From: Streptantibioticus rubrisoli
GTDB lineage: Bacteria > Actinomycetota > Actinomycetes > Streptomycetales > Streptomycetaceae
NCBI RefSeq assembly: GCF_024436055.1
Contig: NZ_JANFNH010000012.1
Location: 62,001-126,000, forward strand
DNA length: 64,000 nucleotides
Direction: 5' to 3'
In this document: positions 1 through 64,000 of the stretch, one piece after another
How the letters are laid out: every line of letters begins with the position of its first letter
Numbering within the stretch: position 1 is the stretch's first letter
Translations under genes and position numbers: made by a program
The notes under the pieces: generated by a model
The model's input: the letters and a program-made list of their open reading frames with translations, nothing else
What the model was told of the DNA's origin: nothing
Database searches by the model: none

Positions 1-593
1 TCGATCGCCTCCTCGGTCGCGGTGAGCGCGTCCTCGGTGGTCTCGACGGCGAAGTCCGGGGGCAGGCCGCCGTCGGACTTCCCGCGGTCCATCGAGCCGC
101 GGGTCGGGTGGAACCGCACCCCCATCTCGGCCGCGGCGCGGATCTCGGCGCCGAGCAGATCGCCCGTACCGCGCGGGAAGACGTAGTGGTGGTCCATCGC
201 GGTGGTCACCCCGGACAGCGCCAGCGCGGCCAGTGAGCCCTGGGCGGCCGCGTACACCATCGCCTCGTCGATGCGGGCCCACACCGGATAGAGGGTGACC
301 AGCCAGTCGAACAGGTTGCAGTCCTGGGCCAGGCCGCGGGTGATCCACTGGTAGAAGTGGTGGTGGGTGTTGACCAGGCCGGGGGTGAGCAGATGGCCGT
401 CGGCGTCGATCCGCCGCACCACCTGGTCCAGCCCGGTGGGAGCGGGGCCTGCGCCCACCGACTCGATGCGGTTGCCCGCGATGACCACATGGCCGCGGGC
501 GTACTCGGTGTCGTCCTGGTCAACGGTGGCGATGGCACAGTTCTCGATGACGATGCGCGCCGTCGCGCCGCCTTGGGCTGCCGATGCTGCCAT
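1..593 (-). CDS. Purine deaminase of the amidohydrolase family (8-oxoguanine deaminase-like), C-terminus beyond window
   Basis: About 197 N-terminal residues are visible; the rest lies left of base 1. The ATG at 593 gives a beta-strand-rich start followed by NTHHHFYQW at residues 75-83, the metal-binding His cluster of the ATZ/TRZ (8-oxoguanine and hydroxydechloroatrazine deaminase) branch of amidohydrolases. The family hydrolyses an exocyclic amine or ring substituent on purine or triazine rings in the cytosol. It lies 136 bp downstream of urate oxidase on the same strand, so it probably belongs to the urate operon and feeds oxidised or aminated purines into it. The distal metal ligands cannot be checked, so substrate is inferred from context and the HHH motif only. 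Confidence 0.85.
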   Translation of the reverse strand, partial: MAASAAQGGATARIVIENCAIATVDQDDTEYARGHVVIAGNRIESVGAGPAPTGLDQVVRRIDADGHLLTPGLVNTHHHFYQWITRGLAQDCNLFDWLVTLYPVWARIDEAMVYAAAQGSLAALALSGVTTAMDHHYVFPRGTGDLLGAEIRAAAEMGVRFHPTRGSMDRGKSDGGLPPDFAVETTEDALTATEEAI

Positions 594-729
594 GGTGGTT
601 CCTCGTTGTCGTGTGTTGGCGGTGGGCACGGCATGGCCCTGGGGATTTGAGTGCCGGAGCCGGGCGGGGCGGTCGAGGAGGCCGCCCCACCCGTCGGGCG
701 CTCCGGGTGCCGAGTGTGCTTGTGGTCTG

Positions 730-1653
730 TCAGAGGTTCGTCATGTCCACCGGTATCCGGGCCTCGACGCCGTCACGCAGCACGGTCGCCTCGATCAGGC
801 CGTACGGGCGGTCGGCGGCGAAGTACACCTCGTTGTCGTTCTTGAGGCCGAACGGTTCGAGGTCCACCAGGAAGTGGTGCTTGTTGGGCAGCGAGAAGCG
901 GATCTCGTCTATCTCGGAGCGGCTGTTGATGACGCGTGAGCCCATCTGGTAGAGCGTCTGCTGCAGTGAGAGGCTGTACGTCTCCGCGAAGGCCTGCAGT
1001 ATGTGCTTCCTGGCCTGCGCGTAGGAACGCTCCCAGTTGGGCGCGCGGTCCTCGTCGCTGGTCCAGTTGTAGCGCCACCAGGCGCTGACGTCGGTGGCCA
1101 GGATGCGGTCGTGGGCTTCCTTCAGGGTGGTGTACTTGTCCTTCACATAGCCCCAGAACTCCGAGTGGGTGGAGTTCAGCACGGTGAGGTCCTTCAGCCC
1201 GGCCAGCACCTCCCACCTGTCGCCGTCGAAGGTGATCTGGGCGGTGCGGACCTCCTGGCCCTTGCGGACGAAGGAGTGCTTGACCTCGTCGGCCCCGATG
1301 AAGCGGGAGTTGCCGTCGGTGGTCTCGATCCGCTCCCAGGCGTACTCCTCTATCCGGATGCGCGCCCGCTTGATCGGTTCCTGGCTGGTGACGAAGTGCC
1401 GGGCGAGATGCATGCCGAACTGCTCGGCGGAATCGATCCCGTGCTCCTTCGCGAAGGCGAACACGGTGTTCTTGGTGGTGTCGGTGGGCAGTACGTTGGC
1501 GTTGCTGCCGGAGTAGTGGACCTCGTCCATGTCGCCGGACAGGGCCACGGAGACGTTGAGGTCCTTGATGTGGTGGGTGTCGCCGTCCCGCGTGATCCGT
1601 ACGACGCGGTTCTCCGCTTTGCCGTACTGGTTCTGGCCGAGAATCGTGGGCAT
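730..1653 (-). CDS. pucL: Urate oxidase (uricase)
   Basis: The 307-residue protein oxidises urate with O2 to 5-hydroxyisourate and H2O2 without a cofactor. Both T-fold halves are present. The N-terminal GKAENRVVRI carries the catalytic Lys, and LPTDTTKNTVFAFAK carries the Thr-Lys pair that activates O2. The middle has LTVLNSTHSEFWGY, and the C-terminal half has YGLIEATVLRD. Length fits bacterial uricases. ATG at 1653 starts the family N-terminus MPTILGQNQYGKAENR; a longer in-frame ORF reaching 1935 is read-through of the upstream gene in another frame. It lies 5 bp after uraH in a uraD-uraH-pucL operon. The peroxide product explains the catalase gene in the same region. Confidence 0.97.
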   Translation of the reverse strand: MPTILGQNQYGKAENRVVRITRDGDTHHIKDLNVSVALSGDMDEVHYSGSNANVLPTDTTKNTVFAFAKEHGIDSAEQFGMHLARHFVTSQEPIKRARIRIEEYAWERIETTDGNSRFIGADEVKHSFVRKGQEVRTAQITFDGDRWEVLAGLKDLTVLNSTHSEFWGYVKDKYTTLKEAHDRILATDVSAWWRYNWTSDEDRAPNWERSYAQARKHILQAFAETYSLSLQQTLYQMGSRVINSRSEIDEIRFSLPNKHHFLVDLEPFGLKNDNEVYFAADRPYGLIEATVLRDGVEARIPVDMTNL

Positions 1654-1658
1654 GTCTG

Positions 1659-2039
1659 CTAGCTCCCTCGGTAAACGGAGTAGCCGAACGGGTTGAGCAG
1701 CAGCGGTACGTGGTGGTGCTCGCCCGGTCGTACGGCGAAGGTGACCGTCACCTCGGGGAAGAACGGACCGCTGTCCCGATTCGCGGGGGCGTCCTGCTGC
1801 GCATCGGCTTGCTTCTTCTCGAAGTACGGCTCGACCTCGAAGAGAAGCCGTACATGGGTGGTGCCCTCGGGGAGGGCGGGCAGGTCCTTGCAGCGCCCGT
1901 CGGCGTCCGTGGTGGAGGCGCCGTGCCCGGTCCACGCGGCGTTGCCGCCACGGCGGACCGACAGCCGCACGGGCACGCCCTCGGCCGGGCGGCCGATGCT
2001 GGTGTCCAGTACGTGCGTGGACACGGAGGTGTCCGTCAT
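1659..2039 (-). CDS. uraH: 5-Hydroxyisourate hydrolase (transthyretin-related)
   Basis: The 126-residue protein hydrolyses the unstable uricase product 5-hydroxyisourate to OHCU. The diagnostic N-terminal THVLDTSIGRPA (His and Asp in the active site) and the C-terminal YRGS tetrapeptide are both present, with an internal PFFPEV and HHHVPLLLNPFGYS. This is the catalytic signature that separates the enzyme from true transthyretin. The ATG at 2039 overlaps the uraD stop as ATGA, so the two are probably translationally coupled. An acidic, Gln-rich insertion (KKQADAQQDAPANRD) sits between strands near residue 80 and is longer than in compact homologues. The enzyme should act as a tetramer in the cytosol. 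Confidence 0.96.
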   Translation of the reverse strand: MTDTSVSTHVLDTSIGRPAEGVPVRLSVRRGGNAAWTGHGASTTDADGRCKDLPALPEGTTHVRLLFEVEPYFEKKQADAQQDAPANRDSGPFFPEVTVTFAVRPGEHHHVPLLLNPFGYSVYRGS

Positions 2040-2554
2040 GACGGGTCTCCTTCCGCCGCTACCAGGCGGGTCAGCCGGATACGGTTGATCTTCCCCAGTT
2101 CCCCGCGGACGATCTCCCGCTCCTGTTCCAGAGTGTTGCCGATCCGGGCTCTGGCCGCGTCCCGCATCTGCTCGCCGGTCAGGCCGGTGGCGCAGATCAG
2201 GAAGACGTGTCCGAACCGTTCCTGGTAGGCCAGGTTGAGTTCGAGCAGTTCGGCCTTGAGCCGGTCCGACGCCCCGGCCATACCGCGCTGTTCGCGCGCC
2301 GAGGTGGGGTCGCCGGGCTCGGGGCGGCCGATCGGCGGGTGGCCCGCCATCGCCTCGCCGAGGTCGTCGGCGGTCAGGTCGTGCAACGCGGCGTCGCTCG
2401 CCGCCAGCAGCGCCTCCGCGTCGGGGTACGGGCGCTCGGCGAGCACCGCGGCGACCCAGGTGGTGGACGAGCACACCTCACGCAGCAGTCGGGCGGCGGT
2501 GTCAGCGTCGGCGGCGTTGAGGCGGGCGAGGCCCGCGGTGGAGCGAGAAGTCAT
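2036..2554 (-). CDS. uraD: 2-oxo-4-hydroxy-4-carboxy-5-ureidoimidazoline (OHCU) decarboxylase
   Basis: The 172-residue all-helical enzyme decarboxylates OHCU to S-allantoin, the third step after uricase. The family active-site stretch AGHPPIGRP (catalytic His) is followed by SAREQRGM and by LNLAYQERFGHVFLI near residue 115, the usual substrate pocket. It is the promoter-proximal gene of uraD-uraH-pucL and overlaps uraH by 4 bases. A sigma70-like promoter and a perfect 15-bp palindrome lie upstream at 2594-2634. ATG at 2554 is the first in frame. Confidence 0.96.
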   Translation of the reverse strand: MTSRSTAGLARLNAADADTAARLLREVCSSTTWVAAVLAERPYPDAEALLAASDAALHDLTADDLGEAMAGHPPIGRPEPGDPTSAREQRGMAGASDRLKAELLELNLAYQERFGHVFLICATGLTGEQMRDAARARIGNTLEQEREIVRGELGKINRIRLTRLVAAEGDPS

Positions 2555-2593
2555 CTGCGGCCTCCGGGGCCTGCTGGACCGTGCTTGCCCGGA

Positions 2594-2634
2594 AAGCTAG
2601 ATCCAGCCGACAGGCGCCGTCAACAGTTTGTTGA
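2594..2634 (-). promoter_or_regulatory. uraD operon promoter with palindromic operator over the -35
   Basis: On the minus strand TTGACG (2623-2618) is followed after 18 bases by TAGCTT (2599-2594), a good HrdB-type promoter. The -35 is embedded in the perfect palindrome TCAACA-GTT-TGTTGA at 2620-2634. A nearly identical 16-mer lies over the -35 of the catalase promoter at 7112-7127 (13 of 16 positions match). This points to a repressor shared by the two genes; its identity is not shown by the sequence. Confidence 0.7.
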
Positions 2635-2651
2635 ACTTTCGCCGACAGAAA

Positions 2652-2685
2652 GGGCCGCCACCCGGGACAAACCGGGTGGTGGCCC
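2652..2685 (-). terminator. Intrinsic terminator after the HTH regulator
   Basis: A 14-bp stem with one mismatch (2652-2665 against 2672-2685, six-base loop) is followed, reading leftward, by TTTCTGT. It sits just beyond the stop of the minus-strand regulator at 2719 and before the uraD promoter. It therefore separates the two minus-strand transcripts. Confidence 0.75.
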
Positions 2686-2718
2686 CGAAAAGGCTGGTCA
2701 CGCCGCGTCGATGAGTGG

Positions 2719-3105
2719 TTACCGGCCGCCCTTCGCTGCGTTCTCACGGTTGAGGTAGTTGTAAACGGTGAAGCGGCTGACCCCCAGCGCGGAAGCCACC
2801 GTCTCCACCCCGTGCCGCACCGAGAAGGCGCCGCGCTCCTCCAGGATGCGCACCACCGTCTGCTTCTCCTTGCGGTCCAACTCGGCCAGTGGACGGCCCT
2901 GGCGGCGCTCGAGGTCGGCCAGGATGTGGTCGAGCGAGTCGGCTATGTGCGGCAGCCGCACCGCGACCACCTGCTCGCCCTCCCAGCTGAGCACCACGTC
3001 ATCGCCGCGCGCGGCCTCGGGCGGGACCATCTCGCCACCCATCGCGTCGACCAGCGGCTTGACGGCGTCGACCAGCGGATGGGGGTCGGGCGCCACCATG
3101 CTCAC
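2719..3105 (-). CDS. YheO/DauR-like helix-turn-helix regulator
   Basis: 128 residues. Residues about 20-60 are a short PAS-like segment. Residues about 78-123 (LDRKEKQTVVRILEERGAF, then VETVASALGVSRFTVYNYL) match the C-terminal HTH of the YheO/DauR family, in which a helical lead is followed by a classical recognition helix ending VSRFTVYNYLN. The full-size family has a PAS-like N-terminal sensor of about 100 residues, so this is a short version. The start is GTG at 3105, overlapping the stop of the upstream 83-residue gene as GTGA. Placement between the urate operon and the hyi operon makes it the best local candidate for binding the palindromes at 2620 and 7112, but that is inference. Confidence 0.85.
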   Translation of the reverse strand: MSMVAPDPHPLVDAVKPLVDAMGGEMVPPEAARGDDVVLSWEGEQVVAVRLPHIADSLDHILADLERRQGRPLAELDRKEKQTVVRILEERGAFSVRHGVETVASALGVSRFTVYNYLNRENAAKGGR

Positions 3106-3353
3106 CCCTCCCCCTCGTCCACCACGTTGAGCTGCAGGGACACCCGGGTCGCACCCGCGTCCAGAGTGCGCTCCAGCAGGTCGCGGACGGCGGCGAGCAC
3201 CGCCTGGGCCGACCCTTCCGCGGTGTTGCCGAACGGACCCACGTCCACCCGGTCGAGATCGGCCGTCTGCACCACCTCGCGCGCCACCACCGCATGCCGC
3301 GGGGCCTCGTCGAGGTCGAACGGCTCCGTCGTGAACTCCACCCTCAATCGCAC
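3102..3353 (-). CDS. Small conserved protein, possibly thiamine-binding-protein-like fold
   Basis: 83 residues, co-transcribed and translationally coupled (4-base overlap) with the HTH regulator. The sequence has an N-terminal strand MRLRVEFTTEPF, then VVAREVVQTADLDRVDVGPFGNTAEG, and a C-terminal helix-strand DAGATRVSLQLNVV. The last part recalls the small MTH1187/YkoF-type thiamine-binding proteins, but I cannot confirm the fold by eye. Its job may be to modulate the regulator or to bind a pathway ligand. The neighbour glyoxylate carboligase is a ThDP enzyme, which fits a thiamine link but proves nothing. Confidence 0.75.
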   Translation of the reverse strand: MRLRVEFTTEPFDLDEAPRHAVVAREVVQTADLDRVDVGPFGNTAEGSAQAVLAAVRDLLERTLDAGATRVSLQLNVVDEGEG

Positions 3354-3446
3354 GCCCTCAACCTAACCGGTCCCGGGCACGCCTCGACGTCCGCACTTGA
3401 CACTCGCCGCACGCATCCCCCACTCTTCCAATACGCAGAAACCAAC

Positions 3447-3461
3447 TTCCGCAATGTGAAA
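3447..3461. promoter_or_regulatory. Candidate operator upstream of hyi
   Basis: TTCCGC-AAT-GTGAAA is a 15-base pseudo-palindrome (4 of 6 arm positions pair, the others are transitions). A second half CTTCCGC/GCGGAAG inverted pair spans 3446-3479. It lies 50-65 bp before the hyi start in the divergent hyi / 83-residue-gene promoter region. Allantoin-pathway genes in Streptomyces are controlled by the IclR-type repressor AllR; whether this is its box must be tested. Confidence 0.35.
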
Positions 3462-3510
3462 TACATCGAGCGGCGGAAGCCAGCGCGATTCCGGAAAGGG
3501 GCGCATCCCG

Positions 3511-4353
3511 GTGGGTTTCTCTGACACGCGCTTCGACGTGAACCTGTCGATCCTCTTCACCGAACTACCGTTGCTCGAGCGCCCCGCGGCCGCCGCGGCG
3601 GCCGGGTTCACCGCGGTCGAGCTGTGGTGGCCGTGGGTCGAATCACCCGCCCCCGAGCAGGCCCAACTCAGCGCCCTGCGGGACGCGTTGCGCACCGCGG
3701 GCACCCAACTGGTCGGCCTGAACTTCTACGCCGGGCAGCTCCCCGGCCCGGACCGCGGCGCGCTGTCGATCCCCGGCGCCGAGTCGGACCGGTTCCGCGA
3801 CAACGTCGAGGTGGCCGCCGAGTTCGCGCGGTCGGTCGGCTGCACGGCGCTCAACGCGCTGTACGGCAACCGGGTGGACGGCGTCGACCCGGCCGTGCAG
3901 GACGAACTGGCCCTGGAGAACCTGGTGTTGGCGGCCCGCGCGGCCCATCGGGTGGGCGCGGTCCTGCTGGTCGAGGCGCTCAACGCCCCCGAGTCCCCGC
4001 ACTGCCCGATCGTCAGCGCGCCGAAGGCGATCGAGGTGGTGGATCGGGTCAACGCCGCCACCGGCCTGGGCAACGCCAGGTTCCTGATGGACCTGTACCA
4101 CCTGTCGATGAACGGCGAGGACCTGCACGAGGTGATCGACCGCTACACCGGCAAGACCGGTCACGTACAGATCGCCGACAACCCCGGTCGCGGCTACCCC
4201 GGCACCGGCGGACTCGACTTCGACGACCTGCTCGGCCGCCTCAAGAAGGCCGGCTACGACGGCTGGGTCGGCCTTGAGTACAAGCCGGGCGACGATCCGA
4301 GCGCCGACGCGTTCGAGTGGCTGCCCAGGTCGCAGCGCTCCGCCCACCACTGA
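3511..4353 (+). CDS. hyi: Hydroxypyruvate isomerase (TIM-barrel)
   Basis: 280 residues of the Hyi/IolE-type AP-endonuclease-2 TIM barrel. It interconverts hydroxypyruvate and tartronate semialdehyde. Visible signatures are the first strand FDVNLSILFTELPLLERPAAAAAAGF, the metal-ligand glutamates in VLLVEALN (about 150) and VGLEYKPG (near 260), and the HVQIAD strand. GTG at 3511, with GGAAAGGGG upstream, gives the family N-terminus. It is the first gene of hyi-glxR-gcl, whose products together turn two glyoxylates into glycerate. The gap to glxR is only 28 bases. Confidence 0.95.
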   Translation: MGFSDTRFDVNLSILFTELPLLERPAAAAAAGFTAVELWWPWVESPAPEQAQLSALRDALRTAGTQLVGLNFYAGQLPGPDRGALSIPGAESDRFRDNVEVAAEFARSVGCTALNALYGNRVDGVDPAVQDELALENLVLAARAAHRVGAVLLVEALNAPESPHCPIVSAPKAIEVVDRVNAATGLGNARFLMDLYHLSMNGEDLHEVIDRYTGKTGHVQIADNPGRGYPGTGGLDFDDLLGRLKKAGYDGWVGLEYKPGDDPSADAFEWLPRSQRSAHH

Positions 4354-4381
4354 CTTCCCCGTAGCACCGAAGGACACCCCA

Positions 4382-5296
4382 ATGAGCAACCCACTCGCAG
4401 CTTCCCCCCGCCCGGCGATCGGATGGATCGGCCTGGGCATCATGGGCTCCCCCATGGCCGAGAACCTCATCAGGGCCGGGTACCAGGTCACCGGCTACAC
4501 CCTGGAACAGGCCAAGCTGGACCGGCTCGCGGCGAACGGTGGCACCGCCGCCGCCTCGATCGCCGAGGCGGTCCAGGACGCCGACGTCATCATCACCATG
4601 GTCCCGGCCTCTCCCCAGGTGGAGGCGGTCGCCTACGGCGAGGACGGCATCCTGGCGAACGCACGGCCCGGCGCGCTGCTGATCGACATGTCCTCGATCA
4701 CCCCACAGACCTCGATCGACCTGGCCAAGAACGCCAAGGAGAAGGGCATACGCGTGCTGGACGCCCCGGTCTCCGGCGGTGAGGCGGGCGCCATCGAGGC
4801 GGTGCTGTCCATCATGGTCGGCGGTGAGCAGGCGGACTTCGACCAGGCGAAGCCCATCTTCGAAGCGCTCGGCAAGACGATCGTGCTGTGCGGTCCGCAC
4901 GGCGCCGGTCAGACCGTCAAGGCCGCCAACCAGCTCATCGTCGCCGTCAACATCCAGGCGTGCGCCGAGGCGGTGGTCTTCCTGGAGAAGTCGGGTGTGG
5001 ACCTGGCCGCCGCACTGGACGTACTCAACGGTGGCCTGGCGGGCTCGACCGTACTGACCCGCAAGAAGGACAACTTCCTCAAGCGGGACTTCAAGCCGGG
5101 CTTCCGGATCGACCTGCACCACAAGGACATGGGCATCGTCACCGACGCCGCCCGCAACGTCGGCGCGGCCCTGCCGGTCGGCGCCGTCGTCGCCCAACTC
5201 GTCGCCTCCCTGCGCGCCCAGGGCGACGGCGGCCTGGACCACTCCGCGCTGCTGCGCTCCGTCGAGCGGCTGTCCGGCCAGAAGGTCGAGGGCTGA
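4382..5296 (+). CDS. glxR: 2-Hydroxy-3-oxopropionate (tartronate semialdehyde) reductase
   Basis: 304 residues of the beta-hydroxyacid dehydrogenase family. The N-terminal Rossmann motif IGWIGLGIMGSPMAENL (residues 12-28) binds NAD(P)H. DAPVSGGEAGA is the substrate-binding signature, and KAANQLIVAVN carries the catalytic Lys. The C-terminal helical domain is complete to the end. The enzyme reduces tartronate semialdehyde made by Gcl to D-glycerate. ATG at 4382 follows a purine-rich CGAAGGAC. A longer ORF extending to 4274 only reads back into hyi. It precedes gcl by 3 bases. Confidence 0.96.
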   Translation: MSNPLAASPRPAIGWIGLGIMGSPMAENLIRAGYQVTGYTLEQAKLDRLAANGGTAAASIAEAVQDADVIITMVPASPQVEAVAYGEDGILANARPGALLIDMSSITPQTSIDLAKNAKEKGIRVLDAPVSGGEAGAIEAVLSIMVGGEQADFDQAKPIFEALGKTIVLCGPHGAGQTVKAANQLIVAVNIQACAEAVVFLEKSGVDLAAALDVLNGGLAGSTVLTRKKDNFLKRDFKPGFRIDLHHKDMGIVTDAARNVGAALPVGAVVAQLVASLRAQGDGGLDHSALLRSVERLSGQKVEG

Positions 5297-5299
5297 CCC

Positions 5300-7039
5300 G
5301 TGGCCGCACAGAAACCGCGTTCAACCGGAAAGAAGATCCTTGCCATGCAGGCGGCCGTCCAGATCATGAAGGACGAGGGGGTCGATATCGCCTTCGGCTG
5401 CCCCGGCGCGGCGATCCTGCCGCTGTACAAGGCGATGGAAGTCGTCGGCGGCATCGATCACCTGACGGTGCGTCACGAAGAGGGCGCGACGCACATGGCG
5501 GACGGCTGGGCGCGCACCAACGGCAAGGTCGGCGTGGCGATCGCCACCTCGGGCCCCGGTGCCACCAATCTGGTCACCGGCCTGTACACCGCGCAGGCCG
5601 ACTCCATCCCGATGGTGTGCATCACCGGCCAGGCGGTCTCCCCCAAGCTGCACCAGGAGGCCTTCCAGGCGGTCGACATCGTGGAGATCGCCCGACCGGT
5701 CACCAAGTGGGCGGTGCAGGTCAAGGAGGCGGCGCAGGTCCCATGGATCTTCCGGGAGGCGTTCCGCATCGCCCGCGAGGGCCGTCCGGGGCCGGTGCTG
5801 ATCGACATCCCGCTGGACAAGGGCCAGCAGGAGATCTGGTACGACGCCGAGATCGACGCGCCGCTGCCGGTGAAGACCGTGGCACCACACGCGCCGCGCG
5901 TGGAGGCGGCGTTGGACCTGCTGCTGGCCGCCGAGCGGCCGCTGATCCTGGCGGGCGGCGGGGTGATCCTGTCCGAAGCCTGCGATGTGCTGCGGGAGTT
6001 GGTGGAGTACCTGCGGGTTCCGTTCCAGGTGACCTTGATGGGCAAGGGCGCCATCGAGGACGACCATGAGCTGAACCTGGGCACCACCGGCATCCAGACC
6101 TCCCAGAAGTACGCCAACGCGTCCTTCCTGGAGTCGGACTTCGTGCTCGCGGTCGGCGCCCGGTTCGGCGACCGGCACACCGGTGCCGACATCAGCACCT
6201 ACAAGGGCGACCGCACGTTCGTCCATGTGGACATCGAACCGGGCCAGTTGGGCCGGGTGATCGAGCCGGACCTGGCGATCGTCTCGGACGCCCGGCTGTT
6301 CCTCGAAGCGCTGCTGGCCGCCGCCCGGCGCCGCGCCGTCAAGGCCGACGTGGCACCGTGGATCGAGCGCTGTCAGGAGCTGAAGCGCACCCTGCTGCGC
6401 AAGGAGGACTTCGACACCGCCCCGATCAAGGCTCCCAGGGTCTACAAGGAGATCAACGAGATCTTCGACGAGGACACCTACTTCGTCACCGCCATCGGCC
6501 TGTACCAGATCTGGGGCGGCCAGCACCAGAAGGCCCACCGGCCGCGGCACTACCAGGTCTGCGGGCAGGCGGGGCCACTGGGCTGGGAGATCCCGGCCGC
6601 GATCGGCGTCAAGAAGGCATTGCTGAGCGAGGGCCGGAGCAACGAGGTGGTCGGCATCGTCGGCGACTACGGCTTCCAGTACATGGTCGAGGAACTCGCG
6701 GTCGCCGCCCAGTACAACGTGCCCTACGTGCTGATCATGCTCAACAACGAGTACCTGGGCCTGATCCGACAGGCGTCGGTCGGGTACGACATGAACTACC
6801 AGGTCGACATCCACTACGACGAGTACGGCTCCGACAACGTCAAGATCATGGAGGCGTACGGCTGTTCAGGGCGACGGGTGTGGGAGCCGGGCGACATCCG
6901 GTCGACCATCGAGTGGGCCCGCAAGGAGGCCGCCGCCACGTCCCGTCCGGTGCTGGTCGAGATCATGATCGAGCGTGAGGCGAACACCCCGCACGGTCCG
7001 AACATCGACTCCGTCAAGGAGTTCGAGCCCGAGGCATAG
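5300..7039 (+). CDS. gcl: Glyoxylate carboligase (tartronate-semialdehyde synthase), ThDP enzyme
   Basis: 579 residues with the three-domain ThDP synthase layout. Gcl-type signatures are ITGQAVSPKLHQEAFQAVDI, CGQAGPLGWEIPAAIG, the ThDP-Mg motif beginning GDYGFQYMVEELA and running to LNNEYLGLIRQ. It condenses two glyoxylates to tartronate semialdehyde and CO2. At residues 58-62 the sequence is RHEEG: the usual catalytic Glu is present, where E. coli Gcl has Val51. The start is uncertain: GTG at 5300 sits 3 bases after glxR without a clear ribosome site, while ATG at 5345 follows GGAAAGAAG and matches the family N-terminus MQAAVQIMKDEG. Third gene of the operon. Confidence 0.94.
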   Translation: MAAQKPRSTGKKILAMQAAVQIMKDEGVDIAFGCPGAAILPLYKAMEVVGGIDHLTVRHEEGATHMADGWARTNGKVGVAIATSGPGATNLVTGLYTAQADSIPMVCITGQAVSPKLHQEAFQAVDIVEIARPVTKWAVQVKEAAQVPWIFREAFRIAREGRPGPVLIDIPLDKGQQEIWYDAEIDAPLPVKTVAPHAPRVEAALDLLLAAERPLILAGGGVILSEACDVLRELVEYLRVPFQVTLMGKGAIEDDHELNLGTTGIQTSQKYANASFLESDFVLAVGARFGDRHTGADISTYKGDRTFVHVDIEPGQLGRVIEPDLAIVSDARLFLEALLAAARRRAVKADVAPWIERCQELKRTLLRKEDFDTAPIKAPRVYKEINEIFDEDTYFVTAIGLYQIWGGQHQKAHRPRHYQVCGQAGPLGWEIPAAIGVKKALLSEGRSNEVVGIVGDYGFQYMVEELAVAAQYNVPYVLIMLNNEYLGLIRQASVGYDMNYQVDIHYDEYGSDNVKIMEAYGCSGRRVWEPGDIRSTIEWARKEAAATSRPVLVEIMIEREANTPHGPNIDSVKEFEPEA

Positions 7040-7111
7040 GCCTCCCAAGTCCCCGCTCGGCGGCGCGCCGACCTGTCCTGTCGCGCCCAAGCGCGCCGCC
7101 GGGCGGCACCA

Positions 7112-7141
7112 TTGACATTTTGTTGAAGCCGTTCGTAATGT
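7112..7141 (+). promoter_or_regulatory. Catalase promoter with operator overlapping the -35
   Basis: TTGACA (7112-7117), 18 bases, TAATGT (7136-7141), about 40 bases before the catalase start. The -35 is the left arm of TTGACA-TTT-TGTTGA (7112-7126), the counterpart of the palindrome before uraD. GGAAGG at 7171 serves as ribosome site. Confidence 0.7.
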
Positions 7142-7182
7142 CCCGGGACACCTGACCCACGGACCCCATCGGAAGGTCCCCC

Positions 7183-8637
7183 ATGCCCAAGCCCACGCTT
7201 ACCACCGAGTCCGGCGCCCCGGTCGCCGACAACCAGAACTCCGCCACCGCGGGCATCGGCGGCCCGCTGCTCCTGCAGGACCAGCACCTGCTGGAGAAGC
7301 TCGCCCGCTTCAACCGCGAGCGGATACCGGAGCGAGTGGTGCACGCCCGAGGCTCCGGCGCGCACGGCCACTTCGAAGTGACCGACGACGTCACCGAGTT
7401 CACCCGCGCGGCGTTCCTGTCCGAGGTCGGCAAGCGCACCGACATCTTCATCCGCTTCTCCACCGTGGCGGGCAACCTCGGCGCCGCCGACGCGGTGCGT
7501 GACCCGCGCGGGTTCGCCGTGAAGTTCTACACCGAGGAGGGCAACTACGACCTCGTCGGCAACAACACCCCGGTGTTCTTCATCAAGGACCCGATCAAGT
7601 TCCCCGACTTCATCCACTCGCAAAAGCGCGACCCGTTCACCGGCATCCAGGAGCCGGACAACGTCTGGGACTTCTGGGCGCACTCCCCCGAGGCTACGCA
7701 CCAGATCACCTGGCTGTTCGGGGACCGCGGCATCCCGGCCTCGTACCGGCACATGAACGGCTACGGCTCGCACACCTACCAGTGGGTCAACGCGGCGGGC
7801 CAGGCGTTCTGGGTGAAGTACCACTTCAAGACCAACCAGGGCATCCGCTGTCTGTCCACCGAGCAGGCCGCCGAGTTGGCCGGAAAGGACCCGGACAGCC
7901 ACCAGCGCGATCTGGTGCAGGCCATCGAACGCGGCGTCAAGCCCTCCTGGACGCTGTACGTGCAGATCATGCCGGTCGCCGAGGCGGCGGAGTACCGCTT
8001 CAACCCGTTCGACCTGACCAAGGTCTGGCCGCACTCCGACTACCCGCTGCAGCGGGTCGGCCGACTGGTGCTGGACCGCAACCCGGACAACGTGTTCGCC
8101 GAGGTCGAGCAGTCCGCGTTCTCGCCCAACAACTTCGTGCCCGGCATCGGCCCGTCCCCCGACAAGATGCTCCAGGGACGGCTGTTCGCCTACGCCGACG
8201 CGCACCGCTACCGGCTGGGCGTCAACCACACCCAACTGCCCGTCAACGCACCGAGGAACCCGGCGCTCAACTACGGCCGGGACGGCCTGATGGCGACCAA
8301 CCCGCAGGGACGGTACGCCAAGAACTACGAGCCCAACTCCCACGACGGCCCGGTGCAGACCGGCCAGCCGCTGGCCGCCGCCCTCGCGGTCGCGGGCCAC
8401 ACCGGCACCCATCCGGCGCCCGAGCACACCAAGGACGACGACTTCTTCCAAGCCGGTGAGCTGTACCGGCTGATGTCCGCCGAGGAGAGGTCGCGGCTGG
8501 TGGCCAACATCGCCGGAAGCCTCTCCCAGGTCAGCCGCGACGACGTGATCGAGGCCAACCTCGCCCACTTCCACGCCGCCGACCCGGAGTACGGCAAGCG
8601 GGTCGAGGCCGCCGTGCGCGAACTGCGCGAGAGCTGA
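7183..8637 (+). CDS. katA: Small-subunit clade monofunctional haem catalase
   Basis: 484 residues. Distal His is in [14 protein letters not shown] (His54) and distal Asn in [11 protein letters not shown]. The proximal haem-Tyr motif is [14 protein letters not shown] near residue 335, and FSTVAG and [11 protein letters not shown] are both present. It dismutates H2O2 to water and O2 in the cytosol. The C-terminus ends soon after the barrel with no flavodoxin-like domain. The same arrangement of a catalase beside gcl/glxR/hyi/uricase recurs in Streptomyces genomes, consistent with clearance of uricase peroxide. The palindrome shared with the uraD promoter supports co-regulation with urate degradation rather than a general OxyR role. 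Confidence 0.96.
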
Positions 8638-8674
8638 TCGCCCGAGGGGTACCGGAAGGAGGGGCGCGCCAACT

Positions 8675-8725
8675 CGCCCGCACCGTCGGCCTCTTCTGAG
8701 GGGTGGAGGCCCGACGGTGCGGGCG
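8675..8725. terminator. Strong hairpin after catalase
   Basis: A 19-bp stem (8675-8693 against 8706-8725) with one bulged G and a 12-base loop lies 38 bp after the catalase stop. It closes the purine/glyoxylate block and precedes the unrelated zinc-ribbon gene. Confidence 0.75.
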
Positions 8726-8852
8726 TACCGCGTCCGCCCCGGACCTCGTACCGCCCTGGCGGCTGACACCTGACTTGCCGGGACCGCGAGCCCGGCCCCG
8801 GATATGGTGGTCACACGACCGCCCCCGGATCGGATCCGCCTGGAGCTCCGCA

Positions 8853-9608
8853 ATGGCCGAAAGCGTGCCCGTCCGCTGCCCCGCCTGCCGCCGGGAACAC
8901 GGCTTCACCCCGCCGACCTACCCGTGTCCGTGCGGCGCCCCGGTGACCATCCCGGTGCTGCGCGGTGGGGTGCCCACCCTGGTACGGCACCGGACCTGGA
9001 AGAACTCCTGGGTGACGCTGCGCTGCCCGTCGTGCGACCGGGAGGACGACTGGCCGCACCCCGAACTGGGCTGCTCCTGCGGCGCGGTGATCCGGCTGCC
9101 GGTCGACCAGGGTACGCGCGAACTGCCGCCCGGTGAGTCCGAGCACGCCGAGGCGCTCCAGCCCACCGGTCACCCGGGTGCGGCGACCACCAGCGCGCCG
9201 CAGCCGGTGCGGCGGCCACCGTTTCGGCCGGTGACCATCCGTACCGGCGGCGACGCGGTCACCGCGGCGGCGCAGTACCTGAAGTGGCTGGGCTTCGGCG
9301 ACGTGGCCGTCGCCGCGGACCGCTCGGCCACCGGGGTCGACCTGCGCGGTGCCGGTGTGGTGGCGCAGGTCGATCCGGCCACCCGGCCGACACCGCTGCG
9401 GGACGTGGAGACGCTCTGGCTCAACTCGCTCAACGAGGACCGTGCCGGGGCGTTCTTCTCGTTGGCCGGTTACGCGCACGACGCCCGGCTGCGCGCCGAC
9501 CAGTTGGAGATTCCGCTGTTCGTGATGGACCTGACCGGCACCCCGCAACCGGTCAATGACGCGGCCGACCAACTCATCCGCACCGCGCCCGGCGGCAGGC
9601 CGAAGTGA
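8853..9608 (+). CDS. Double zinc-ribbon protein with a restriction-endonuclease-like (Mrr-type) domain
   Basis: 251 residues. Residues 8-32 (CPAC...CPCG) and about 58-78 (CPSC...CSCG) are two four-Cys zinc ribbons. A Pro-rich linker precedes a C-terminal alpha/beta domain from about 135. That domain resembles Mrr-type PD-(D/E)xK folds: helix QYLKWLGF, strand with GVDLRG, strand VVAQVDP, helix DVETLW, then FFSLAGYAHDARLRADQLEIPLFVMDL. The Asp of GVD fits, but the usual QxK is QVD here, so nuclease activity is doubtful. ATG at 8853 begins just before the first ribbon; an ORF from 8703 has no family support. Isolated between two terminators. Confidence 0.8.
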   Translation: MAESVPVRCPACRREHGFTPPTYPCPCGAPVTIPVLRGGVPTLVRHRTWKNSWVTLRCPSCDREDDWPHPELGCSCGAVIRLPVDQGTRELPPGESEHAEALQPTGHPGAATTSAPQPVRRPPFRPVTIRTGGDAVTAAAQYLKWLGFGDVAVAADRSATGVDLRGAGVVAQVDPATRPTPLRDVETLWLNSLNEDRAGAFFSLAGYAHDARLRADQLEIPLFVMDLTGTPQPVNDAADQLIRTAPGGRPK

Positions 9609-9650
9609 CCGGCCCGGGGCGGCGGGCCGCTCCCCGCCGTCCCGGGCCGG
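9609..9650. terminator. Bidirectional terminator between convergent genes
   Basis: A perfect 10-bp stem (9609-9618 with 9641-9650) encloses a second GGCGGG/CCCGCC pairing. It starts directly after the zinc-ribbon gene stop and lies 16 bp before the stop of the convergent lectin gene. Confidence 0.7.
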
Positions 9651-9666
9651 TGTCTACCGCCGCCGG

Positions 9667-10008
9667 TCAGTCACCGGTGTTGGTGGCCCAGATCGGCGAT
9701 CCCGACTTGTCGTAGACGACCGCGTTTCCGTCGTCCTGCACGGCCAGGTACGCGCCGTCGTTGCCATCGGTGCCGGACGCCCAGACCGGCTGGTCGGCCT
9801 CGTCGTACAGCACCACGTTGCCGTCGCCCTGCACCTTCAGGATGTTCCCGCGCGACCAGGCGTTCTCCGCCTGCCACGCGGGCTTGCCGTCCTTGTAGAG
9901 CACCAGGTTGCGGTCCTCCTGCAGGCGCAGCAGGGTCCGGCCGCTGCCCGAGGTCAGCGCTTCGTTCAGGGTGATCTGCGTGCCCGCGTGGAAGATGGCG
10001 TCGCTCAT
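9667..10008 (-). CDS. Single-domain bulb-type mannose-binding lectin
   Basis: 113 residues forming one B-lectin (monocot mannose-binding) domain. Three QxDxNxVxY carbohydrate sites are visible: QEDRNLVLY, QGDGNVVLY and QDDGNAVVY, each about 34 residues apart as in the beta-prism II fold. Arg in place of the small residue in the first site may alter affinity. There is no signal peptide, lipobox or extra domain, so the protein looks cytosolic or is exported non-classically. ATG at 10008 follows GAAGGGGG. It lies downstream of the DUF6777 gene on the same strand, 174 bp away. Confidence 0.9.
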   Translation of the reverse strand: MSDAIFHAGTQITLNEALTSGSGRTLLRLQEDRNLVLYKDGKPAWQAENAWSRGNILKVQGDGNVVLYDEADQPVWASGTDGNDGAYLAVQDDGNAVVYDKSGSPIWATNTGD

Positions 10009-10182
10009 CGTTCCCCCCTTCGACTCGGCTTGCCCGGCGGCCCGTTCAGGCCGCCGTGGCACCGTATGCGGGCCGAACTCACCGCCAACAGACAGGAATC
10101 CGTCACCTCACCATGGACGGGTGCCAACGGCGCACTTCGGGCGCGGTGTTCCGCCGTGCGCGCCGGGGGCGCTCAGTCCAGG

Positions 10183-11266
10183 TCAGGAGGGCGGGGCGGC
10201 CGGTGGGCTCGTCGCTGGTGCGGTGGGGGTGGGGGGACCGCTGGTCGGCGCGGTGGAGGGCGGCGTCGACGGCGGCGAGGACACCGAGGGGGCTGTGGAC
10301 GCCGACGGCGCCGGGGACGAGACGCTGGAGGCGCTGGGGGACGGCGTCGCGGAGCCGGACGGCTGGTTGGTCGGCGGTGGGACCGGCTGGTCCCTGCTTC
10401 CGCTGTCGCCGGTGAACCGTTCGAACCAGCTGCCGTTTTGGATGTCGATGACGGTGATCGCCGTCATGGGCCGAGGGGCCGCGGTGACCACGACGAGGTT
10501 CGACGGCTGATAGGAGGGCCAGGACTGGCCGGTGTACCGGGGATTGTCCGCCAGGACCGGCGGTGTCAGCGGATTGCCGCAGGCGCAACGCACCCGGGGC
10601 AGCCCGTGGTCGTCGACCAGGACGGCGGTGCCCGCCTGCAGGACCGACTGGAAGCTGGTGGCGGCTCCGTTCCGGTAGCCGTGGTTGGTCACCCGGGTGT
10701 CGGCCCGCAGCAGCACGGGGGTCAGGGAACGGATGTACGACGGCACGGCAGCGGCTTGGATGCCTTCCACCGCGGCCCACGCCCGCTCCTTGTCCCGGTC
10801 CGCGGTCAGATAGCGGACCAGCCGCGGGACGTCGCAGCTTGAGTTGTTCATCGAGCCGCCGTACAGCCCAGCGGTCGATCCTGACAGGGCGCGCAGGCCG
10901 TTCGCGGTGGGCGACGGCGTGGTGGCGGCCGGAGACGGGGTCGCGGCGGCGGCCTGGCCCGCCGACGGAGTGAACGGATCGGGGCCGGTCGACGCGGCGG
11001 GCTGAAGCAGCACCTCGTGCGCCGCCCCCAGCACACTGCTGAGCACCACGCCCACCACCACGGCCAGCACCGCGACACCGGCGGCCAGCCCCACCTTGCG
11101 CGGTGACCGCCACCACGGGCCGCCCGGTGGTGGCCCCGGGCGACCGGGGCCGCCACCGCCCGGCGGGGCGGGCGGCGGCCCGGGGGCACGAGGTCCGGAC
11201 AGCGGGCCCGCGGGCGGCCCGGTCGGGGGTGCCGTCCGATCCGTCGGACGGAGGGTGCGAACTCAC
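10183..11266 (-). CDS. DUF6777 membrane-anchored protein, probable frameshift near its start
   Basis: The body (about 303 residues from 11094) has a transmembrane helix near its N-terminus (LAAGVAVLAVVVGVVLSSVLG). The family signature VLLQPAASTGPDPF follows, then an extracellular domain with Cys-containing RCACGNPL and a Ser/Pro/Thr-rich tail. No ATG or GTG lies in this frame between its GTG at 11094 and a stop at 11263. A well-placed GTG at 11266 (after AAGGAAG) opens another frame encoding SSHPPSDGSDGT, which continues sensibly only by switching frame at about 11225-11232, where GGGGG occurs. I read this as one gene with a one-base indel, real or a sequencing error. It lies downstream of the kinase. 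Confidence 0.75.
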
Positions 11267-11378
11267 CGGCGCTTCCTTCCGCACGGGTCGACGTCTGTGT
11301 TCGGTATCCGCCCCTCCCGCATTGTGTGCCGGTGCCGCACACCCTCCGCAACTCGGCGCGGCCGTCCGGCCGGGGTGC

Positions 11379-11422
11379 TAAGCGGCCTCGGGGATGCCGG
11401 GCACGTCCCCCAGGGCCGCTTA
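11379..11422 (-). terminator. Hairpin over the kinase stop codon
   Basis: Perfect 9-base arms TAAGCGGCC / GGCCGCTTA (11379-11387, 11414-11422) contain the kinase TAA itself. GGGGA/TCCCC pairs inside the loop. No long T-run follows, so it could attenuate rather than fully stop transcription into the DUF6777 gene. Confidence 0.5.
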
Positions 11423-12418
11423 CCGCTCGCGTGGCGCGAACACCGGCATGGCCCACGCCGGGGGCCTGGGCGGCTGCGCCGCGGGTACCGCCGGGCCGTG
11501 GTCCACCTGGGTCGCGGGGTGCGGCGCGGCCCGCTTCCCCAGCCCGCCGCCCGCGTCCCGTAGCGCCGCCACGAACGCCAGACAGCTGCCGTAGCGGTCG
11601 TCCGGCGACTTGGCGAGCCCCTTCGCCAGCACGGCGTCCACCCCTGCGGGCAGGTCCGTTCGGTGTGAACTCAGCGGCGGCGCGGGCTCGTTGAGATGTG
11701 CCCACAGTTGGGCCAGGTCGTCATCGCGCCGGAAGGGCGGCGTACCGGCGAGCGCCTCGTACACCACGCACGCCAGGCTGTAGACGTCGCACCGCCCGTC
11801 CACCGGCCTGCCCGAGATCTGTTCGGGGGCCACGTAGTCGACGGTTCCGACGAACTGCCCGGTCGAGGTCAGCCCCGTCAGCGACAGCGACCTCTTCATC
11901 AGCCCGAAGTCGGCGAGGTACACATGCTCGGGATGGTCGGGGTCGATGCCCTCGGCCACCAGGATGTTGCCCGGCTTGACGTCCCGGTGGACCAGGCCGT
12001 GGGCGTGGGCGGCGTCGAGAGCCGAGGCCACCTGCGCGGCGATGCGCGCGGTGGTGTCGACGGAGAGCCTGCCCTGGCGGTCGAGCAGCGCCCGCAGATC
12101 CTCTCCGGGCACGTACCGCATGGCGATGTAGAGGACGCCGTCGGCCTCTCCGGCCTCGAAGACCGGGACGATGTGCGGATGGTCGAGCCCGGCGGCCAGC
12201 CGTGACTCACGGATGAACCGTTCCCGGAAGACCTCGTTGCGGGCGAGCCCGGGCGACAGGAGCTTGAGCGCCACCGTGCGGTCGAGACGCAGATCCCTGG
12301 CCCGGTAGACCGTCGCCATCCCACCGCGCCCGATCTCGGCCTCTATCCGGTACGCGGCGATCTCCCGCCCGGCCATCCCGGACGGGCGCTCCGCCGCCGT
12401 ACCCCGGTCATCGGCCAC
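11420..12418 (-). CDS. Soluble Hanks-type Ser/Thr protein kinase
   Basis: 332 residues. The complete kinase domain spans about 23-285: glycine loop IGRGGMATVY (29-38), ATP Lys in VALKLL (52), catalytic HRDVKPGN (144-151), DFG at 170-172, then GTVDYVAPEQ. The activation loop has several Thr/Ser for autophosphorylation. The tail is Pro-rich and there is no transmembrane helix or PASTA domain, so it is cytosolic. It is third in the FHA-ABC / SH3-like / kinase row, with 36-bp gaps. In mycobacteria the kinase PknF phosphorylates the FHA-ABC exporter Rv1747; this row suggests the same pairing. The start is GTG at 12418; an ATG at residue 15 is possible. Confidence 0.95.
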   Translation of the reverse strand: MADDRGTAAERPSGMAGREIAAYRIEAEIGRGGMATVYRARDLRLDRTVALKLLSPGLARNEVFRERFIRESRLAAGLDHPHIVPVFEAGEADGVLYIAMRYVPGEDLRALLDRQGRLSVDTTARIAAQVASALDAAHAHGLVHRDVKPGNILVAEGIDPDHPEHVYLADFGLMKRSLSLTGLTSTGQFVGTVDYVAPEQISGRPVDGRCDVYSLACVVYEALAGTPPFRRDDDLAQLWAHLNEPAPPLSSHRTDLPAGVDAVLAKGLAKSPDDRYGSCLAFVAALRDAGGGLGKRAAPHPATQVDHGPAVPAAQPPRPPAWAMPVFAPRER

Positions 12419-12454
12419 GGCGGCACCTTGGCGCTCGGGTGCGGTCGGCGGGCA

Positions 12455-13000
12455 TCACGGCCCGCCGCCTTGCTGGGTGGGCCGCCGCGACACGGTGGGG
12501 TCGCAGGCCGAGGGCTCCGCGGCGGCCGCGAAGGTCGCCAGAGCGGGTCCGTCGCAGTAGCACCAGCGGTCGTGTTCCGCGTCGAACAACCACACCTCGT
12601 CGCCGTCGACGAGCACCCCGACGCGCGCTCCCCTGGTGCCGGCCCGGAAGGCCGCGTCGTCCGTACGGCCCGCCATCAGCTCCTCCAGCGCCCGGCGGTA
12701 GTCGCCGACGACCTGCTCCACCCGCGCCAGCAGCGGACGCGGATCGCTGGTCCGGCCGAGCGGGATTCCGGCGGCGGGCGGTTCGTCCGGGACGGAGACC
12801 AGGGGGCGACCGTCCACCCACGCGGTCCACCCGTTGGAGCACTCGACCCGGCACCAGTCGCCCCTGCGGTCGATGACCCGTACCGGCAGCAGCGGATCGA
12901 GCCATGCCGACGGCCGCTCCTGGTCCCGGCCGGTCTCCGCCCAGGCCGGTACCGCGTGCCGCGGGGTGACGTGTGTCGGGCGGAACTCGCTTTCGTACAT
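12455..13000 (-). CDS. SH3-like domain protein of the kinase/transporter operon
   Basis: 181 residues with no signal peptide. Residues about 38-70 (LPVRVIDRRGDWCRVECSNGWTAWVDGRPLV) read as a bacterial SH3-type beta-barrel. Residues 95-112 form a helix (ARVEQVVGDYRRALEELM). Residues 128-155 contain VGVLVDGDEVWLFDAEHDRWCYCDG, perhaps a second small barrel. The function is unknown; as a partner of an FHA transporter and a kinase it may be an adaptor. It lies 32 bp after the transporter and 36 bp before the kinase. Confidence 0.85.
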   Translation of the reverse strand: MYESEFRPTHVTPRHAVPAWAETGRDQERPSAWLDPLLPVRVIDRRGDWCRVECSNGWTAWVDGRPLVSVPDEPPAAGIPLGRTSDPRPLLARVEQVVGDYRRALEELMAGRTDDAAFRAGTRGARVGVLVDGDEVWLFDAEHDRWCYCDGPALATFAAAAEPSACDPTVSRRPTQQGGGP

Positions 13001-13032
13001 GACGGCGCTCCCGATGTTTCTCCGCCGCCGCG

Positions 13033-15390
13033 CTAGCCGCGCATGATGGCGGGTTCACGGCGGCGCAGCAGGGCGCGGACGACGAGCCCCGCCGCGGCCG
13101 ACAGCACGACCAGCATGGCCACGTCCAGTGCCCAGGCACCGAGCGAGTGCCGGAACAGCGGATCCGCGGTCACGCTGCCGGGCACGATCCGGTGCAGGTC
13201 CACGGTCCCGGCCAGCGCGCCGAGCGCCCATCGGGCGGGGACGAGCCAGGAGAACTGGTTGAGGCCGGGCACTCCGTGGAGGGTGAGCAGGGCTCCGCAG
13301 AAGACGACCTGCACGATGGTGACCAGCACCAGGAGCGGCATGGTGACCTCCTCCTTGCGTACCAGCGCCGAGATCAGCAGGCCGACCATCATGGCGGTGA
13401 AGGACAGCAGCGCGACCGTGACGGTCATCTCGGCGAGCGGCGGCAGTCCCGCCGCACCGCCCTTGACCCCCAGCCGGACCCCGACCAGTCCGACCATGGT
13501 GAGCACCACGGCCTGGGCCACGGTCACCGCGCCCAACACGACGACCTTGGAGAGCAGGTACGCGGAGCGGGACAAGCCGACGGCCCGCTCCCGCCGGTAG
13601 ATCACCCGCTCCTTGACCAGCTCGCGCACCGCGTTGGCCGCCCCGGTGAGGACGCCTCCGACACACAGCAGGAGCAGCGCGTTCATCGCCGTGTTCGGGG
13701 TCAGCCGGGCGCCAGCGAGGGCGCGGGCCATCGCACCCATCACGAAGGGCAGCACCACCATGATCGCCAGGAACGTGCGGTCGGCGCTGAGGACAGCGGT
13801 GTAGCGGCGGACCAGGGTGCGCAGTTGGCTGTTCCAGCTCTGCGGTTTGCGCGGTGCGGCGATCTCCCGCGCCGGGGCGGCGGCCGGACGGCGCACTTCC
13901 ATGGCGTCGGTGATGTACTCGCGGCACAGCGGCGAAGCACGGTACCGCGCCGCCCAGTCGCGGCCGACATCGCCCTCGAACGCCTCGAAGGCCTCGGGCC
14001 ATTGGGTGAAGCCGAAGAACGGGAGGGCGTCTTGTGGCGGTCCGTAGTACGCGATCCGGCCACCGGGGGCGAGCACCAGCAGCCGGTCGCAGACATCGAG
14101 GCTGAGCACGCTGTGGGTGACCACGATGACGGTGCGGCCGTCGTCGGCCAGGCCGCGCAGCATGTGCATGACGGAGCGGTCCATCCCCGGGTCCAGTCCC
14201 GAGGTCGGCTCGTCGAGAAAGAGCAGTGAGGGCTTGGTGAGCAGCTCCAGCGCCACGCTGACCCGTTTGCGCTGGCCGCCGGAGAGGCTGTGGATCGGCT
14301 GGTCGACCCGCTCCCGCAGGCCGAGGTCGGCCACCACCTCCGCCACCCGGCTGAGCCGCTCGGCCCTGCCGGTGTCTCCCGGGAAGCGCAACTCGGCGGC
14401 GTATCCGAGGGCGCGCCGGACGGACAACTGCACGTGCAGGATGTCCTCCTGCGGCACCAGGCCGATGCGCTGCCGCAGCTCCGCGTAGTCCCGGTACAGA
14501 TCCCGGCCGTCGTACAGCACCGTTCCGCGGTCGGCGGGGCGCAGGCCGGTGAGGGCGCCCAGCAGCGTGGACTTGCCCGCACCGCTCGGGCCGACCACGG
14601 CCAGCAGGCACTTCTCGCCCACCGGGAACGAGACCTGGTCGAGGAGGGTCCTGCGGCCCCCGTCCACCGCCACCGTCAGCTCCTGGACGGTCAGCGAGAC
14701 CTCCCCGGTGTCGACGAACTCCTGCAACTCGTCGCCCACCAGCCGGAACGCCGAGTGGCCGACGCCGACGATGTCTCCGGGCCGGACCGGGGCCCGCTGG
14801 ACGCGCTGGCCGTTGAGGTACGTCCCGTTGTGGCTGCCCACGTCGACGATCTCGTGGCCGCCGCCCGGCAGGGCGCGCAACTCCGCGTGGGCGCGGGAGA
14901 CCACGAGGTCGTCCACGACCAGGTCGTTTCCGGCGGCCCGGCCGATTCTGAGGGTCCTGACCGGTAGCGGCCGCACCGAGGTGGGCTGGCGGAACGCTCC
15001 GGTCGCGGAAGGGGTCTCGGCCGGGGCGGGGACGGCTGGCGCCGGGGGCGAGGGGGTACTGCTGAGCGTCGCCCGTGGCCCGTCGTCGGGATTGGCGAAC
15101 CGCAGTACGCTCCCGGGCCCGACCGGCACCGGCCCCACCAACCGCGCCCGCTGACCGTCGGCGTAGGTTCCGTTGGTGCTGCCGGTGTCCTCCAGGGTCC
15201 AGCCGCGCTCGGCGGGCCGTAGGACGGCGTGGCGCCAGGAGACCCTGGGGTCGGTACAGACGATGTCGCTGAGCGGATCACGGCCCACGCTGTAGGACCT
15301 GCCCGGCCTCATGACCAGCGAGTCGCCTTCGCAGTCAACCAGCAACTCGGGCGGGGAGGGTGCGAACGACCGCCTACCCATGATCCGCAT
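13033..15390 (-). CDS. Double-FHA ABC transporter (Rv1747/ABCG type)
   Basis: 785 residues. FHA domain 1 is about 20-100 (GRDPLSD, SWRHA, GSTNGTY). FHA domain 2 is about 147-220 (GRAAGNDLVV, SRAHAEL, GSHNGTY). The ABC ATPase is about 235-470, with Walker A GPSGAGKST (267-275), signature LSGGQRKR and Walker B LLFLDEPTSGLD. An ABC-2 membrane domain of about six helices follows. Both FHA modules keep the Arg, Ser and Asn that bind phosphothreonine. The nucleotide-binding domain precedes the membrane domain, as in ABCG exporters. It is likely an exporter gated by phosphorylation from the kinase two genes downstream. ATG at 15390 was chosen; a second ATG lies three codons in. Confidence 0.95.
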   Translation of the reverse strand: MRIMGRRSFAPSPPELLVDCEGDSLVMRPGRSYSVGRDPLSDIVCTDPRVSWRHAVLRPAERGWTLEDTGSTNGTYADGQRARLVGPVPVGPGSVLRFANPDDGPRATLSSTPSPPAPAVPAPAETPSATGAFRQPTSVRPLPVRTLRIGRAAGNDLVVDDLVVSRAHAELRALPGGGHEIVDVGSHNGTYLNGQRVQRAPVRPGDIVGVGHSAFRLVGDELQEFVDTGEVSLTVQELTVAVDGGRRTLLDQVSFPVGEKCLLAVVGPSGAGKSTLLGALTGLRPADRGTVLYDGRDLYRDYAELRQRIGLVPQEDILHVQLSVRRALGYAAELRFPGDTGRAERLSRVAEVVADLGLRERVDQPIHSLSGGQRKRVSVALELLTKPSLLFLDEPTSGLDPGMDRSVMHMLRGLADDGRTVIVVTHSVLSLDVCDRLLVLAPGGRIAYYGPPQDALPFFGFTQWPEAFEAFEGDVGRDWAARYRASPLCREYITDAMEVRRPAAAPAREIAAPRKPQSWNSQLRTLVRRYTAVLSADRTFLAIMVVLPFVMGAMARALAGARLTPNTAMNALLLLCVGGVLTGAANAVRELVKERVIYRRERAVGLSRSAYLLSKVVVLGAVTVAQAVVLTMVGLVGVRLGVKGGAAGLPPLAEMTVTVALLSFTAMMVGLLISALVRKEEVTMPLLVLVTIVQVVFCGALLTLHGVPGLNQFSWLVPARWALGALAGTVDLHRIVPGSVTADPLFRHSLGAWALDVAMLVVLSAAAGLVVRALLRRREPAIMRG

Positions 15391-15758
15391 GCTACCGCCG
15401 CGCCCGCCCGACCGCCTCCGCTGCGGCCCTGCCCCTCCCTGCCCTCCCTGCCCATCCCTGGCCCTCCCTGGCCCGCGGGACGACGCTGCCGATGCGCGTC
15501 GCTGACCAGCAGATGCGCACGTCAGCCTCGCTCTCCAAGGTGTACCGCCGACGGGGTGGACGGGTCCGACACGCACCCCCCGCGCGGCGCCGCCGGACCG
15601 CGGCTGGATGACAGTGGAGATCGCGACCCGCCCAGCGGGCCGCGCGGGTTCCCGAACACATCCGATCCCTCAACACATCTGCGGTGAGACACGGTCCGCC
15701 CGCGACAGCAGCCGCCGTGCCCACCATCGACGAGCATCGAACCAGGAGAAGGCACACC
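15391..15758. other. Divergent promoter region, no gene seen
   Basis: 368 bp between the FHA-ABC gene and the small secreted protein. It must hold both promoters. The part near 15425-15475 is a C-rich run of imperfect CCCTCCCTG / CCCATCCCTGG repeats. I see no convincing -35/-10 pair or ORF with a ribosome site. Confidence 0.5.
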
Positions 15759-16220
15759 ATGACACGCAGAACCATCGCGCTCGTTGGGAGCGCGGCACTC
15801 ACCCTCGCCGGAACCATGCTGTGCGGTGCCGCACCCGCACACGCCCAGGGCTCCACCGTGACCGCCATCGTTCAGGGCGGCCACATCACCGACGTTCAGG
15901 TCGACATGCCCAGCGTCCTGCAAGCGGCGGGATTCAATGTCACCCAGGGGTTCGCCCTCAAGGTGGGCGAGCGCATCGCTCTCAACGACTCGACCCTGGA
16001 AGAGGGGATCGGGCGTGGGCCCTTCGACCAGAACAACCCCATCGTTCACGTGCAGCCCCTGGTCCAGTTCGGCAGTGTCGCGAACGGCGCCGTGGGCAAG
16101 GTCGACCTGCGGGCGGTCGTGGCCGCGGCGGATGGCAGCATCGACGAAGCCAGCTACTCGGCAACCATGAACTGCCAGTTGGACGCCAGCGCCAACGGCA
16201 CCTGCACCAGCTCCTCGTGA
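15759..16220 (+). CDS. Small secreted protein of unknown function
   Basis: 153 residues. Signal peptide: MTRRT, hydrophobic IALVGSAALTLAGTMLCGA, cleavage expected after AHA (residue about 29). The mature part is about 124 residues with regular amphipathic strands (TVTAIVQGGHITDVQVDM, FALKVGERIAL, VGKVDLRAVVAAADG) and ends MNCQLDASANGTCTSSS, where the two Cys could form a disulfide. ATG at 15759 has AGGAGAAGG eight bases upstream. No family recognised; a secreted beta-rich protein is all that can be said. Confidence 0.85.
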   Translation: MTRRTIALVGSAALTLAGTMLCGAAPAHAQGSTVTAIVQGGHITDVQVDMPSVLQAAGFNVTQGFALKVGERIALNDSTLEEGIGRGPFDQNNPIVHVQPLVQFGSVANGAVGKVDLRAVVAAADGSIDEASYSATMNCQLDASANGTCTSSS

Positions 16221-16336
16221 GCCCACCGCCGTACCTCGGCGGTCCGCAGGCCCGTGCACGCCGTCGGCGCCGCAGTGACCGGCTTCCCTGGTGACGCCGG
16301 AGCCCCGTCAATACTCCTGCAGAGTCCCCAACGAAG

Positions 16337-16825
16337 TCACGGCAATTGGGGATGGGTGCCCGGGAGATCTAACGCCTGGGCACCCGCAGACGGTGTGACG
16401 CCACATGCCATCGCCCTGGCCCCTTTGTGCGGAAGTCTCAGCTCCCGACTTCCGGGGGACGGTGCAAGGTGACGGTCGAGATCAGGCGACGGAGTGGTGG
16501 CGTTGTTGAACGCCAACAAGGCCAGACCCCACGGAGCATCCTTCTGCGGAAATTTGATCAACCAAACCGGAACAGTATCCGGCGGCTGGAATACCGGCGC
16601 ACCTGAGGCAGTTGAGAACGCGGAGCTGTCAGCGACACGCGAACTGGCTTCCAGACGGATAGACGGCCCGTCTTGCGATTGCAGGCCGTCTTGCGATTGC
16701 AAGCACGACACGCCCAGGCAGACCGATAGTGGCATCAAGTAACCATCATCGTTCATGCTCGCAGTGAATTCGACCGACTCGCTGAGCGATCTGGCGGAGC
16801 AGCCGCCCGCATGCACCGGTCCCAT
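16337..16825 (-). CDS. Hypothetical protein with atypical composition
   Basis: 162 residues if real. Support is an excellent ribosome site GGAAGGAG five bases before the ATG at 16825. Against it, codon usage is weakly biased, no domain is recognisable, and a plus-strand ORF (16494-16742) overlaps it. The protein contains a tandem LQSQDG-LQSQDG from an 18-base duplication, then PVWLIKFPQKDAPWGLALLAFNNA. It lies in a lower-GC patch and faces the ArsR gene head to head. Treat as possible orphan or decayed gene. Confidence 0.4.
   Translation of the reverse strand: MGPVHAGGCSARSLSESVEFTASMNDDGYLMPLSVCLGVSCLQSQDGLQSQDGPSIRLEASSRVADSSAFSTASGAPVFQPPDTVPVWLIKFPQKDAPWGLALLAFNNATTPSPDLDRHLAPSPGSRELRLPHKGARAMACGVTPSAGAQALDLPGTHPQLP
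16668..16703. repeat. 18-bp tandem duplication
   Basis: CCGTCTTGCGATTGCAGG at 16668-16685 is followed directly by the same sequence with one change (16686-16703). It keeps the minus-strand frame open. Confidence 0.9.
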
Positions 16826-16896
16826 GCGTACTCCTTCCGTCTGGCGGATCGGAGTCGCGGTAGTTCCGTTCTCTCTGGGGAAGGAAAGCCGCCGGA

Positions 16897-17214
16897 ATGG
16901 AAGCTGATCGACTAACCCTCGTGTTCGGCGCGCTCGCAGACCCTACTCGGCGAGCGCTTCTGGTACAGCTGAGAAAAGCGGATGCGACGGTCAAAGAACT
17001 CACCGCCCCGTTCAAGATGTCGCAGCCCGCGATCTCACGGCACCTCAAAGTGCTGGAGGGCGCTGGTCTCATCTCACGGGCCCGCAGGGCAACCACCCGA
17101 CCCAGTCGGCTGGAGGTAGAGCCACTGCGTGACGCCTTTTCGTGGCTGGCAGAGGTAGCACGGGAGAACAGGGGCGTTTCACGCCCCGACAAGAACGCTG
17201 AATTCAAAAGGTAA
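16897..17214 (+). CDS. ArsR-family winged-helix regulator
   Basis: 105 residues. LVFGALADPTRRALLVQLRKADATVKEL, then MSQPAISRHLKVLEGAGLISRARR, is a standard ArsR HTH and wing of the subgroup usually paired with SRPBCC (AHSA1) proteins. The usual continuation after the wing (WRPCRLE...) appears as TTRPSRLEVEPLRDAFSWLAEVARENRG, then an unrelated polar tail. So dimer helix 5 seems altered or short. No metal-binding Cys pair is visible and no SRPBCC gene follows. ATG at 16897 has GGAAGGAAA upstream. Function as a repressor is likely; its target is unknown. Confidence 0.85.
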   Translation: MEADRLTLVFGALADPTRRALLVQLRKADATVKELTAPFKMSQPAISRHLKVLEGAGLISRARRATTRPSRLEVEPLRDAFSWLAEVARENRGVSRPDKNAEFKR

Positions 17215-17267
17215 CGCGCCCGTCAGTATCCCAACGGGCCTTCGTCCATCGAGTGAACAGAGGACTT

Positions 17268-17347
17268 GGGCACGACGGTCACAGGTGCCCCTGCGGACAG
17301 CGGAAGGTCCTCATTACTTCCGCCGTCCGGGAAGAACCGTCGTGCCC
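17268..17347. terminator. Nested inverted repeat between convergent genes
   Basis: Outer perfect 12-base arms (GGGCACGACGGT at 17268-17279 and its complement at 17336-17347) enclose inner perfect 7-base arms GCGGAAG/CTTCCGC (17300-17306, 17317-17323). It lies between the ArsR stop and the stop of the convergent secreted-protein gene. It is best read as a bidirectional terminator, although the 80-bp nested form is unusual. Confidence 0.55.
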
Positions 17348-17388
17348 ACTCCTTGGCCTGGCTGCGCGCTGCTGGGAAGCGGGAGGTG

Positions 17389-17943
17389 CTAGTCCTCCTC
17401 GCCCCCGCCTTCGCCCCTGCCTTCGCCCCCGCGCTGGATCTGCACCCAGGTCTTGGTGCAGTTGTCCGTCGAGGTGAGGAGCCCAGTTACGGGGAGGGCG
17501 CAGTCCGTCTGCAAGATCCCACGCTCCGTGTACGCGTCGACGACGACGTGGGTCACGGCGACACCAGGGGCAGCGGGTACAAGGGTGTAAACGGCCACAG
17601 AGACGCCGTAAGCACACGGCCCCTGGACCGGGATCCATGGGGTAGTAGTGGGAGGTGTTCCCGGGGTGGTCTCTTGGAGGTAGACTTGGCCGTCGACTGA
17701 AATCGCGCGGAAAAACGTTCCGGGCGCAGGGTTCACAGAGACTGAGTCCGTCGCTGCGACGCTGATGGTATGCCCCGCTCCCCGACCGCAGTTGCGCTGC
17801 TTGGGAGTGGCCGCGCCCGCGGCCGGGGCAAGGAGCGCGCTGCAGAGGACGGCTCCGGTGACCGCCGCCAGCCCTCTAACGGCCCATGCGCGGCTTGATT
17901 TACGGCCGTTGCGGCCGCGTGGTTGCAAGTACTGGGACTGCAT
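17389..17943 (-). CDS. Secreted protein of unknown function with four cysteines
   Basis: 184 residues. A long basic n-region (QPRGRNGRKSSRAW) is followed by a hydrophobic core AVRGLAAVTGAVLCSALLAPAAGA, with cleavage expected near residue 44. The mature part has four Cys (NCGRG, PCAYG, DCALP, NCTK), suggesting two disulfides, and a beta-rich pattern. It ends in an acidic Gly/Glu tail (GEGRGEGGGEED). ATG at 17943 follows GGGAGGAC. No family recognised. Composition is less GC-biased than in flanking metabolic genes. Confidence 0.8.
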   Translation of the reverse strand: MQSQYLQPRGRNGRKSSRAWAVRGLAAVTGAVLCSALLAPAAGAATPKQRNCGRGAGHTISVAATDSVSVNPAPGTFFRAISVDGQVYLQETTPGTPPTTTPWIPVQGPCAYGVSVAVYTLVPAAPGVAVTHVVVDAYTERGILQTDCALPVTGLLTSTDNCTKTWVQIQRGGEGRGEGGGEED

Positions 17944-18248
17944 CTTTGTCCTCCCGGGAGTGCCGGATCTGCCGACGATGCCGTATCGGGCGGCATCGCT
18001 GTCGACCTGAAATTGCCACGGGCACCGCGGGTTGCATCGACATCAGTCCTCCTGTCATTCATTCAGATCAGGAACCTCCTCCGAATGGCTTCACAGCCAA
18101 CTCACGGCCTGTCATACGACATCCGCCATCGTTCGCGACCCCAGGGAAGGTTCACTCACAGCTTCGTGAAAGAAGGAACGGGAACAGTGGAATAGGGGAA
18201 CATCCCTGTGTCACGGACCCGTGACACCCGAACTGCCGGGCGGGTACG

Positions 18249-18455
18249 TCAGGCGGCGGTGACTCCCTCTGCGGTCCCCTCGAACCGCGCCCGCATGATG
18301 TCCCAGATCAGCGCCTGAAGCTCCTGCGCCGCCCTCAGCACCGCTTGCGGATCCTTGGCGATCGCACGCGCCGACCGCTCGGTCAGCAATCCAGCGGACA
18401 AGGCCGCGGCCATCCTCCGCCCGTTCTCCTCCGAGATCCTTTGAAAATCGATCAC
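18249..18455 (-). CDS. Small helical protein of unknown function
   Basis: 68 residues, almost entirely helical: GRRMAAALSAGLLTERSARAIAKDPQAVLRAAQELQALIWDIMRARF. The GTG start at 18455 overlaps, as GTGA, the stop of a nine-codon ORF beginning at ATG 18481, so translation may be coupled. The 20 bases before that ATG are strikingly AT-rich (AAAGAAATATTTT). No homologue recognised. Confidence 0.55.
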   Translation of the reverse strand: MIDFQRISEENGRRMAAALSAGLLTERSARAIAKDPQAVLRAAQELQALIWDIMRARFEGTAEGVTAA

Positions 18456-18614
18456 ACGATGATCGTCAAAGCGTCCGACATAAAATATTTCTTTCTCGCT
18501 GACGCCGCCCCCGCGGCGACAGGGCCCTGCGCTGACACTTCAGGTGGGCCATGCCGTTCTCGACGCTAGTGCATCGTGAGGGATCCGAAACCCAATGGCG
18601 CGCGGGGTCGGCGC

Positions 18615-20156
18615 TCAGTGGACTCCCCGTTCCAACCCCGTCCAATACGGCTCACGGAGCTTGAACTTCTGGATCTTGCCGGTGGCCGTACGTGGGATGG
18701 AATCGCGGAACTCCACGCTCGTTGGCGCCTTGTACCCGGCCATCCGCTGCTTGCAGTGGGCGACGATGTCGGCCTCGGTCGCCACCGCCCCCTCGGCCAG
18801 GACCACCAAGGCCTTGATCGTCTCGCCCCACTTCTCGTCCGGAACGCCGATGACCGCGACCTCGGCGACCGCCGGGTGGCTGAAGATCGTGTCCTCCACC
18901 TCGATCGACGACACGTTCTCACCACCCGTGATGATCACGTCCTTCTTCCGGTCGGAGATGGTCAGATGGCCGTCGGACTCGTCGATGGTGCCGCCGTCAC
19001 CCGTGTGGAACCAGCCGCCCTCCAGCGCCTCAGCGGTCTCCTCCGGCTTGTCCCAGTAACCGGCGAGCACCGTGTTCGACCGGGCCAGAACCTCGCCGGA
19101 GTCCGCGACCTTGAGCTTGACGCCGAGCGCGGGCAGCCCCGCACGCGACAGCTTCCGCGCCCTGTCCTCCGCGGGCAGATGAGCATCGGCTGGACGGGAG
19201 CGGTTGAAGGTCAGCAGCGGAGACGTCTCCGTCAGACCGTAGATCTGGGTGAACTCCCAGCCGAGTTCCTCGCCCACCCGCTGGATCGTCCTGCTCGGCG
19301 GCGGGGCACCGGCGCACACGATCCGCACCCGGTCACGGCCCGGGATCTCCCCCTCCCAGGCAGCCGCCGCATCCAGCACCGCGTTCCACACCGCGGGCGC
19401 GCCGCACATCAGCGTGACCCCGTGCTCCTCGACGCGGCGCAGGATCTCCGTGCCGTCGACCTTGCGCAGCACCACCTGCTTCACGCCGAGCCCGGCCATC
19501 AGATACGGCATGCCCCAGCCGTTGCAGTGGAACATCGGCAGCGTGTGCATGTAGACATCGCGCTCCCAGGCGCGGGTGTGCAGTCCGAAGGTCATGCCGT
19601 TGACCCAGATGTTGCGGTGCGTCAACTGCACTCCCTTGGGCCTGGCTGTGGTTCCCGAGGTGTAGTTGATCGTCGCGGTGGCGTCCTCGTCCGGATTCGC
19701 CCACGGTCGCGGCTCGATGCCGAAGCGCATCAGCTCGTTCTCGGTCGGCTCACCGAGGACGAAGCGGTGGCGCGCCTTGACACCGGACAACACCTCATCC
19801 AGCTCCGGGTCGACGAGCAGCACCGAGGCTCCACTCTGCCGCACCACGTACTCGACCTCGTCCGGCTTGAGGCGGAAGTTGACCGGCACGCAGATCCGGC
19901 CGCTCATCGGCACCGCGAACAGCAGCTCAAGCAGCCGCGCGGAGTTGTGGCTGACCACCGCCACCCGCTCCCCCTCGCCCACGCCGAGCGCGTCGAATCC
20001 CGCCTGCCAGGCCCGCACCCGCTCCGCGAACCGCCCGTACGAGGAGTCCGGCACCGGCCCGGCGGGCTGGACCGGCTCGTCAACCACAGCCAGGCTGGAG
20101 GAGAACCCCAGCTCTGCCCGGTCGAGGAAGTCCGCGATGGTCATCGGTACCCGCAT
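18615..20156 (-). CDS. Class I adenylate-forming acyl-CoA synthetase (fatty acid CoA ligase type)
   Basis: 513 residues. It activates a carboxylate as acyl-AMP and transfers it to CoA. A3 motif YTSGTTARPKG, A5 YGLTETSP, A7 GWFHTGD, A8 DRKKDVIITGGENVSS and the C-terminal catalytic Lys in TATGKIQKFKL are all present. The P-loop and hinge are intact, so it should be active. MPMFHCNGWG resembles medium/long-chain and aryl ligases; the substrate cannot be fixed. ATG at 20156 has GGGGAGAG upstream. It is monocistronic as far as visible. A second member of the family lies at 22521. Confidence 0.93.
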   Translation of the reverse strand: MRVPMTIADFLDRAELGFSSSLAVVDEPVQPAGPVPDSSYGRFAERVRAWQAGFDALGVGEGERVAVVSHNSARLLELLFAVPMSGRICVPVNFRLKPDEVEYVVRQSGASVLLVDPELDEVLSGVKARHRFVLGEPTENELMRFGIEPRPWANPDEDATATINYTSGTTARPKGVQLTHRNIWVNGMTFGLHTRAWERDVYMHTLPMFHCNGWGMPYLMAGLGVKQVVLRKVDGTEILRRVEEHGVTLMCGAPAVWNAVLDAAAAWEGEIPGRDRVRIVCAGAPPPSRTIQRVGEELGWEFTQIYGLTETSPLLTFNRSRPADAHLPAEDRARKLSRAGLPALGVKLKVADSGEVLARSNTVLAGYWDKPEETAEALEGGWFHTGDGGTIDESDGHLTISDRKKDVIITGGENVSSIEVEDTIFSHPAVAEVAVIGVPDEKWGETIKALVVLAEGAVATEADIVAHCKQRMAGYKAPTSVEFRDSIPRTATGKIQKFKLREPYWTGLERGVH

Positions 20157-20260
20157 TGCTCTCCCCTGTCGGTGGTGATCAGGAACAACATCGAAGGAAT
20201 ACCAACAGCCGCCATCCTCCAAGCGGCCGAACTCGATTGAAAAGAAAAGCACCTGGTGGA

Positions 20261-21613
20261 TCACATGGCGGCATCCGGTCGCGCCGCGTGGTGGCGGGCG
20301 ATCAGGTCCCGGTACCAGGTGTAGGAGGCTCTGGGGGTGCGGGTCTGGGTGGTGTGGTCGAGGTGGACCAGGCCGAAGCGCTGCGTGTAGCCCTCGGCCC
20401 ACTCGAAGTTGTCGACCAGCGTCCAGACGAAGTAGCCGCCCACGTCGGCGCCTTCGGCGACCGCGTCGGCGACGGCCCGGATGTGCCCGTCGAGGAAGGC
20501 GATCCGCTCGGGGTCCTCGATGCCGGGGTACGAGCAGCCGTTCTCGGTGATGGTGATGGGCGGCAGCGCGTCTGCGTACCGGCGGCCCAGGCGCAGCAGC
20601 AGTTCCCGCAGGCCCTCGGGGACGACCGGCCAGCCGAACGCGGTTCGCGGCACGCCCTCCATCGGGGCCAGGTCGAACGGCAGGCCGCCCGGGTCGGCCG
20701 GGGCGCGTACCCGGGTGGGGTTGTAGTAGTTGACGCCCAGGCCGTCAACGCTGCCGCGGATGAGTGCCAGGTCGCCGTCGAGGACCGCGCCGCCGATGTG
20801 CTCGGCGACGCCGAAGGCGGACAGGTCCGGGTAACTCCCGGTCAACGGCGGGTCGTTGAACAGGCGGTTGTGCAGGGCGTCGTACGCCTCGGCCGCGGCG
20901 CGGTCGGCTTCGGTGCCGCTCGCGGGGTCGACGGGGGTGCAGTTGTTGGCGATCAGCACTCGGGCGCCGCGCTCCCGAAGTTGCCGGGCGGCCAGTGCGT
21001 GGCCGAGCAGTTGGTGGTGTGCGGTGGGCAGCGCGTCGAGCAGCAGGGTGCGGCCGGGGGCGTGCTGGCCGAGCGCGTAGCCGAACACGGTGTGCACGAA
21101 CGGCTCGTTGAGCGTGATCCACTCGGGCACCCGGTCGCCGAGCCGGTCGGCGGTGCGCGCCGCGTACTCGGCGAAGCGGAACGCCGTGTCGCGGGAGAGC
21201 CAGCCGCCGTCGTCCTCCAGGGCCTGCGGCAGGTCCCAGTGGAACAGCGTGGGTAGCGGGGTGATGCCGTGGGTGAGCAGCTCGTCGGTCAGCCGGTCGT
21301 AATACGCCAGCCCGCGCTCGCCCACCGGGCCGCGCCCGGTGGGCTGGACGCGTGGCCAGGCGATGGAGAACCGGTAGGCGTCCACGCCGAGTTCGCGCAG
21401 CAGCGCGATGTCCTCGGGCCAGCGGTGGTAGCTGTCACAGGCGGTACGGGCGTGGTGGCCGTCCTTGATGGCGCCGGGCCGGGCGGCGAAGGTGTCCCAG
21501 ACGCTGGGCCCTCGGCCGTCCTCCTCGGTGGCGCCCTCGATCTGGTAGGCGGCGGTGGACACACCCCAGCGGAACGTCGGCGGCAGTGCGGGGATCTGCG
21601 GCATGGGATGCAT
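20261..21613 (-). CDS. Family GH1 beta-glucosidase
   Basis: 450 residues, a full (beta/alpha)8 barrel. Acid/base Glu is in WITLNEPFVH, nucleophile Glu in ITITENGCSY. The N-terminal signature FRWGVSTAAYQIEGA and the glycone-binding W/N residues (LGVNYYNP, NFEWAEGY) are present. There is no signal peptide, so it acts on imported oligosaccharides, probably cellobiose-like or aryl beta-glucosides. No sugar transporter or LacI regulator adjoins, which is unusual for Streptomyces BglC-type genes. ATG at 21613. Confidence 0.95.
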   Translation of the reverse strand: MHPMPQIPALPPTFRWGVSTAAYQIEGATEEDGRGPSVWDTFAARPGAIKDGHHARTACDSYHRWPEDIALLRELGVDAYRFSIAWPRVQPTGRGPVGERGLAYYDRLTDELLTHGITPLPTLFHWDLPQALEDDGGWLSRDTAFRFAEYAARTADRLGDRVPEWITLNEPFVHTVFGYALGQHAPGRTLLLDALPTAHHQLLGHALAARQLRERGARVLIANNCTPVDPASGTEADRAAAEAYDALHNRLFNDPPLTGSYPDLSAFGVAEHIGGAVLDGDLALIRGSVDGLGVNYYNPTRVRAPADPGGLPFDLAPMEGVPRTAFGWPVVPEGLRELLLRLGRRYADALPPITITENGCSYPGIEDPERIAFLDGHIRAVADAVAEGADVGGYFVWTLVDNFEWAEGYTQRFGLVHLDHTTQTRTPRASYTWYRDLIARHHAARPDAAM

Positions 21614-21659
21614 TGTGGGGGCAAGTCGCCCCGCGACTACAGGGGCTTGCCCCCGGAAA
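21614..21659. repeat. Fragment of the GGGGGCAAGCCCCC intergenic repeat
   Basis: The short gap between the GH1 and membrane-protein genes carries GGGGGCAAGTCGCC and GGGGCTTGCCCCCG, matching the hairpin core of the family-B repeats at 37679-37779 and 50035-50047. Confidence 0.55.
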
Positions 21660-22439
21660 CTACGCCACGTCCTTGCGGCTGATCGCCAGGTAGCCGACGA
21701 ACAGCGCGATCACCGCGGCCAGGCCCAGGCTCACCGGGCCGGTGCCCCAGCCAAGGCCGCCGCGGCTGGCGGGGACGCCCAGCCAGTCGGCGAACGAGGC
21801 GCCCAGCGGGCGGGTCAGGATGTAGGCGAACCAGAAGGCGAAGATCTCGTTGAGCCGCAGCTTCCAGTAGGCCAGCGCCGGAACGGCGATCAGTACCGCG
21901 AACAACACGCCTGAGGAGAAGTAGCCCAGTTTCATGGTGCCCGCGGTCATGTCGCCCGCGGCGGTGCCCAGCGCGAACGTGGCCATGACCGTGGCCCAGT
22001 AGAAGACCTCACGGCGACGGGTGTGGATGCTGTGGATGGACAGCGTCTTCTCGCTGCGGTACCAGACGGCGAAGATCGCGGCCAGCACCAGCGCGTAGAA
22101 CGTGGTCGAAACGACGTACGGGATGCCCAGGACCACGTGCAGCACGTCGGCGGCCATGGTGCCGAACACGCTGACCATGGTGACCGCCAGCCAGTAGACC
22201 CAGGAGACGTAGCGGCGCGCGGAGAACTGCAGCGCGAGCGCGACGACCAGGCCGAGGCCCCCGATACCGACCGCGATCACCGGGTTGAGTGACTTGGTCA
22301 GGAAGTCCGAGGTGGTCTCGCCCATGCCGGTGGTCAGCACCTTGATGACCCAGAAGTAGACGGTGACTTCCGGGACCTTGCTCAACGCGTGCCGCGCGGG
22401 GGCCAGTGGCTGGTCCAGCCTGAGCTGCTCTGTCGTCAT
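21660..22439 (-). CDS. COG4705-type polytopic membrane protein
   Basis: 259 residues with about eight transmembrane segments arranged as repeats. KVPEVTVYFWVIKVLTTGMGETTSDFL recurs in weaker form as REVFYWATVMATFALGTAAGDM and LNEIFAFWFAYILTRPLGASFADWL. Each repeat carries the GE-T-x-D / G-x-D polar triad in a helix, as expected of a two-fold repeat transporter. The family has no firmly assigned role that I can name with certainty. The C-terminus is YLAISRKDVA. ATG at 22439 gives MTTEQ; an in-frame extension to 22490 lacks support. Confidence 0.85.
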   Translation of the reverse strand: MTTEQLRLDQPLAPARHALSKVPEVTVYFWVIKVLTTGMGETTSDFLTKSLNPVIAVGIGGLGLVVALALQFSARRYVSWVYWLAVTMVSVFGTMAADVLHVVLGIPYVVSTTFYALVLAAIFAVWYRSEKTLSIHSIHTRRREVFYWATVMATFALGTAAGDMTAGTMKLGYFSSGVLFAVLIAVPALAYWKLRLNEIFAFWFAYILTRPLGASFADWLGVPASRGGLGWGTGPVSLGLAAVIALFVGYLAISRKDVA

Positions 22440-22520
22440 GGCGGCACAGGATGGCACACGTTCCCATGAGTCCCCTCTGCACCCCCTCAACCACGCGGTG
22501 CCATCGACGTCACACCGGTA

Positions 22521-24128
22521 TCACCCGGCGAAGTTCGCCCGTAGTTCCACTTTTCGCACCTTGCCGCTCACCGTCATCGGGAAGCTGTCCACGATCCGCA
22601 GATGGCGCGGGACCTTGAAGTGCGCCAGGCGGCCCTGGCAGAAGGCGGTGATCTCCTCCAGGGTGGGCGCGTCGGTCATCTCGCGCGGGATGACGCAGGC
22701 CAGGATCTCCTCGCCGTACCGCTCGTCGGGGACGCCGACCACCTGAACGTCGGCGATCTTGGGGTGGGTGTAGAGGAACTCCTCGATCTCCCGTGGATAG
22801 ACGTTCTCGCCGCCGCGGATGATCATGTCCTTGATGCGGCCGACGATCGCCAGGTAGCCGTCCTCGCGCATCACCGCCAGGTCCCCGGTGTGCATCCAGC
22901 GGGCGGAGTCGATCACCTCGGCGGTGCGCTGCGGTTCCTGCCAGTAGCCGAGCATCACCGAGTAGCCGCGGGTGCACAGCTCGCCCGGTTCGCCGCGCGG
23001 CACGGTCCGGCCGGTCACCGGGTCGACCACCTTGACCTCCAGGTGCGGCAGTACCCGGCCCACCGTCTCGGTGCGGCGCTCCAGGTCGTCGTCGGTACGG
23101 GTCTGAGTGGAGACCGGTGAGGTCTCCGTCATCCCGTAGCAGATGGCCACCTGCGCCATGTGCATCTCGGCGACCACCCGTTTCATCACCTCCACCGGGC
23201 ACGGCGATCCGGCCATGATCCCGGTGCGCAGCGACGACAGGTCGTACGAGGTGAACTCCGGCAGGCTCAGCTCCGCGATGAACATCGTCGGCACCCCGTA
23301 CAGCGAGGTGCAGCGCTCCGCCGCCACCGCCCGCAGCGTGGCCGCCGGGTCGAACGTCGGCGCCGGGATGACCATGCAGGCGCCATGGCTGGTGGCCGCC
23401 AGATTGCCCATGACCATGCCGAAACAGTGGTAGAAGGGCACTGGTAGACAGATCCGGTCCAGCTCCGTGTAACCCACCAACTCGCCCACGAAGTAACCGT
23501 TGTTGAGGATGTTGTGGTGGGAGAGCGTGGCCCCCTTGGGGAATCCCGTGGTGCCCGAGGTGTACTGGATGTTGACCGGGTCGTCGAAGCTCAAACCGGC
23601 CTGGACGACGGCCGGTTGGTCCGCCGGTACGGTCTCGGCGGCGGCGGTCAGTTCGTCCCAGCTGGGATCGCCGATGTGGACCACGTCCCGCAGGGCGGGG
23701 CAGTCGCCCCGGGTCTGCTGGACCATCGTGCGGTAGTCGCTGCTCTTGTAGGCGGTCGAGGCGATCAGCAGTCGCACCCCGGACTGGTTCAGCGCGTACG
23801 TCAACTCGTGCGCTCGGTAGGCCGGGTTGATGTTCACCATGATCGCGCCGATCCGCGCGGTGGCGTACTGGACCAGCACCCACTCCGGGCAGTTGACCGC
23901 CCAGATGCCGACCCGGTCGCCCTTGGCCACGCCCTTCGCCAGCAGGCCCCGGGCCACCGTGTCGACCGCCTGCCCGAACTGCCGGTAGGTCCAACGGCGT
24001 CCGCTCGCCATGTCGACCAGCGCCTCACGGTCCGGGAAGGCGGCGATCGCGCGGTCCAGGTTGGCGCCGATCGTGTCACCGAGCAGCGGCGTCGCCCCGG
24101 CGCCGCTGCTGTACGAGAGTGTGGTCAT
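22521..24128 (-). CDS. Acyl-CoA synthetase, medium/long-chain type
   Basis: 535 residues. Motifs are [49 protein letters not shown], and the catalytic Lys in TVSGKVRK. The full-length protein resembles AMP-binding ligases used in fatty-acid or branched-chain acid degradation. It lies 71 bp downstream of, and on the same strand as, the TetR gene, and could be under that repressor. ATG at 24128 follows GGGAGGGCG. Confidence 0.94.
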
Positions 24129-24199
24129 CCGTCGCCCTCCCTCGGTGCCCGATCGCGCGCCGGACCGCCACGGAGCCCACTACCCCGCCGCTGGCACCG

Positions 24200-24826
24200 C
24201 TATCCGCCGAGCCCCAGCGTCTCCCGTACCGCGGGGGCGAGGGTCTCCACGATCTCGTCCGGGGTGAGCTCGGTGACGGCTGGCAGGCGCAGCAGATGGC
24301 GGGTCAGGGCCAGGCCCAGGAGTTGGGAGGCGACCAGTCCGGCCCGGCGGCTGGCCGCCTCAGGGCCGATGACGGCAGCCAGCGCTGGGGCGACCTGCTC
24401 GGAGAACAGCCTGCGGGTGCGTTGCGCCGCGCGGTCGTTGGTGACCGCGGAGCGCAGCACCATCAGCAGGGCGTCGTCGCTGGGATCGCTCTCCCAGCGG
24501 TCGAGGAAGTGCCGCACCAGCGTGGTCGGTACCTCGCCGGGAGCCATGGCGGTCAGGTCGGGGAGCCGCAGGTCGACGGTGAGCGCGGCGTCGAAGAGTT
24601 GCTCCTTGGTGCCGAAGTAGCGGATCACCATCGACGGGTCGATCTCCGCGTCGGCGGCGACCGCGCGGATGGTGGTGCGCTCGTAACCCTGCGCGGCGAA
24701 GCGCTGGCGCGCGGCGCGCAGGATCGCCGCGCGGGTGCGGTCGGAGCGCTTCTCGGTGCTGGGTTCCGCGGTGGCCGGTTCAGCGGTGTCGGGTTCCGCG
24801 GTGGCCGGTTCATGGGGGTCGGACAT
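24200..24826 (-). CDS. TetR-family repressor
   Basis: 208 residues. HTH: TRAAILRAARQRFAAQGYERTTIRAVAADAEIDPSMVIRYFGTKEQLF (about 25-72); the C-terminal ligand domain is all-helical. The N-terminus holds a Pro/Thr/Glu repeat (EPATAEPDTAEP). ATG at 24826 gives MSDPHEP; the longer reading to 24871 would run through operator DNA and is rejected. It is divergent from the FAD monooxygenase, and the region between them carries four operator boxes, so it most likely represses both itself and the monooxygenase. Confidence 0.92.
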   Translation of the reverse strand: MSDPHEPATAEPDTAEPATAEPSTEKRSDRTRAAILRAARQRFAAQGYERTTIRAVAADAEIDPSMVIRYFGTKEQLFDAALTVDLRLPDLTAMAPGEVPTTLVRHFLDRWESDPSDDALLMVLRSAVTNDRAAQRTRRLFSEQVAPALAAVIGPEAASRRAGLVASQLLGLALTRHLLRLPAVTELTPDEIVETLAPAVRETLGLGG

Positions 24827-24840
24827 GCACCCAAGGTATG

Positions 24841-24922
24841 CCAACAGTTGTTGGCCCACAAGCGTTGACATGACTCATCGATCGGCGCACGATGTCAACA
24901 GACGTTGGCCAACAACCGTTGG
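24841..24922. promoter_or_regulatory. Four 14-bp TetR operator boxes in two abutting pairs
   Basis: Box 1 CCAACAGTTGTTGG (24841-24854) abuts box 2 CCCACAAGCGTTGA (24855-24868). Box 3 TCAACAGACGTTGG (24895-24908) abuts box 4 CCAACAACCGTTGG (24909-24922). Consensus is YCAACANNNGTTGG. The 26 bp between the pairs hold facing promoters: TTGACA reads rightward at 24865-24870 and leftward at 24898-24893, each overlapping a box. Occupancy would block both genes. Confidence 0.8.
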
Positions 24923-24945
24923 CACACTGTTGAAGGGGGTTTCCC

Positions 24946-26067
24946 ATGAACGCCGCGGCACTTCCCGCCCGTACCGAGGTCGCCATCGTCGGCGCCGGGC
25001 CGACCGGGCTCACCCTCGCCATCACCCTGGCCCGCGCCGGGATCGACTTCGTCCTGCTCGACCGGCGGGAGCAGGCCGCGCACACCTCGCGCGCCGGTGT
25101 CGTACACGCCCGCACCCTGGAGGTGCTGGACGAACTGGGCACCGCCCCGGAACTGCTCGCCCGTGGCCGCCGGGCCGACCAGATCACCGTGCGCGACGGC
25201 GCACGGCAGGTGCTGCGGGTGCCGTTCGACGGTCTGCCCACCCGTTTCCCGTTCGCCCTGGTGGTCCCGCAGTACGAGACGGAGGACGTGCTCGCCTCCC
25301 GGCTGCGGCAGCTCGGCGGTGCGGTCCACCGGCCCTACGAGGTCACCGCCGTCGCCCAGGACGCCGAGGGCGCCACGCTGACCATGGCGTCCGGTGAGAC
25401 CCTGCGCGCGGCCTACGTCGTAGGCGCTGACGGCATGCACAGCGTGGTGCGCGAGGCGGCCGGTATCGGTTTCGAGGGCGGCTCCTACCGCGAGTCGTTC
25501 GTGCTGGCCGACGTGACGCTGGAGCAGGACCGGCCGGACGAGGGGCTGGCGCTGCGGTTCGGTGCGGCCGGTGTCTTCTTCGTCGCACCGTTCCCCGGCG
25601 GGCACTACCGGGTGATCGCCACCGTTGACGACGCGCCCGACAAGCCGGAACTGGGCTACGTCCAGGGCCTGTTGGACGCGCACGACCCGTACCGGGGGAA
25701 GATCAGGGAGCTGGTCTGGTCTTCGCGGTTCCGCATCCATCACCGGGTCGCCGAACGCTTCCGCGCCGGTCGGGTGCTGCTCGCGGGAGACGCCGCGCAT
25801 GTGCACAGCCCGGTGGGCGGTCAGGGCATGAACACCGGCATCCAGGACGGGTACGCGCTCGGGCGGGCGCTCGCCGAGGGGCGGCTGGAGACGTACGAGG
25901 AGCGGCGCCGTCCGGTGGCGCGGCGGGTGGTGGCGTTCACCGACCGGATGACGCGGATCGCGACGGGGCCGCGGGTGGTGCGCCACACACTGCTGCCCTT
26001 GGTGAGCCGGGTTCCGGCCCTTCGGCAGCGCCTGGCCATGGAGCTGGCGGAACTGAACTACCGCTGA
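24946..26067 (+). CDS. FAD-dependent aromatic-type monooxygenase
   Basis: 373 residues of the PHBH/PheA/TetX flavoprotein class. The dinucleotide fold is VAIVGAGPTGLTLAITLARAG (9-29), the DG motif VVGADGMHSVVREAAG (about 158-173), and the GD motif LLAGDAAHVHSPVGGQGMNTGIQDGY (about 278-303). It lacks the C-terminal thioredoxin-like domain of phenol hydroxylases, so it belongs to the short salicylate/tetracycline-hydroxylase-like group. It hydroxylates an aromatic substrate with NAD(P)H and O2; the inducer bound by TetR may be that substrate. ATG at 24946 has GAAGGGGG upstream. Confidence 0.93.
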   Translation: MNAAALPARTEVAIVGAGPTGLTLAITLARAGIDFVLLDRREQAAHTSRAGVVHARTLEVLDELGTAPELLARGRRADQITVRDGARQVLRVPFDGLPTRFPFALVVPQYETEDVLASRLRQLGGAVHRPYEVTAVAQDAEGATLTMASGETLRAAYVVGADGMHSVVREAAGIGFEGGSYRESFVLADVTLEQDRPDEGLALRFGAAGVFFVAPFPGGHYRVIATVDDAPDKPELGYVQGLLDAHDPYRGKIRELVWSSRFRIHHRVAERFRAGRVLLAGDAAHVHSPVGGQGMNTGIQDGYALGRALAEGRLETYEERRRPVARRVVAFTDRMTRIATGPRVVRHTLLPLVSRVPALRQRLAMELAELNYR

Positions 26068-26106
26068 GGTCGTCCTTGAGGGCTGGAGCGAACCGCAGGA
26101 GGACCG

Positions 26107-26814
26107 ATGCCGCAAGACAGCGCCCTGGCGCTGGTCGTCGAGGACGACGCGACCCTGGCTGAGGCCCTCACCACCGCTCTTGAGGTGCACGGCTACCGGG
26201 TGGCGACGGTCGGCGACGGCCTGCTCGGCCTGGAGCGGATCCGTACCACCGCCCCCGATGTCGTACTGCTCGACGTGATGCTGCCGGGGCTCGACGGGCT
26301 GACCGTCTGCCGCCGGGTGCGCGCCGACGGGGACCGTACGCCGATCCTGATGCTCACCGCCCGCTCGGCGGTGGCCGACCGGATCGACGGGCTGGACGCG
26401 GGCGCCGACGACTACCTGCCCAAACCGTTCGACCTCGACGAACTCATCGCCCGGGTCAGGGCGTTGCTGCGCAGGGCCCGGCCGGAGGCCACGGTCGACC
26501 TGCCGGAGGAGCTGACCTTCGGCGACCTGGTGCTCCACACCCGCACCCGCCGCGCCCGGCGCGGCGGGCGGACCATTGACTTCACCCGCACCGAAGCGGC
26601 GCTGCTTGAGCTGTTGATGACCAACGCCGGGCAGGTGCTGCCCCGGGATGTGATCACCGACCGGGTGTGGGGATATGACTTCGGCCCCTCGTCCAACTCC
26701 CTTGAGGTGTATGTGGGATATCTGCGCCGCAAGCTGGAGGAGGGGGGACAGTCACGGATCGTGCACACCGTGCGCGGTGTGGGATATCTGCTGAGCGAGC
26801 GTCGGCATGGCTGA
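26107..26814 (+). CDS. OmpR/PhoB-type response regulator
   Basis: 235 residues. The receiver domain is 9-120, with the acidic pair EDD, phosphoacceptor Asp in VVLLDVMLPGLDG (near 57), switch Thr in MLTARS, and Lys in YLPKPFDLDE. The winged-helix domain is about 135-230 (RTEAALLELLMTNAGQVLPRDVITDRVWG; VYVGYLRRKLE; VRGVGYLL). It overlaps the kinase gene start by 8 bases. It starts 39 bp after the monooxygenase and could be read with it, though functionally unrelated. Confidence 0.96.
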   Translation: MPQDSALALVVEDDATLAEALTTALEVHGYRVATVGDGLLGLERIRTTAPDVVLLDVMLPGLDGLTVCRRVRADGDRTPILMLTARSAVADRIDGLDAGADDYLPKPFDLDELIARVRALLRRARPEATVDLPEELTFGDLVLHTRTRRARRGGRTIDFTRTEAALLELLMTNAGQVLPRDVITDRVWGYDFGPSSNSLEVYVGYLRRKLEEGGQSRIVHTVRGVGYLLSERRHG

Positions 26815-28165
26815 TGCCCGGCGCCGGGAGCGACACCCTCCGCTGCGGCTGAGGTTGGCGGTGGCCACCGCGCTGGCCGTGGCGGCGGTCGCGGCGGGGG
26901 TCTGCTGGGCCGCCTACATCGCCGCGGGCCAGCAGCTCGGCCGGGAGCTGAACCTCAGCCTGATCCGTGAGTCGAACCGGGTGGTCCCGCAGATACGGGC
27001 AGGGGCCGCGCCGCCGGGTGGCGAGTGCGCCTGGCTCGGTTCGCCGGACTGCGTCCAGGTGATCCGCTCCGACGGCACGGTCACGCCCGCGCCCGCGTCC
27101 GATCCGTACGTACCGCCGGTGGTGCCCGGCGCGGTGGCGGTGGCGAAGGGGCAGCGGGGTGCGTACTTCACCGACTCGGCCTTCCACGGGCTGCCGTTCC
27201 GCAGCTATCTCACCCCCGCCGGGCCGGGGAAGGCGGTACAGGTGTCGATGCGCACCGACTCGATGCAGCGCAGCGAACGCCGGATCGCGGTGGCGCTGGT
27301 GGTGATCGGCGCGGCGGGCGCGGCGGGCGCCGCGGTGCTCGGATACGCGGTGGCGCGCACCGGGCTGCGGCCGGTGGCCCGGCTGACCAGGACGGCCGAG
27401 ACCATCGCGGCGACCCGTGATCCGCGGCACCGCATCGAGGTTCCGGGGCGCGACGAGTTGTCGCGGCTGGCGGGCAGTTTCAACGTGATGCTGGGCGAGT
27501 TGGAGCAGGCGCTGGACGCCCGGCGGCAGCTCGTCGCCGACGCCTCGCACGAACTGCGCACCCCGCTCACCGGGTTGCGCACCAACATCGCGCTGCTCTC
27601 GCACGATCTGACGGCCGAGCAGCGGGAGCGGGTGAACGGTGCGTTGTCGGCGCAGATCGCCGAGATGGGCGGTCTGGTTGACGATGTGATCGAGCTTGCG
27701 CGGGGCGACGAGGCATCCTCCGGTTCGCTGGAGGACGTACGGCTGGACGAGGTGGTCCGGCACTGTGCCGTGGCGGCTCGCCGCCACTGGCCCGCGACGG
27801 CCTTCTCGGTGGAGCTTGAGCCGTGCGTGGTGCGCGGGGTCCCGGCGCGGTTGGCGCGGGCGGTCACCAATCTGCTGGGTAACGCGGCGAAGTTCTCGCC
27901 GCCGGGGGCGGTTGTCGAAGTGCGGCTCGCGGAGGGTGAGTTGACGGTGCGGGATCATGGTCCCGGGTTCGCGGACGAGGACCTTCCGTATGTCTTCGAC
28001 CGGTTCTACCGGTCCCAGTCCGCTCGGGGGCTGCCCGGGTCGGGGCTTGGTCTGGCCATCGTCCAGCAGGTGGCGCAGGCTCACGGCGGCTCCGCCGAGG
28101 CGGGCAACACCCCTGATGGCGGGGCGGTGTTGACGGTGCGGTTCGCCGACTACGCCACCGAGTGA
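26807..28165 (+). CDS. MprB-like membrane histidine kinase
   Basis: 452 residues. TM1 is about 20-45, an extracellular loop of about 110 residues contains two Cys (GECAWLGSPDCVQV, probably a disulfide), TM2 is about 165-188, then HAMP. The dimerisation His is in DASHELRTPLTGLRTN. The N box is NLLGNAAKFS, G boxes are DHGPGFADEDLPYVFDRF and GSGLGLAIVQQVAQAHGG. The Cys-linked sensor loop suggests detection of an envelope signal. The last 16 bases overlap the convergent xdhC gene end. Confidence 0.95.
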   Translation: MADARRRERHPPLRLRLAVATALAVAAVAAGVCWAAYIAAGQQLGRELNLSLIRESNRVVPQIRAGAAPPGGECAWLGSPDCVQVIRSDGTVTPAPASDPYVPPVVPGAVAVAKGQRGAYFTDSAFHGLPFRSYLTPAGPGKAVQVSMRTDSMQRSERRIAVALVVIGAAGAAGAAVLGYAVARTGLRPVARLTRTAETIAATRDPRHRIEVPGRDELSRLAGSFNVMLGELEQALDARRQLVADASHELRTPLTGLRTNIALLSHDLTAEQRERVNGALSAQIAEMGGLVDDVIELARGDEASSGSLEDVRLDEVVRHCAVAARRHWPATAFSVELEPCVVRGVPARLARAVTNLLGNAAKFSPPGAVVEVRLAEGELTVRDHGPGFADEDLPYVFDRFYRSQSARGLPGSGLGLAIVQQVAQAHGGSAEAGNTPDGGAVLTVRFADYATE

Positions 28166-29283
28166 ACCGTGCGGGGGACGTCGTGGTGGATGGGGGTGTG
28201 CGCGCCGGTCAGCGGGACGCCGGTGCCGCCTCTGCGGTGGGCGACGATCTCGGCGGCGATGGACAGCGCCGTCTCCTCCGGCGTGCGGGCGCCCAGGTCA
28301 AGGCCGATGGGCGAGCACAGCCGGGCCAACTCCCGTTCGCCGACGCCCGCTTCCCGCAGCCGGTCGAGCCGGTCCAGATGGGTACGGCGGGAGCCCATCG
28401 CACCGACGTAGGCGACCGGCAGCCGCAACGCCCGTTGCAGCAGCGGGATGTCGAACTTGGCGTCATGCGTCAGCACGCACACCACCGTGCGCGCGTCCAG
28501 TTCCTGGGAGTCCAGATAGCGGTGCGGCCAGTCCACCACGACCTCGTCTGCCTCCGGGAATCGGGCCTCGGTGGCGAAAACCGGGCGGGCGTCGCAGACG
28601 GTGACCCGGTAGCCCAGGAACTTCCCCATCCGCACCACCGCCGCCGCGAAGTCGATCGCCCCGAACACCAGCATCCGCGGCGGCGGAACGCTGGATTCGA
28701 CCAGCAGTGTCAGCGGCTCCCCGCAACGGCTGCCGTCGGCCCCGACCTCCACCGTGGCGGTGCGCCCGGCGTCCAGCAGCGCGGCGGCCTCGGCGCTCAC
28801 GGTGTGGTCCAGCTGCGGATCGCCGAAGCCGCCCTGGTACGAGCCGTCCGGCGCCACCGTCATGGTGCCGCCGAGCAGCTCGGCGGGCCCCTTGACGATC
28901 CTGGCGACCGCCGCCGCCTGACCGGTGGCGGCGGTGGCCAGCGCGGCGGCCAGCTCGGGGCTGGCCGCCGGGTCGACCCGCTGGACGAAGATGTCGATCA
29001 CTCCGCCGCAGGTCAGGCCGACGGCGAAGGCGTCCTCGTCGGAGTATCCGAAGCGTTCGAGAACGGCCGGGCCGCCGTCCGTCAGTGCCTGCTGGCACAG
29101 TTCGTACACCGCTCCCTCGACACACCCGCCGGACACGCTGCCGATCACGGTGCCGTCCGCGTCCACGGCGAGCGCCGCGCCCGGCTGCCGGGGCGCGCTG
29201 CCACCGGTGGCGACCACGGTGGCGACCGCGAACGGACGCCCGCGCTCGCACCAGCCCAGCAGTTCCTCAGCGATGTCCAGCAT
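28150..29283 (-). CDS. xdhC: XdhC molybdenum-cofactor insertion/sulfuration factor
   Basis: 377 residues. The N-terminal XdhC domain has ATVVATGGSAPRQPGAALAV, GSVSGGCVEGAVYE (conserved Cys) and LTCGGVIDIFV. The C-terminal Rossmann domain has MLVFGAIDFAAAVVRMGKFLGYRVTVCDARPVFA and DDG-free VAYVGAMGSRRTHLDRL, ending SPIGLDLGARTPEETALSIAAEIVA. XdhC binds Moco, promotes its sulfuration and delivers it to xanthine dehydrogenase. It is last in the row of FAD subunit, FeS subunit, Mo subunit, permease, xdhC, 13 bp after the permease. Its end overlaps the convergent kinase. Confidence 0.95.
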   Translation of the reverse strand: MLDIAEELLGWCERGRPFAVATVVATGGSAPRQPGAALAVDADGTVIGSVSGGCVEGAVYELCQQALTDGGPAVLERFGYSDEDAFAVGLTCGGVIDIFVQRVDPAASPELAAALATAATGQAAAVARIVKGPAELLGGTMTVAPDGSYQGGFGDPQLDHTVSAEAAALLDAGRTATVEVGADGSRCGEPLTLLVESSVPPPRMLVFGAIDFAAAVVRMGKFLGYRVTVCDARPVFATEARFPEADEVVVDWPHRYLDSQELDARTVVCVLTHDAKFDIPLLQRALRLPVAYVGAMGSRRTHLDRLDRLREAGVGERELARLCSPIGLDLGARTPEETALSIAAEIVAHRRGGTGVPLTGAHTPIHHDVPRTVHSVA

Positions 29284-29296
29284 GGTGTGTCACTCC

Positions 29297-30757
29297 TCAG
29301 TGGACGCCCAGCCACCCTTGGATGGGGTGAAGGGCGAAGTAGACGGTGAAGACGACCGACAGGACCCACATGAAGGCGCCTGGATCACGCCACTTGCCCT
29401 GCGCGGTCTTGATGACCGTGTACGCGATGACGCCCGCGCCGACCCCCGCGGTGATCGAGTAGGTGAACGGCATCAGCGCCACGGTCAGGAAGACCGGGAT
29501 CGCCACCGAGCGGTCGCTCCAGTTCACGTGCTTGGCATTACCCATCATCATCGAACCGACCACGACCAGCGCGGCGGCGGCCACCTGACTGGGCACGATC
29601 TGGGCGAGCGGGGTGAAGAACAGCCCGGCGGCGAACAGCAGGCCGGTGACCACGCTGGACAGGCCCGTCCTGGCCCCCTCGCCCACGCCGGTCGCCGACT
29701 CGACGAACACCGTCTGCCCCGAGCCGCCGACCAGTCCGCCGACCATTCCACCCGCTCCGTCGATGAGCAACGCCTTGCTCAGCCCGGGCATCCGGCCCCT
29801 GGCGTCGGCCAGCCCGGCCTCCGTGCCGACCCCGATGATGGTCGCCATTGCGTCGAAGAAACCCGCCAGCACCAGGGTGAACACGATGATGCCGACGGTC
29901 ATTCCGCCGATGTGGCCCCAGCCGCCGAACTCCGCATGGCCGAGCAGGGAGAAGTCCGGCAGTGAGACGACCTTCTTGGGCAGCTCGGGCACCGCGTAGC
30001 CCCACACCTTGGCGCCAAGGCCCGCCACCGCCTGTACGACCACCGCGATCACCGCGCCGACCACGATGCCGATGAGGATCGCGCCGGGGACCTGCCTGGC
30101 CTGCAGGGCGAAGATCAGCAGCAGGGTCACCGCGAAGATCAGCACCGGCCAGCCGGTGAGATGGCCGCCGACCCCGAGCGTGACGGGTGCGTCCGCGCTG
30201 CCGATGCCGACGAAGCCCGCGTGCACCAGGCCGATCAGCGCGATGAACATTCCGATGCCGATGGTGATCGCGTGCTTGAGCGGCAGCGGGATGGCGTTCA
30301 TGATCATCTCGCGGAGTCCGGAGACCACCAGCAGCACGATCACCCCGCCGTAGATCACGCACATGCCCATCGCCTGCGGCCAGGTCATGTTGGGCACCAC
30401 CTGGGTGGACATCACACCCGAGACGCTCAGCCCGGCGGCGAGGGCGAGCGGGACCTTGCCGACGAAGCCCATCACCAGGGTGGTCACCGCGGCGGCCAGC
30501 GCGGTCGCGGTGACCAGCGGGGCCTGGCCGAGCCGGTGGCCGCTGACGTCGGCCCCGGAGAGGATCAGCGGGTTGAGCAGCAGGATGTAGGCCATCGCCA
30601 TGAAGGTCGTCAGACCTCCACGGACCTCTCGGGCCACGGTCGAGTTGCGGTCGGAGATATGGAAGTAGCGGTCCAGCCACGAGCGGCCGGAGGGTACGCG
30701 CGAGCTGGCGCCCGCCTCCTCGGCGACCGTCGTCGGCTCGACTTGCGACTGGGTCAT
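29297..30757 (-). CDS. NCS2-family purine permease (AzgA-like)
   Basis: 486 residues, about 13-14 transmembrane segments. The AzgA branch is shown by the N-terminal DRYFHISDRNSTVAREVRGGLTTFMAMAYILLLNP, by GFFDAMATIIGVGTEAGLAD (the conserved Asp of helix 8), and by GGLVGGSGQTVFVESATGVGEGARTGLSS. These proteins are proton symporters for adenine, guanine or hypoxanthine. The position inside the xanthine dehydrogenase operon points to uptake of hypoxanthine/guanine or xanthine for oxidation. ATG at 30757 has GGGAG ten bases upstream, and that site is partly tied up in the leader stem described separately. Confidence 0.94.
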   Translation of the reverse strand: MTQSQVEPTTVAEEAGASSRVPSGRSWLDRYFHISDRNSTVAREVRGGLTTFMAMAYILLLNPLILSGADVSGHRLGQAPLVTATALAAAVTTLVMGFVGKVPLALAAGLSVSGVMSTQVVPNMTWPQAMGMCVIYGGVIVLLVVSGLREMIMNAIPLPLKHAITIGIGMFIALIGLVHAGFVGIGSADAPVTLGVGGHLTGWPVLIFAVTLLLIFALQARQVPGAILIGIVVGAVIAVVVQAVAGLGAKVWGYAVPELPKKVVSLPDFSLLGHAEFGGWGHIGGMTVGIIVFTLVLAGFFDAMATIIGVGTEAGLADARGRMPGLSKALLIDGAGGMVGGLVGGSGQTVFVESATGVGEGARTGLSSVVTGLLFAAGLFFTPLAQIVPSQVAAAALVVVGSMMMGNAKHVNWSDRSVAIPVFLTVALMPFTYSITAGVGAGVIAYTVIKTAQGKWRDPGAFMWVLSVVFTVYFALHPIQGWLGVH

Positions 30758-30765
30758 GAGTCCAA

Positions 30766-30931
30766 CTCCCAAGGTTCATAGGGGCACCCGCGCCAGGCGC
30801 GGGATTTGGGAATGTGCCTTGGCCTGCACGACCCGGGGGACGGCCCGAGACGAACGGGGTTACTGCGCCGGTCGGCGGACCGGCCGGGTTCCGGGCGGTG
30901 GCGGGAGGGACGAGAACCCGGCACCGCCCGG
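30766..30931 (-). ncRNA. Structured leader before the purine permease, candidate cis-regulatory RNA
   Basis: Read on the minus strand, the 203-nt gap between the Mo subunit and the permease has two layers. First, a 10-bp pair (30931-30922 with 30900-30891) and an 8-bp pair (30921-30914 with 30891-30884) are interleaved, so the two stems are mutually exclusive or form a pseudoknot. A 6-bp tetraloop hairpin (30883-30868) follows. Second, CCAAGG (30822-30817) pairs with CCTTGG (30774-30769) and encloses a perfect 8-bp hairpin (30803-30787), leaving two single-stranded stretches of 13 and 12 nt. The 3' arm of that outer stem overlaps the Shine-Dalgarno GGGAG (30770-30766). No known riboswitch class was matched by eye. 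Confidence 0.5.
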
Positions 30932-30960
30932 AGGCTTGGTTCACTTCGCGGGTCCGGGGG

Positions 30961-33357
30961 TCATCCCCCGGAATACTGCTGCCCGGTGAGGTGCTCCGGC
31001 CGCACCGGCACCCGGTTGAGCGCCAGGCCGGTGGCCGCGCGGATGGCGGCGACCACGGCCGGGGTGGAGGACAGGGTGGGGGCCTCGCCGATGCCGCGCA
31101 GCCCGTACGGGGCGTGCTCGTCGGCGAGTTCGAGGACGTCCACCGGAATGGTGGGGGTGTCCAAGATGGTGGGGATCAGGTAGTCGGTGAAGGACGGGTT
31201 GCGGACCTTGCCCTCCGGGGAGACCACGATCTCCTCCATCACGGCCAGGCCCAGGCCCTGGGTGGTGCCGCCCTGGATCTGGCCGACCACCGACAGCGGG
31301 TTGAGCGCCTTGCCCACGTCCTGGGCGCAGGCCAGCTCGACCACCTTGACCAGGCCGAGTTCGGTGTCCACCTCGACCACCGCGCGGTGCGCGGCGAACG
31401 AGTACTGGACGTGCCCGTTGCCCTGGCCGGTGCGCAGGTCGAACGGCTCGGTGGGGCGGTGCCGCCACTCCAACTCCAGGTCGATCGCCTCGCCTTCGAG
31501 TACGTCGGCCAGGTCGGCCAGCACCTCGCCGCCGTCGGTGACCACCTTGCCGCCCTCCAGCAGGAGTTCGGCGGTGGCCCACGCCGGGTGGTACGAGCCG
31601 AACCTGGCGCGGCCCAGCTCAAGTACCTTCTCGCGCACCGCCTCGCAGGTGTGCTTGACCGCGCCGCCGGTGACGTAGGTCTGGCGGGACGCCGAGGTGG
31701 AACCGGCCGAGCCGACCTGGGTGTCGGCCGGGTGGATGGTCACCTGGGTGACGCCGAGTTCGGTGCGGGCGATCTGGGCGTGCACCGTGACGCCGCCCTG
31801 CCCGACCTCGGCCATGGCGGTGTGCACGACGGCCACCGGCTCGCCGCCCACCACCTCCAGGCGCACCCGGGCGGTGGAGTAGTCGTCGAAGCCCTCGGAG
31901 AAGCCGACGTTCTTGATGCCGACCGCGTAGCCGACACCGCGCACCACGCCTTCGCCGTGCGTGGTGTTGGACAGTCCGCCGGGCAGCGCCCGTACGTCGG
32001 CGGACTGGCCCGCGGTCTCCCATTGCTTCTGCGGCGGCAGCGGCATCGCCTTGACCCTGCGCAGCAGTTCGGCGACCGGGGCCGGGGAGTCCACCACCTG
32101 TCCTGTCGGCATCACGGTGCCCTGTGACATCGCGTTGAGCTGGCGGAACTCCACCGGATCCATGCCGAGTCCGGCGGCCAGCTTGTCCATCTGCGCCTCG
32201 TAGGCGAAGCACGCCTGGACCGCGCCGAAACCGCGCATCGCGCCGCAGGGCGGGTTGTTGGTGTAGAGCGCGATGGCCTCGATCTCGACGTTGTCGACGA
32301 CGTAGGGGCCGACGGACAGCGACGAGGCATTGCCGACGACCGCCGGGGAGGCCGAGGCGTAGGCTCCGCCGTCCAGCACGATCCGGCACTTCATGTGGGT
32401 GAGCTTGCCGTCGCGAGTGGCGCCGTGCTCATACCAGAGCTTGGCCGGGTGCCGGTGGACATGGCCGAAGAAGGACTCGAAACGGTTGTAGACGATCTTG
32501 ACGGGCTTGCCGGTGCGCAGCGCCAGCAGACAGGCGTGGATCTGCATCGACAGGTCTTCGCGGCCGCCGAAGGCGCCGCCGACGCCGGAGAGCGTCATCC
32601 GTACCTTCTCCGGCGGCAGGCCCAGGACCGGGGCGATCTGGCGCAGGTCGGAGTGGAGCCACTGGGTGGCGATGTACAGGTCGACCCCGCCGTCCTCGCC
32701 GGGCACCGCGAGACCCGACTCCGGGCCGAGGAAGGCCTGGTCCTGCATGCCGACCTCGTACTCACCTGAGACGATCACATCGGCCCTGGCCCGGGCGGCG
32801 GCCACGTCGCCGCGGTGGATCGGCTGGCGGTGCACGATGTTGGGGTGCGGGACGTGCCCGGCGTGGTGGTCGGTGCGGCCGGGGTGCAGCAGCGGTGCGT
32901 CCTCGGCGATGGCGGTCGCCTCGTCGTGGACGACGGGCAGCGGGACGTACTCCACCTTGATCTTGGCGGCGGCGCGGCGGGCGGTCTCCGGGTGGTCGGC
33001 GGCGACCAGCGCCACCGGCTCGCCGTGGTGCCGTACCCGGCCGTGCGCCAGCACCGGGGTGTCCTGGATCTCCAGGCCGTAGTTCTTCACCTCGGTGGGC
33101 AGGTCGTCGTAGGTCAGCACGGCGTAGACCCCGGCCTGGGCAAGCGCCTGCGAGGTGTCGATCGACTTGATCTCGGCGTGTGCGTGCGGGCTGCGCAGCG
33201 TGAAGCCCCACAGCATGTCCTCGTGCCACATGTCGGAGGAGTACGCGAACTCGCCGGTCACCTTCAGGGTGCCGTCCGGGCGCAGCGTGGACTCGCCGAT
33301 GCCGCCCTTGGCCTTGCTGCCCTGGGTGATGTTGCTGGGAGTGCGGGTCGCGCCCAT
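30961..33357 (-). CDS. Xanthine dehydrogenase molybdenum-binding subunit
   Basis: 798 residues, the XdhA/PucD-type large subunit. The N-terminal a/b-hammerhead is TGEFAYSSDMWHEDMLWGFTLRSPHAHAEIKSID. The Moco domain shows GGAFGGREDLSMQIHACLLALRTGKPVK, the GAMRGFGAVQACFAYEAQMDKLA loop, EVGQGGVTVHAQIA, and at the C-terminus the catalytic glutamate context GLRGIGEAPTLSSTPAVVAAI (GIGE). It hydroxylates hypoxanthine/xanthine to urate. ATG at 33357 lies 2 bases after the FeS subunit stop. The adjacent XdhC and FeS/FAD subunits make the assignment firm. Confidence 0.96.
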   Translation of the reverse strand: MGATRTPSNITQGSKAKGGIGESTLRPDGTLKVTGEFAYSSDMWHEDMLWGFTLRSPHAHAEIKSIDTSQALAQAGVYAVLTYDDLPTEVKNYGLEIQDTPVLAHGRVRHHGEPVALVAADHPETARRAAAKIKVEYVPLPVVHDEATAIAEDAPLLHPGRTDHHAGHVPHPNIVHRQPIHRGDVAAARARADVIVSGEYEVGMQDQAFLGPESGLAVPGEDGGVDLYIATQWLHSDLRQIAPVLGLPPEKVRMTLSGVGGAFGGREDLSMQIHACLLALRTGKPVKIVYNRFESFFGHVHRHPAKLWYEHGATRDGKLTHMKCRIVLDGGAYASASPAVVGNASSLSVGPYVVDNVEIEAIALYTNNPPCGAMRGFGAVQACFAYEAQMDKLAAGLGMDPVEFRQLNAMSQGTVMPTGQVVDSPAPVAELLRRVKAMPLPPQKQWETAGQSADVRALPGGLSNTTHGEGVVRGVGYAVGIKNVGFSEGFDDYSTARVRLEVVGGEPVAVVHTAMAEVGQGGVTVHAQIARTELGVTQVTIHPADTQVGSAGSTSASRQTYVTGGAVKHTCEAVREKVLELGRARFGSYHPAWATAELLLEGGKVVTDGGEVLADLADVLEGEAIDLELEWRHRPTEPFDLRTGQGNGHVQYSFAAHRAVVEVDTELGLVKVVELACAQDVGKALNPLSVVGQIQGGTTQGLGLAVMEEIVVSPEGKVRNPSFTDYLIPTILDTPTIPVDVLELADEHAPYGLRGIGEAPTLSSTPAVVAAIRAATGLALNRVPVRPEHLTGQQYSGG

Positions 33358-33359
33358 GG

Positions 33360-33926
33360 TCAGACCGCCTCTTCGCTCCGGGCCGCCGCGAGGCGGACCG
33401 CGTCCAGGATCTTCTCGTAGCCGGTGCAGCGGCACAGGTTGCCGGACAGGGCCTCGCGGATGTCCTCGTCGGACGGGGAGGAGTTGCGCTCCAGCAGTTC
33501 GTCGGCGGCGACCAGCAGACCCGGGGTGCAAAAGCCGCACTGCACGGCGCCCGCGTCGATGAACGCCCGCTGGATCGGCGAGAGTTGAGCGTTCTCGCCC
33601 GGCTTGGACCGCCAGCGCTTTGCGTCGTCCAGCGAGATGCCGTGTCCTTCGGCGGCGCAGCCGCCATGGTCGCGCTGCCGGGCGAAGTCGGCGAGCCCCT
33701 CGACGGTGACCACCTCGCGGTCCTGCGCTTGGCCCGCGGCCACCAGACAGGCGCACACCGGCACCCCGTCCAGCCGGACCGTGCACGAGCCGCACTCGCC
33801 CTGCTCGCAGGCGTTCTTGGAGCCCGGCAGACCCATGCGCTCGCGGAGCACGTACAGCAGGCTCTCGCCCTCCCAGACGTCGTCGGCCTGCTGCTTGCGG
33901 CCGTTGACGGTGAACGTCAGGCGCAT
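33360..33926 (-). CDS. Xanthine dehydrogenase 2Fe-2S subunit
   Basis: 188 residues. The plant-type cluster is CEQGECGSCTV with CACLVA. The helical second cluster is QCGFCTPG and GNLCRCTGYEKI. Between them, after VTVEGLADF, lies an extra stretch of about 25 residues (RQRDHGGCAAEGHGISLDDAKRW...) with its own Cys and two His. This makes the subunit longer than the usual 150-170. It passes electrons from Moco to FAD. It overlaps the FAD subunit by 10 bases and precedes the Mo subunit, so the three are translated together. Confidence 0.95.
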   Translation of the reverse strand: MRLTFTVNGRKQQADDVWEGESLLYVLRERMGLPGSKNACEQGECGSCTVRLDGVPVCACLVAAGQAQDREVVTVEGLADFARQRDHGGCAAEGHGISLDDAKRWRSKPGENAQLSPIQRAFIDAGAVQCGFCTPGLLVAADELLERNSSPSDEDIREALSGNLCRCTGYEKILDAVRLAAARSEEAV

Positions 33927-34804
33927 CGCGCGCTCCTCTCGTTTCCGCGGTACTCCTCCCAGGCCCAGCCCAGGGTGCGCCGTGCCATCACGCCCAGCGC
34001 GTGGCGGCGGTACGCGGCTGAACCGCGCACGTCGTCAATGGGATTGGCGGCGCCGGACACCAGCTCCGCGAACTGGCGGGCCACCGCGGGCGGGATGATC
34101 TGGCCGCTGTCCCACAACCCGGCCTCCGCCAGCGCCGAGTTGAGGAACTCCTCGGCCGCCGTAGCCCGGATCGGGGTGGGCGCGGCCGAACCGATGCCGG
34201 TCCTGACCGTGCGGGTCCCGGGGTGCAGGGCGATGCCGAAGGCGCACACCGCGATCACCATCGCGTTGCGGGTGCCGACCTTGGAGAACTGCTGCGGTCC
34301 GTCGGCCTTCTTGATGTGCACCGCGCGGATCAGCTCGTCCGGCTCCAGGCAGTTGCGCTTGACACCGGTGTAGAACTCCTCCACCGGAATCATCCGGGTG
34401 CCGCGCACCGAGACCGCCTCCACCTCGGCACCGGCCGCGAGCAGCGCCGGATGCGAGTCCCCGGCCGGGGAGGCGGCGCCGAGGTTGCCCCCGACGCTGC
34501 CGCGGTTGCGGATCTGCGGCGAGCCGACGGTGTGCGCGGCCAGCGCCAGACCGGGCAGCTCCGCGCGCAGGCTCTCGATGATCCGGGTGTACGGAACGCA
34601 GGCGCCGAGCCGTACGGTCTCCTCGCCCACCTCCCATTCCCGCAGCTCACCGATGCGGTTCAGGTCGAGCAGGGCGTCGGGTCGGCGATGGTCGAAGTTG
34701 ATCTCGACCATCACGTCGGTGCCGCCCGCGATCGGCACAGCGGTGGGGTGCTCGGCCTTCGCGGCGAGCGCCTCCTCCCAGCTGGCGGGGCGCAGGAAGT
34801 CCAT
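33917..34804 (-). CDS. Xanthine dehydrogenase FAD-binding subunit
   Basis: 295 residues of the CoxM/PucC type. FAD is held by PIAGGTDVMVEIN (residues 24-36) and TVGSPQIRNRGSVGGNLGAASPAGDSHPALLAAGA (about 90-125). The C-terminal CO-dehydrogenase flavoprotein domain ends with AAYRRHALGVMARRTL. It transfers electrons to NAD+. It is the first gene of the xanthine operon, divergent from PucR with 234 bp between them. ATG at 34804. Confidence 0.96.
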   Translation of the reverse strand: MDFLRPASWEEALAAKAEHPTAVPIAGGTDVMVEINFDHRRPDALLDLNRIGELREWEVGEETVRLGACVPYTRIIESLRAELPGLALAAHTVGSPQIRNRGSVGGNLGAASPAGDSHPALLAAGAEVEAVSVRGTRMIPVEEFYTGVKRNCLEPDELIRAVHIKKADGPQQFSKVGTRNAMVIAVCAFGIALHPGTRTVRTGIGSAAPTPIRATAAEEFLNSALAEAGLWDSGQIIPPAVARQFAELVSGAANPIDDVRGSAAYRRHALGVMARRTLGWAWEEYRGNERSARCA

Positions 34805-35038
34805 GGGGTCTCTTCTCGGATGTCGAAGGGGCCGGGTGGTGCACGGTCGCGAGGGGCTTGTTCATGTGGCGTTCACGTGATGTGGCCCAGTACACAAAGA
34901 ACCGGCCGGTCGGGTGCAGTCACCGAAAACATGAAGCACTTGGCTGGCCGGACACTGGACCTTGTAGATTCCTCTGAAAGGCGGGGTCGCACCACCTCGC
35001 CGGATTACAAGAGCGTCATTCAAGACAAGGCGAGAACG
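34805..35038. promoter_or_regulatory. xdh / pucR divergent promoter region
   Basis: It contains ATGTGGC at 34864-34870 and again at 34880-34886 with the 8-base palindrome TCACGTGA (34873-34880) between them. This is a plausible regulator site for the operon. A rightward TTGGCT (34940) with TAGATT 19 bases later could serve pucR. AAGGCGAG precedes the pucR ATG. Confidence 0.4.
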
Positions 35039-36682
35039 ATGCGGCTGCGCACACTGCTGGACACCGAGGCGCTGGGCCTGCGGCTGCTCTGCGGCGAGGA
35101 GGAGCTGGACCGTACGGTCCGTGGCGTGATGACCACCGACCTGCGGGATCCCAGCCGCTATCTGTCCGGCGGCGAGCTGGTGCTGACCGGCCTGGCGTGG
35201 CTGCGCGGTCCCGAGGACTGCGAGCCGTTCGTCCGCCGGTTGGCCGCCGCCGGGGTGGCCGCGCTGGCGGCGGGCGAGGCGGAGGTCGGCGGGGTGCCGC
35301 AGGACCTGGTGGACGCCTGCGCACGGCACCGGCTGCCGCTGTTCGCGGTGCACGAGCGGGTGGCGTTCGCGACGATCACCGAGCATGTGGTGCGGCAGGT
35401 CTCCACCGAGCGCGCCGGGGATCTGGCGGCCGTGGTGGAGCGGCACCGCAGGCTGATGTCGGCCGGTCCGGCGGGCGGCGGGCCGGACGCGGTGCTCGAT
35501 CTGCTCGTCACCGATCTCGACCTGCGCGCCTGGGTGCTGTCGTCCACCGGGCGCCGTATCGCGGGCTGCGCGCCCGAGCTGCCGGACCAGATCCGCGCCG
35601 AACTGGCCGGAGAACATCTTGCGGCGTCCCGGACCGGGCGTCCCGCACCGCACCGGGTGCAGGTCGGCGGGCGGGTCTTTTCGGTCTTCGCGATCAGGGG
35701 CGCCGAGACGGATCCGCGCGCCACCGTACTTTCCGACTGGCTGCTGGCGGTCGAGGCGGACGCGGGCGACTGGCCCGCCGAGCGGCTCGACCTGCTGCAC
35801 GGGGTGACCCAGCTGATCGCCGTCGAGCGGGACCGGCAGGACGCGGCGGGCGCGGTACGCCGCCGCCTGGCGCACGAGGTGCTGGAGCTGGTGCAGACCG
35901 GCGCGCCGCCCGCCGAGGTGGCGGCCCGGCTGCGGGTCGCCGCCCCGGTGCTGCTGCCGGGTGCGGGCGCGGCGCCGCACTGGCAGGTGGTGGTGGCCCG
36001 GGTGGACTGGGAGGGCGGCGAGCCGCCCGGTGGGCCGGTGGCCCAGGCGCTGCTGGAGGAGATCCTGGTGGACCCGGCCTCCGCGGGCACCGACCCGGCC
36101 GACCGGATCGCCGTGGCGCACAGCGACGACGAGGCGATGGCACTGCTGCCGCTGCCGACCGCCGGGCCGGACGAGCAGCAGTCCGCGGGGCTGCGTGCGG
36201 AGGAGCTGCTGCGCACGGTGGCGGCGCCGCTGGCCCGCGGCCTGGACGGTGACGGTCGGCTGACCATCGGGGTGAGCGCCTGCGTCCACTCCGCCGAGGG
36301 GCTGCGCGGCGCCCTGGAGGAGGCCCGGCACGCCCGCCGGGTGGCCGCCGCCCGGCCCGGGCGGGTGTGCGTGGCGGGGCACGAGGAGCTGGCCTCGCAC
36401 GTGCTGCTGCTGCCGTTCGTACCGGACGACGTCCGACGGGCCTTCACCGCACGGCTGTTGGACCCGCTGCGCGCGTACGACCGGCGGCACCGGGCCGAAC
36501 TCATCCCGACCCTGGAGGCGTTCTTGGACTGCGACGGGTCCTGGACCCGCTGCGCGACGCGGCTGCACCTGCACGTCAACACGCTGCGCTACCGCATCGG
36601 CCGGATCGAGCAGTTGACCAGCCGCGACCTGTCGCGGCTGGAGGACAAGGTGGACTTCTTCCTTGCGCTGCGCATGAGTTGA
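35039..36682 (+). CDS. pucR: PucR-family regulator of purine catabolism
   Basis: 547 residues. The N-terminal PucR domain is 1-120 (LRTLLDTEALGLRLLCGEEELDRTVRGVMTTDLRDPSRYLSGGELVLTGLAWL). A central GGDEF-related region follows at about 290-430. The C-terminal PucR-type HTH is about 490-540 (LIPTLEAFLDCDGSWTRCATRLHLHVNTLRYRIGRIEQL). In Bacillus PucR activates xanthine dehydrogenase, permease and uricase genes; here it is divergent from the xdh operon. ATG at 35039 begins the family N-terminus; a much longer ORF start at 34223 only antisense-reads the FAD subunit. Confidence 0.95.
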   Translation: MRLRTLLDTEALGLRLLCGEEELDRTVRGVMTTDLRDPSRYLSGGELVLTGLAWLRGPEDCEPFVRRLAAAGVAALAAGEAEVGGVPQDLVDACARHRLPLFAVHERVAFATITEHVVRQVSTERAGDLAAVVERHRRLMSAGPAGGGPDAVLDLLVTDLDLRAWVLSSTGRRIAGCAPELPDQIRAELAGEHLAASRTGRPAPHRVQVGGRVFSVFAIRGAETDPRATVLSDWLLAVEADAGDWPAERLDLLHGVTQLIAVERDRQDAAGAVRRRLAHEVLELVQTGAPPAEVAARLRVAAPVLLPGAGAAPHWQVVVARVDWEGGEPPGGPVAQALLEEILVDPASAGTDPADRIAVAHSDDEAMALLPLPTAGPDEQQSAGLRAEELLRTVAAPLARGLDGDGRLTIGVSACVHSAEGLRGALEEARHARRVAAARPGRVCVAGHEELASHVLLLPFVPDDVRRAFTARLLDPLRAYDRRHRAELIPTLEAFLDCDGSWTRCATRLHLHVNTLRYRIGRIEQLTSRDLSRLEDKVDFFLALRMS

Positions 36683-36779
36683 GCCGGTACGGCGTACGGG
36701 GGAACCCGCCGAACACCCTCTTGCTGGGCGCCGGGAGGCGTGCTGAACTTCGCCTACCGACGGCGCGCGGGAGGGGACT

Positions 36780-37547
36780 GTGGCAGACGCCTCCAAGGCG
36801 GAGACGCACAAGACCAACGGCATCGCGCCCGGTGGCCGGCCTGATCCGCCCGCGGTGTGGCGGCTGCGGTCGCGCGGGTGCTGGACCGAGGCGGCGGCAC
36901 TGCTGAACGGCGAGGGCTCGCCGCACACCGCGCTGCGCCGGGCGGCGCTGCTGATCGAACGGTGTGTGTTCACCGGTGAGGGATGGGCCGAGGCGGAGGA
37001 CGCGCTGCGGAGCGCTGAGGCGCTGGCCGGGACGGACGAGGAGCGCGGGCGCGCGGCCTGTGAGCGGGGGCAACTGGCCTATACGGCGACCATGTTCGGG
37101 GTACGCGACCGCTCCGACGAGGCCCACTCGGCGCTGGGCCGCGGTGCGGCCCTGCTGGCGCCGGGGGCGGCGGACCGGGCGCTGCTGGATTTCCGGCGCG
37201 GAATGCTGGCGGAGAACCTCTCCGGTGACCCGGCGGGTGCGCGGCTCGCCTATCGGCGCGCCCACGCGGGCGCCACGGCGCACGGTGACCGACTGCTGGC
37301 GTCCGCCACCTGGCGGCAGCTGGCCGGACTCGCCTTGCGGGACGGGGAGTTGGCCGAGGCGCGCTACGGGTTCACCGAGTCCCTGCGGATCCGCGAGGAG
37401 TTGGGCTATCTGATCGGCACGCCGCCAGCGTTGGTCTCCCTCGCGGAGGTGGAATCCGAGCCCGAGGCGAGTCGGCTACGCGCCGAGGCGACCCGCCTCT
37501 TCCGCCTCCTCGGCGGCCTACCCGTCTGGCTCCGCGACGCGCTGTAG
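36780..37547 (+). CDS. TPR-like helical repeat protein
   Basis: 255 residues, alpha-helical throughout, with Ala-rich paired helices: PHTALRRAALLIERCVFTGEGWAEAEDALRSAEAL, ERGRAACERGQLAYT, GARLAYRRAHAGATAHGDRLLASATWRQLAGLALRDGELAEARYGFTESLRIREELG. The pattern of A/G at packing positions and GD-AEARY-x-SL is TPR-like. No signal peptide. GTG at 36780 follows GGAGGGG by five bases. Function unknown; it lies 97 bp after pucR and might be co-transcribed. Confidence 0.85.
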   Translation: MADASKAETHKTNGIAPGGRPDPPAVWRLRSRGCWTEAAALLNGEGSPHTALRRAALLIERCVFTGEGWAEAEDALRSAEALAGTDEERGRAACERGQLAYTATMFGVRDRSDEAHSALGRGAALLAPGAADRALLDFRRGMLAENLSGDPAGARLAYRRAHAGATAHGDRLLASATWRQLAGLALRDGELAEARYGFTESLRIREELGYLIGTPPALVSLAEVESEPEASRLRAEATRLFRLLGGLPVWLRDAL

Positions 37548-37578
37548 CCTCCGGCTCGGTTGGCTGTTGGGGCTGCGG

Positions 37579-37877
37579 CACGCCTCCGGCGCGGTGGGTC
37601 GTTGGGGGGGCTGCGGCCGGTTCGGGACCGCCGGGCTTTTTGTGTCTGGTTGCTCGCCGTCGCGGCGGTTCTAATCTTCGGGGGCAAGCCCCCGAACCCC
37701 CTGACGATGCCCGACTTCGGGGGCCATGGGGGCCTGCCCCAAACCCGCGCCGCGCGGGGGCGTGGGGGCTTGCCCCCACAAAAAGTCCGCCGCGACGGCG
37801 AGCAACCGTACTCAAGGAGCCCGGCGGTCCCGAACCGGCCGCAGCCCCCCCCAACGACCCACCGCGCCGGAGGCGTG
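37579..37877. repeat. Long inverted repeat (90-bp arms) of the intergenic repeat family B
   Basis: The arm at 37579-37668 and the arm at 37787-37877 are near-perfect inverted copies that differ mainly in an 11-base patch and one extra G. The 118-base spacer contains two small hairpins, CGGGGGC-AA-GCCCCCG (37679-37694) and GTGGGGGC-TT-GCCCCCAC (37762-37779), also mirror images. A further direct copy of 26 bases of arm 2 lies at 37885-37910 and runs into the gntR stop codon. The whole lies between convergent genes and could form a very long stem in RNA. Confidence 0.9.
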
Positions 37878-37909
37878 CCCCAACCCAACGACCCACCGCG
37901 CCGGAGGCG

Positions 37910-38641
37910 TTACGTGAAGTGGTCGCGGATGAGGGACTCGGCCGCGGCCGAGTCGCCCGCCGCGAGGGCGTCCAGCAGGGCCACATGCTGAACGGCGTCA
38001 GCCAACAACTCCGCCCCCCGCGGAGCGGACAGCGCACGCCGGTGCAACTGCTCGGCGACCGCCACGAGTTGGGAGTTCCCAGCGAGGCCGAGCACCGCAC
38101 CGTGGAACGCGCGGTCCGCCTCCGCGTAGGCGGCCCGGTCGCCCTCCGCCGCGGCGGACACCGTCGCCTCGGCGAGTGGGCGCAGCGTCTCCCACCGGTT
38201 GGCGGGCACCGTGCCCGCCAACCGCAGCATCACCGGCACCTCCAGCAGCGCACGCACCTCGGCCAGCTCGGCCAGGTCCCGCGCGGAGCGCTCGGCCACC
38301 CGGAAGCCGCGGTTCTGGACGACCTCCACCGCCCCTTCCCTGACCAGCTGCTGCATCGCCTCCCGCACCGGAGTCGCGGACACCTCGAACCGCTCGGCGA
38401 GCGCGGGCGCCGAGTAGACCACCCCTGGCCGCAACTCCCCGGTGACCAACGCGTCCCGCAGCCCGCGCAGCACCTGGTCGCGCAGCGACAACCGCTCCGG
38501 CAGCCGGCGCGGTGGTTCCGGCTCGTCATACGGGTGCGCCCCGCGCGCCCCGCCGGTCTCCCCCGGCGTGGGCCGCCCCTGGTCCGGCACCCGTACCGGC
38601 GCCCCGGCGCCGCGTGTGCGCGGCCGCGCGCCCCGTTCCAC
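37910..38641 (-). CDS. GntR-family regulator, FadR/FCD subgroup
   Basis: 243 residues. The first 45 are a polar Pro/Arg/Gly tail. The HTH is about 50-115 (LSLRDQVLRGLRDALVTGELRPGVVYSAPALAERFEVSATPVREAMQQLVREGAVEVVQNRGFRV). The FCD effector domain follows, with its metal/ligand His in AEADRAFHGAVLGLAGN and HRRALS. The start is GTG at 38641. The upstream palindrome CATTCG-N6-CGAATG at 38680-38697 may be its own operator. Genes it controls cannot be deduced; the divergent gene is iron-related. Confidence 0.92.
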   Translation of the reverse strand: MERGARPRTRGAGAPVRVPDQGRPTPGETGGARGAHPYDEPEPPRRLPERLSLRDQVLRGLRDALVTGELRPGVVYSAPALAERFEVSATPVREAMQQLVREGAVEVVQNRGFRVAERSARDLAELAEVRALLEVPVMLRLAGTVPANRWETLRPLAEATVSAAAEGDRAAYAEADRAFHGAVLGLAGNSQLVAVAEQLHRRALSAPRGAELLADAVQHVALLDALAAGDSAAAESLIRDHFT

Positions 38642-38679
38642 CGGCGCCTCCTCCTGTCCGTCAGCCCGTCCCGCTACGT

Positions 38680-38697
38680 CATTCGTACGGGCGAATG
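38680..38697. promoter_or_regulatory. Palindrome upstream of gntR
   Basis: Perfect 6-base arms CATTCG (38680-38685) and CGAATG (38692-38697) around six bases, 39 bp before the gntR start in the gntR / ferric-reductase-like divergent region. It is a candidate autoregulatory site. Confidence 0.45.
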
Positions 38698-38759
38698 CCT
38701 CCTATTTCACCACTCGACACCAGCGGCCCACATCGACGGCACTCCGGACACGGTTCAGC

Positions 38760-38778
38760 TAAGGTAAGGCTTCCCTGC
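38760..38778 (+). promoter_or_regulatory. Iron box (DmdR1/IdeR type)
   Basis: TAAGGTAAGGCTTCCCTGC matches the 19-bp DtxR/IdeR consensus TTAGGTTAGGCTAACCTAA at 13 positions. It lies 28 bp before the ferric-reductase-like gene, placing that gene under iron repression. Confidence 0.7.
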
Positions 38779-38805
38779 GTGGATCTCTGTCAGGACGGTT
38801 CACCC

Positions 38806-39633
38806 ATGCCCACGGCAACGCTCCGCCGCACCTCGCCGCTCGCCGCGGCCTACGCGCGCCTGGCCGAGGTCCGCGCGGGGCCGCGGGTCACCGAGGAGCC
38901 GCCGCGCACCGCGGGCGACTGGCTGGGGGCGCGCCAACTGGCCGAGGGCGGCAGCGCGCTGGACACCTTCCTGGCCGGGGAGGAGACCCGGCTCCTACGT
39001 GAGCACGGCGCGCGGCCGCGCCCCCATGTGGTGGCGAGCCTGGGCTTCCACCGCTATGTCTGGCCCGCGTGCCTGCTGTTCACCGTGCCGTGGTTCCTGC
39101 ACCGCAGGGTCCCCCGGCTGCAGGTTGGCGATGTGTCGTTCCACCGGACGTCCGGACGGATGACCGTGCGCACCGGCGACCTGCTGTGCCTGCCGGACGA
39201 TCCGGCGGCCGGATGGCCGGGGGCGCGGACCGTACCGGACGCGGCGGCGCTACGGCAGGCGCTGCGCGAAGCGGTCGCCGAGCACGTCGGGCCGCTGCTC
39301 GGCGCCTTCCGGACGCGCACCCGGCGCGGGCCGCACGCGTTGTGGGGGATGGTCTGCGACGAGATCACCGAGGGGCTGTGGCATGTCGCGCGGCTGCTCG
39401 GCGAGGAGGACCGCGCGGTCACCGAACTGGGCGCGCTCCTGCCTGGCGGCACTCCCCCGTACCCGGGTGGCGCCGGATTCCGGGCGCTGGGGCGCGGGCA
39501 CACCCGGGACCGGCTGGCCTGCTGCCTGTTCTACACACTGCGCCCCGAAGACGCCTGCGCCACCTGCCCGCGCGCCCGCGAAGGCGACCGGATCTACCGA
39601 ACCGGATTCGAAGCGGAACGACAAGCCAAATGA
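38806..39633 (+). CDS. FhuF-like 2Fe-2S ferric siderophore reductase
   Basis: 275 residues. The C-terminal CCLFYTLRPEDACATCPR gives the C-C-x10-C-x2-C cluster motif of FhuF-type reductases, which bind a 2Fe-2S cluster and release iron from imported hydroxamate siderophores. The middle has conserved HRYVWPACLLFTVPWFLHRRVPRL and ALWGMVCDEITEGLWHVARLLG. Cytosolic. ATG at 38806; an iron box directly upstream supports the role. No siderophore transporter or synthetase adjoins. Confidence 0.9.
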   Translation: MPTATLRRTSPLAAAYARLAEVRAGPRVTEEPPRTAGDWLGARQLAEGGSALDTFLAGEETRLLREHGARPRPHVVASLGFHRYVWPACLLFTVPWFLHRRVPRLQVGDVSFHRTSGRMTVRTGDLLCLPDDPAAGWPGARTVPDAAALRQALREAVAEHVGPLLGAFRTRTRRGPHALWGMVCDEITEGLWHVARLLGEEDRAVTELGALLPGGTPPYPGGAGFRALGRGHTRDRLACCLFYTLRPEDACATCPRAREGDRIYRTGFEAERQAK

Positions 39634-39831
39634 TGGCCCGTCACCTGATAAGGTGCGTGCGATTGCCTCAACTCCCCTAATTCCGTTCGGTAGTTCGAGA
39701 CTTCGCACACCGCCTCCCGCGACCGCCCGCTCATTGGCGTTCTCTTGTTCCGAAAACCCCTCGGGAAGCCCGGGTCATTCGCCAGGATGGCGCGCAGCGC
39801 GAAGACAAGCGAAACAAGGGAACCACCACAG

Positions 39832-40923
39832 ATGACACTTACGGACATATCGCTGGATTGGACGCTGTCGGGCGCCGTAGGGCTGGCGATTCTGGCGGCC
39901 ACGGGGACGGTGGTGGTGCGCGGCCGCCGAGCCAGGGCGGCACAAGGTGAGCAGCTCGACTCCTGGGAACGCGGGGAGGAACGGCGGCGGCACAAGGAGG
40001 CGGTGTACGGCAGCGCGTCGTACGTGCTGCTGTTCTGTTGCGCCGCGGTGGCGGCGGCGCTGTCGTTCCACGGCCTGGTCGGCTTCGGGCGGCAGAACCT
40101 GAGCCTGGGCGGCGGCTGGGAGTACCTGGTCCCGTTCGGCCTGGACGGCGCCGCCATGTTCTGCTCGGTGCTCGCGGTGCGCGAGGCCAGCCACGGTGAC
40201 GCGGCCCTCGGCTCGCGCATGCTGGTGTGGACGTTCGCCGCGGCCTCCGCCTGGTTCAACTGGGTACACGCGCCACGGGGGTTGGGCCACGCCGGGGCGC
40301 CGGAGTTCTTCGCCGGGATGTCGCTGTCGGCCGCCGTGCTGTTCGACCGGGCGCTGAAGCAGACCCGCAGGGCCGCGCTGCGCGAGCAGGGGCTCGTGCC
40401 GCGGCCGCTGCCGCAGATCCGTATGGTGCGCTGGCTGCGCGCACCGCGCGAGACCTATCGCGCCTGGTCGCTGATGCTGCTGGAGAACGTCCGCTCCCTG
40501 GACGAGGCGGTCGAGGAGGTCCGCGACGACCGCCGGGAGAAGGAGCGCAACCGCAGGCGCCGCCGGGACCAGGACCGGCTGGAGCGCGCCCGCATCAAGG
40601 CGATCACCCGCCAGCACCGCGGCTGGGGCACCCACCGCGGTGGCCGCCAGGTGGAGCTTCCCCCGGCCGCCCAGGGCACCGCCGCGCCGGAGACCGGCAC
40701 CGGTGCCAGCGGCGGCGCGCCCGCCGCCAAGGTCGAGCTAGCGGAGCCCGTCATAGCCGAGGCGGCAGAGCTCCCGGTACGCCCCCGCCCGGCGCTGCAG
40801 TCCATCACCGGTGACTCCGGCCCGGCGGTGGTCGACCTGACCGCCGAGGACGACACCCAGGCGCTGCCGAGGCTGGATTCGCTGGAGGCCAAACTCAAGG
40901 ACCTTGAGCGGCAGTTCGGCTGA
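39832..40923 (+). CDS. DUF2637 membrane protein
   Basis: 363 residues. The N-terminal TM is about 12-28. A DUF2637 region of about 55-190 has four hydrophobic helices (ASYVLLFCCAAVAAALSFHGLVGF; LVPFGLDGAAMFCSVLAVREA; SRMLVWTFAAASAWFNWVHAPRGLGHA; FFAGMSLSAAVLFDRALKQTRR). A basic cytoplasmic coiled segment follows (VEEVRDDRREKERNRRRRRDQDRLERARIKAITRQH) and then an acidic tail ending in a short coiled coil (LDSLEAKLKDLERQFG). Related membrane proteins are found near actinomycete conjugation genes, but there are none here. The function is unknown. Confidence 0.85.
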   Translation: MTLTDISLDWTLSGAVGLAILAATGTVVVRGRRARAAQGEQLDSWERGEERRRHKEAVYGSASYVLLFCCAAVAAALSFHGLVGFGRQNLSLGGGWEYLVPFGLDGAAMFCSVLAVREASHGDAALGSRMLVWTFAAASAWFNWVHAPRGLGHAGAPEFFAGMSLSAAVLFDRALKQTRRAALREQGLVPRPLPQIRMVRWLRAPRETYRAWSLMLLENVRSLDEAVEEVRDDRREKERNRRRRRDQDRLERARIKAITRQHRGWGTHRGGRQVELPPAAQGTAAPETGTGASGGAPAAKVELAEPVIAEAAELPVRPRPALQSITGDSGPAVVDLTAEDDTQALPRLDSLEAKLKDLERQFG

Positions 40924-40995
40924 GCCCCTACCGTCCACGGCCCGTGCCGTCCGAGCCCGCGCGTCCGCGCGGGACGCGGCCCGCAGAAACCGTTC

Positions 40996-41046
40996 GCTGA
41001 ACCCGGTCCCCGCGCGACACTCCGCGCGGGGACCGACGCGTTCAGC
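40996..41046. terminator. Bidirectional terminator
   Basis: A perfect 11-bp stem (41006-41016 with 41023-41033, six-base loop) is enclosed by a second 7-bp pair GCTGAAC/GTTCAGC (40996-41002, 41040-41046). It lies between the convergent DUF2637 and ATP-binding-protein genes. Confidence 0.8.
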
Positions 41047-41082
41047 CCAGGCCCGTCCTCAGAGCCAGGGCACGCTCAGGCC

Positions 41083-41601
41083 TCAGGCGGATGCCGCCGC
41101 CAGCTCGAACCACACGGTCTTGCCCAGCCGCTGCACCCGCACTCCCCAGGCGTCCGCCAGTTCCCTGACCAGCAGCAGCCCGCGCCCGGACGGCGTGTGG
41201 TCGCTCGCCTGCCGGGGCTGCGGGCGGCGGGCGCTGAAGTCGCGCACCTCGACCCGCAACCGGCGCTCGGTGCCGCTGGTGAGCGTCGCGGTGAACAGCG
41301 CCCCCTGATCCGTGTGCACCAGCGCGTTGGTCACCAGTTCGCTGGTGAGCAGCTCGGCCGTGTCGACCAGGCCGGGCACCTCCCAGCGCCGTAACTGGTC
41401 CCGCAGCAGCGCGCGTACCTCCCCTACGGCGGGCAGATCGGCACGCCGTAGCTGGCGGCGCAACTCCCGCCGGTGTGTGGTGCGTTGGGTCCCCCGGGCG
41501 CCGCGTACCGCGTGCGCACCCCGGGATATCCGGGACCCCCGCGATCCATGGGACGCCACACCGGCATCCCGTATCCCCCGTTCCCCTGCCAATCGATCCA
41601 T
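41083..41601 (-). CDS. HATPase_c anti-sigma-type regulatory ATP-binding protein
   Basis: 172 residues. The basic N-terminus (RRELRRQLRRADLPAVGEVRALLRDQLRRW) leads into a GHKL fold: N box TAELLTSELVTNALVHT, G1 region VEVRDFSARRPQPRQ, G2 SGRGLLLVRELADAWG. This is the RsbW-like family common in Streptomyces, usually a kinase or anti-sigma partner. The G1 box reads RDFSARRP instead of RDxSxxxP. ATG at 41601 (MDRLAGERG) is preferred over longer readings that would extend under the mannosidase start. Confidence 0.9.
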   Translation of the reverse strand: MDRLAGERGIRDAGVASHGSRGSRISRGAHAVRGARGTQRTTHRRELRRQLRRADLPAVGEVRALLRDQLRRWEVPGLVDTAELLTSELVTNALVHTDQGALFTATLTSGTERRLRVEVRDFSARRPQPRQASDHTPSGRGLLLVRELADAWGVRVQRLGKTVWFELAAASA

Positions 41602-41791
41602 CGATTCCGCTCCGGCCCCCGTCACGTGTCCGTCCCCCTTCGAACGTGCGTCGCGGAATACATTCCCACCCGATCGCGGCCCACTCCCCGCGAACCGGAT
41701 GTCTTGTCGCAGACCGTATGGGTCGCCCCGCCGGTACGGGGAATGGTCCCCTGGGGGAACGGGACGCTGGCGCAGTCCGGGAGGAGCCGCT

Positions 41792-44700
41792 ATGCACGAC
41801 GATCGCCTGCTGGTCGAGCAACGTCTGGAACGGGCGCTCGCCCAGTTCATCAGGGACGCGGTGTATTCGGCGCGCACCCCGATGACGGTGCGCGCCTGGC
41901 ATGTGCGGGGCGAGCCGGTGCCGGTGGAGGAGGCGCTGAAGGCCAGCTACGAGCCGTTCTCGCCGGGCGAGCGGTGGGGCGCTCCGTGGTCCACGAGCTG
42001 GTTCCGGATCGAGGGCACGGTGCCGCGGGAGTGGGCGGGACGCCGGGTGGAGGCACTGCTCGATCCGGGGTTCACCGGGGTGCACCCGGGGTTCCAGGCG
42101 GAGGGACTGGTCTACGACTCGGAGGGCGTGCCGATCAAGGGCGTCCATCCACGCAACCGCCAGGTGCCGGTGGGCTCACCGGTGCGGGGCGGCGAGCCGC
42201 TGCGGCTGCTGCTGGAGGCGGCGGCGAACCCGCAGGTGCTGCGGGACTTCCGGCCGACCCGGCTGGGCGACATCACCACCGCGGGGGACGAGCCGCTGTA
42301 CCGGTTCGGTTCGGCGCAGCTAGCGGTGCTGGACGAGAACGTGTGGCATCTGGTCTTCGACATCGAGGTGCTGTCGGAGCTGATGCATGAGCTGGCCGTC
42401 GACGATCCGCGCCGCCATGAGGTCCTGCGCGCCCTGGAACGCGCACTGGACGCGCTGGACCTGCACGATGTCGGCGGCACGGCGGTGGCCGCCCGGGCCG
42501 AGCTGGCCGAGGTGCTGGCCCGTCCCGCGCACGCCAGCGCCCATCGGCTGACCGCCACCGGGCACGCCCACATCGACTCCGCATGGCTGTGGCCGCTGCG
42601 CGAGACGGTGCGCAAGGCGTCCCGTACGTTCGCCAATGTCACCGATCTGGTGCGGGAGTACCCGGAGTTGGTGTTCTCCTGCTCCCAGGCGCAGCAGTAC
42701 GCATGGGTCAAGGAGCACCAGCCGCACATCTGGGAGCGCATCAAGAAGGCGGTGGCAAGCGGCAACTGGGCGCCGGTGGGTTCGATGTGGGTGGAGTCGG
42801 ACGCCAACATGCCGGGGGGTGAGGCGCTGGCCCGGCAGATCACCCATGGAAAGCGGTTCTTCCTTGAGGAACTGGGCGTCGACACCCAGGAGATCTGGCT
42901 GCCCGACTCCTTCGGCTACACCGCCGCGTTTCCGCAACTCGCCAAGTTGGCCGGGGTGCGCTGGTTCCTCACCCAGAAGATGTCCTGGAACCAGTCGAAC
43001 AGGATGCCGCACCACACCTTCTGGTGGGAGGGCATCGACGGCACCCGGGTGTTCACCCACTTCCCGCCGGTCGACACCTACAACTGCGAGATGCGCGCGG
43101 CGGAACTCGCGCACGCGGTAAGGAACTTCGCCGAGAAGGGACTGGCGACGCATTCACTGGTGCCCTTCGGCTACGGAGACGGCGGCGGCGGGCCGACCCG
43201 GGAAATGCTGGAGAAGGCACGGCGGCTGCGTTCCCTGGAAGGGGCACCGCGGGTGACCGTGGACCGGCCGTCGGCGTTCTTCACCGCGGCCGAAGCGGAA
43301 TACGGCGAGCGGGCTCCGGTGTGGTCCGGTGAGATGTACCTGGAACTGCACCGCGCGACGTACACCACCCAGGCCAAGACCAAGCAGGGCAACCGGCGCG
43401 CCGAACACCTGCTGCGGGAGGCCGAGTTGTGGGCCGCCACGGCCGCGCTGCGGGTGCCGGGGTACGGCTACCCGTACGACGAACTGGACCGGATCTGGAA
43501 GACCGTGCTGCTGCACCAGTTCCATGACATCCTGCCGGGCAGTTCGATCGCCTGGGTGCACCGGGAGGCCCGGGACACCTATGAGCGGGTGCGCGCCGAG
43601 TTGGAGCGGATCATCGACGGCGCGGTCGCGGCGCTGGGCGAGGGGGGCACGGCACTGTTCAACGCCTCGCCGTACCCCCGCGCGGAGGCCGTGACGCTGC
43701 CCGACGGGCGCACCGTGTGGGCCGAGGTGCCCGCGCTGGGGGCGGCCGGGGTGGCCGAACCGCCGCGCGGGGTACGGGTGGCGGCGCGCACCGGTTCGGG
43801 AGGACACGTACTGGAGAACGACCGGCTGCGGGTGGCGATCGACTCCGACGGACTGCTCGGCTCGGTGTACGACAAGGCGGCGGACCGCGAGGTGCTGGCG
43901 CCCGGCTGCCGGGGCAACCTGCTGCAGATCCACCCGGACCATCCCAACAAGTGGGACGCCTGGGACATCGACCGGCACTACCGGCGCAAGCACACCGACC
44001 TGACCGTCGCCGAGTCCGTGACGCTCGCCGCGTCGGGACCGCTGCGCGCGGTGGTGCGGGTGGTACGCGAGTTCGGGCGCTCGCGGGTGGTGCAGGACAT
44101 CGCGCTACGGGCGGGCAGCGCGCGGCTGGACATCACCACCGAGGTCGACTGGCACGAGTCGGAGAAGGTGCTCAAGGCCGCGTTCCCGCTCGACGTACAC
44201 GCCGAACGGGCGGCGTCCGAGATCCAGTTCGGGCATGTGTACCGGCCGACGCACACCAACACCAGTTGGGACGCTGCCCGGTTCGAGACCTGTGCGCACC
44301 GCTGGACGCATGTCGCCGAGCCGGGTTACGGCGTGGCGGTGCTCAACGACTCGACGTACGGCCATGACATCGGCCGTGGCGCCGGTGCGGCGGGGAGCGT
44401 CACCACGGTTCGGCTGACGCTACTGCGGGCGCCGCACAGCCCGGACCCGGAGACCGACCAGGGCACCCACCGGTTCGGCTACGCGCTGCTGCCGGGCGCG
44501 GGGATCGGGGACGCGGTGGCCGAGGGGCTCGCGGTCAACCTGCCGTTGCGCCCGGCGGCGACCGGTGCGCCGGTCGAGCCGTTGGTCGCGGTGGACGATC
44601 CGGCGGTCACCGTCGAGTCGGTCAAGCTGGCCGACGACCGCTCAGGCGATGTGGTGGTACGGCTCTACGAGTCGCGCGGCGGCAGGGCGCGCGCCACGCT

Positions 44701-44839
44701 CACCGCCGGGTTTCCGGTGAGCCGGGCGGACGCCACCGATCTGCTGGAGCGGCCGCGGGAGCCCGCTGCCGTGGACGGCGGCCGAATCGCGGTGCGGTTG
44801 CGGCCGTTCCAGATCCTCACCCTGCGGCTGAGGCCTTGA
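41792..44839 (+). CDS. Family GH38 alpha-mannosidase
   Basis: 1015 residues. The N-terminal jelly-roll-like region is about 1-245. The GH38 catalytic domain starts at GHAHIDSAWLWPLRETVRK (metal His/Asp). The nucleophile Asp is in WLPDSFGYTAAFPQLAKLAGV, with HTFWWEGIDGTRVFTHFP and PFGYGDGGGGP following. The middle domain has HQFHDILPGSSI, and the C-terminal beta-sandwich region ends RPFQILTLRLRP. No signal peptide, so it acts on internal or imported mannosides. ATG at 41792 has GGGAGGAG; the 160-residue upstream extension is antisense to the ATPase gene and is rejected. Confidence 0.96.
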   Translation: MHDDRLLVEQRLERALAQFIRDAVYSARTPMTVRAWHVRGEPVPVEEALKASYEPFSPGERWGAPWSTSWFRIEGTVPREWAGRRVEALLDPGFTGVHPGFQAEGLVYDSEGVPIKGVHPRNRQVPVGSPVRGGEPLRLLLEAAANPQVLRDFRPTRLGDITTAGDEPLYRFGSAQLAVLDENVWHLVFDIEVLSELMHELAVDDPRRHEVLRALERALDALDLHDVGGTAVAARAELAEVLARPAHASAHRLTATGHAHIDSAWLWPLRETVRKASRTFANVTDLVREYPELVFSCSQAQQYAWVKEHQPHIWERIKKAVASGNWAPVGSMWVESDANMPGGEALARQITHGKRFFLEELGVDTQEIWLPDSFGYTAAFPQLAKLAGVRWFLTQKMSWNQSNRMPHHTFWWEGIDGTRVFTHFPPVDTYNCEMRAAELAHAVRNFAEKGLATHSLVPFGYGDGGGGPTREMLEKARRLRSLEGAPRVTVDRPSAFFTAAEAEYGERAPVWSGEMYLELHRATYTTQAKTKQGNRRAEHLLREAELWAATAALRVPGYGYPYDELDRIWKTVLLHQFHDILPGSSIAWVHREARDTYERVRAELERIIDGAVAALGEGGTALFNASPYPRAEAVTLPDGRTVWAEVPALGAAGVAEPPRGVRVAARTGSGGHVLENDRLRVAIDSDGLLGSVYDKAADREVLAPGCRGNLLQIHPDHPNKWDAWDIDRHYRRKHTDLTVAESVTLAASGPLRAVVRVVREFGRSRVVQDIALRAGSARLDITTEVDWHESEKVLKAAFPLDVHAERAASEIQFGHVYRPTHTNTSWDAARFETCAHRWTHVAEPGYGVAVLNDSTYGHDIGRGAGAAGSVTTVRLTLLRAPHSPDPETDQGTHRFGYALLPGAGIGDAVAEGLAVNLPLRPAATGAPVEPLVAVDDPAVTVESVKLADDRSGDVVVRLYESRGGRARATLTAGFPVSRADATDLLERPREPAAVDGGRIAVRLRPFQILTLRLRP

Positions 44840-44905
44840 GCCTTCCGGCGGATCGTGAGGGCGGGCGGCTGGCGGCCGCGCGCGACCGCCGGTCCGCGCC
44901 GCTGT

Positions 44906-44992
44906 GGTTGCTCACCGTCGCGGCGGACTTCCGTGGGAGCGGCCCTTCGGCACCCGGTGCGGAGTTTTGTTGTGGCCAAGCCCCCAATCCCC
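44906..44992. repeat. Partial family-B intergenic repeat
   Basis: GGTTGCTCACCGTCGCGGCG (44906-44925) matches the 3' end of arm 1 of the 37.6-kb element with one change. It is followed by a decayed CCAAGCCCCC. It fills most of the 184-bp gap between the convergent mannosidase and PP2C genes. Confidence 0.7.
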
Positions 44993-45023
44993 TTGAGGGA
45001 AGCGCCCAATCCGCGGCGGGGGT

Positions 45024-46058
45024 TCAGCTCTCCCACACGGCGACGGCCGTGCGGTCATCGGCGTAGCCCTTGACGCGGGTGGCGGTGTCGGCCAGGAACG
45101 CGGCGAGGCCGGGCGGTTGGTCCGCCCGGCCCCAGCGCCGTGCGAGGTGTTCGGACAACTCCGGTGTCTCCCGCAGCGGGTCGGCGAGTCCCGCGCTGCA
45201 CAGCAGCAACGTCTCTCCGCGCTGTGCCACCGACGCGCGGAACCGGAACCGGGTGCCCGCCTCCTCGGTTTCCGCGTCGGGGTCCAGGTCCTGCCACTGG
45301 CCAGCGCGCAACCGGAACAGGCCGCCGGGACCCAGACCGAAGAACACCCGGGTGCGGCAGTCGGGATCCACCGGCAGCAGCAGACAGCGCAGCGACACCA
45401 CGAACTCACCGCAGGGCGCGGACGGTTCGCCGTCGGCGTGCGGCTTTCCGTAGGCCCGGGCGGTGAGGCGGCGCAGCCCGGACTTGAGCGCGCCGCGCTG
45501 TCCCGACCGTATGTCCTCGGCGAGCCGGGGCACGTTGCGGCCCACCGCGCTGCCGAGGGCATGGCAGGCGTCACGGGCGGCACGCGGCGCGTCATCGGCG
45601 GCCCGGGCGCCGCCCGCGACGGCGATGAACAGCAGTGCGTCGTCCCCGGTGCCGAACCGGGCGGTGAGCAGGGCGTCGGTGCGCGGTGCCCCGCGGTAGC
45701 GGGCGGAGTCGCCGCGACCGGAGGCGGCGCGCACCGTCAACCGGCCGTAGTGCGCGCCGTCGAGCACGGTGTCCGGTACCAGGTCGGTCAACCGGTCGGG
45801 ATCGGCGCACGGCCAGGCGGTCGGCTCCGCGTCGTAGGTGGGCGGCCGGTCCCCCAGGTGGATGACCTGCTCCGGTGGCCGCTGCGCGGGCAGCGGCGGG
45901 CGTACCGGCGCGCCTTCGAAGGCCCGCCGGACGGTGGCGAAGTGCTCGTCGAGCGAGCCGACCGGCGGCTCGCCGTGCGGATCCGTGGCTCCGTCGTCGG
46001 CATAGAGCCGCCGCCACCACGCGTCGTCATGGTGGTGCTGCTGCCCCAGATGACTCAT
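45024..46058 (-). CDS. Degenerate PP2C-type phosphatase domain protein
   Basis: 344 residues. Residues about 105-340 follow the PP2C fold order: RYRGAPRTDALLTARFG, LLFIAVAGGARAADDAPRAARDACHAL, CGEFVVSLRCLLLPV, RGETLLLCSAGLADPL, ADDRTAVAVWE. The metal-binding DGxGG is AGGAR and the SDG of motif 8 is SAG, so two metal-ligand Asp are missing; only the final Asp pair remains. Catalysis is unlikely; a binding or scaffold role is possible. The N-terminal 100 residues are polar and His/Pro-rich. ATG at 46058. Confidence 0.8.
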   Translation of the reverse strand: MSHLGQQHHHDDAWWRRLYADDGATDPHGEPPVGSLDEHFATVRRAFEGAPVRPPLPAQRPPEQVIHLGDRPPTYDAEPTAWPCADPDRLTDLVPDTVLDGAHYGRLTVRAASGRGDSARYRGAPRTDALLTARFGTGDDALLFIAVAGGARAADDAPRAARDACHALGSAVGRNVPRLAEDIRSGQRGALKSGLRRLTARAYGKPHADGEPSAPCGEFVVSLRCLLLPVDPDCRTRVFFGLGPGGLFRLRAGQWQDLDPDAETEEAGTRFRFRASVAQRGETLLLCSAGLADPLRETPELSEHLARRWGRADQPPGLAAFLADTATRVKGYADDRTAVAVWES

Positions 46059-46256
46059 GTCCCTATTGTCCGCAGGGACGCGGCCACGGAAACCCGGTTC
46101 CCCGAACGGGGGTACGTTCGAACACGACGGTGCCCCCGGCGGGGGTTGCTCGCCGTGCTGACGGATGGTTCTTTCGGCGCAGGTCCCCCAAGCGCCCGGC
46201 GCCTTGCGCGCGTTGCTCGTGCGGCGGGCAGGATTGAGGGCCGTCCCCATGAAGCC

Positions 46257-46799
46257 CTACGGCGCCGTGGTCGCCGGGGCGGGAGTCGGCGGGGTGGAGG
46301 GGACCGCGCAGCGGAGGGGGCCTCGGGTGGTGTGGCCGCTGGCGACGCGGACGTCGATGTCGGCGGTGGTGCCGACGCCCTCCTTGGCGGCGGCGTTGGC
46401 CGCCGTACACGTCAACTGGCTGATCGCGTTCGGGGTGAGCCGGGTGACATCGGTGGACATCACGATCCGCACCTGCTTGTCACCGGTGATGACCTTGGCC
46501 ACCCCGATCGGCGGCGCCAGTTCCGTGGTCATGCCGCGGGCGATCTCCGCGCTGTTGGGGCCGCCGAGCAGCAGGTCCAGGGTCTCCTGGGGGCCGACCG
46601 GTCCTGACGCGGGCCGGGTGACCGACTGCAGGCCGGTCGGCGAGACGAAGTACAGCCGCACCGTGGCCTGCGGATGGACGCCCGTCGCGGGCACCCCGGC
46701 CTCGATCACACCGGTGGGCTGGATGCCGCAGCCCGCGAGCGCGCCGAGCGCCACCATCCCCGAGGCGGCGGCCGTCAGCCGCCGGTTCGCCGTTCTCAC
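46257..46799 (-). CDS. GerMN-domain lipoprotein of the two-component operon
   Basis: 180 residues. The lipobox is LGALAGC (Cys24) after a basic n-region. The GerMN domain is about 42-150 (TVRLYFVSPTGLQSV, ETLDLLLGGPNSAEIARGMTTELAP, VRIVMSTDVTRLTPNAISQLTCTAANAA). The C-terminal tail is Pro/Thr-rich. It overlaps the sensor kinase stop by 4 bases. In Streptomyces a lipoprotein gene downstream of afsQ1-afsQ2 occupies the same place, suggesting an accessory to signal sensing at the membrane surface. Confidence 0.93.
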   Translation of the reverse strand: MRTANRRLTAAASGMVALGALAGCGIQPTGVIEAGVPATGVHPQATVRLYFVSPTGLQSVTRPASGPVGPQETLDLLLGGPNSAEIARGMTTELAPPIGVAKVITGDKQVRIVMSTDVTRLTPNAISQLTCTAANAAAKEGVGTTADIDVRVASGHTTRGPLRCAVPSTPPTPAPATTAP

Positions 46800-48253
46800 T
46801 GTTCCTCTCCGCCCTGGGCGCGCAGCGGCAGGTCCACGGTGAACACCGCACCGCCCTCCGGCCGATTGGCGGCGCGCAGTTCGCCGCCGTGCAGCCGTAC
46901 GTTCTCCTCGGCGATGGCCAGTCCGAGGCCGCTGCCCTCGGAGCGGGCGCGGGCCGCGTCGGCCTTGTAGAACCGCTCGAAGATGTGCGGCAGCACCTCG
47001 TCCGGTATGCCGGGGCCGTTGTCGGCCACCTCGATCAGCAGGCGCCCAGCCCTGGTCGCGAGTCGGATCCGTACCGGTGCGCCGCCGTGCCGCAGCGCGT
47101 TGCCCACCAGGTTGGCGACCACCACGTCGATGCGCCGCGGGTCGAGCACCGCCCTTACGCCACCGGGCAGTTGGGCCTCGACCTGGTCCTGCCAGCCGCG
47201 GGCCTGCAGGGACTTGCGCACCGTCTCCGCCGCGTCCACCTCGTCGAGGTGCAAGGCGGCGGCTCCGGCGTCGAACCGGGAGACCTCCATCAGGTCCTCG
47301 ACCATCCGCGCCAGTTTCGCCGTCTCCTCGCTCACCAGCCGCACGGCCGCCGCGGTGTCCGGGTCGAGCGTCGCCGCGTCCTCGTCCAGCACATCGGTGA
47401 CCGCGGTCATCGCGGCCAGCGGGGTGCGCAGTTCATGGGAGACGTCGGAGGCGAAGCGCCGGGCGGTGGCCTCCAGGCGGCGCAGTTCGATCATGTTCTC
47501 CTCCAGCGTGGCGGCCATGTGGTTGAACGTGCGGGAAAGTTCGGCGAGTTCGTCGCCGCCGCGCACGTCGAGCCGGGTGTCCAAGCGGCCCGCCGCGATG
47601 TCCCCGGCGGCCTTGCGCAGCCTGCGCACCGGACGGAGCACGCCCTGTGCGGCGAGCAGCGCGGGGACCAGTGCGAGCGCGAGGGCGGGCACCGCGCCGC
47701 GCTCCGCGGCCTTGATCAGCGCGCCGGTGTTGGCCTGTTCGGCGGTGAGCGGCAGTTCCGCGTAGACGGCGAGGCCGGACTGGGCGCGCCCGGTGCCCGC
47801 GTACGACACCGGCATGCCGATGGCCAGCCACGGCTGGCCGTTCTTCATCACCCGCTGGAAGACCGGCACGCCCTTGCCGGTCACCGCCGCGCGCAATTCG
47901 GGGGTGATGGCGGTGCTGGTGTTGGCCGGGCGCTGTGGCAGCAGCGGGCCGTTCTGGAAGCTGGCGTACGCCTGCCAGTTCTGCGCCTGGCCGCCGCCGT
48001 CGAGTTGGGCGGCGAAGTGCTGGAGGTCGCTGGCGCTGGGCGGGAAGGGCAGGTCGGGGGCGAGCGAGTTGACCTGGGAGCGCAGCGCGTTGATCGCGGT
48101 GTCCTGGCTGCGCTGCAAGATGGCCTTCCTGGCCTCCTGGAAGGTGAGCGCGGCGGTGGTCAGCGCACTGACCGCGGCGACCAGCAGGAACGCCACGGCG
48201 AGCCGTGCGCGCAGGCCCCGCGCGACCGACCAGCGGATGCGCGGCCGTCTCAC
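46796..48253 (-). CDS. AfsQ2-like sensor histidine kinase
   Basis: 485 residues. TM1 is about 14-34, an extracellular sensor of about 150 residues follows, TM2 is about 188-208 (VPALALALVPALLAAQGVL), then HAMP. The phospho-His is in FASDVSHELRTPLAAMTAV. The N box is NLVGNALRHG, G1 is DNGPGIPDEVLPHIFERFY, G2 is GSGLGLAIAEENVRLHGG. It lies between the regulator (4-base overlap) and the lipoprotein (4-base overlap), so a tight operon. Confidence 0.95.
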   Translation of the reverse strand: MRRPRIRWSVARGLRARLAVAFLLVAAVSALTTAALTFQEARKAILQRSQDTAINALRSQVNSLAPDLPFPPSASDLQHFAAQLDGGGQAQNWQAYASFQNGPLLPQRPANTSTAITPELRAAVTGKGVPVFQRVMKNGQPWLAIGMPVSYAGTGRAQSGLAVYAELPLTAEQANTGALIKAAERGAVPALALALVPALLAAQGVLRPVRRLRKAAGDIAAGRLDTRLDVRGGDELAELSRTFNHMAATLEENMIELRRLEATARRFASDVSHELRTPLAAMTAVTDVLDEDAATLDPDTAAAVRLVSEETAKLARMVEDLMEVSRFDAGAAALHLDEVDAAETVRKSLQARGWQDQVEAQLPGGVRAVLDPRRIDVVVANLVGNALRHGGAPVRIRLATRAGRLLIEVADNGPGIPDEVLPHIFERFYKADAARARSEGSGLGLAIAEENVRLHGGELRAANRPEGGAVFTVDLPLRAQGGEEQ

Positions 48254-48954
48254 AGCGGCCCGAAGCGGTAGCCGAAGCCGCGCAGGGTCTGGATGTACCT
48301 CGGGGAGCGCGGGTTGTCCTCCACCTTGGCGCGCAGCCGCATCACACAGGCGTCCACCAGCCGTGAGTCGCCATGGTAGCTGTGCTCCCAGACGCTCTCC
48401 AGCAGTTGCTGGCGGCTGAAGACCTGGCCGGGCGCGGCGGACAGGTAGAGCAGCAGCTTCATCTCGGACGGCGGCAGCGCGAGGTCCTCGCCGCCCTTGG
48501 TGACGATCAGCCCGGCGCGGTCGATGCTCAGGTCCCCGTAGGTCTCGACCGACGGGGGCATCAGCAGGCCGTTCGCCTCGTCGCCGTCGGCGGGTGCGGT
48601 ACGGCGCAGCACGGCGCGGATGCGGGCCTCCAGCACCTCGCCGCGGGCGGGCTTGACGATGTAGTCGTCCGCCCCGGCCTCAAGGCCGAGGACCACGTCC
48701 ATGTCGTCGCCGCGTGCCGTGAGCATGATGATCGGCAACTGCCTGGTGGCGCGGATGCGCCGGCACACCTCGAAGCCGGAGGCGCCGGGCAGCATCAGGT
48801 CGAGCAGCACCAGGTCGGGCCGGAACGTCTCCAGCACCGCCAGCCCGGCCTCACCGGTCGCGGCCGCCTCGATCTCGTGACCGCGACGGCGCAGGGCAAG
48901 GGTGACCCCGTGCCGCACCGCGGGGTCATCTTCGATCAAAAGCACTCGCGACAT
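48250..48954 (-). CDS. AfsQ1-like OmpR-family response regulator
   Basis: 234 residues. The receiver has EDD (8-10), phospho-Asp in LVLLDLMLPG (about 51), switch Thr in IMLTARGDDMDVVLGLEAGADDYIVKPARGEVLEARIRAVLRR, and Lys in VKP. The wHTH has QLLESVWEHSYHGDSRLVDACVMRLRAKVED and RGFGYRF. The DDMDVVLGLEAGADDYIVKP and WEHxYxGDSRLVDACV stretches closely recall AfsQ1 of S. coelicolor. The gene order regulator-kinase-lipoprotein is also that of afsQ1-Q2-Q3, although no divergent sigma factor is present here. A paralogue is also possible. Confidence 0.94.
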   Translation of the reverse strand: MSRVLLIEDDPAVRHGVTLALRRRGHEIEAAATGEAGLAVLETFRPDLVLLDLMLPGASGFEVCRRIRATRQLPIIMLTARGDDMDVVLGLEAGADDYIVKPARGEVLEARIRAVLRRTAPADGDEANGLLMPPSVETYGDLSIDRAGLIVTKGGEDLALPPSEMKLLLYLSAAPGQVFSRQQLLESVWEHSYHGDSRLVDACVMRLRAKVEDNPRSPRYIQTLRGFGYRFGPL

Positions 48955-49073
48955 GCGTCAAGTATCGACGGGATTTATGAGCAAACGGTCACAAGCGGAT
49001 CCATCACCGCGCTTGGTTCGTCTCCCCACAGGAATCGCGAGCGTAAGACCACAAACCGGAAAGGCCGGGGAAC

Positions 49074-49889
49074 ATGGTGCGGAAGGGAATTCGGGCAGCC
49101 AACGGGCGTGCGGCCGCGGCAGTGGTGGCGGCCCTGGCGGGGGCGGGGTTGCTGGCCGGTTGGTGGAGCGCCCAGGCGGGCGAGCCGACCGGCCCGGCGC
49201 CCAGGCCCGTCCGGTCCTCCGCGTCCGCCCCGGCGCCGATCACCGGCCAGACCTCAAGCCTGGACCCGTCGCTGCCCTCGCCCAAGGTCAACATGGACAT
49301 CGCGCACGCCTCCGACAGCGGCGGCAGGGCGGTCAACATCACCATCGACGACGGCCCGGACCCGACCTGGACCCCGAAGGTGCTGAAGGTCCTCAAGGAC
49401 AACGGCGTCAAGGCGACCTTCTGCATGATCGGCCCGAAGGCAGCGGCCCACCCCGACCTCGTCAGGGAAGTGGTGGCGGACGGCCACCGGCTGTGCGACC
49501 ACTCGGTGTCGCACGACACGGCGATGGACCACAAGTCCGATGTCTACCAGAAGCAGCAGATACTCGACGCCGCCAAGGAGATCGAGAAGGCCTCCGGCGG
49601 GGTCAAGCCGATGTACTACCGGGCACCCGGCGGCGCCTTCACCCCGTACAGCAGGCAGATCGCCGCCGCGGCCGGGATGCGGCCGCTGGGCTGGAACGTG
49701 GACAGCAAGGACTTCGAGAAGCCGGGCACCGACACCATCGTGCGCACCGTGCTGGGCGAGTTGAGGAACGGCCCGACGATCCTCTTCCATGACGGCGGCG
49801 GCAACCGGGGCGAGACGGTAGCCGCGTTGGAGCGGCTACTGCCCCAACTGAGGCAGGAGGGCTACGGGTTCGGCTTCCCCGTCCACTGA
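49074..49889 (+). CDS. Membrane-anchored polysaccharide deacetylase (CE4)
   Basis: 271 residues. An uncleaved or late-cleaved N-terminal hydrophobic helix (AAAAVVAALAGAGLLAGWWSAQAG) and a Pro/Ser linker precede the NodB domain, about 85-265. Motif 1 is ITIDDGPDPTW (catalytic Asp and metal Asp), motif 2 HSVSHDTAMDH, motif 3 YRAPGGAFTPYS, motif 4 GWNVDSKDF, motif 5 ILFHDGGGNR. It should remove N-acetyl groups from peptidoglycan or chitin-like polymers outside the membrane. It is divergent from the AfsQ1-like regulator with 119 bp between. ATG at 49074 follows GGCCGGGG. Confidence 0.94.
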   Translation: MVRKGIRAANGRAAAAVVAALAGAGLLAGWWSAQAGEPTGPAPRPVRSSASAPAPITGQTSSLDPSLPSPKVNMDIAHASDSGGRAVNITIDDGPDPTWTPKVLKVLKDNGVKATFCMIGPKAAAHPDLVREVVADGHRLCDHSVSHDTAMDHKSDVYQKQQILDAAKEIEKASGGVKPMYYRAPGGAFTPYSRQIAAAAGMRPLGWNVDSKDFEKPGTDTIVRTVLGELRNGPTILFHDGGGNRGETVAALERLLPQLRQEGYGFGFPVH

Positions 49890-49921
49890 GCAGGCCGGAC
49901 GACGAACTACGCTGCGCAAAC

Positions 49922-50007
49922 GGCGCCCCGAAGGGGCGCGGGGCTGTGTGCATGTGCGGCTCCGCCGCGTGGGCGCGACCAGCCACGATGGTGCCGCGGA
50001 CAATCGA
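49922..50007. repeat. Dispersed intergenic repeat family A, copy 1
   Basis: 86 bp beginning GGCGCCCCGAAGGGGCGCGG (a hairpin), then GGCTGTGTGCATGTGCGG, CTCCGCCGCGTGGGCGCGAC and CAGCCAC. Copy 2 at 52466-52551 has about nine differences. The class (a GC-rich hairpin, then GGGGCTGTG... and GCGACCAGCCAC) is widespread between Streptomyces genes. Confidence 0.85.
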
Positions 50008-50026
50008 CTTGGGGATTGCGGGGCTT

Positions 50027-50110
50027 GGGGGTCCGGGAGCTTGCCCCCGAAAAGGCATCCGCCGCGACGGCGAACACCCCCACGGCGCGGACCGGCGGCC
50101 CCAAACCGAC
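50027..50110. repeat. Family-B repeat, reversed partial copy
   Basis: GGGGGTCCGGGAGCTTGCCCCCG and TCCGCCGCGACGGCGAACA correspond, in the opposite orientation, to the hairpin and the end of arm 1 of the 37.6-kb element. It directly follows family-A copy 1 and ends just before the ogt stop. Confidence 0.65.
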
Positions 50111-50140
50111 CGCACCACCAGCCGAAGCGGGCCGCAGGTC

Positions 50141-50629
50141 TCAGAGCGCGCCCTCCAGTGCGAGCAGGGCGCGCTTGCGGTCGAGGCCGCCCGCGTAGCC
50201 GGTGAGGCTGCCGTCGGAGCCGACGACACGGTGGCACGGCCGGATGATCATCAGCGGGTTGGCGCCGACGGCGCCCCCGATCGCCCGCACCGCTCCCGGC
50301 GAGCCCGCCCTGGCGGACAGCTCCCGGTAGGTGACGGTGCTGCCGTACGGGATGGTGTCCAGCGCCTTCCACACCCGCTCGCGGAACTCGGTGCCGCGCG
50401 GCGCGAGCGGCAGGTCGAAGTCCGTCAACTCCCCCGCGAAGTACGCCCGAAGCTGCCGTTCCGTCTCGGCGAACGGGGTCGGATCGCGCCGCCACTGCGG
50501 CCGTACCGTCACCTCGCCGCGCTGTCCGCGCACGCTGACGGCGGTCAACGCGAAGCCGCGGCCTGGGAGTTCCTCGCCGACGAGGGTCAACTCTCCGAGG
50601 GGGCTGTCGATCGTGGTGTAGACGGTCAT
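50141..50629 (-). CDS. ogt: Methylated-DNA-[protein]-cysteine S-methyltransferase
   Basis: 162 residues. The acceptor Cys lies in IIRPCHRVVGSDGSLTGYAGGLDRKRALLALE (PCHRV near residue 128). The helix-turn-helix RVWKALDTIPYGSTVTYRELSARAGSPGAVRAIGGAVGANP is complete, and the N-terminal domain is intact. It removes O6-methyl from guanine by suicidal transfer. It starts 6 bp after ada-alkA, the same pair order as the M. tuberculosis Ada-AlkA/Ogt genes. Confidence 0.96.
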   Translation of the reverse strand: MTVYTTIDSPLGELTLVGEELPGRGFALTAVSVRGQRGEVTVRPQWRRDPTPFAETERQLRAYFAGELTDFDLPLAPRGTEFRERVWKALDTIPYGSTVTYRELSARAGSPGAVRAIGGAVGANPLMIIRPCHRVVGSDGSLTGYAGGLDRKRALLALEGAL

Positions 50630-50635
50630 GGTGTC

Positions 50636-52057
50636 TCAGTCCTGTTCTCGTGCGGGGGACGCGGCCCGAAGGTGCCGTAGGGCGTAGGACCGCCAGGGGC
50701 GCCAGGCGTTCGCGTCCCGCGCGGTGGCGTTCTGGGTGGGCAGGAAGACGTCCGGATCGCCGAGCGCGCGCATCCGGATGTATCCGGCCGTCCACTCGTC
50801 GACCCCGGGCAGTGCGAGCAGCGCGGCCTGTGCCCGGTCGCGGTCCGCCCCGGGGTCGAGGCAGAGCGTGCCGTCCTCCACTGCGGCCGCCAGCGCCAGC
50901 ACGGGCTTGGGCACATCGGCCGCGGCGAGGGTTCGGGTGGTCGGAAACAGATGGGTGAGCGAGCCGTCGGGTCCGCCGGGCAGCGGTTCGCCGTACCGGG
51001 CCACCAGCGCGGCGGCGCGGTCCGGGTGGCCGCCGAGCACGGCGCACACCGCGAGCTGGTGCGGGTCCGCCGCGCCCGGCGACCGCAGCCCGGGGGCACC
51101 GCGCACCAGCGGGGCCAGCAGCGGATCGGTGCCCAGGGCGGCGGTGACCGCCTCCGGGTCGGCGTCGAGGTCGAACAGGCCGCGCATCCGCTGCACGGCG
51201 GTGGTCAGGTCCCGCAGGTCGGCCAGTCGCAGCCGGCACTCCAGCCAGCGGCCCTCGCGGGCCTTCGCCCCCGGCTCGTCGACCTCGGCGATCCCCATCC
51301 CGTACGGCAGCCGCAGCGTGCGGCGGTAGGTGCGGGCGCCGGGCTCACCGGTGAGTTCCTCGACGCCGGGTACCGCCCGCCGGGCGAGCAGGTCGAAGAC
51401 GGTGGTGTCGTACGGTCCGCGGTACGCGAGCCGCAGCGGCACCCCGGCGGTGGGCACCGCGGGGGTGCCGGACGGCGGTGTGGCGGCGACCCGCTGGCCG
51501 CGGGTCACGGCGCGCAGTTGGGTGGGGGTACGGGCGTAGATCTCCCGTATCGAGTCGTTGAACTGCCGTACGCTGGCGAATCCGGCGGCGAAGGCCACCT
51601 CGGTCACCGGCAGGTCGGTGGTCTGCAGCAGCACCCGCGCGGTCTGCGCCCGCTGGGCACGGGCCAGCGCCACCGGTCCCGCGCCGACCTCGGCGGTGAG
51701 CTGGCGGTGCACCTGGCGTTCGCTGTAGCCGAGCCGCGCGGCGAGCCCCACGACGCCGTCCCGGTCCACGACGCCGTCCCGGATCAGCCGCATCGCCCGG
51801 CCGACCAGGTCCGCCCTGACGTTCCACTCCGGCGAGCCGGGCACCGCGTCCGGGCGGCAGCGGCGGCAGGCGCGGTATCCGGCGCCCTGCGCTGCGGCGG
51901 CCGTCGGATAGAAGGTGACGTTCTCCCGCTTGGGGGTCACCGCCGGGCAGCTCGGTCGGCAGTAGATGCCGGTGGTCCGTACGGCGGTGAAGAACACCCC
52001 GTCGAACCGGCTGTCCCGGCTGCGTACCGCTTGGTATCCGGTCTCCACGTCGATCAC
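50636..52057 (-). CDS. ada-alkA: Ada-AlkA fusion: methylphosphotriester sensor/regulator joined to a 3-methyladenine glycosylase domain
   Basis: 473 residues. The Ada metal-binding domain has Cys33, Cys37, Cys64 and Cys67 (TGIYCRPSCPA, RACRRCRPDA), which accept methyl from phosphotriesters. An AraC-type double HTH follows at about 85-180, then AlkA_N (about 205-290) and an HhH-GPD glycosylase domain. The HhH motif LPGVDEWTAGYIRMRALGDPDVF is normal. Immediately after it the sequence is LPTQNATARDANAWRPWRSY, so the expected catalytic Asp and about 15-20 residues of helix are missing. Regulator and methyl acceptor functions should persist; glycosylase activity is doubtful. The start is GTG at 52057. 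Confidence 0.93.
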   Translation of the reverse strand: MIDVETGYQAVRSRDSRFDGVFFTAVRTTGIYCRPSCPAVTPKRENVTFYPTAAAAQGAGYRACRRCRPDAVPGSPEWNVRADLVGRAMRLIRDGVVDRDGVVGLAARLGYSERQVHRQLTAEVGAGPVALARAQRAQTARVLLQTTDLPVTEVAFAAGFASVRQFNDSIREIYARTPTQLRAVTRGQRVAATPPSGTPAVPTAGVPLRLAYRGPYDTTVFDLLARRAVPGVEELTGEPGARTYRRTLRLPYGMGIAEVDEPGAKAREGRWLECRLRLADLRDLTTAVQRMRGLFDLDADPEAVTAALGTDPLLAPLVRGAPGLRSPGAADPHQLAVCAVLGGHPDRAAALVARYGEPLPGGPDGSLTHLFPTTRTLAAADVPKPVLALAAAVEDGTLCLDPGADRDRAQAALLALPGVDEWTAGYIRMRALGDPDVFLPTQNATARDANAWRPWRSYALRHLRAASPAREQD

Positions 52058-52285
52058 ACGACCCAGTCTGCGGCACCGCGGGCGTCCCGACTGGCGGAAA
52101 TCGGACGTCGCCGTTCGGTCAGGCCCCACCCGGTGTCCGCCGCCGAGCAGGGCCGGGAACAGACTTGCGAGCGAGAACGGGTGTGAAATCACGGCGCGAG
52201 GGAAAGTCACGGGCACGGAGAAACCGTGAAGGGCACGTGAAGCCAGGGCCAACTGCCAGCCATGATCCACCCGTTGGAGGAACAC

Positions 52286-52411
52286 ATGGTGTATAGCGTC
52301 GTACTCGGCATCGTGATCGTCGCGCTCGGCGTGGGCAGCGTGGTCTACACGTTCTGGCACGAGGGCAGCCCGCTCACCTCCCGCCGCCGCCGTCACAACG
52401 GCGCGGGCTGA
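52286..52411 (+). CDS. 41-residue single-span membrane protein
   Basis: MVYSVVLGIVIVALGVGSVV starts one transmembrane helix, followed by YTFWHEGSPLTSRRRR and a short end. A textbook ribosome site GGAGG lies five bases before the ATG at 52286. Positive-inside topology places the C-terminus in the cytosol. It stands alone between ada-alkA and the repeat at 52466. No function is known. Confidence 0.7.
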   Translation: MVYSVVLGIVIVALGVGSVVYTFWHEGSPLTSRRRRHNGAG

Positions 52412-52465
52412 GGGGCGCCCAGCGGCCCGGCGGCCACGGGCGCCACCGGTCCGCTGCGCATCGGT

Positions 52466-52551
52466 GGCGCCCCGAAGAGGCGCGGGGCTGTGCTCATGTG
52501 CGGCTCCGCCGCGTGGGCGCGACCAGCCACAACGGTGCCGCAGACGAACGA
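52466..52551. repeat. Dispersed intergenic repeat family A, copy 2
   Basis: Same 86-bp unit and orientation as 49922-50007, with GGCGCCCCGAAGAGGCGCGG and about nine scattered differences. It ends 23 bp before the rsgA stop. Confidence 0.85.
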
Positions 52552-52574
52552 CGGCACATCCCCCAGCGGAGCGC

Positions 52575-53651
52575 CTAGCGCGGAGCGCGCCCCCGCTTCG
52601 CCTCGTACGCGGCGCGCCCCTGCGCCGACCGCCGCTTCCACTCCCGCCGCTGCTCGGCGCGCAGTCGCGCATCACTGCGCGCCGCGATCCACGCGTTCTC
52701 CCGCAGCAGCTTGCGGTAACTCTCCCAACGCCGGTGCGACAGCCTGCCGTCCGCCAGCGCGGCCAGCACCCCGCAGCCCGGTTCCGCCGCGTGCGCGCAG
52801 TCGTGGAACCGGCAGTCGCGGGCCAACTCCTCGATCTCCGCGAACACTCGCGCCACCCCGGACTCCGCGTCCCACATGCCGACGCCACGCAATCCCGGCG
52901 TGTCGATCAGCACCCCACCGCCGGGCAGCGGCAGCAGATCACGAGTGGTCGTGGTGTGCCTGCCCTTGCCGTCCGCGTCCCGGACCTCCCGCACCTGCTG
53001 GGCCTGCGCCCCCAACAGGGCGTTGGCCAAAGTGGACTTGCCCGCGCCGGACTGGCCGAGCAGCACCGACGTGCCCTGGGACAGGCTCGCGGTGAGCACG
53101 TCGAGGCCCGCGCCAGTGTGCGCGCTCACCGCGAGCACCTGGACGCCGGGCGCCGCGCCCTCGGTGTCCGCGAGCAGATGGCCGAGGTCCGGGTCCGGGA
53201 CCAGATCGCACTTGGTGAGCACCACGAGCGGCTCCGCGCCGCTCTCCCAGGCGAGGGCCAGGAACCGTTCCACCCGGCCGAGATCGAGTTCGGCGGCGAG
53301 CGAGACGGCGATCACCGCGTGGTCGACGTTGGCCGCCAGCACCTGGCCCTCGGAGCGGCGGGTCGAGGTGTTGCGGACGACGGCGTTGGTGCGCGGCAGC
53401 ACGGCACGGACCAGTGCCGGGTCGCCGCCGAGTTCGAGCGCCGCCCAGTCGCCGGTGCACACCCAGTGCAGCGGGTCGGGTGAGGAGACGGGCGCGATGG
53501 AGGCCGTGACCAGGCCGTGCGGTGTGGCGGCGGCGCACCGGTCGCCGTAGACGCGGGCGATGCGGGCCGGGATCAGTCCTTCAGCCGCGTAGGGAGCGAA
53601 CGCGCTGTCCAGCGCGGTGTGCCAACCGTATTCGGAAAGCAGGGAGTTCAC
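52575..53651 (-). CDS. rsgA: Ribosome small-subunit-dependent circularly permuted GTPase
   Basis: 358 residues. GTPase motifs come in permuted order: G4 VVLTKCDLV, then G1 LLGQSGAGKSTLANALLG, then G3 LIDTPGLRGVGMW. The C-terminal zinc motif CRFHDCAHAAEPGCGV follows, with a basic tail. The N-terminal OB-fold is about 25-85. It assists late 30S maturation. The start is taken as GTG 53651 (VNSLLSEYGWHTALD), seven to eight bases after GAAGG. A 52-codon ORF with a perfect ribosome site begins at 53739 in another frame and overlaps it. Confidence 0.94.
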   Translation of the reverse strand: MNSLLSEYGWHTALDSAFAPYAAEGLIPARIARVYGDRCAAATPHGLVTASIAPVSSPDPLHWVCTGDWAALELGGDPALVRAVLPRTNAVVRNTSTRRSEGQVLAANVDHAVIAVSLAAELDLGRVERFLALAWESGAEPLVVLTKCDLVPDPDLGHLLADTEGAAPGVQVLAVSAHTGAGLDVLTASLSQGTSVLLGQSGAGKSTLANALLGAQAQQVREVRDADGKGRHTTTTRDLLPLPGGGVLIDTPGLRGVGMWDAESGVARVFAEIEELARDCRFHDCAHAAEPGCGVLAALADGRLSHRRWESYRKLLRENAWIAARSDARLRAEQRREWKRRSAQGRAAYEAKRGRAPR

Positions 53652-53767
53652 GATGGTCAACCTTCGACAAGAGCGGAGTGGAAGCGGTGACATGGCGTGC
53701 CGCCCGAACGCGGGCAGCGTGCAGCGCGGTGACGGTCATCGGTTCTCACCTCCGCTCTCATCGATCA

Positions 53768-53790
53768 GGGCCGCGCCAACTGCGCGGCCC
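53768..53790 (-). terminator. Hairpin after the BrkB-type gene
   Basis: Perfect 9-bp stem GGGCCGCGC / GCGCGGCCC with a five-base loop, 26 bp beyond the stop of the minus-strand BrkB gene and upstream of rsgA. Confidence 0.6.
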
Positions 53791-53815
53791 CGCTCAGCCG
53801 TTGACATACGTGACG

Positions 53816-55021
53816 TTACGCATCGTCGGAATCGCCGTCCACCGGTTTCTCCCCCGGGCCGTCCGTCGCGGACGTGCCGTTCGCCGGAGGCTGGCGCTTG
53901 CGTCTGCCGCGCAGCCGGGCGCGCAGGTCGCGGTGCGGAAGGAAGTGCGCCCAGCGCTCGGGGAACTCCGCGGGCGGCTCGCCCTCGGGGCCGATCTCGT
54001 CGGTGGGGCTCTCGTGGTTGGCGGCGCGGCGGGCCTCCGCGCGGGCCACCACCTCCTCGGCCGCCCGCTCGTTCTCCCGGTCCCGTTCGGCGCGGGCCGC
54101 CGCGGTGGCCACCGACGGCCAGATGCGGTCGATGGCGGCGTTGACGGCCGCGCCGACCAGTACCGCGAAGGCCGACACGCCGATCCACAGCAGCACCGCG
54201 ACCGGCGCGGCGAGCGATCCGTAGATCGTCGGCCCCTCGACCGTGTGGGTGAGGTAGATGCGCAGCAGGAAGCTGCCGAGCACCCACATCAGCAGGGCGA
54301 CCAGCGCGCCCGGCATGTCCTCGATCCACCGCGAGCGCACCGGCACCGACACGTGGTACAGGGTGGTCAGGAAGGCGACCGAGAGGACCAGCACCACCGG
54401 CCAGTACAGGGCGTTGACGATGCCCGCGCTGTGCGGGACCAGGCTGATCACCGCCTCCGGACCGGCGACCAGCAGTGGCAGCACGACGGCGCCGACGATC
54501 AGGGCGATGATGTAGAGCAGGAAGGCCAGCAGCCGGGTGCGGATGATGCCGCGCCGCCCCTCCAGCCCGTACATGATCGTGATGGTGTCGACGAACACGT
54601 TCACCGCGCGGGAGCCGGACCACAGGGCGAAGATGAAGCCCAGCGAGATCACGTCCGCCCGGCCGGGCCGGAAGACGCTGTCGACCAGCGGCCGGACCAG
54701 TTGGTTGACGCCCTTGTTCGACAGCACGGTCGCCGAGGCGGTGAGGATGTTGTTCCGGATGTGTCCGACGGTGTCGGCGCGGATGGCGAAGTCGAGGTAG
54801 CCGATGGCGCCGACCAGGCCCAGCAGCAGCGGCGGCAGGGAGAGCAGCACGAAGAACGCGGCTTCCGCGGCGAGGCCGGTGACCCGGTACTCCATGCAGG
54901 AGTTGAACGTGTCCTTGACCAGCAGCCAGACGACCTTCCGTTTGGAAACGTTGCGGTACAGGGCCCGCGCTCTGTGCAACCGTCCACGTCTCGGCGGTGG
55001 TGTTCCCTCTGCTGCCTCCAC
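53816..55021 (-). CDS. YihY/BrkB-family inner membrane protein
   Basis: About 401 residues. Six transmembrane segments carry the family signatures FNSCMEYRVTGLAAEAAFFVLLSLPPLLLGLVG, GFIFALWSGSRAVNVFVDTITIMYG, LYWPVVLVLSVAFLTTLYHVSVPVR, PGALVALLMWVLGSFLLRIYL and IYGSLAAPVAVLLWIGVSAFAVLVGAAVNAAID. A long charged cytoplasmic C-terminal tail of about 100 residues follows. The old name RNase BN is not supported for the family. The GTG at 55021 was chosen as start but is weak; translation may begin later. Only 18 bp separate it from the divergent aidB start. Confidence 0.88.
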   Translation of the reverse strand: MEAAEGTPPPRRGRLHRARALYRNVSKRKVVWLLVKDTFNSCMEYRVTGLAAEAAFFVLLSLPPLLLGLVGAIGYLDFAIRADTVGHIRNNILTASATVLSNKGVNQLVRPLVDSVFRPGRADVISLGFIFALWSGSRAVNVFVDTITIMYGLEGRRGIIRTRLLAFLLYIIALIVGAVVLPLLVAGPEAVISLVPHSAGIVNALYWPVVLVLSVAFLTTLYHVSVPVRSRWIEDMPGALVALLMWVLGSFLLRIYLTHTVEGPTIYGSLAAPVAVLLWIGVSAFAVLVGAAVNAAIDRIWPSVATAAARAERDRENERAAEEVVARAEARRAANHESPTDEIGPEGEPPAEFPERWAHFLPHRDLRARLRGRRKRQPPANGTSATDGPGEKPVDGDSDDA

Positions 55022-55039
55022 CTGCCTACCGTAGCTGCC

Positions 55040-56698
55040 ATGGCAGCCCCTACACACACGGTGACCAACCAGGCTCCGCCGCTGGTCACCTACGATGTCT
55101 ACGCCTGTGACCCGGCACTGACCGAGGGCGTCGCACGGCACGCCGCGCCGGAGCGGCTGGATGAGATCACGGCCGAGCTGAGCGAGCTGGGCCGCGCGGC
55201 GGGCTCGGCGCAGGCCCAGCGCTGGGGTGAGGACGCGAACGCCTACCCGCCGGTGCTGCGCACCCATGACCGGTACGGGAACCGGGTCGACGAGGTCGAG
55301 TTCCACCCCAGTTGGCACCGGCTGCTCGGCCATGCCGTCTCGGCGGGCCTGACGGACGCCTGGTCCCGGCCCGACGGGCATCTGCGGCGCGCCGCCGGTT
55401 TCATCACCTGGACGCAGGTCGAGGCGGGGCACGGCTGCCCGCTGTCGATGACGCACGCGGCGGTGCCCACCCTGCGCCATGAGCCGTCGCTGGCCGCCGA
55501 GTGGGAGCCGCGGCTGGCCTCCCGGGTCTACGAGCCGGAGCTGCTGCCGCCCGACGAGAAGGCCGGAGCGCTGTGCGGCATGGGCATGACGGAGAAGCAG
55601 GGCGGTTCCGACGTACGGGCGAACACCACGCGGGCCGAGCCGCTGGCCGAAGCGGGAACGTATCTGCTGACCGGACACAAGTGGTTCTGCTCCGCGCCGA
55701 TGTCCGACGCCTTCCTGGTACTCGCCCAGGCAACCCCCTCCAAAGGAGGACAAGGGGGCCTGACCTGCTTCCTGCTGCCGCGGGTGCTCCCCGACGGCAC
55801 CCGGAACACGTTCGCCATCCAGCGGCTGAAGGACAAGCTCGGCAACCGCTCCAACGCCTCCAGCGAGGTGGAGTTCTCCGGCACCTGGGCGCGCCGGGTC
55901 GGCGAGGAGGGGCGCGGGGTCGCCACGATCATCGAGATGGTGGCGGCCACCCGGCTGGACTGCGTCTCCGGCTCGGCGGCGATCATGCGGCAGGCGGTGG
56001 CCCAGGCCATCCACCACACGGCGTACCGGGAGGCGTTCGGCGGGCCGCTGATCGACAAGCCGCTGATGCGCAACGTGCTGGCCGACCTCGCGCTGGAGTC
56101 GGAGGCGGCGACCACCACCGCGCTGCGGTTGGCCGCCAGCTATGACAGTGACAGCGAGCACGAGCGGAACCTGCGGCGGGTCGCCGTCCCGGTGGCCAAG
56201 TACTGGGTGACCAAGCGCTGCCCCGCGGTGGCGGGCGAGGCGCTGGAGTGCCTGGGCGGCAACGGGTACGTGGAGGAGTCGGGCATGCCGCGGCTGTTCC
56301 GCGAGTCGCCGCTGAACTCGATCTGGGAGGGTTCGGGGAACGTGCAGGCGCTCGACGTGCTGCGCGCGCTGCAACGCGAGCCCGACGCGCTCGGCGCGTT
56401 CCTCGGCGAGTTGGGGCTGGCGCGCGGCGCCGACCACCGGCTGGACGCCGCGATCAAGGACCTGTTGACCGAGCTGGCCGATCTGACGGGCATCGAGGCC
56501 CGCGCCCGCCGGGTGGTGGAGCGGATGGCACTGGTCCTGCAGGGGTCGCTGCTGGTGCGCTTCGCGCCCCCGCAGGTCTCCGACGCGTTCTGCGCGTCCC
56601 GCCTGGGCGGTGACTGGGGCACGGCCTTCGGCACGTTGCCGCACACGCTTGATCTGGCGTCGATCGTCAACCGGGCCCGCCCGGTCCCGCAGAGCTGA
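55040..56698 (+). CDS. aidB: AidB-like acyl-CoA dehydrogenase homologue, alkylation response
   Basis: 552 residues. Colinear with AidB: GHGCPLSMTHAAVPTLRHEP, GALCGMGMTEKQGGSDVRANTTRAE, TGHKWFCSAPMSDAFLVLAQ, RLKDKLGNRSNASSEVEF, ATRLDCVSGSAAIMRQAV, LECLGGNGYVEESGMPRLFRESPLNSIWEGSGN. The flavin-binding core is intact. In E. coli AidB binds DNA and belongs to the Ada regulon, limiting damage by alkylating agents. Its position a few genes from ada-alkA and ogt fits that role. ATG at 55040 is the family start. Confidence 0.95.
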   Translation: MAAPTHTVTNQAPPLVTYDVYACDPALTEGVARHAAPERLDEITAELSELGRAAGSAQAQRWGEDANAYPPVLRTHDRYGNRVDEVEFHPSWHRLLGHAVSAGLTDAWSRPDGHLRRAAGFITWTQVEAGHGCPLSMTHAAVPTLRHEPSLAAEWEPRLASRVYEPELLPPDEKAGALCGMGMTEKQGGSDVRANTTRAEPLAEAGTYLLTGHKWFCSAPMSDAFLVLAQATPSKGGQGGLTCFLLPRVLPDGTRNTFAIQRLKDKLGNRSNASSEVEFSGTWARRVGEEGRGVATIIEMVAATRLDCVSGSAAIMRQAVAQAIHHTAYREAFGGPLIDKPLMRNVLADLALESEAATTTALRLAASYDSDSEHERNLRRVAVPVAKYWVTKRCPAVAGEALECLGGNGYVEESGMPRLFRESPLNSIWEGSGNVQALDVLRALQREPDALGAFLGELGLARGADHRLDAAIKDLLTELADLTGIEARARRVVERMALVLQGSLLVRFAPPQVSDAFCASRLGGDWGTAFGTLPHTLDLASIVNRARPVPQS

Positions 56699-57134
56699 CG
56701 CGCGCCCCGCTTCGGCGGCCACGGCTCGCGCCCTGGCCGCCTTCTGCGGTTTTGGCGTGAGGGCGCGCGTGGGGGCGTGGCCGCGCGGGGGTGCGCCCGG
56801 GGCCTGCCTCAAACAGCCGGGGGCGCCCGCAAAGGCGTGCTCCTCGCCGGGCGGCTATGCGGACCCACCCGGTCTGGGAGGGCTGATGTGGAGGTGGGGA
56901 CGCACGGGTGGTGCCGCGCCGACTCGGCACCACCCTGGCGTCGACCGGTTGCCCCAGGGGGGAGGGGGCGACAGGTCTGACTCCGGGCCACTCTCCGGCA
57001 GACCGCGCCCCGGCGGCAACCGTTGCAGAACGTTGCAACTCTTTTCCGCATCCCCGGCGCGGCCCACCACCGGGACGGCACCATAAAGGGCAACGCGGAA
57101 GGGCACGGGGGCCGACAGCTCGGAGAGACCGCAC
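56699..57134. other. Intergenic region with hairpins, no gene seen
   Basis: 436 bp between aidB and the GAF regulator. It contains a perfect 11-bp hairpin at 56906-56935 (GGGTGGTGCCG / CGGCACCACCC), a second GGTCTG/CAGACC pair at 56972-57002, and the repeated CGTTGCA site at 57016-57039. ORFs crossing it show no family features. Confidence 0.55.
57016..57039. promoter_or_regulatory. Helically phased repeat upstream of the GAF regulator
   Basis: CGTTGCA occurs at 57021-57027 and 57031-57037, exactly 10 bp apart. The first is the right half of GCAAC-C-GTTGC (57016-57026); the second begins GTTGCAAC (57032-57039). It sits about 100 bp before the gene, a likely binding site for it or another regulator. 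Confidence 0.45.
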
Positions 57135-58385
57135 GTGAACCAGCAGCCAGCAGACCCGGTGGTACTCGCTCAGCCGCCCGACGCGGCACTGACCCCACGC
57201 CAACCCATAGCCCCGCCAAGGCCGTTGATCGGCGACTCCTGGCAGCGGGTGCTGCGCACCGCGGTCGACCCGGACCGCGTCCAGCACACCGGTTTCCTGC
57301 CGCTGGACGAGATCGAGCACCGCAGAAGGACCTCTCCGCTCGGCGACGTACTGCCGACGCTGCGGGACTCGCTGCGGTCGATCGCCGAGTCCGACTGCCA
57401 CCTCGTGGTGGTCACCGACGCCGACGGCCGGGTGCTGTGGCGGGCCGGAAGCCAGGCGATGCGACGCAGCGCGGACCGCTTGGAGCTGGTCGAGGGCGCC
57501 GCGTGGGCGGAGGACGTGGCGGGCACGAACGGCATCGGCACCGCACTGGTGACCCGGCGCCCGGTGCAGGTGCACTCCACGGAGCACTACGTCCGCGCCC
57601 TGCACCAGCTGACCTGCGCCGCCGCGCCACTGCACGATCCGCGCGACGGCCGACTGCTCGGCGCGGTGGACGTGACCTGCCCCGCCGCCACCACGCACCC
57701 CGCGACCCTGGCCCTGGTCAGCGCGGTCGCCCGGGTCGCCGAGGGTGAACTGCGCATCCGGCACTGGGAGTCGGTGGAGCGGCTGCGGTCGGCCGCGGCA
57801 CCGGTGCTGGCCCGGCTGGACGGCCAGGCGGTGGCCGTGGACCGGGACGGCTGGACCGCGGCGATCACCGGGCTGCCGCCGATGGACCGGGTGGCGCTGC
57901 CCGACGCGCCCGTGGCGGGCGAGGCGTGGTTGCCGTCGCTGGGCCAGTGCGTGCTGGAGCCGCTGCCGGGCGGCTGGCTGGTGCGGGTCGGCCCGGCGCC
58001 CAGGCGGGAGGCCGCCGCGCCGAGCCGGGTCATCCTGGATCTGACCTGCGCCCGGTCCTGGACGGTCACCGTCAGCGGCCCGTCCGGCAGTTGGTCGCAG
58101 CGGCTCAGTCCGCGCCACGCCGAGCTGCTGTTCGCCCTCGCCGTGCGGCGGGACGGCAGCAGCGCCGCCCAGTTGGCGGCCGACCTGTTCGGCGACGCCA
58201 CCCGTGAGGTCACCGTACGGGCCGAACTGTCCCGGCTGCGGCGGCACTTGGCGGGCGTACTGGCGCACCGCCCGTACCGCTTCACGGACGAAATCGCGGT
58301 GGAAGTGCGGCGCCCCGCCGACCCGTTGGACCTGCTGCCGTTCTCCACCGCCCCGGTGGTCCGGGCGGCCCGCGTTCCGCGCTGA
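57135..58385 (+). CDS. GAF-domain transcriptional regulator
   Basis: 416 residues. The N-terminal part (about 30-90) leads into a GAF domain of about 85-200 with LVVVTDADGRVLWRAGS, EGAAWAEDVAGTNGIGTALVTRRPVQVHSTEHYV, and CAAAPLHDPRDGRLLGAVDVTC, the arrangement seen in MimR/AcoR-type sensors but without an AAA+ domain. The C-terminal part, about 300-390 (RLSPRHAELLFALAVRRDGSSAAQLAADLFGD; TVRAELSRLRRHLAGVLAHRPYRF), is winged-helix-like. Such proteins in actinomycetes often adjoin aldehyde dehydrogenase genes; none is here. GTG at 57135. Confidence 0.88.
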   Translation: MNQQPADPVVLAQPPDAALTPRQPIAPPRPLIGDSWQRVLRTAVDPDRVQHTGFLPLDEIEHRRRTSPLGDVLPTLRDSLRSIAESDCHLVVVTDADGRVLWRAGSQAMRRSADRLELVEGAAWAEDVAGTNGIGTALVTRRPVQVHSTEHYVRALHQLTCAAAPLHDPRDGRLLGAVDVTCPAATTHPATLALVSAVARVAEGELRIRHWESVERLRSAAAPVLARLDGQAVAVDRDGWTAAITGLPPMDRVALPDAPVAGEAWLPSLGQCVLEPLPGGWLVRVGPAPRREAAAPSRVILDLTCARSWTVTVSGPSGSWSQRLSPRHAELLFALAVRRDGSSAAQLAADLFGDATREVTVRAELSRLRRHLAGVLAHRPYRFTDEIAVEVRRPADPLDLLPFSTAPVVRAARVPR

Positions 58386-58401
58386 GTGGCAGACTGGCGG
58401 T

Positions 58402-59271
58402 ATGCCCGAGTTGCCGGAGGTCGAGGCGCTCGCCGGGTTCCTCGGCGAGCGCCTGACCGGGCGCGTGGTGGAGCGGGTGTACCCGGTGTCCGTACAGGTG
58501 CTCAAGACGTACGACCCGCCGCTGACCAGCCTGGAGGGCCGTACCCTCACCGGTGCCAGGCGGCTTGGGAAGTTCCTCGACATCGCGGCCGACGACGGCA
58601 CCCATCTGGTGGTCCATCTGGCCAGGACGGGCTGGCTGCGCTGGTCGGACCGGCTTCCGGACGCGCCGCCGCGCCCGGGCAAGGGGCCGCTGGCACTGCG
58701 GCTGCGGCTGGCGCAGCCGTCGGGCTCGGGCTTCGACCTGACCGAGGCCGGTACCCACAAGCGGCTCGCCGTGTACTGCGTACGCGACCCGGCCGACGTA
58801 CCGGGCATCGCCCGGCTGGGGCCGGATCCGCTCGACGCGGCGTTCACCGTGGACGTCTTCGCGGGGCTGCTGGCGGGTGAGCGGCGGCAGATCAAGGGCG
58901 TGCTGCGGGACCAGTCGGTGATCGCCGGGGTCGGCAACGCGTACTCCGACGAGGTGCTGCACGCCGCCCGGATGTCCCCGTTCAAGATCGCCGCGACGCT
59001 GGACGAGGCGGCGGTGGGCGCGCTGTACGAGGCGCTGCGCGGTACGTTGCGCGATGCGGTGGAGCGCTCGCGGGGGCTGGTGGCGGGCGAGTTGAAGGCT
59101 GAGAAGAAGAGCGGTCTGCGGGTACACGGCCGTACCGGCGAGCCCTGCCCGGTCTGCGGCGACACGGTGCGTGAGGTGTCGTACCGCGACTCGTCGCTCC
59201 AGTACTGCCCGACCTGCCAGACCGACGGCAGGCCACTGGCCGACCGGCGGCTGTCCCGGCTGCTGAAGTGA
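58402..59271 (+). CDS. Fpg/Nei-family DNA glycosylase/AP lyase
   Basis: 289 residues. It begins MPELPEVEALAGFL with the catalytic Pro and Glu right after Met. The beta-hairpin Lys is in LGKFLDI (about 54-60). The H2TH domain is QIKGVLRDQSVIAGVGNAYSDEVLHAARMSPF (about 172-203). The zinc finger is CPVCG...CPTCQ, followed by a short basic tail. It excises oxidised bases; whether it prefers 8-oxoG (Fpg) or pyrimidines (Nei) is not clear from sequence. It starts 16 bp after the GAF regulator. Confidence 0.95.
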   Translation: MPELPEVEALAGFLGERLTGRVVERVYPVSVQVLKTYDPPLTSLEGRTLTGARRLGKFLDIAADDGTHLVVHLARTGWLRWSDRLPDAPPRPGKGPLALRLRLAQPSGSGFDLTEAGTHKRLAVYCVRDPADVPGIARLGPDPLDAAFTVDVFAGLLAGERRQIKGVLRDQSVIAGVGNAYSDEVLHAARMSPFKIAATLDEAAVGALYEALRGTLRDAVERSRGLVAGELKAEKKSGLRVHGRTGEPCPVCGDTVREVSYRDSSLQYCPTCQTDGRPLADRRLSRLLK

Positions 59272-59284
59272 GCGCTCGGTCGGT

Positions 59285-60718
59285 CTACGGCGTGCGGGCC
59301 AGCTCCGAGCGCCGGTAGGAGTACCCGAAGTAGATGGCGAGCCCCACCAGGAACCAGACCGCGAAGCGCACCCAGGTCTGCCAGTGCAGAAAGGTGATCA
59401 GCCACACCGAGAACAGCGCGCCGATCCCCGGCACCACCGGCATCGCGGGGCAGCGGAACGAGCGCGGCAGTTCGGGCCGCCGGTAGCGCAGCACGATCAC
59501 CGCGACGCAGACCACCACGAACGCCAGCAGGATGCCGATGTTGGTCAGCTCGGCCGCGGTACCGATGGGCACGAACCCGGCGATGGCCGCCGACGCCACA
59601 CCGACGATCCAGGTCACCCTGGTCGGCACGTGCCGCGTCGGATGGGTGCGCGCGAACCCCTTCGGCAGCAGCCCGTCCCGGCTCATCGAGTACCAGACCC
59701 GGGTGACTCCCAACATGAACGTGAACATGACGGTCAGGATGCCGATGATCGCCCCCACCGCGACCACGTTGGCGATGCCGTTGAGTCCGACCGACTTGAA
59801 CGCGCCGGAGAAACCGCTCTCCTTGTCGATGTCCCGGTAGCTCTGCATTCCGGTCAGCACCAGGCAGGCCAGTACGTACAGCACCATCGAGGCAGCCAGC
59901 GAGTAGACGATCGCCTTCGGCATGTGGCGCTGGGCGTCTTGCGACTCCTCCGCCGCCGTGCTCATGGCGTCGTAGCCGAAGACGGCGAAGAAGACGGTGG
60001 CCGCGCCGGTGAACGTACCCGCCACGCCGTAGGGGAAGAACGGGTGGTAGTGGGCGGTGTCGATGTGGAAGAAACCGACGGCGATGACCAGCAGCACCAC
60101 CACGACCTTGATGCCGACGACCGTGGTCTCGAAGCGCGCCGCGCTGCGGATGCCGAGGGTGAGCAGATAGGCGATCAGCAGGCAGAGCACGGCGGCGAAC
60201 AGGTCGACCCGGTGGCCGCGCCCGGTGCCGGGGGCGCCGAGCAGCCACGCCGGAAGCCTCATCCCGGCCTGGCTGAGCAGGAAGTCGAAGTACCCGGAGA
60301 TGCCGATGGCCACCACCGCGACGATCGCGGTGTACTCGAGCAGCAGGTCCCAGCCGATGAACCAGCCCACGATCTCCCCGAGCACCGCGTACCCGTAGGT
60401 GTAGGCGGAGCCCGCCCTGGGGATCAGCCCGGCGAACTCCGCGTAGCTCAACGCCGCGGCCGCGCTGGCGACACCGGCGATGAGGAACGAGATCACGACG
60501 GCCGGTCCCGCCGTGCCGTTGGCCACGGTGCCCGCGAGGGTGAAGATCCCGGCGCCGATGATGCCGCCGATGCCGATGGCGGTGAGCTGCCATAGACCCA
60601 GGCTGCGGTTGAGCCGTCCCCCGGTGGCCGTGGCCTCGTCGTCCTCGATGCGCTCGATCGCCTCGACCGGCTTGCGGCGCAGTACGCCCTGTCCGCTCCG
60701 GAGAACGGCCATGGTCAT
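59285..60718 (-). CDS. APC-family amino-acid permease
   Basis: 477 residues, 12 transmembrane segments. The N-terminal cytoplasmic part RRKPVEAIERIEDDEATATGGRLNRSLGLWQLTAIGIGGIIGAGIF carries the APC helix-1 GIGGIIGAGIF unwinding motif. The FAVFGYDAMSTAAEESQDAQRHMPKAI signature of cationic amino-acid transporter-like members is present. Substrate is probably a basic or branched amino acid. ATG at 60718 with GGAGAGGAC directly upstream was chosen; a second ATG lies two codons on. It is convergent with the Fpg/Nei gene, 13 bp apart. Confidence 0.93.
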   Translation of the reverse strand: MTMAVLRSGQGVLRRKPVEAIERIEDDEATATGGRLNRSLGLWQLTAIGIGGIIGAGIFTLAGTVANGTAGPAVVISFLIAGVASAAAALSYAEFAGLIPRAGSAYTYGYAVLGEIVGWFIGWDLLLEYTAIVAVVAIGISGYFDFLLSQAGMRLPAWLLGAPGTGRGHRVDLFAAVLCLLIAYLLTLGIRSAARFETTVVGIKVVVVLLVIAVGFFHIDTAHYHPFFPYGVAGTFTGAATVFFAVFGYDAMSTAAEESQDAQRHMPKAIVYSLAASMVLYVLACLVLTGMQSYRDIDKESGFSGAFKSVGLNGIANVVAVGAIIGILTVMFTFMLGVTRVWYSMSRDGLLPKGFARTHPTRHVPTRVTWIVGVASAAIAGFVPIGTAAELTNIGILLAFVVVCVAVIVLRYRRPELPRSFRCPAMPVVPGIGALFSVWLITFLHWQTWVRFAVWFLVGLAIYFGYSYRRSELARTP

Positions 60719-60883
60719 GTCCTCTCCGCCGACGCGCCGACAGCGGCCCATCATCGCCGACCCCGCACAGCCGCGGAAGACGGCGCCCCGCCTGACGCGC
60801 CGTCGGATCCCTCCGGCGGACACGCGTGTCCGCCCCCGCGCGGCTACCGGTTGCGGGGGCGGACCGTACTGGGTGCGGGGGCG

Positions 60884-61627
60884 TCAGTACTTCGAACCCG
60901 CGCGACGGCGGACGAGGTAGACCCCGCCGCCGGTGACCGCCGCCGCCAGCAGCGTGGCGCCGAGCGCGGCCTGGACCGTGTTGACGCCGTCGTGGCTGCC
61001 GCCGAGGCCGGTCTTGGCGCCCTTGGTCAGCGGGCCGCTGCTCGGGGCCGCACCGGGGGCCATGCCCGGCGCCGTGTTCGGGCCCATGCTCGGGGCCGTG
61101 GTCGGGGCCGCCGCCATGCCCTCGCCGCCCTTGCTCATCGCGCGGCTCCTGGCGCCCTTGACCAGCGCGCCGAGCTTGCGGGCCACGCCCCTCGGCGGGT
61201 CGCCCTTGACGGCGATGTCGCCGACGGTGAAGTCACCACCGGTGATGGACTTGCCGGCGCAGGTGGCGGTGACCTTGTAGGCACCGTTCTTGGCGGTGGG
61301 AAGTACCTTCACCGTGGCGACCGAGGAGCCCTGGTTGATCCCCTTGAGCGGGGTACGCGAGAACACGCTGGACTCGACGACGGCGTTGTAGGGCCTGCCG
61401 CTGCCGCGACATGAGGTGCCGGCGACGGTGATGGTCAGCGTCCCACCGGGCCTGACGTCGCTGGGCGTGACGGTGATGTTGTTCGAGACGGAGTTCGAGC
61501 CGTAGCTCGGGGCGGAGCTCGAGGCGGACGGGGTCGCGGGACCAGCCGCCGCCGCGGCGAGCGGGGCGGCCAGGCCGAGGGCGGCGCCAGCGGCGGCGGT
61601 GGCTGCGAGGGCACGAGTGACGATCAT
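60884..61627 (-). CDS. Secreted protein with a sortase-type C-terminal anchor
   Basis: 247 residues. Signal peptide about 1-28 (MIVTRALAATAAAGAALGLAAPLAAAAAG). A beta-sandwich-like part, about 50-150, has two Cys (AGTSCRGSGR, VTATCAGKS). A Pro/Ala/Gly-Met repeat linker follows (TTAPSMGPNTAPGMAPGAAP). The C-terminus has AKTGLGGSHDGVN, a hydrophobic segment AALGATLLAAAVTGGGVYLV and RRRAGSKY. This is a cell-wall sorting layout, but without LPXTG or LAXTG; GLGGS occupies that place. It is divergent from a class F sortase. ATG at 61627 follows GGAGG. Confidence 0.88.
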   Translation of the reverse strand: MIVTRALAATAAAGAALGLAAPLAAAAAGPATPSASSSAPSYGSNSVSNNITVTPSDVRPGGTLTITVAGTSCRGSGRPYNAVVESSVFSRTPLKGINQGSSVATVKVLPTAKNGAYKVTATCAGKSITGGDFTVGDIAVKGDPPRGVARKLGALVKGARSRAMSKGGEGMAAAPTTAPSMGPNTAPGMAPGAAPSSGPLTKGAKTGLGGSHDGVNTVQAALGATLLAAAVTGGGVYLVRRRAGSKY

Positions 61628-61950
61628 GGTGATCCTCCGTTGGACGCGCCTGGGGCGAGGCGCCCCGGGATCGGCTGGAGCGCGTCCACGTCCGAGACTC
61701 ACCCGGCCTTTATGCGCCCGCATCCGCGCGGCCCGTCGGGGCCAGCGCCACGAGCCCCGCCGGGGAGCGAGTTGAGCCGGTAACGCCGCAGGTCACACGG
61801 GATCGAAAACGGGTTCCTGACGTTCACTCGGACGGCGGTTACCCCATCGGCGTAGCGCGGACCGCGACCCGCCACCCGTTCGCCCGTCAGATCTCGCCGG
61901 GCGGGCGGACCGCGACTAGCGTGCCGCACAGCGAGGCTTCAGGAGGAGGC
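61628..61950. other. Divergent promoter region between wall protein and sortase
   Basis: 323 bp without an ORF that has a ribosome site. It contains a GGGGCG/CGCCCC hairpin near 61650-61665 and an imperfect inverted repeat GGTAACGCCG (61779-61788) / CGGCGGTTACC (61833-61843). AGGAGGAGG lies directly before the sortase ATG. Confidence 0.5.
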
Positions 61951-62634
61951 ATGCCGCACATACCCCGCGCACCGGAGCCGACGCCCCGTCAGGCCGGATC
62001 GGTCACCCGCCGCCGACGGCGCGGCGGCCCGGTCCCGCCCGTCGCGATGGCCGCGGCCGCGCTGCTCGGCGGATACCTGATCCACGACGGCACCACGGCC
62101 CAGGGCGGCCCGCCGCGCCCGGCCTCCGCGGACTCGACCGCCACCCCGGTGCCGTCCAGCGGCGACCCGGCACCGCTGCCGTTCGCCGCGCCGTCCCGGA
62201 TCAGCATCCCGGCGATCAGGGTGAACGCCCCGGTGATGCGGGTCGGCCGGGACAACGACGGCGGGGTCGGCGTCCCGCCGCCGGCGGACAAGAACCTCGC
62301 CGCCTGGTACGGCGGCGGCCCCGCGCCCGGGCAGCGCGGCACCGCGGTGATGGACGGCCATGTGGACAACAAGGCGGGACCCGCCGTCTTCTACAACCTC
62401 GGCGCACTGCACCGCGGCGACCACGTCGAGGTGACCCGCGCCGACGGCAGGACGGCGGTCTTCACCGTCTACGGCATAGAGCTGTTCGCCAAGAGCGCCT
62501 TCCCCGCCAAGCGCGTCTACGACGACACCGGCCGCCCGGAACTGCGGGTCATCACCTGCGGCGGCGCGTTCTCCCGGCGCACGGGGTACGCCGGGAACGT
62601 GGTGGTCTTCGCTCGGCTGACCGGCACGCGGTAG
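61951..62634 (+). CDS. Class F sortase
   Basis: 227 residues. The N-terminal membrane helix is PVAMAAAALLGGYLI, followed by a Pro/Ser linker. The sortase barrel runs from SRISIPAIRVNAPVMRVG. Catalytic His is in TAVMDGHVDN, catalytic Cys in LRVITCGGAF, followed by the Arg-bearing SRRTGYAGNVVVFARL. It is a transpeptidase that links C-terminally anchored proteins to the wall or to each other. ATG at 61951 has AGGAGGAGG. The divergent neighbour is the likely substrate. Confidence 0.94.
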   Translation: MPHIPRAPEPTPRQAGSVTRRRRRGGPVPPVAMAAAALLGGYLIHDGTTAQGGPPRPASADSTATPVPSSGDPAPLPFAAPSRISIPAIRVNAPVMRVGRDNDGGVGVPPPADKNLAAWYGGGPAPGQRGTAVMDGHVDNKAGPAVFYNLGALHRGDHVEVTRADGRTAVFTVYGIELFAKSAFPAKRVYDDTGRPELRVITCGGAFSRRTGYAGNVVVFARLTGTR

Positions 62635-62691
62635 GCCGCTTCGGCGGCTCTCGGTCGGCCGCGGCCGGTCGGGCCAGTGCCGGTACCGGTC

Positions 62692-62747
62692 CGCGTGGCG
62701 GCCCGGCGTCCGCGTGGCGGCCCGGCGTTCGCGTGGCGGTCGGCGTC
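62692..62747. repeat. Three tandem copies of a 19-bp unit
   Basis: CGCGTGGCGGCCCGGCGTC at 62692-62710, again with one change at 62711-62729, and an 18-base version at 62730-62747. It sits between sortase and GNAT genes. Confidence 0.85.
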
Positions 62748-62812
62748 CGCGCCGCGGCGGCGCGCACCCCCGGCCGAGCGGCGCGCGGGCGGATCGTGGT
62801 TGGCTGGGCCGC

Positions 62813-63385
62813 ATGCGCATCGCCGTGACCACCTGGTCCCTGGAGCAGACCTCCGCCGCCGACCTGCGCCCGGCCGCCGAGCCGGATCCGCGGGCCGGGG
62901 TCCGGGTCGTGCGGGCCGAGGTGCCGAGCCCGGCGTTCAGCCGGTTCCTCTACACCGCGGTCGGTGCGGACGTCTCCTGGACCGACCGGCTGGGCTGGAA
63001 CCAGGCACGGTGGCGGGAGTACCTGGAACGGCCGGGCGTGGAGACCTGGGTGGCGTTCGAGCGGGGAACGCCCGCGGGCTACCTGGAGTTGGAGGGACAG
63101 GACGAAGGCCGGGTGGAGATCGTCTACTTCGGCCTGCTGCCGGAGTTCCGCGGTCGGCGGATCGGCGGCCATCTGCTGTCGTACGGCACGGCGCGGGCCT
63201 GGGACCTGGCGGAGCGCTGGCCGCACCGGGCGCCCACGAAGCGGGTCTGGCTGCACACCTGCAGCCTGGACGGGCCGCACGCGTTGGCCAACTACGAGCG
63301 GCGCGGCTTCCGGGTCTTCGAGACGGTGACCGGCGAGGAGGACAAGCCGGCCATCGAGGGTCCATGGCCCGGCGCGGAACGGTGA
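62813..63385 (+). CDS. GNAT-family N-acetyltransferase
   Basis: 190 residues. The acetyl-CoA-binding motif A is VEIVYFGLLPEFRGRRIGGHLLSYGTARAWDL (about 102-133), with the R-G-x-x-IG loop. The later LHTCSLDGPHALANYERRGFRVFE is motif B. The first 70 residues include SWTDRLGWNQARWREYLERPGVETWVAFE. It transfers acetyl from acetyl-CoA to an amine substrate that cannot be specified. ATG at 62813. Confidence 0.9.
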   Translation: MRIAVTTWSLEQTSAADLRPAAEPDPRAGVRVVRAEVPSPAFSRFLYTAVGADVSWTDRLGWNQARWREYLERPGVETWVAFERGTPAGYLELEGQDEGRVEIVYFGLLPEFRGRRIGGHLLSYGTARAWDLAERWPHRAPTKRVWLHTCSLDGPHALANYERRGFRVFETVTGEEDKPAIEGPWPGAER

Positions 63386-63478
63386 CCCGCAACACACTCG
63401 TCTCGGCATACAAGACCAGCGCGTCCATATTCTGGATAATGGTGGACTCCTCCAAGAGCGGCATGCCACGCTTCGGTC

Positions 63479-63562
63479 ATGTCTCGCGCTGGAACCGCCT
63501 TGGTAGGTCGACTGCACGTCGACCTCGGCCGCATGTCCAGCGCCATCTGTCCGGCGAGCTGA
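63479..63562 (+). CDS. Leader peptide upstream of the sulfite/nitrite reductase gene
   Basis: 27 residues: MSRAGTALVGRLHVDLGRMS followed by SAICPAS. It has the actinobacterial leader-peptide pattern (RxHVDLxR, then SSAxCP) found before sulfur-assimilation genes, with a Cys close to its stop. ATG at 63479, TGA at 63560-63562, 134 bp before the reductase start. GATAAT at 63435-63440 is a likely -10. Ribosome pausing at the Cys codon under cysteine shortage could control the downstream gene. Confidence 0.75.
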   Translation: MSRAGTALVGRLHVDLGRMSSAICPAS

Positions 63563-63696
63563 CCGTCCAGCGCCGACCGTTCCACGCTCCGTCGTCGCCG
63601 CGGCCGCACGGGTGCCCACCACCCCAGTAAACACAGGTCAGGTGGGGTCCTCGGCCACGTCGGCTACCTTGTCCCCGCTTGAAGGACCGCATCGCC

Positions 63697-64000
63697 ATGG
63701 CCAGCAATCCGCCCTCCGCATCCGCCGCACCGTCCCGCCGCAAGGCTGGCCGCCACCGCGGCGAGGGACAGTGGGCCGTCGGCCACTTCACACCGCTCAA
63801 CGGCAACGAGCAGGTGAAGAAGGACGACGACGGTCTCAATGTGCGGACACGCATTGAGACGATCTACGCCCACCGCGGCTTCGACTCCATCGACCCGGCG
63901 GACCTGCGCGGACGGATGCGCTGGTGGGGGCTGTACACCCAGCGCAAGCCCGGCATCGACGGCGGCAAGACCGCGGTCCTGGAGCCGGAGGAGCTGGACG
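63697..64000 (+). CDS. Ferredoxin-type sulfite/nitrite reductase, N-terminal part
   Basis: 101 residues to the window edge. After a 20-residue polar start come GEGQWAVGHFTPLNGNEQVKKDDDGLNVRTRIETIY and PADLRGRMRWWGLYTQRKPGIDGGKTAVLEPEELD, the conserved N-terminal substrate/haem half-domain of the haemoprotein sulfite/nitrite reductases. The 4Fe-4S/sirohaem Cys motifs lie beyond the window. The leader peptide upstream favours sulfite reduction to sulfide for cysteine synthesis. ATG at 63697; GAAGGA lies upstream. Confidence 0.92.
   Translation, partial: MASNPPSASAAPSRRKAGRHRGEGQWAVGHFTPLNGNEQVKKDDDGLNVRTRIETIYAHRGFDSIDPADLRGRMRWWGLYTQRKPGIDGGKTAVLEPEELD

Follow-up and report, generated by a model that had tools for sequence, protein, structure and literature searches.

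We have found a conserved RNA structure over the Shine-Dalgarno sequence of a purine permease gene, in the gap that separates this gene from the xanthine dehydrogenase (xdh) genes of Streptantibioticus rubrisoli. The element occupies positions 30852-30766, on the minus strand, of the 64,000-nt stretch of DNA that was analysed (the window). Like riboswitches in general, it is a structured, conserved RNA lying in the leader of an mRNA, and among the matches listed it is associated exclusively with an AzgA-type permease gene. The leader is probably a switch deciding when the purine importer is made. At a probability of about 0.5, we regard it as a candidate translational OFF riboswitch for the permease with a purine ligand. 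Translational control, the OFF direction, direct binding of a ligand and the identity of that ligand as a purine are all what we infer, and it is the gene which the leader fronts that suggests purine sensing. A more specific proposal, that the element represents a new Streptomycetaceae riboswitch class in which a purine nucleobase or purine alarmone is sensed via two cooperating C-rich loops and translation of the AzgA-type permease is shut off, falls a little short of an even chance.

The element is an orphan conserved regulatory RNA whose gene partner is clear and whose boundaries are defined; it has covariation support and a short list of candidate ligands. In Streptomyces, purine salvage by xanthine dehydrogenase is tied to GTP/ppGpp levels, development and antibiotic production (review PMC6627660). 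If the RNA at this operon does respond to purines, the circuit would gain a post-transcriptional layer.

Genomic setting and structure of the element

The operon has the order xdh-permease-xdhC, with a gene for an XdhC-type maturation factor next after the permease, and a gene for a PucR-type regulator lies divergently upstream (Table 1). Among proteins of solved structure, the adenine/guanine permeases AZG1 and AZG2 come closest to the permease, from which we infer an AzgA-type purine importer and not a uracil/xanthine NAT type. In relatives, the permease reading frame starts at the equivalent ATG. A search for intrinsic terminators (GC hairpin and U tract) gave none in 30700-31050; the sequence-only reading had kept an operon-internal terminator as its alternative.

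Table 1. Features of the xdh-permease locus, in window coordinates
Feature	Position	Strand	Basis or remark
Purine permease (Xan_ur_permease, AzgA/AZG-like)	29297..30757	-	Pfam PF00860; gene fronted by the element
Permease Shine-Dalgarno GGGAG	30766..30770	-	Sequence; start codon ATG at 30757
P3 3' strand UUGGGA, overlapping Shine-Dalgarno	30767..30772	-	Invariant in 96/96
Conserved unpaired strand UGCCCCUDUGAACC (D = A/G/U)	30773..30786	-	14 nt, nearly all invariant (96 sequences)
P2 inner hairpin CCCGCGC-CUG-GCGCGGG	30787..30803	-	7 bp, CUG triloop; inside P3
P3 5' strand UCCCAA (anti-Shine-Dalgarno)	30806..30811	-	Nearly invariant
Variable P1-P3 linker	30813..30828	-	Identity 53%; nearly absent in several species
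P1 hairpin CG.CUCGGG-CCGUCC-CCCGGG.CG	30829..30852	-	Alignment; RNAalifold helix
A-B-A'-B' arrangement and tetraloop hairpin	30860..30945	-	Present here, not conserved as drawn; outside the element
Xanthine dehydrogenase molybdenum-binding subunit (pucD)	30961..33795	-	TIGR03196 above cut-off; upstream of permease

RNAalifold, run on 48 sequences with no manual input, returned the helices P1, P2 and P3. In the sequences aligned, P3 takes in GGGA of the Shine-Dalgarno GGGAG, and the P1 core CGGG-CCGUC..CCCG is nearly invariant. Three fixed blocks stand out in an alignment of 91 sequences: CUCGGGCCGUCCCCCGGGUCGUGC, followed by a linker that can nearly vanish; UCCCAAAUCCCG, followed by a hairpin whose length varies greatly; and CGGGUGCCCCUDUGAACCUUGGGAGU, which runs towards the start codon. 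The length of the P2 apex varies widely, and P2 is without trace in some Streptomyces and in genera with a short form of the element. The D base of CCCCUDUGAAC (window 30779) is A, G or T in all sequences counted, never C.

The sequence-only reading had proposed a candidate leader RNA in this gap, and on comparison with homologous gaps an element does survive, conserved and covarying, with its fold redrawn as P1, P3 and P2. The overlap of a 3' strand with the Shine-Dalgarno GGGAG holds, now as UUGGGA of P3, and that a hairpin covers the Shine-Dalgarno of the purine permease gene is supported as well. The inner hairpin also holds, but with 7 bp and a CUG triloop; a perfect 8-bp stem would reduce its loop to a single nucleotide. 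The outer stem CCAAGG/CCUUGG can be placed in the window as had been drawn (CCAAGG at 30822-30817, CCTTGG at 30774-30769, with 13- and 12-nt sides) and is absent in close relatives. CCAAGG reads CCAAAG and CCAAAA in two sister species (L003 and L004) and sits in the freely variable linker; the stem misleads because this one species has it as its minimum-energy fold. Lack of conservation of the two internal strands had been set beforehand as the refuting result, and the element survives that test on the redrawn structure: the 12-nt 3' side, UGCCCCUAUGAA, is nearly invariant, while conservation of the 13-nt 5' side is confined to UCCCAAAU. The interleaved A-B-A'-B' alternative folds did not hold. 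The window does contain the 10-bp A/A' complement (CCGGGCGGTG/CACCGCCCGG), the B/B' complement (CCGGGTTC/GAACCCGG) and the tetraloop hairpin CCGGTC-CGCC-GACCGG; B/B' is lost in genomes of the same genus, and the half of the gap upstream of the element is variable and sometimes missing in relatives.

Conservation, distribution and covariation

A 111-bp leader query had a DNA match in 304 of 395 Streptomycetaceae genomes, mostly one per genome, and a covariance model gave exactly one match in each matching genome. All 32 loci with long flanks place the match between xdh and an orthologous permease. When GTDB genomes were scanned for the exact 3' block, at least 119 stretches were found; among the matches listed, 117 of 119 lie directly before the permease (the two remaining ones stop too early to tell), and all 80 titled records are Streptomycetaceae (Streptomyces, Kitasatospora, Streptacidiphilus, Actinacidiphila). 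The three blocks are approximately 97-98% identical between species, whereas fourfold-degenerate sites in the adjacent coding segment reach 59%; pairwise identity is 98% for P1 and 97% for the 3' block. The linker has an identity of 53% and the P2 apex one of 23%.

Covariance models and sequence patterns gave nothing convincing outside Streptomycetaceae, where one-mismatch pattern matches were about as frequent as those of a reversed-pattern control. Three weak matches of a class-level model outside the family (L135-L137, E 0.04-0.08) were rejected as copies since they do not resemble the motif. No genome searched had a convincing second copy. Viral contigs yielded 15 matches to a looser 18-nt pattern. 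Two species, L128 and L129, have an exact P1 before the same permease and have lost the P2/P3 part, hinting that P1 possibly has a function of its own.

Covariation was assessed in 96 sequences, in which 97.1% of cells were paired and both sides had changed in 9 of 20 pairs. Double-change cells numbered 67 against 20 expected by shuffling, and none of 500 shuffles reached any of five pairing measures. The alignment was fitted to the model, favouring the structure; controls with pairing partners slid by 1-3 columns carry equal relatedness, and sliding destroyed the signal and gave far lower scores. In P1, 98% of cells are paired and compensatory changes occur in 3 of 8 pairs (C-G to G-C, G-C to U-G, G-C to A-U), while the foot of P2 has them in 6 of 6. 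P3 shows few changes, three of which preserve pairing (A-U to G-U), and almost no breakage; its inner six pairs vary too little within Streptomyces for compensatory changes. The folding energy of the window element is unremarkable for GC-rich DNA (z = -1.25), and the case for the element rests on conservation and covariation, not on folding energy.

An extension of P1 by columns 3-5/33-35 received no support. A conserved alternative (anti-sequestering) pairing was looked for in the alignment and none was found, the long-range GUUCG/UGAAC pairing considered for that state being without covariation.

Short forms in related genera

In several Streptomycetaceae genera, the orthologous permease after xdh is preceded by a short form without P2 that keeps the loop CCCCUDUGAAC. 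In Kitasatospora-like and related genera, the loops GUCCCC and CCCCUDUGAAC stand on stems of different sequence. P1 of the short-form genera is a longer hairpin still presenting GUCCCC, one genus having the stem GAGUCGA/UCGRCUC and another GCGNGCCG/CGGCCGC. Their outer P3 pairs read CCAC/GUGG in several genera and GCGC/GCGC in L141; those of L130, a divergent Streptomyces-type member, read GUC/GAC. In a permutation test, the outer flanks had 267 pairs where 248 were expected, and 5 of 1000 permutations reached that count, a supporting result only, as a few rows of its table have a wrong anchor. L147 folds unaided to exactly the short form (z = -2.41), and P2 is wholly missing in Streptomyces L125-L127. 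What stays constant is thus two loops, each on a hairpin, the second of which covers the Shine-Dalgarno.

Genera g2 and g5 retain only a hairpin hiding the Shine-Dalgarno, with a different loop and no P1. In L142, L145, L183, L186 and L191, from two genera, a Shine-Dalgarno-covering hairpin CCACCCCAA...UUGGGAGUGG was observed with no recognisable P1 and with a differing loop, such as CAACACCUAGACAC.

Comparison with known RNA classes

Rfam 15 gave no gathering-score match in the window or in 18 related loci, and nothing meaningful even at E up to 5-10, in agreement with the earlier failure to match the leader to a known class. The literature search found no Streptomyces purine-permease leader; the motifs of Weinberg 2017 were compared only through Rfam. 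The NMT1 motif, or xanthine riboswitch, is a short hairpin with a conserved internal junction that is associated with purine genes, binds xanthine or urate and acts as a translational OFF switch via the ribosome-binding site (PMC7373994, PMC8266621). The element resembles it in the short hairpin with its conserved junction and in the link to purine genes, and OFF control via the ribosome-binding site is proposed here also. NMT1 is, however, a single rod (P1-P2a-P2b) of Proteobacteria, whereas the element comprises two separate hairpins and belongs to Streptomycetaceae. The core of the crystallised NMT1 member (J1-2a, J2) is AGAAGCGUUCAG / CCCGGAAAUUG (PMC8266621). Inspection against that sequence found no such core in the aligned element sequences.

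Guanine-class riboswitches have a loop-loop contact. They form a three-way junction of stems P1-P3, and their xanthine-sensing variants include xanthine dehydrogenase among the downstream genes (PMC9295807). The element likewise has purine degradation/salvage genes downstream, but it consists of two hairpins, one with an inner hairpin, without a three-way junction or a match in Rfam. If a ligand is bound, the fold would be unlike the purine riboswitches compared here.

ANTAR target RNAs have two hairpins whose hexaloops carry A1 and G4; the P1 loop CCGUCC has neither. COG2252, which we take to be the family of AzgA-type permeases, gives its name to a motif linked in this way to the same permease family. 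That motif is from Pseudomonadales, was rated ambiguous and has no Rfam entry in the table concerned (Weinberg 2010, PMC2864571). Like the element, the dauA, livJ and pntA motifs of Streptomyces are orphan leaders restricted to a lineage, and their conserved fold contains or adjoins the Shine-Dalgarno (PMC11109978). They precede genes for a STAS protein, branched-chain amino-acid transport and transhydrogenase, in contrast to the purine permease here, and dauA is a three-stem junction, unlike the element. The text of that survey, which includes Streptomyces avermitilis, mentions no xanthine, permease or xdh.

Proposed mechanism and alternative explanations

We propose that the leader RNA acts in cis, within the xdh-permease-xdhC operon, to control translation of the permease. 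P3 (UCCCAA/UUGGGA) pairs with GGGA of the Shine-Dalgarno, so its formation should block initiation, and in one state of the leader the ribosome would be kept out in this way. The P1 loop CCGUCC and the strand UGCCCCUDUGAACC inside P3 would make up a putative binding site, for which P2 may serve passively as a scaffold. A small molecule bound there would stabilise P3 and turn the permease OFF. The likeliest ligand would be a purine imported by the permease or made by the pathway (guanine, hypoxanthine, xanthine or urate). A hairpin could form without the invariant unpaired bases, which are most simply explained by recognition of something; our preference is for a small purine acting through the loops, with a protein as second choice. 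The setting, with xdh genes and a divergent PucR-type regulator, speaks for this model. Against it, the inner pairs of P3 vary little, no conserved alternative pairing emerged, the element is tied to one gene and one family when many riboswitch classes are more widespread, two species have P1 only, and g2 and g5 have only the hairpin hiding the Shine-Dalgarno.

The main rival is a translational operator at which a purine-sensing RNA-binding protein recognises both loops and thereby closes or opens P3. Recognition by a protein would suit a pair of short hairpins whose C-rich loops are conserved and whose stems are tolerant, and restriction to one family and one locus fits a lineage-specific regulator. 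We nevertheless think it rather unlikely: the analysis identified no RNA-binding protein as a candidate, and aptamers typically have a long unpaired strand that is nearly invariant, as here. Moreover, proteins that bind their own leaders are typically nucleic-acid-binding ones, whereas the permease sits in the membrane.

The unpaired strand also bears on a less probable explanation, an unregulated hairpin or thermosensor that merely sets a low rate of permease translation within the operon. The condition of g2 and g5 speaks for it, as does the presence of P3 in the minimum-energy folds of the short forms L147 and L140. It would leave the near invariance of the P1 loop and of UGCCCCUDUGAACC unexplained, which a mere hairpin would not need. 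Pairing of the C-rich loops with a trans-acting small RNA seems improbable; GUCCCC and CCCCUDUGAAC are both C-rich and unpaired, but no G-rich partner RNA is known, and complementarity would be needed across many species, yet D varies freely among three bases.

A DNA-level operator or permease promoter is very improbable. The inverted repeats TCCCAA...TTGGGA and CTCGGG...CCCGGG are present in the DNA, but the TCCCAA-TTGGGA spacing shifts by tens of bases with P2 and the P1-P3 linker can nearly vanish. Moreover, the compensatory changes obey RNA pairing, including G-U, no sigma-70-like promoter was found, and the Shine-Dalgarno is exactly where the block stops. Least probable is an upstream ORF, or a leader peptide, read as GTG...TGA through the element or as NTG AAC CTT GGG at the Shine-Dalgarno. 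The variable base before TGAAC is only A/G/T and so gives ATG/GTG/TTG, but counts over the three phases contradict this explanation, since the phase is not kept from GTG to TGA (31/27/22) or from NTG to the permease start (38/36/16), and some relatives have CGAAAC.

Other conserved sequences nearby

In 89 of 196 loci, including the Streptomyces loci L025, L031 and L033, the stretch from the xdh stop to P1 contains a second conserved hairpin, with the stem CCGGGCGGYG/CRCCGCCCGG and GGAACGUCACACUUC in its loop, at a position homologous to window 30901-30935. Exact copies of the GGAACGUCACACUUC loop occurred only at the xdh-permease locus in the genomes tested. In the window, the stem is present and the loop differs (UCUCGUCCCU). 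Upstream of a paralogous permease (approximately 52% identical) in L151, L152, L155 and L161-L167, UCUACGCGCGNAGAURG, which has no Rfam match, recurs and is followed by UUCAUACUGAA; the two may be a palindrome and a promoter-like box, or another leader element.
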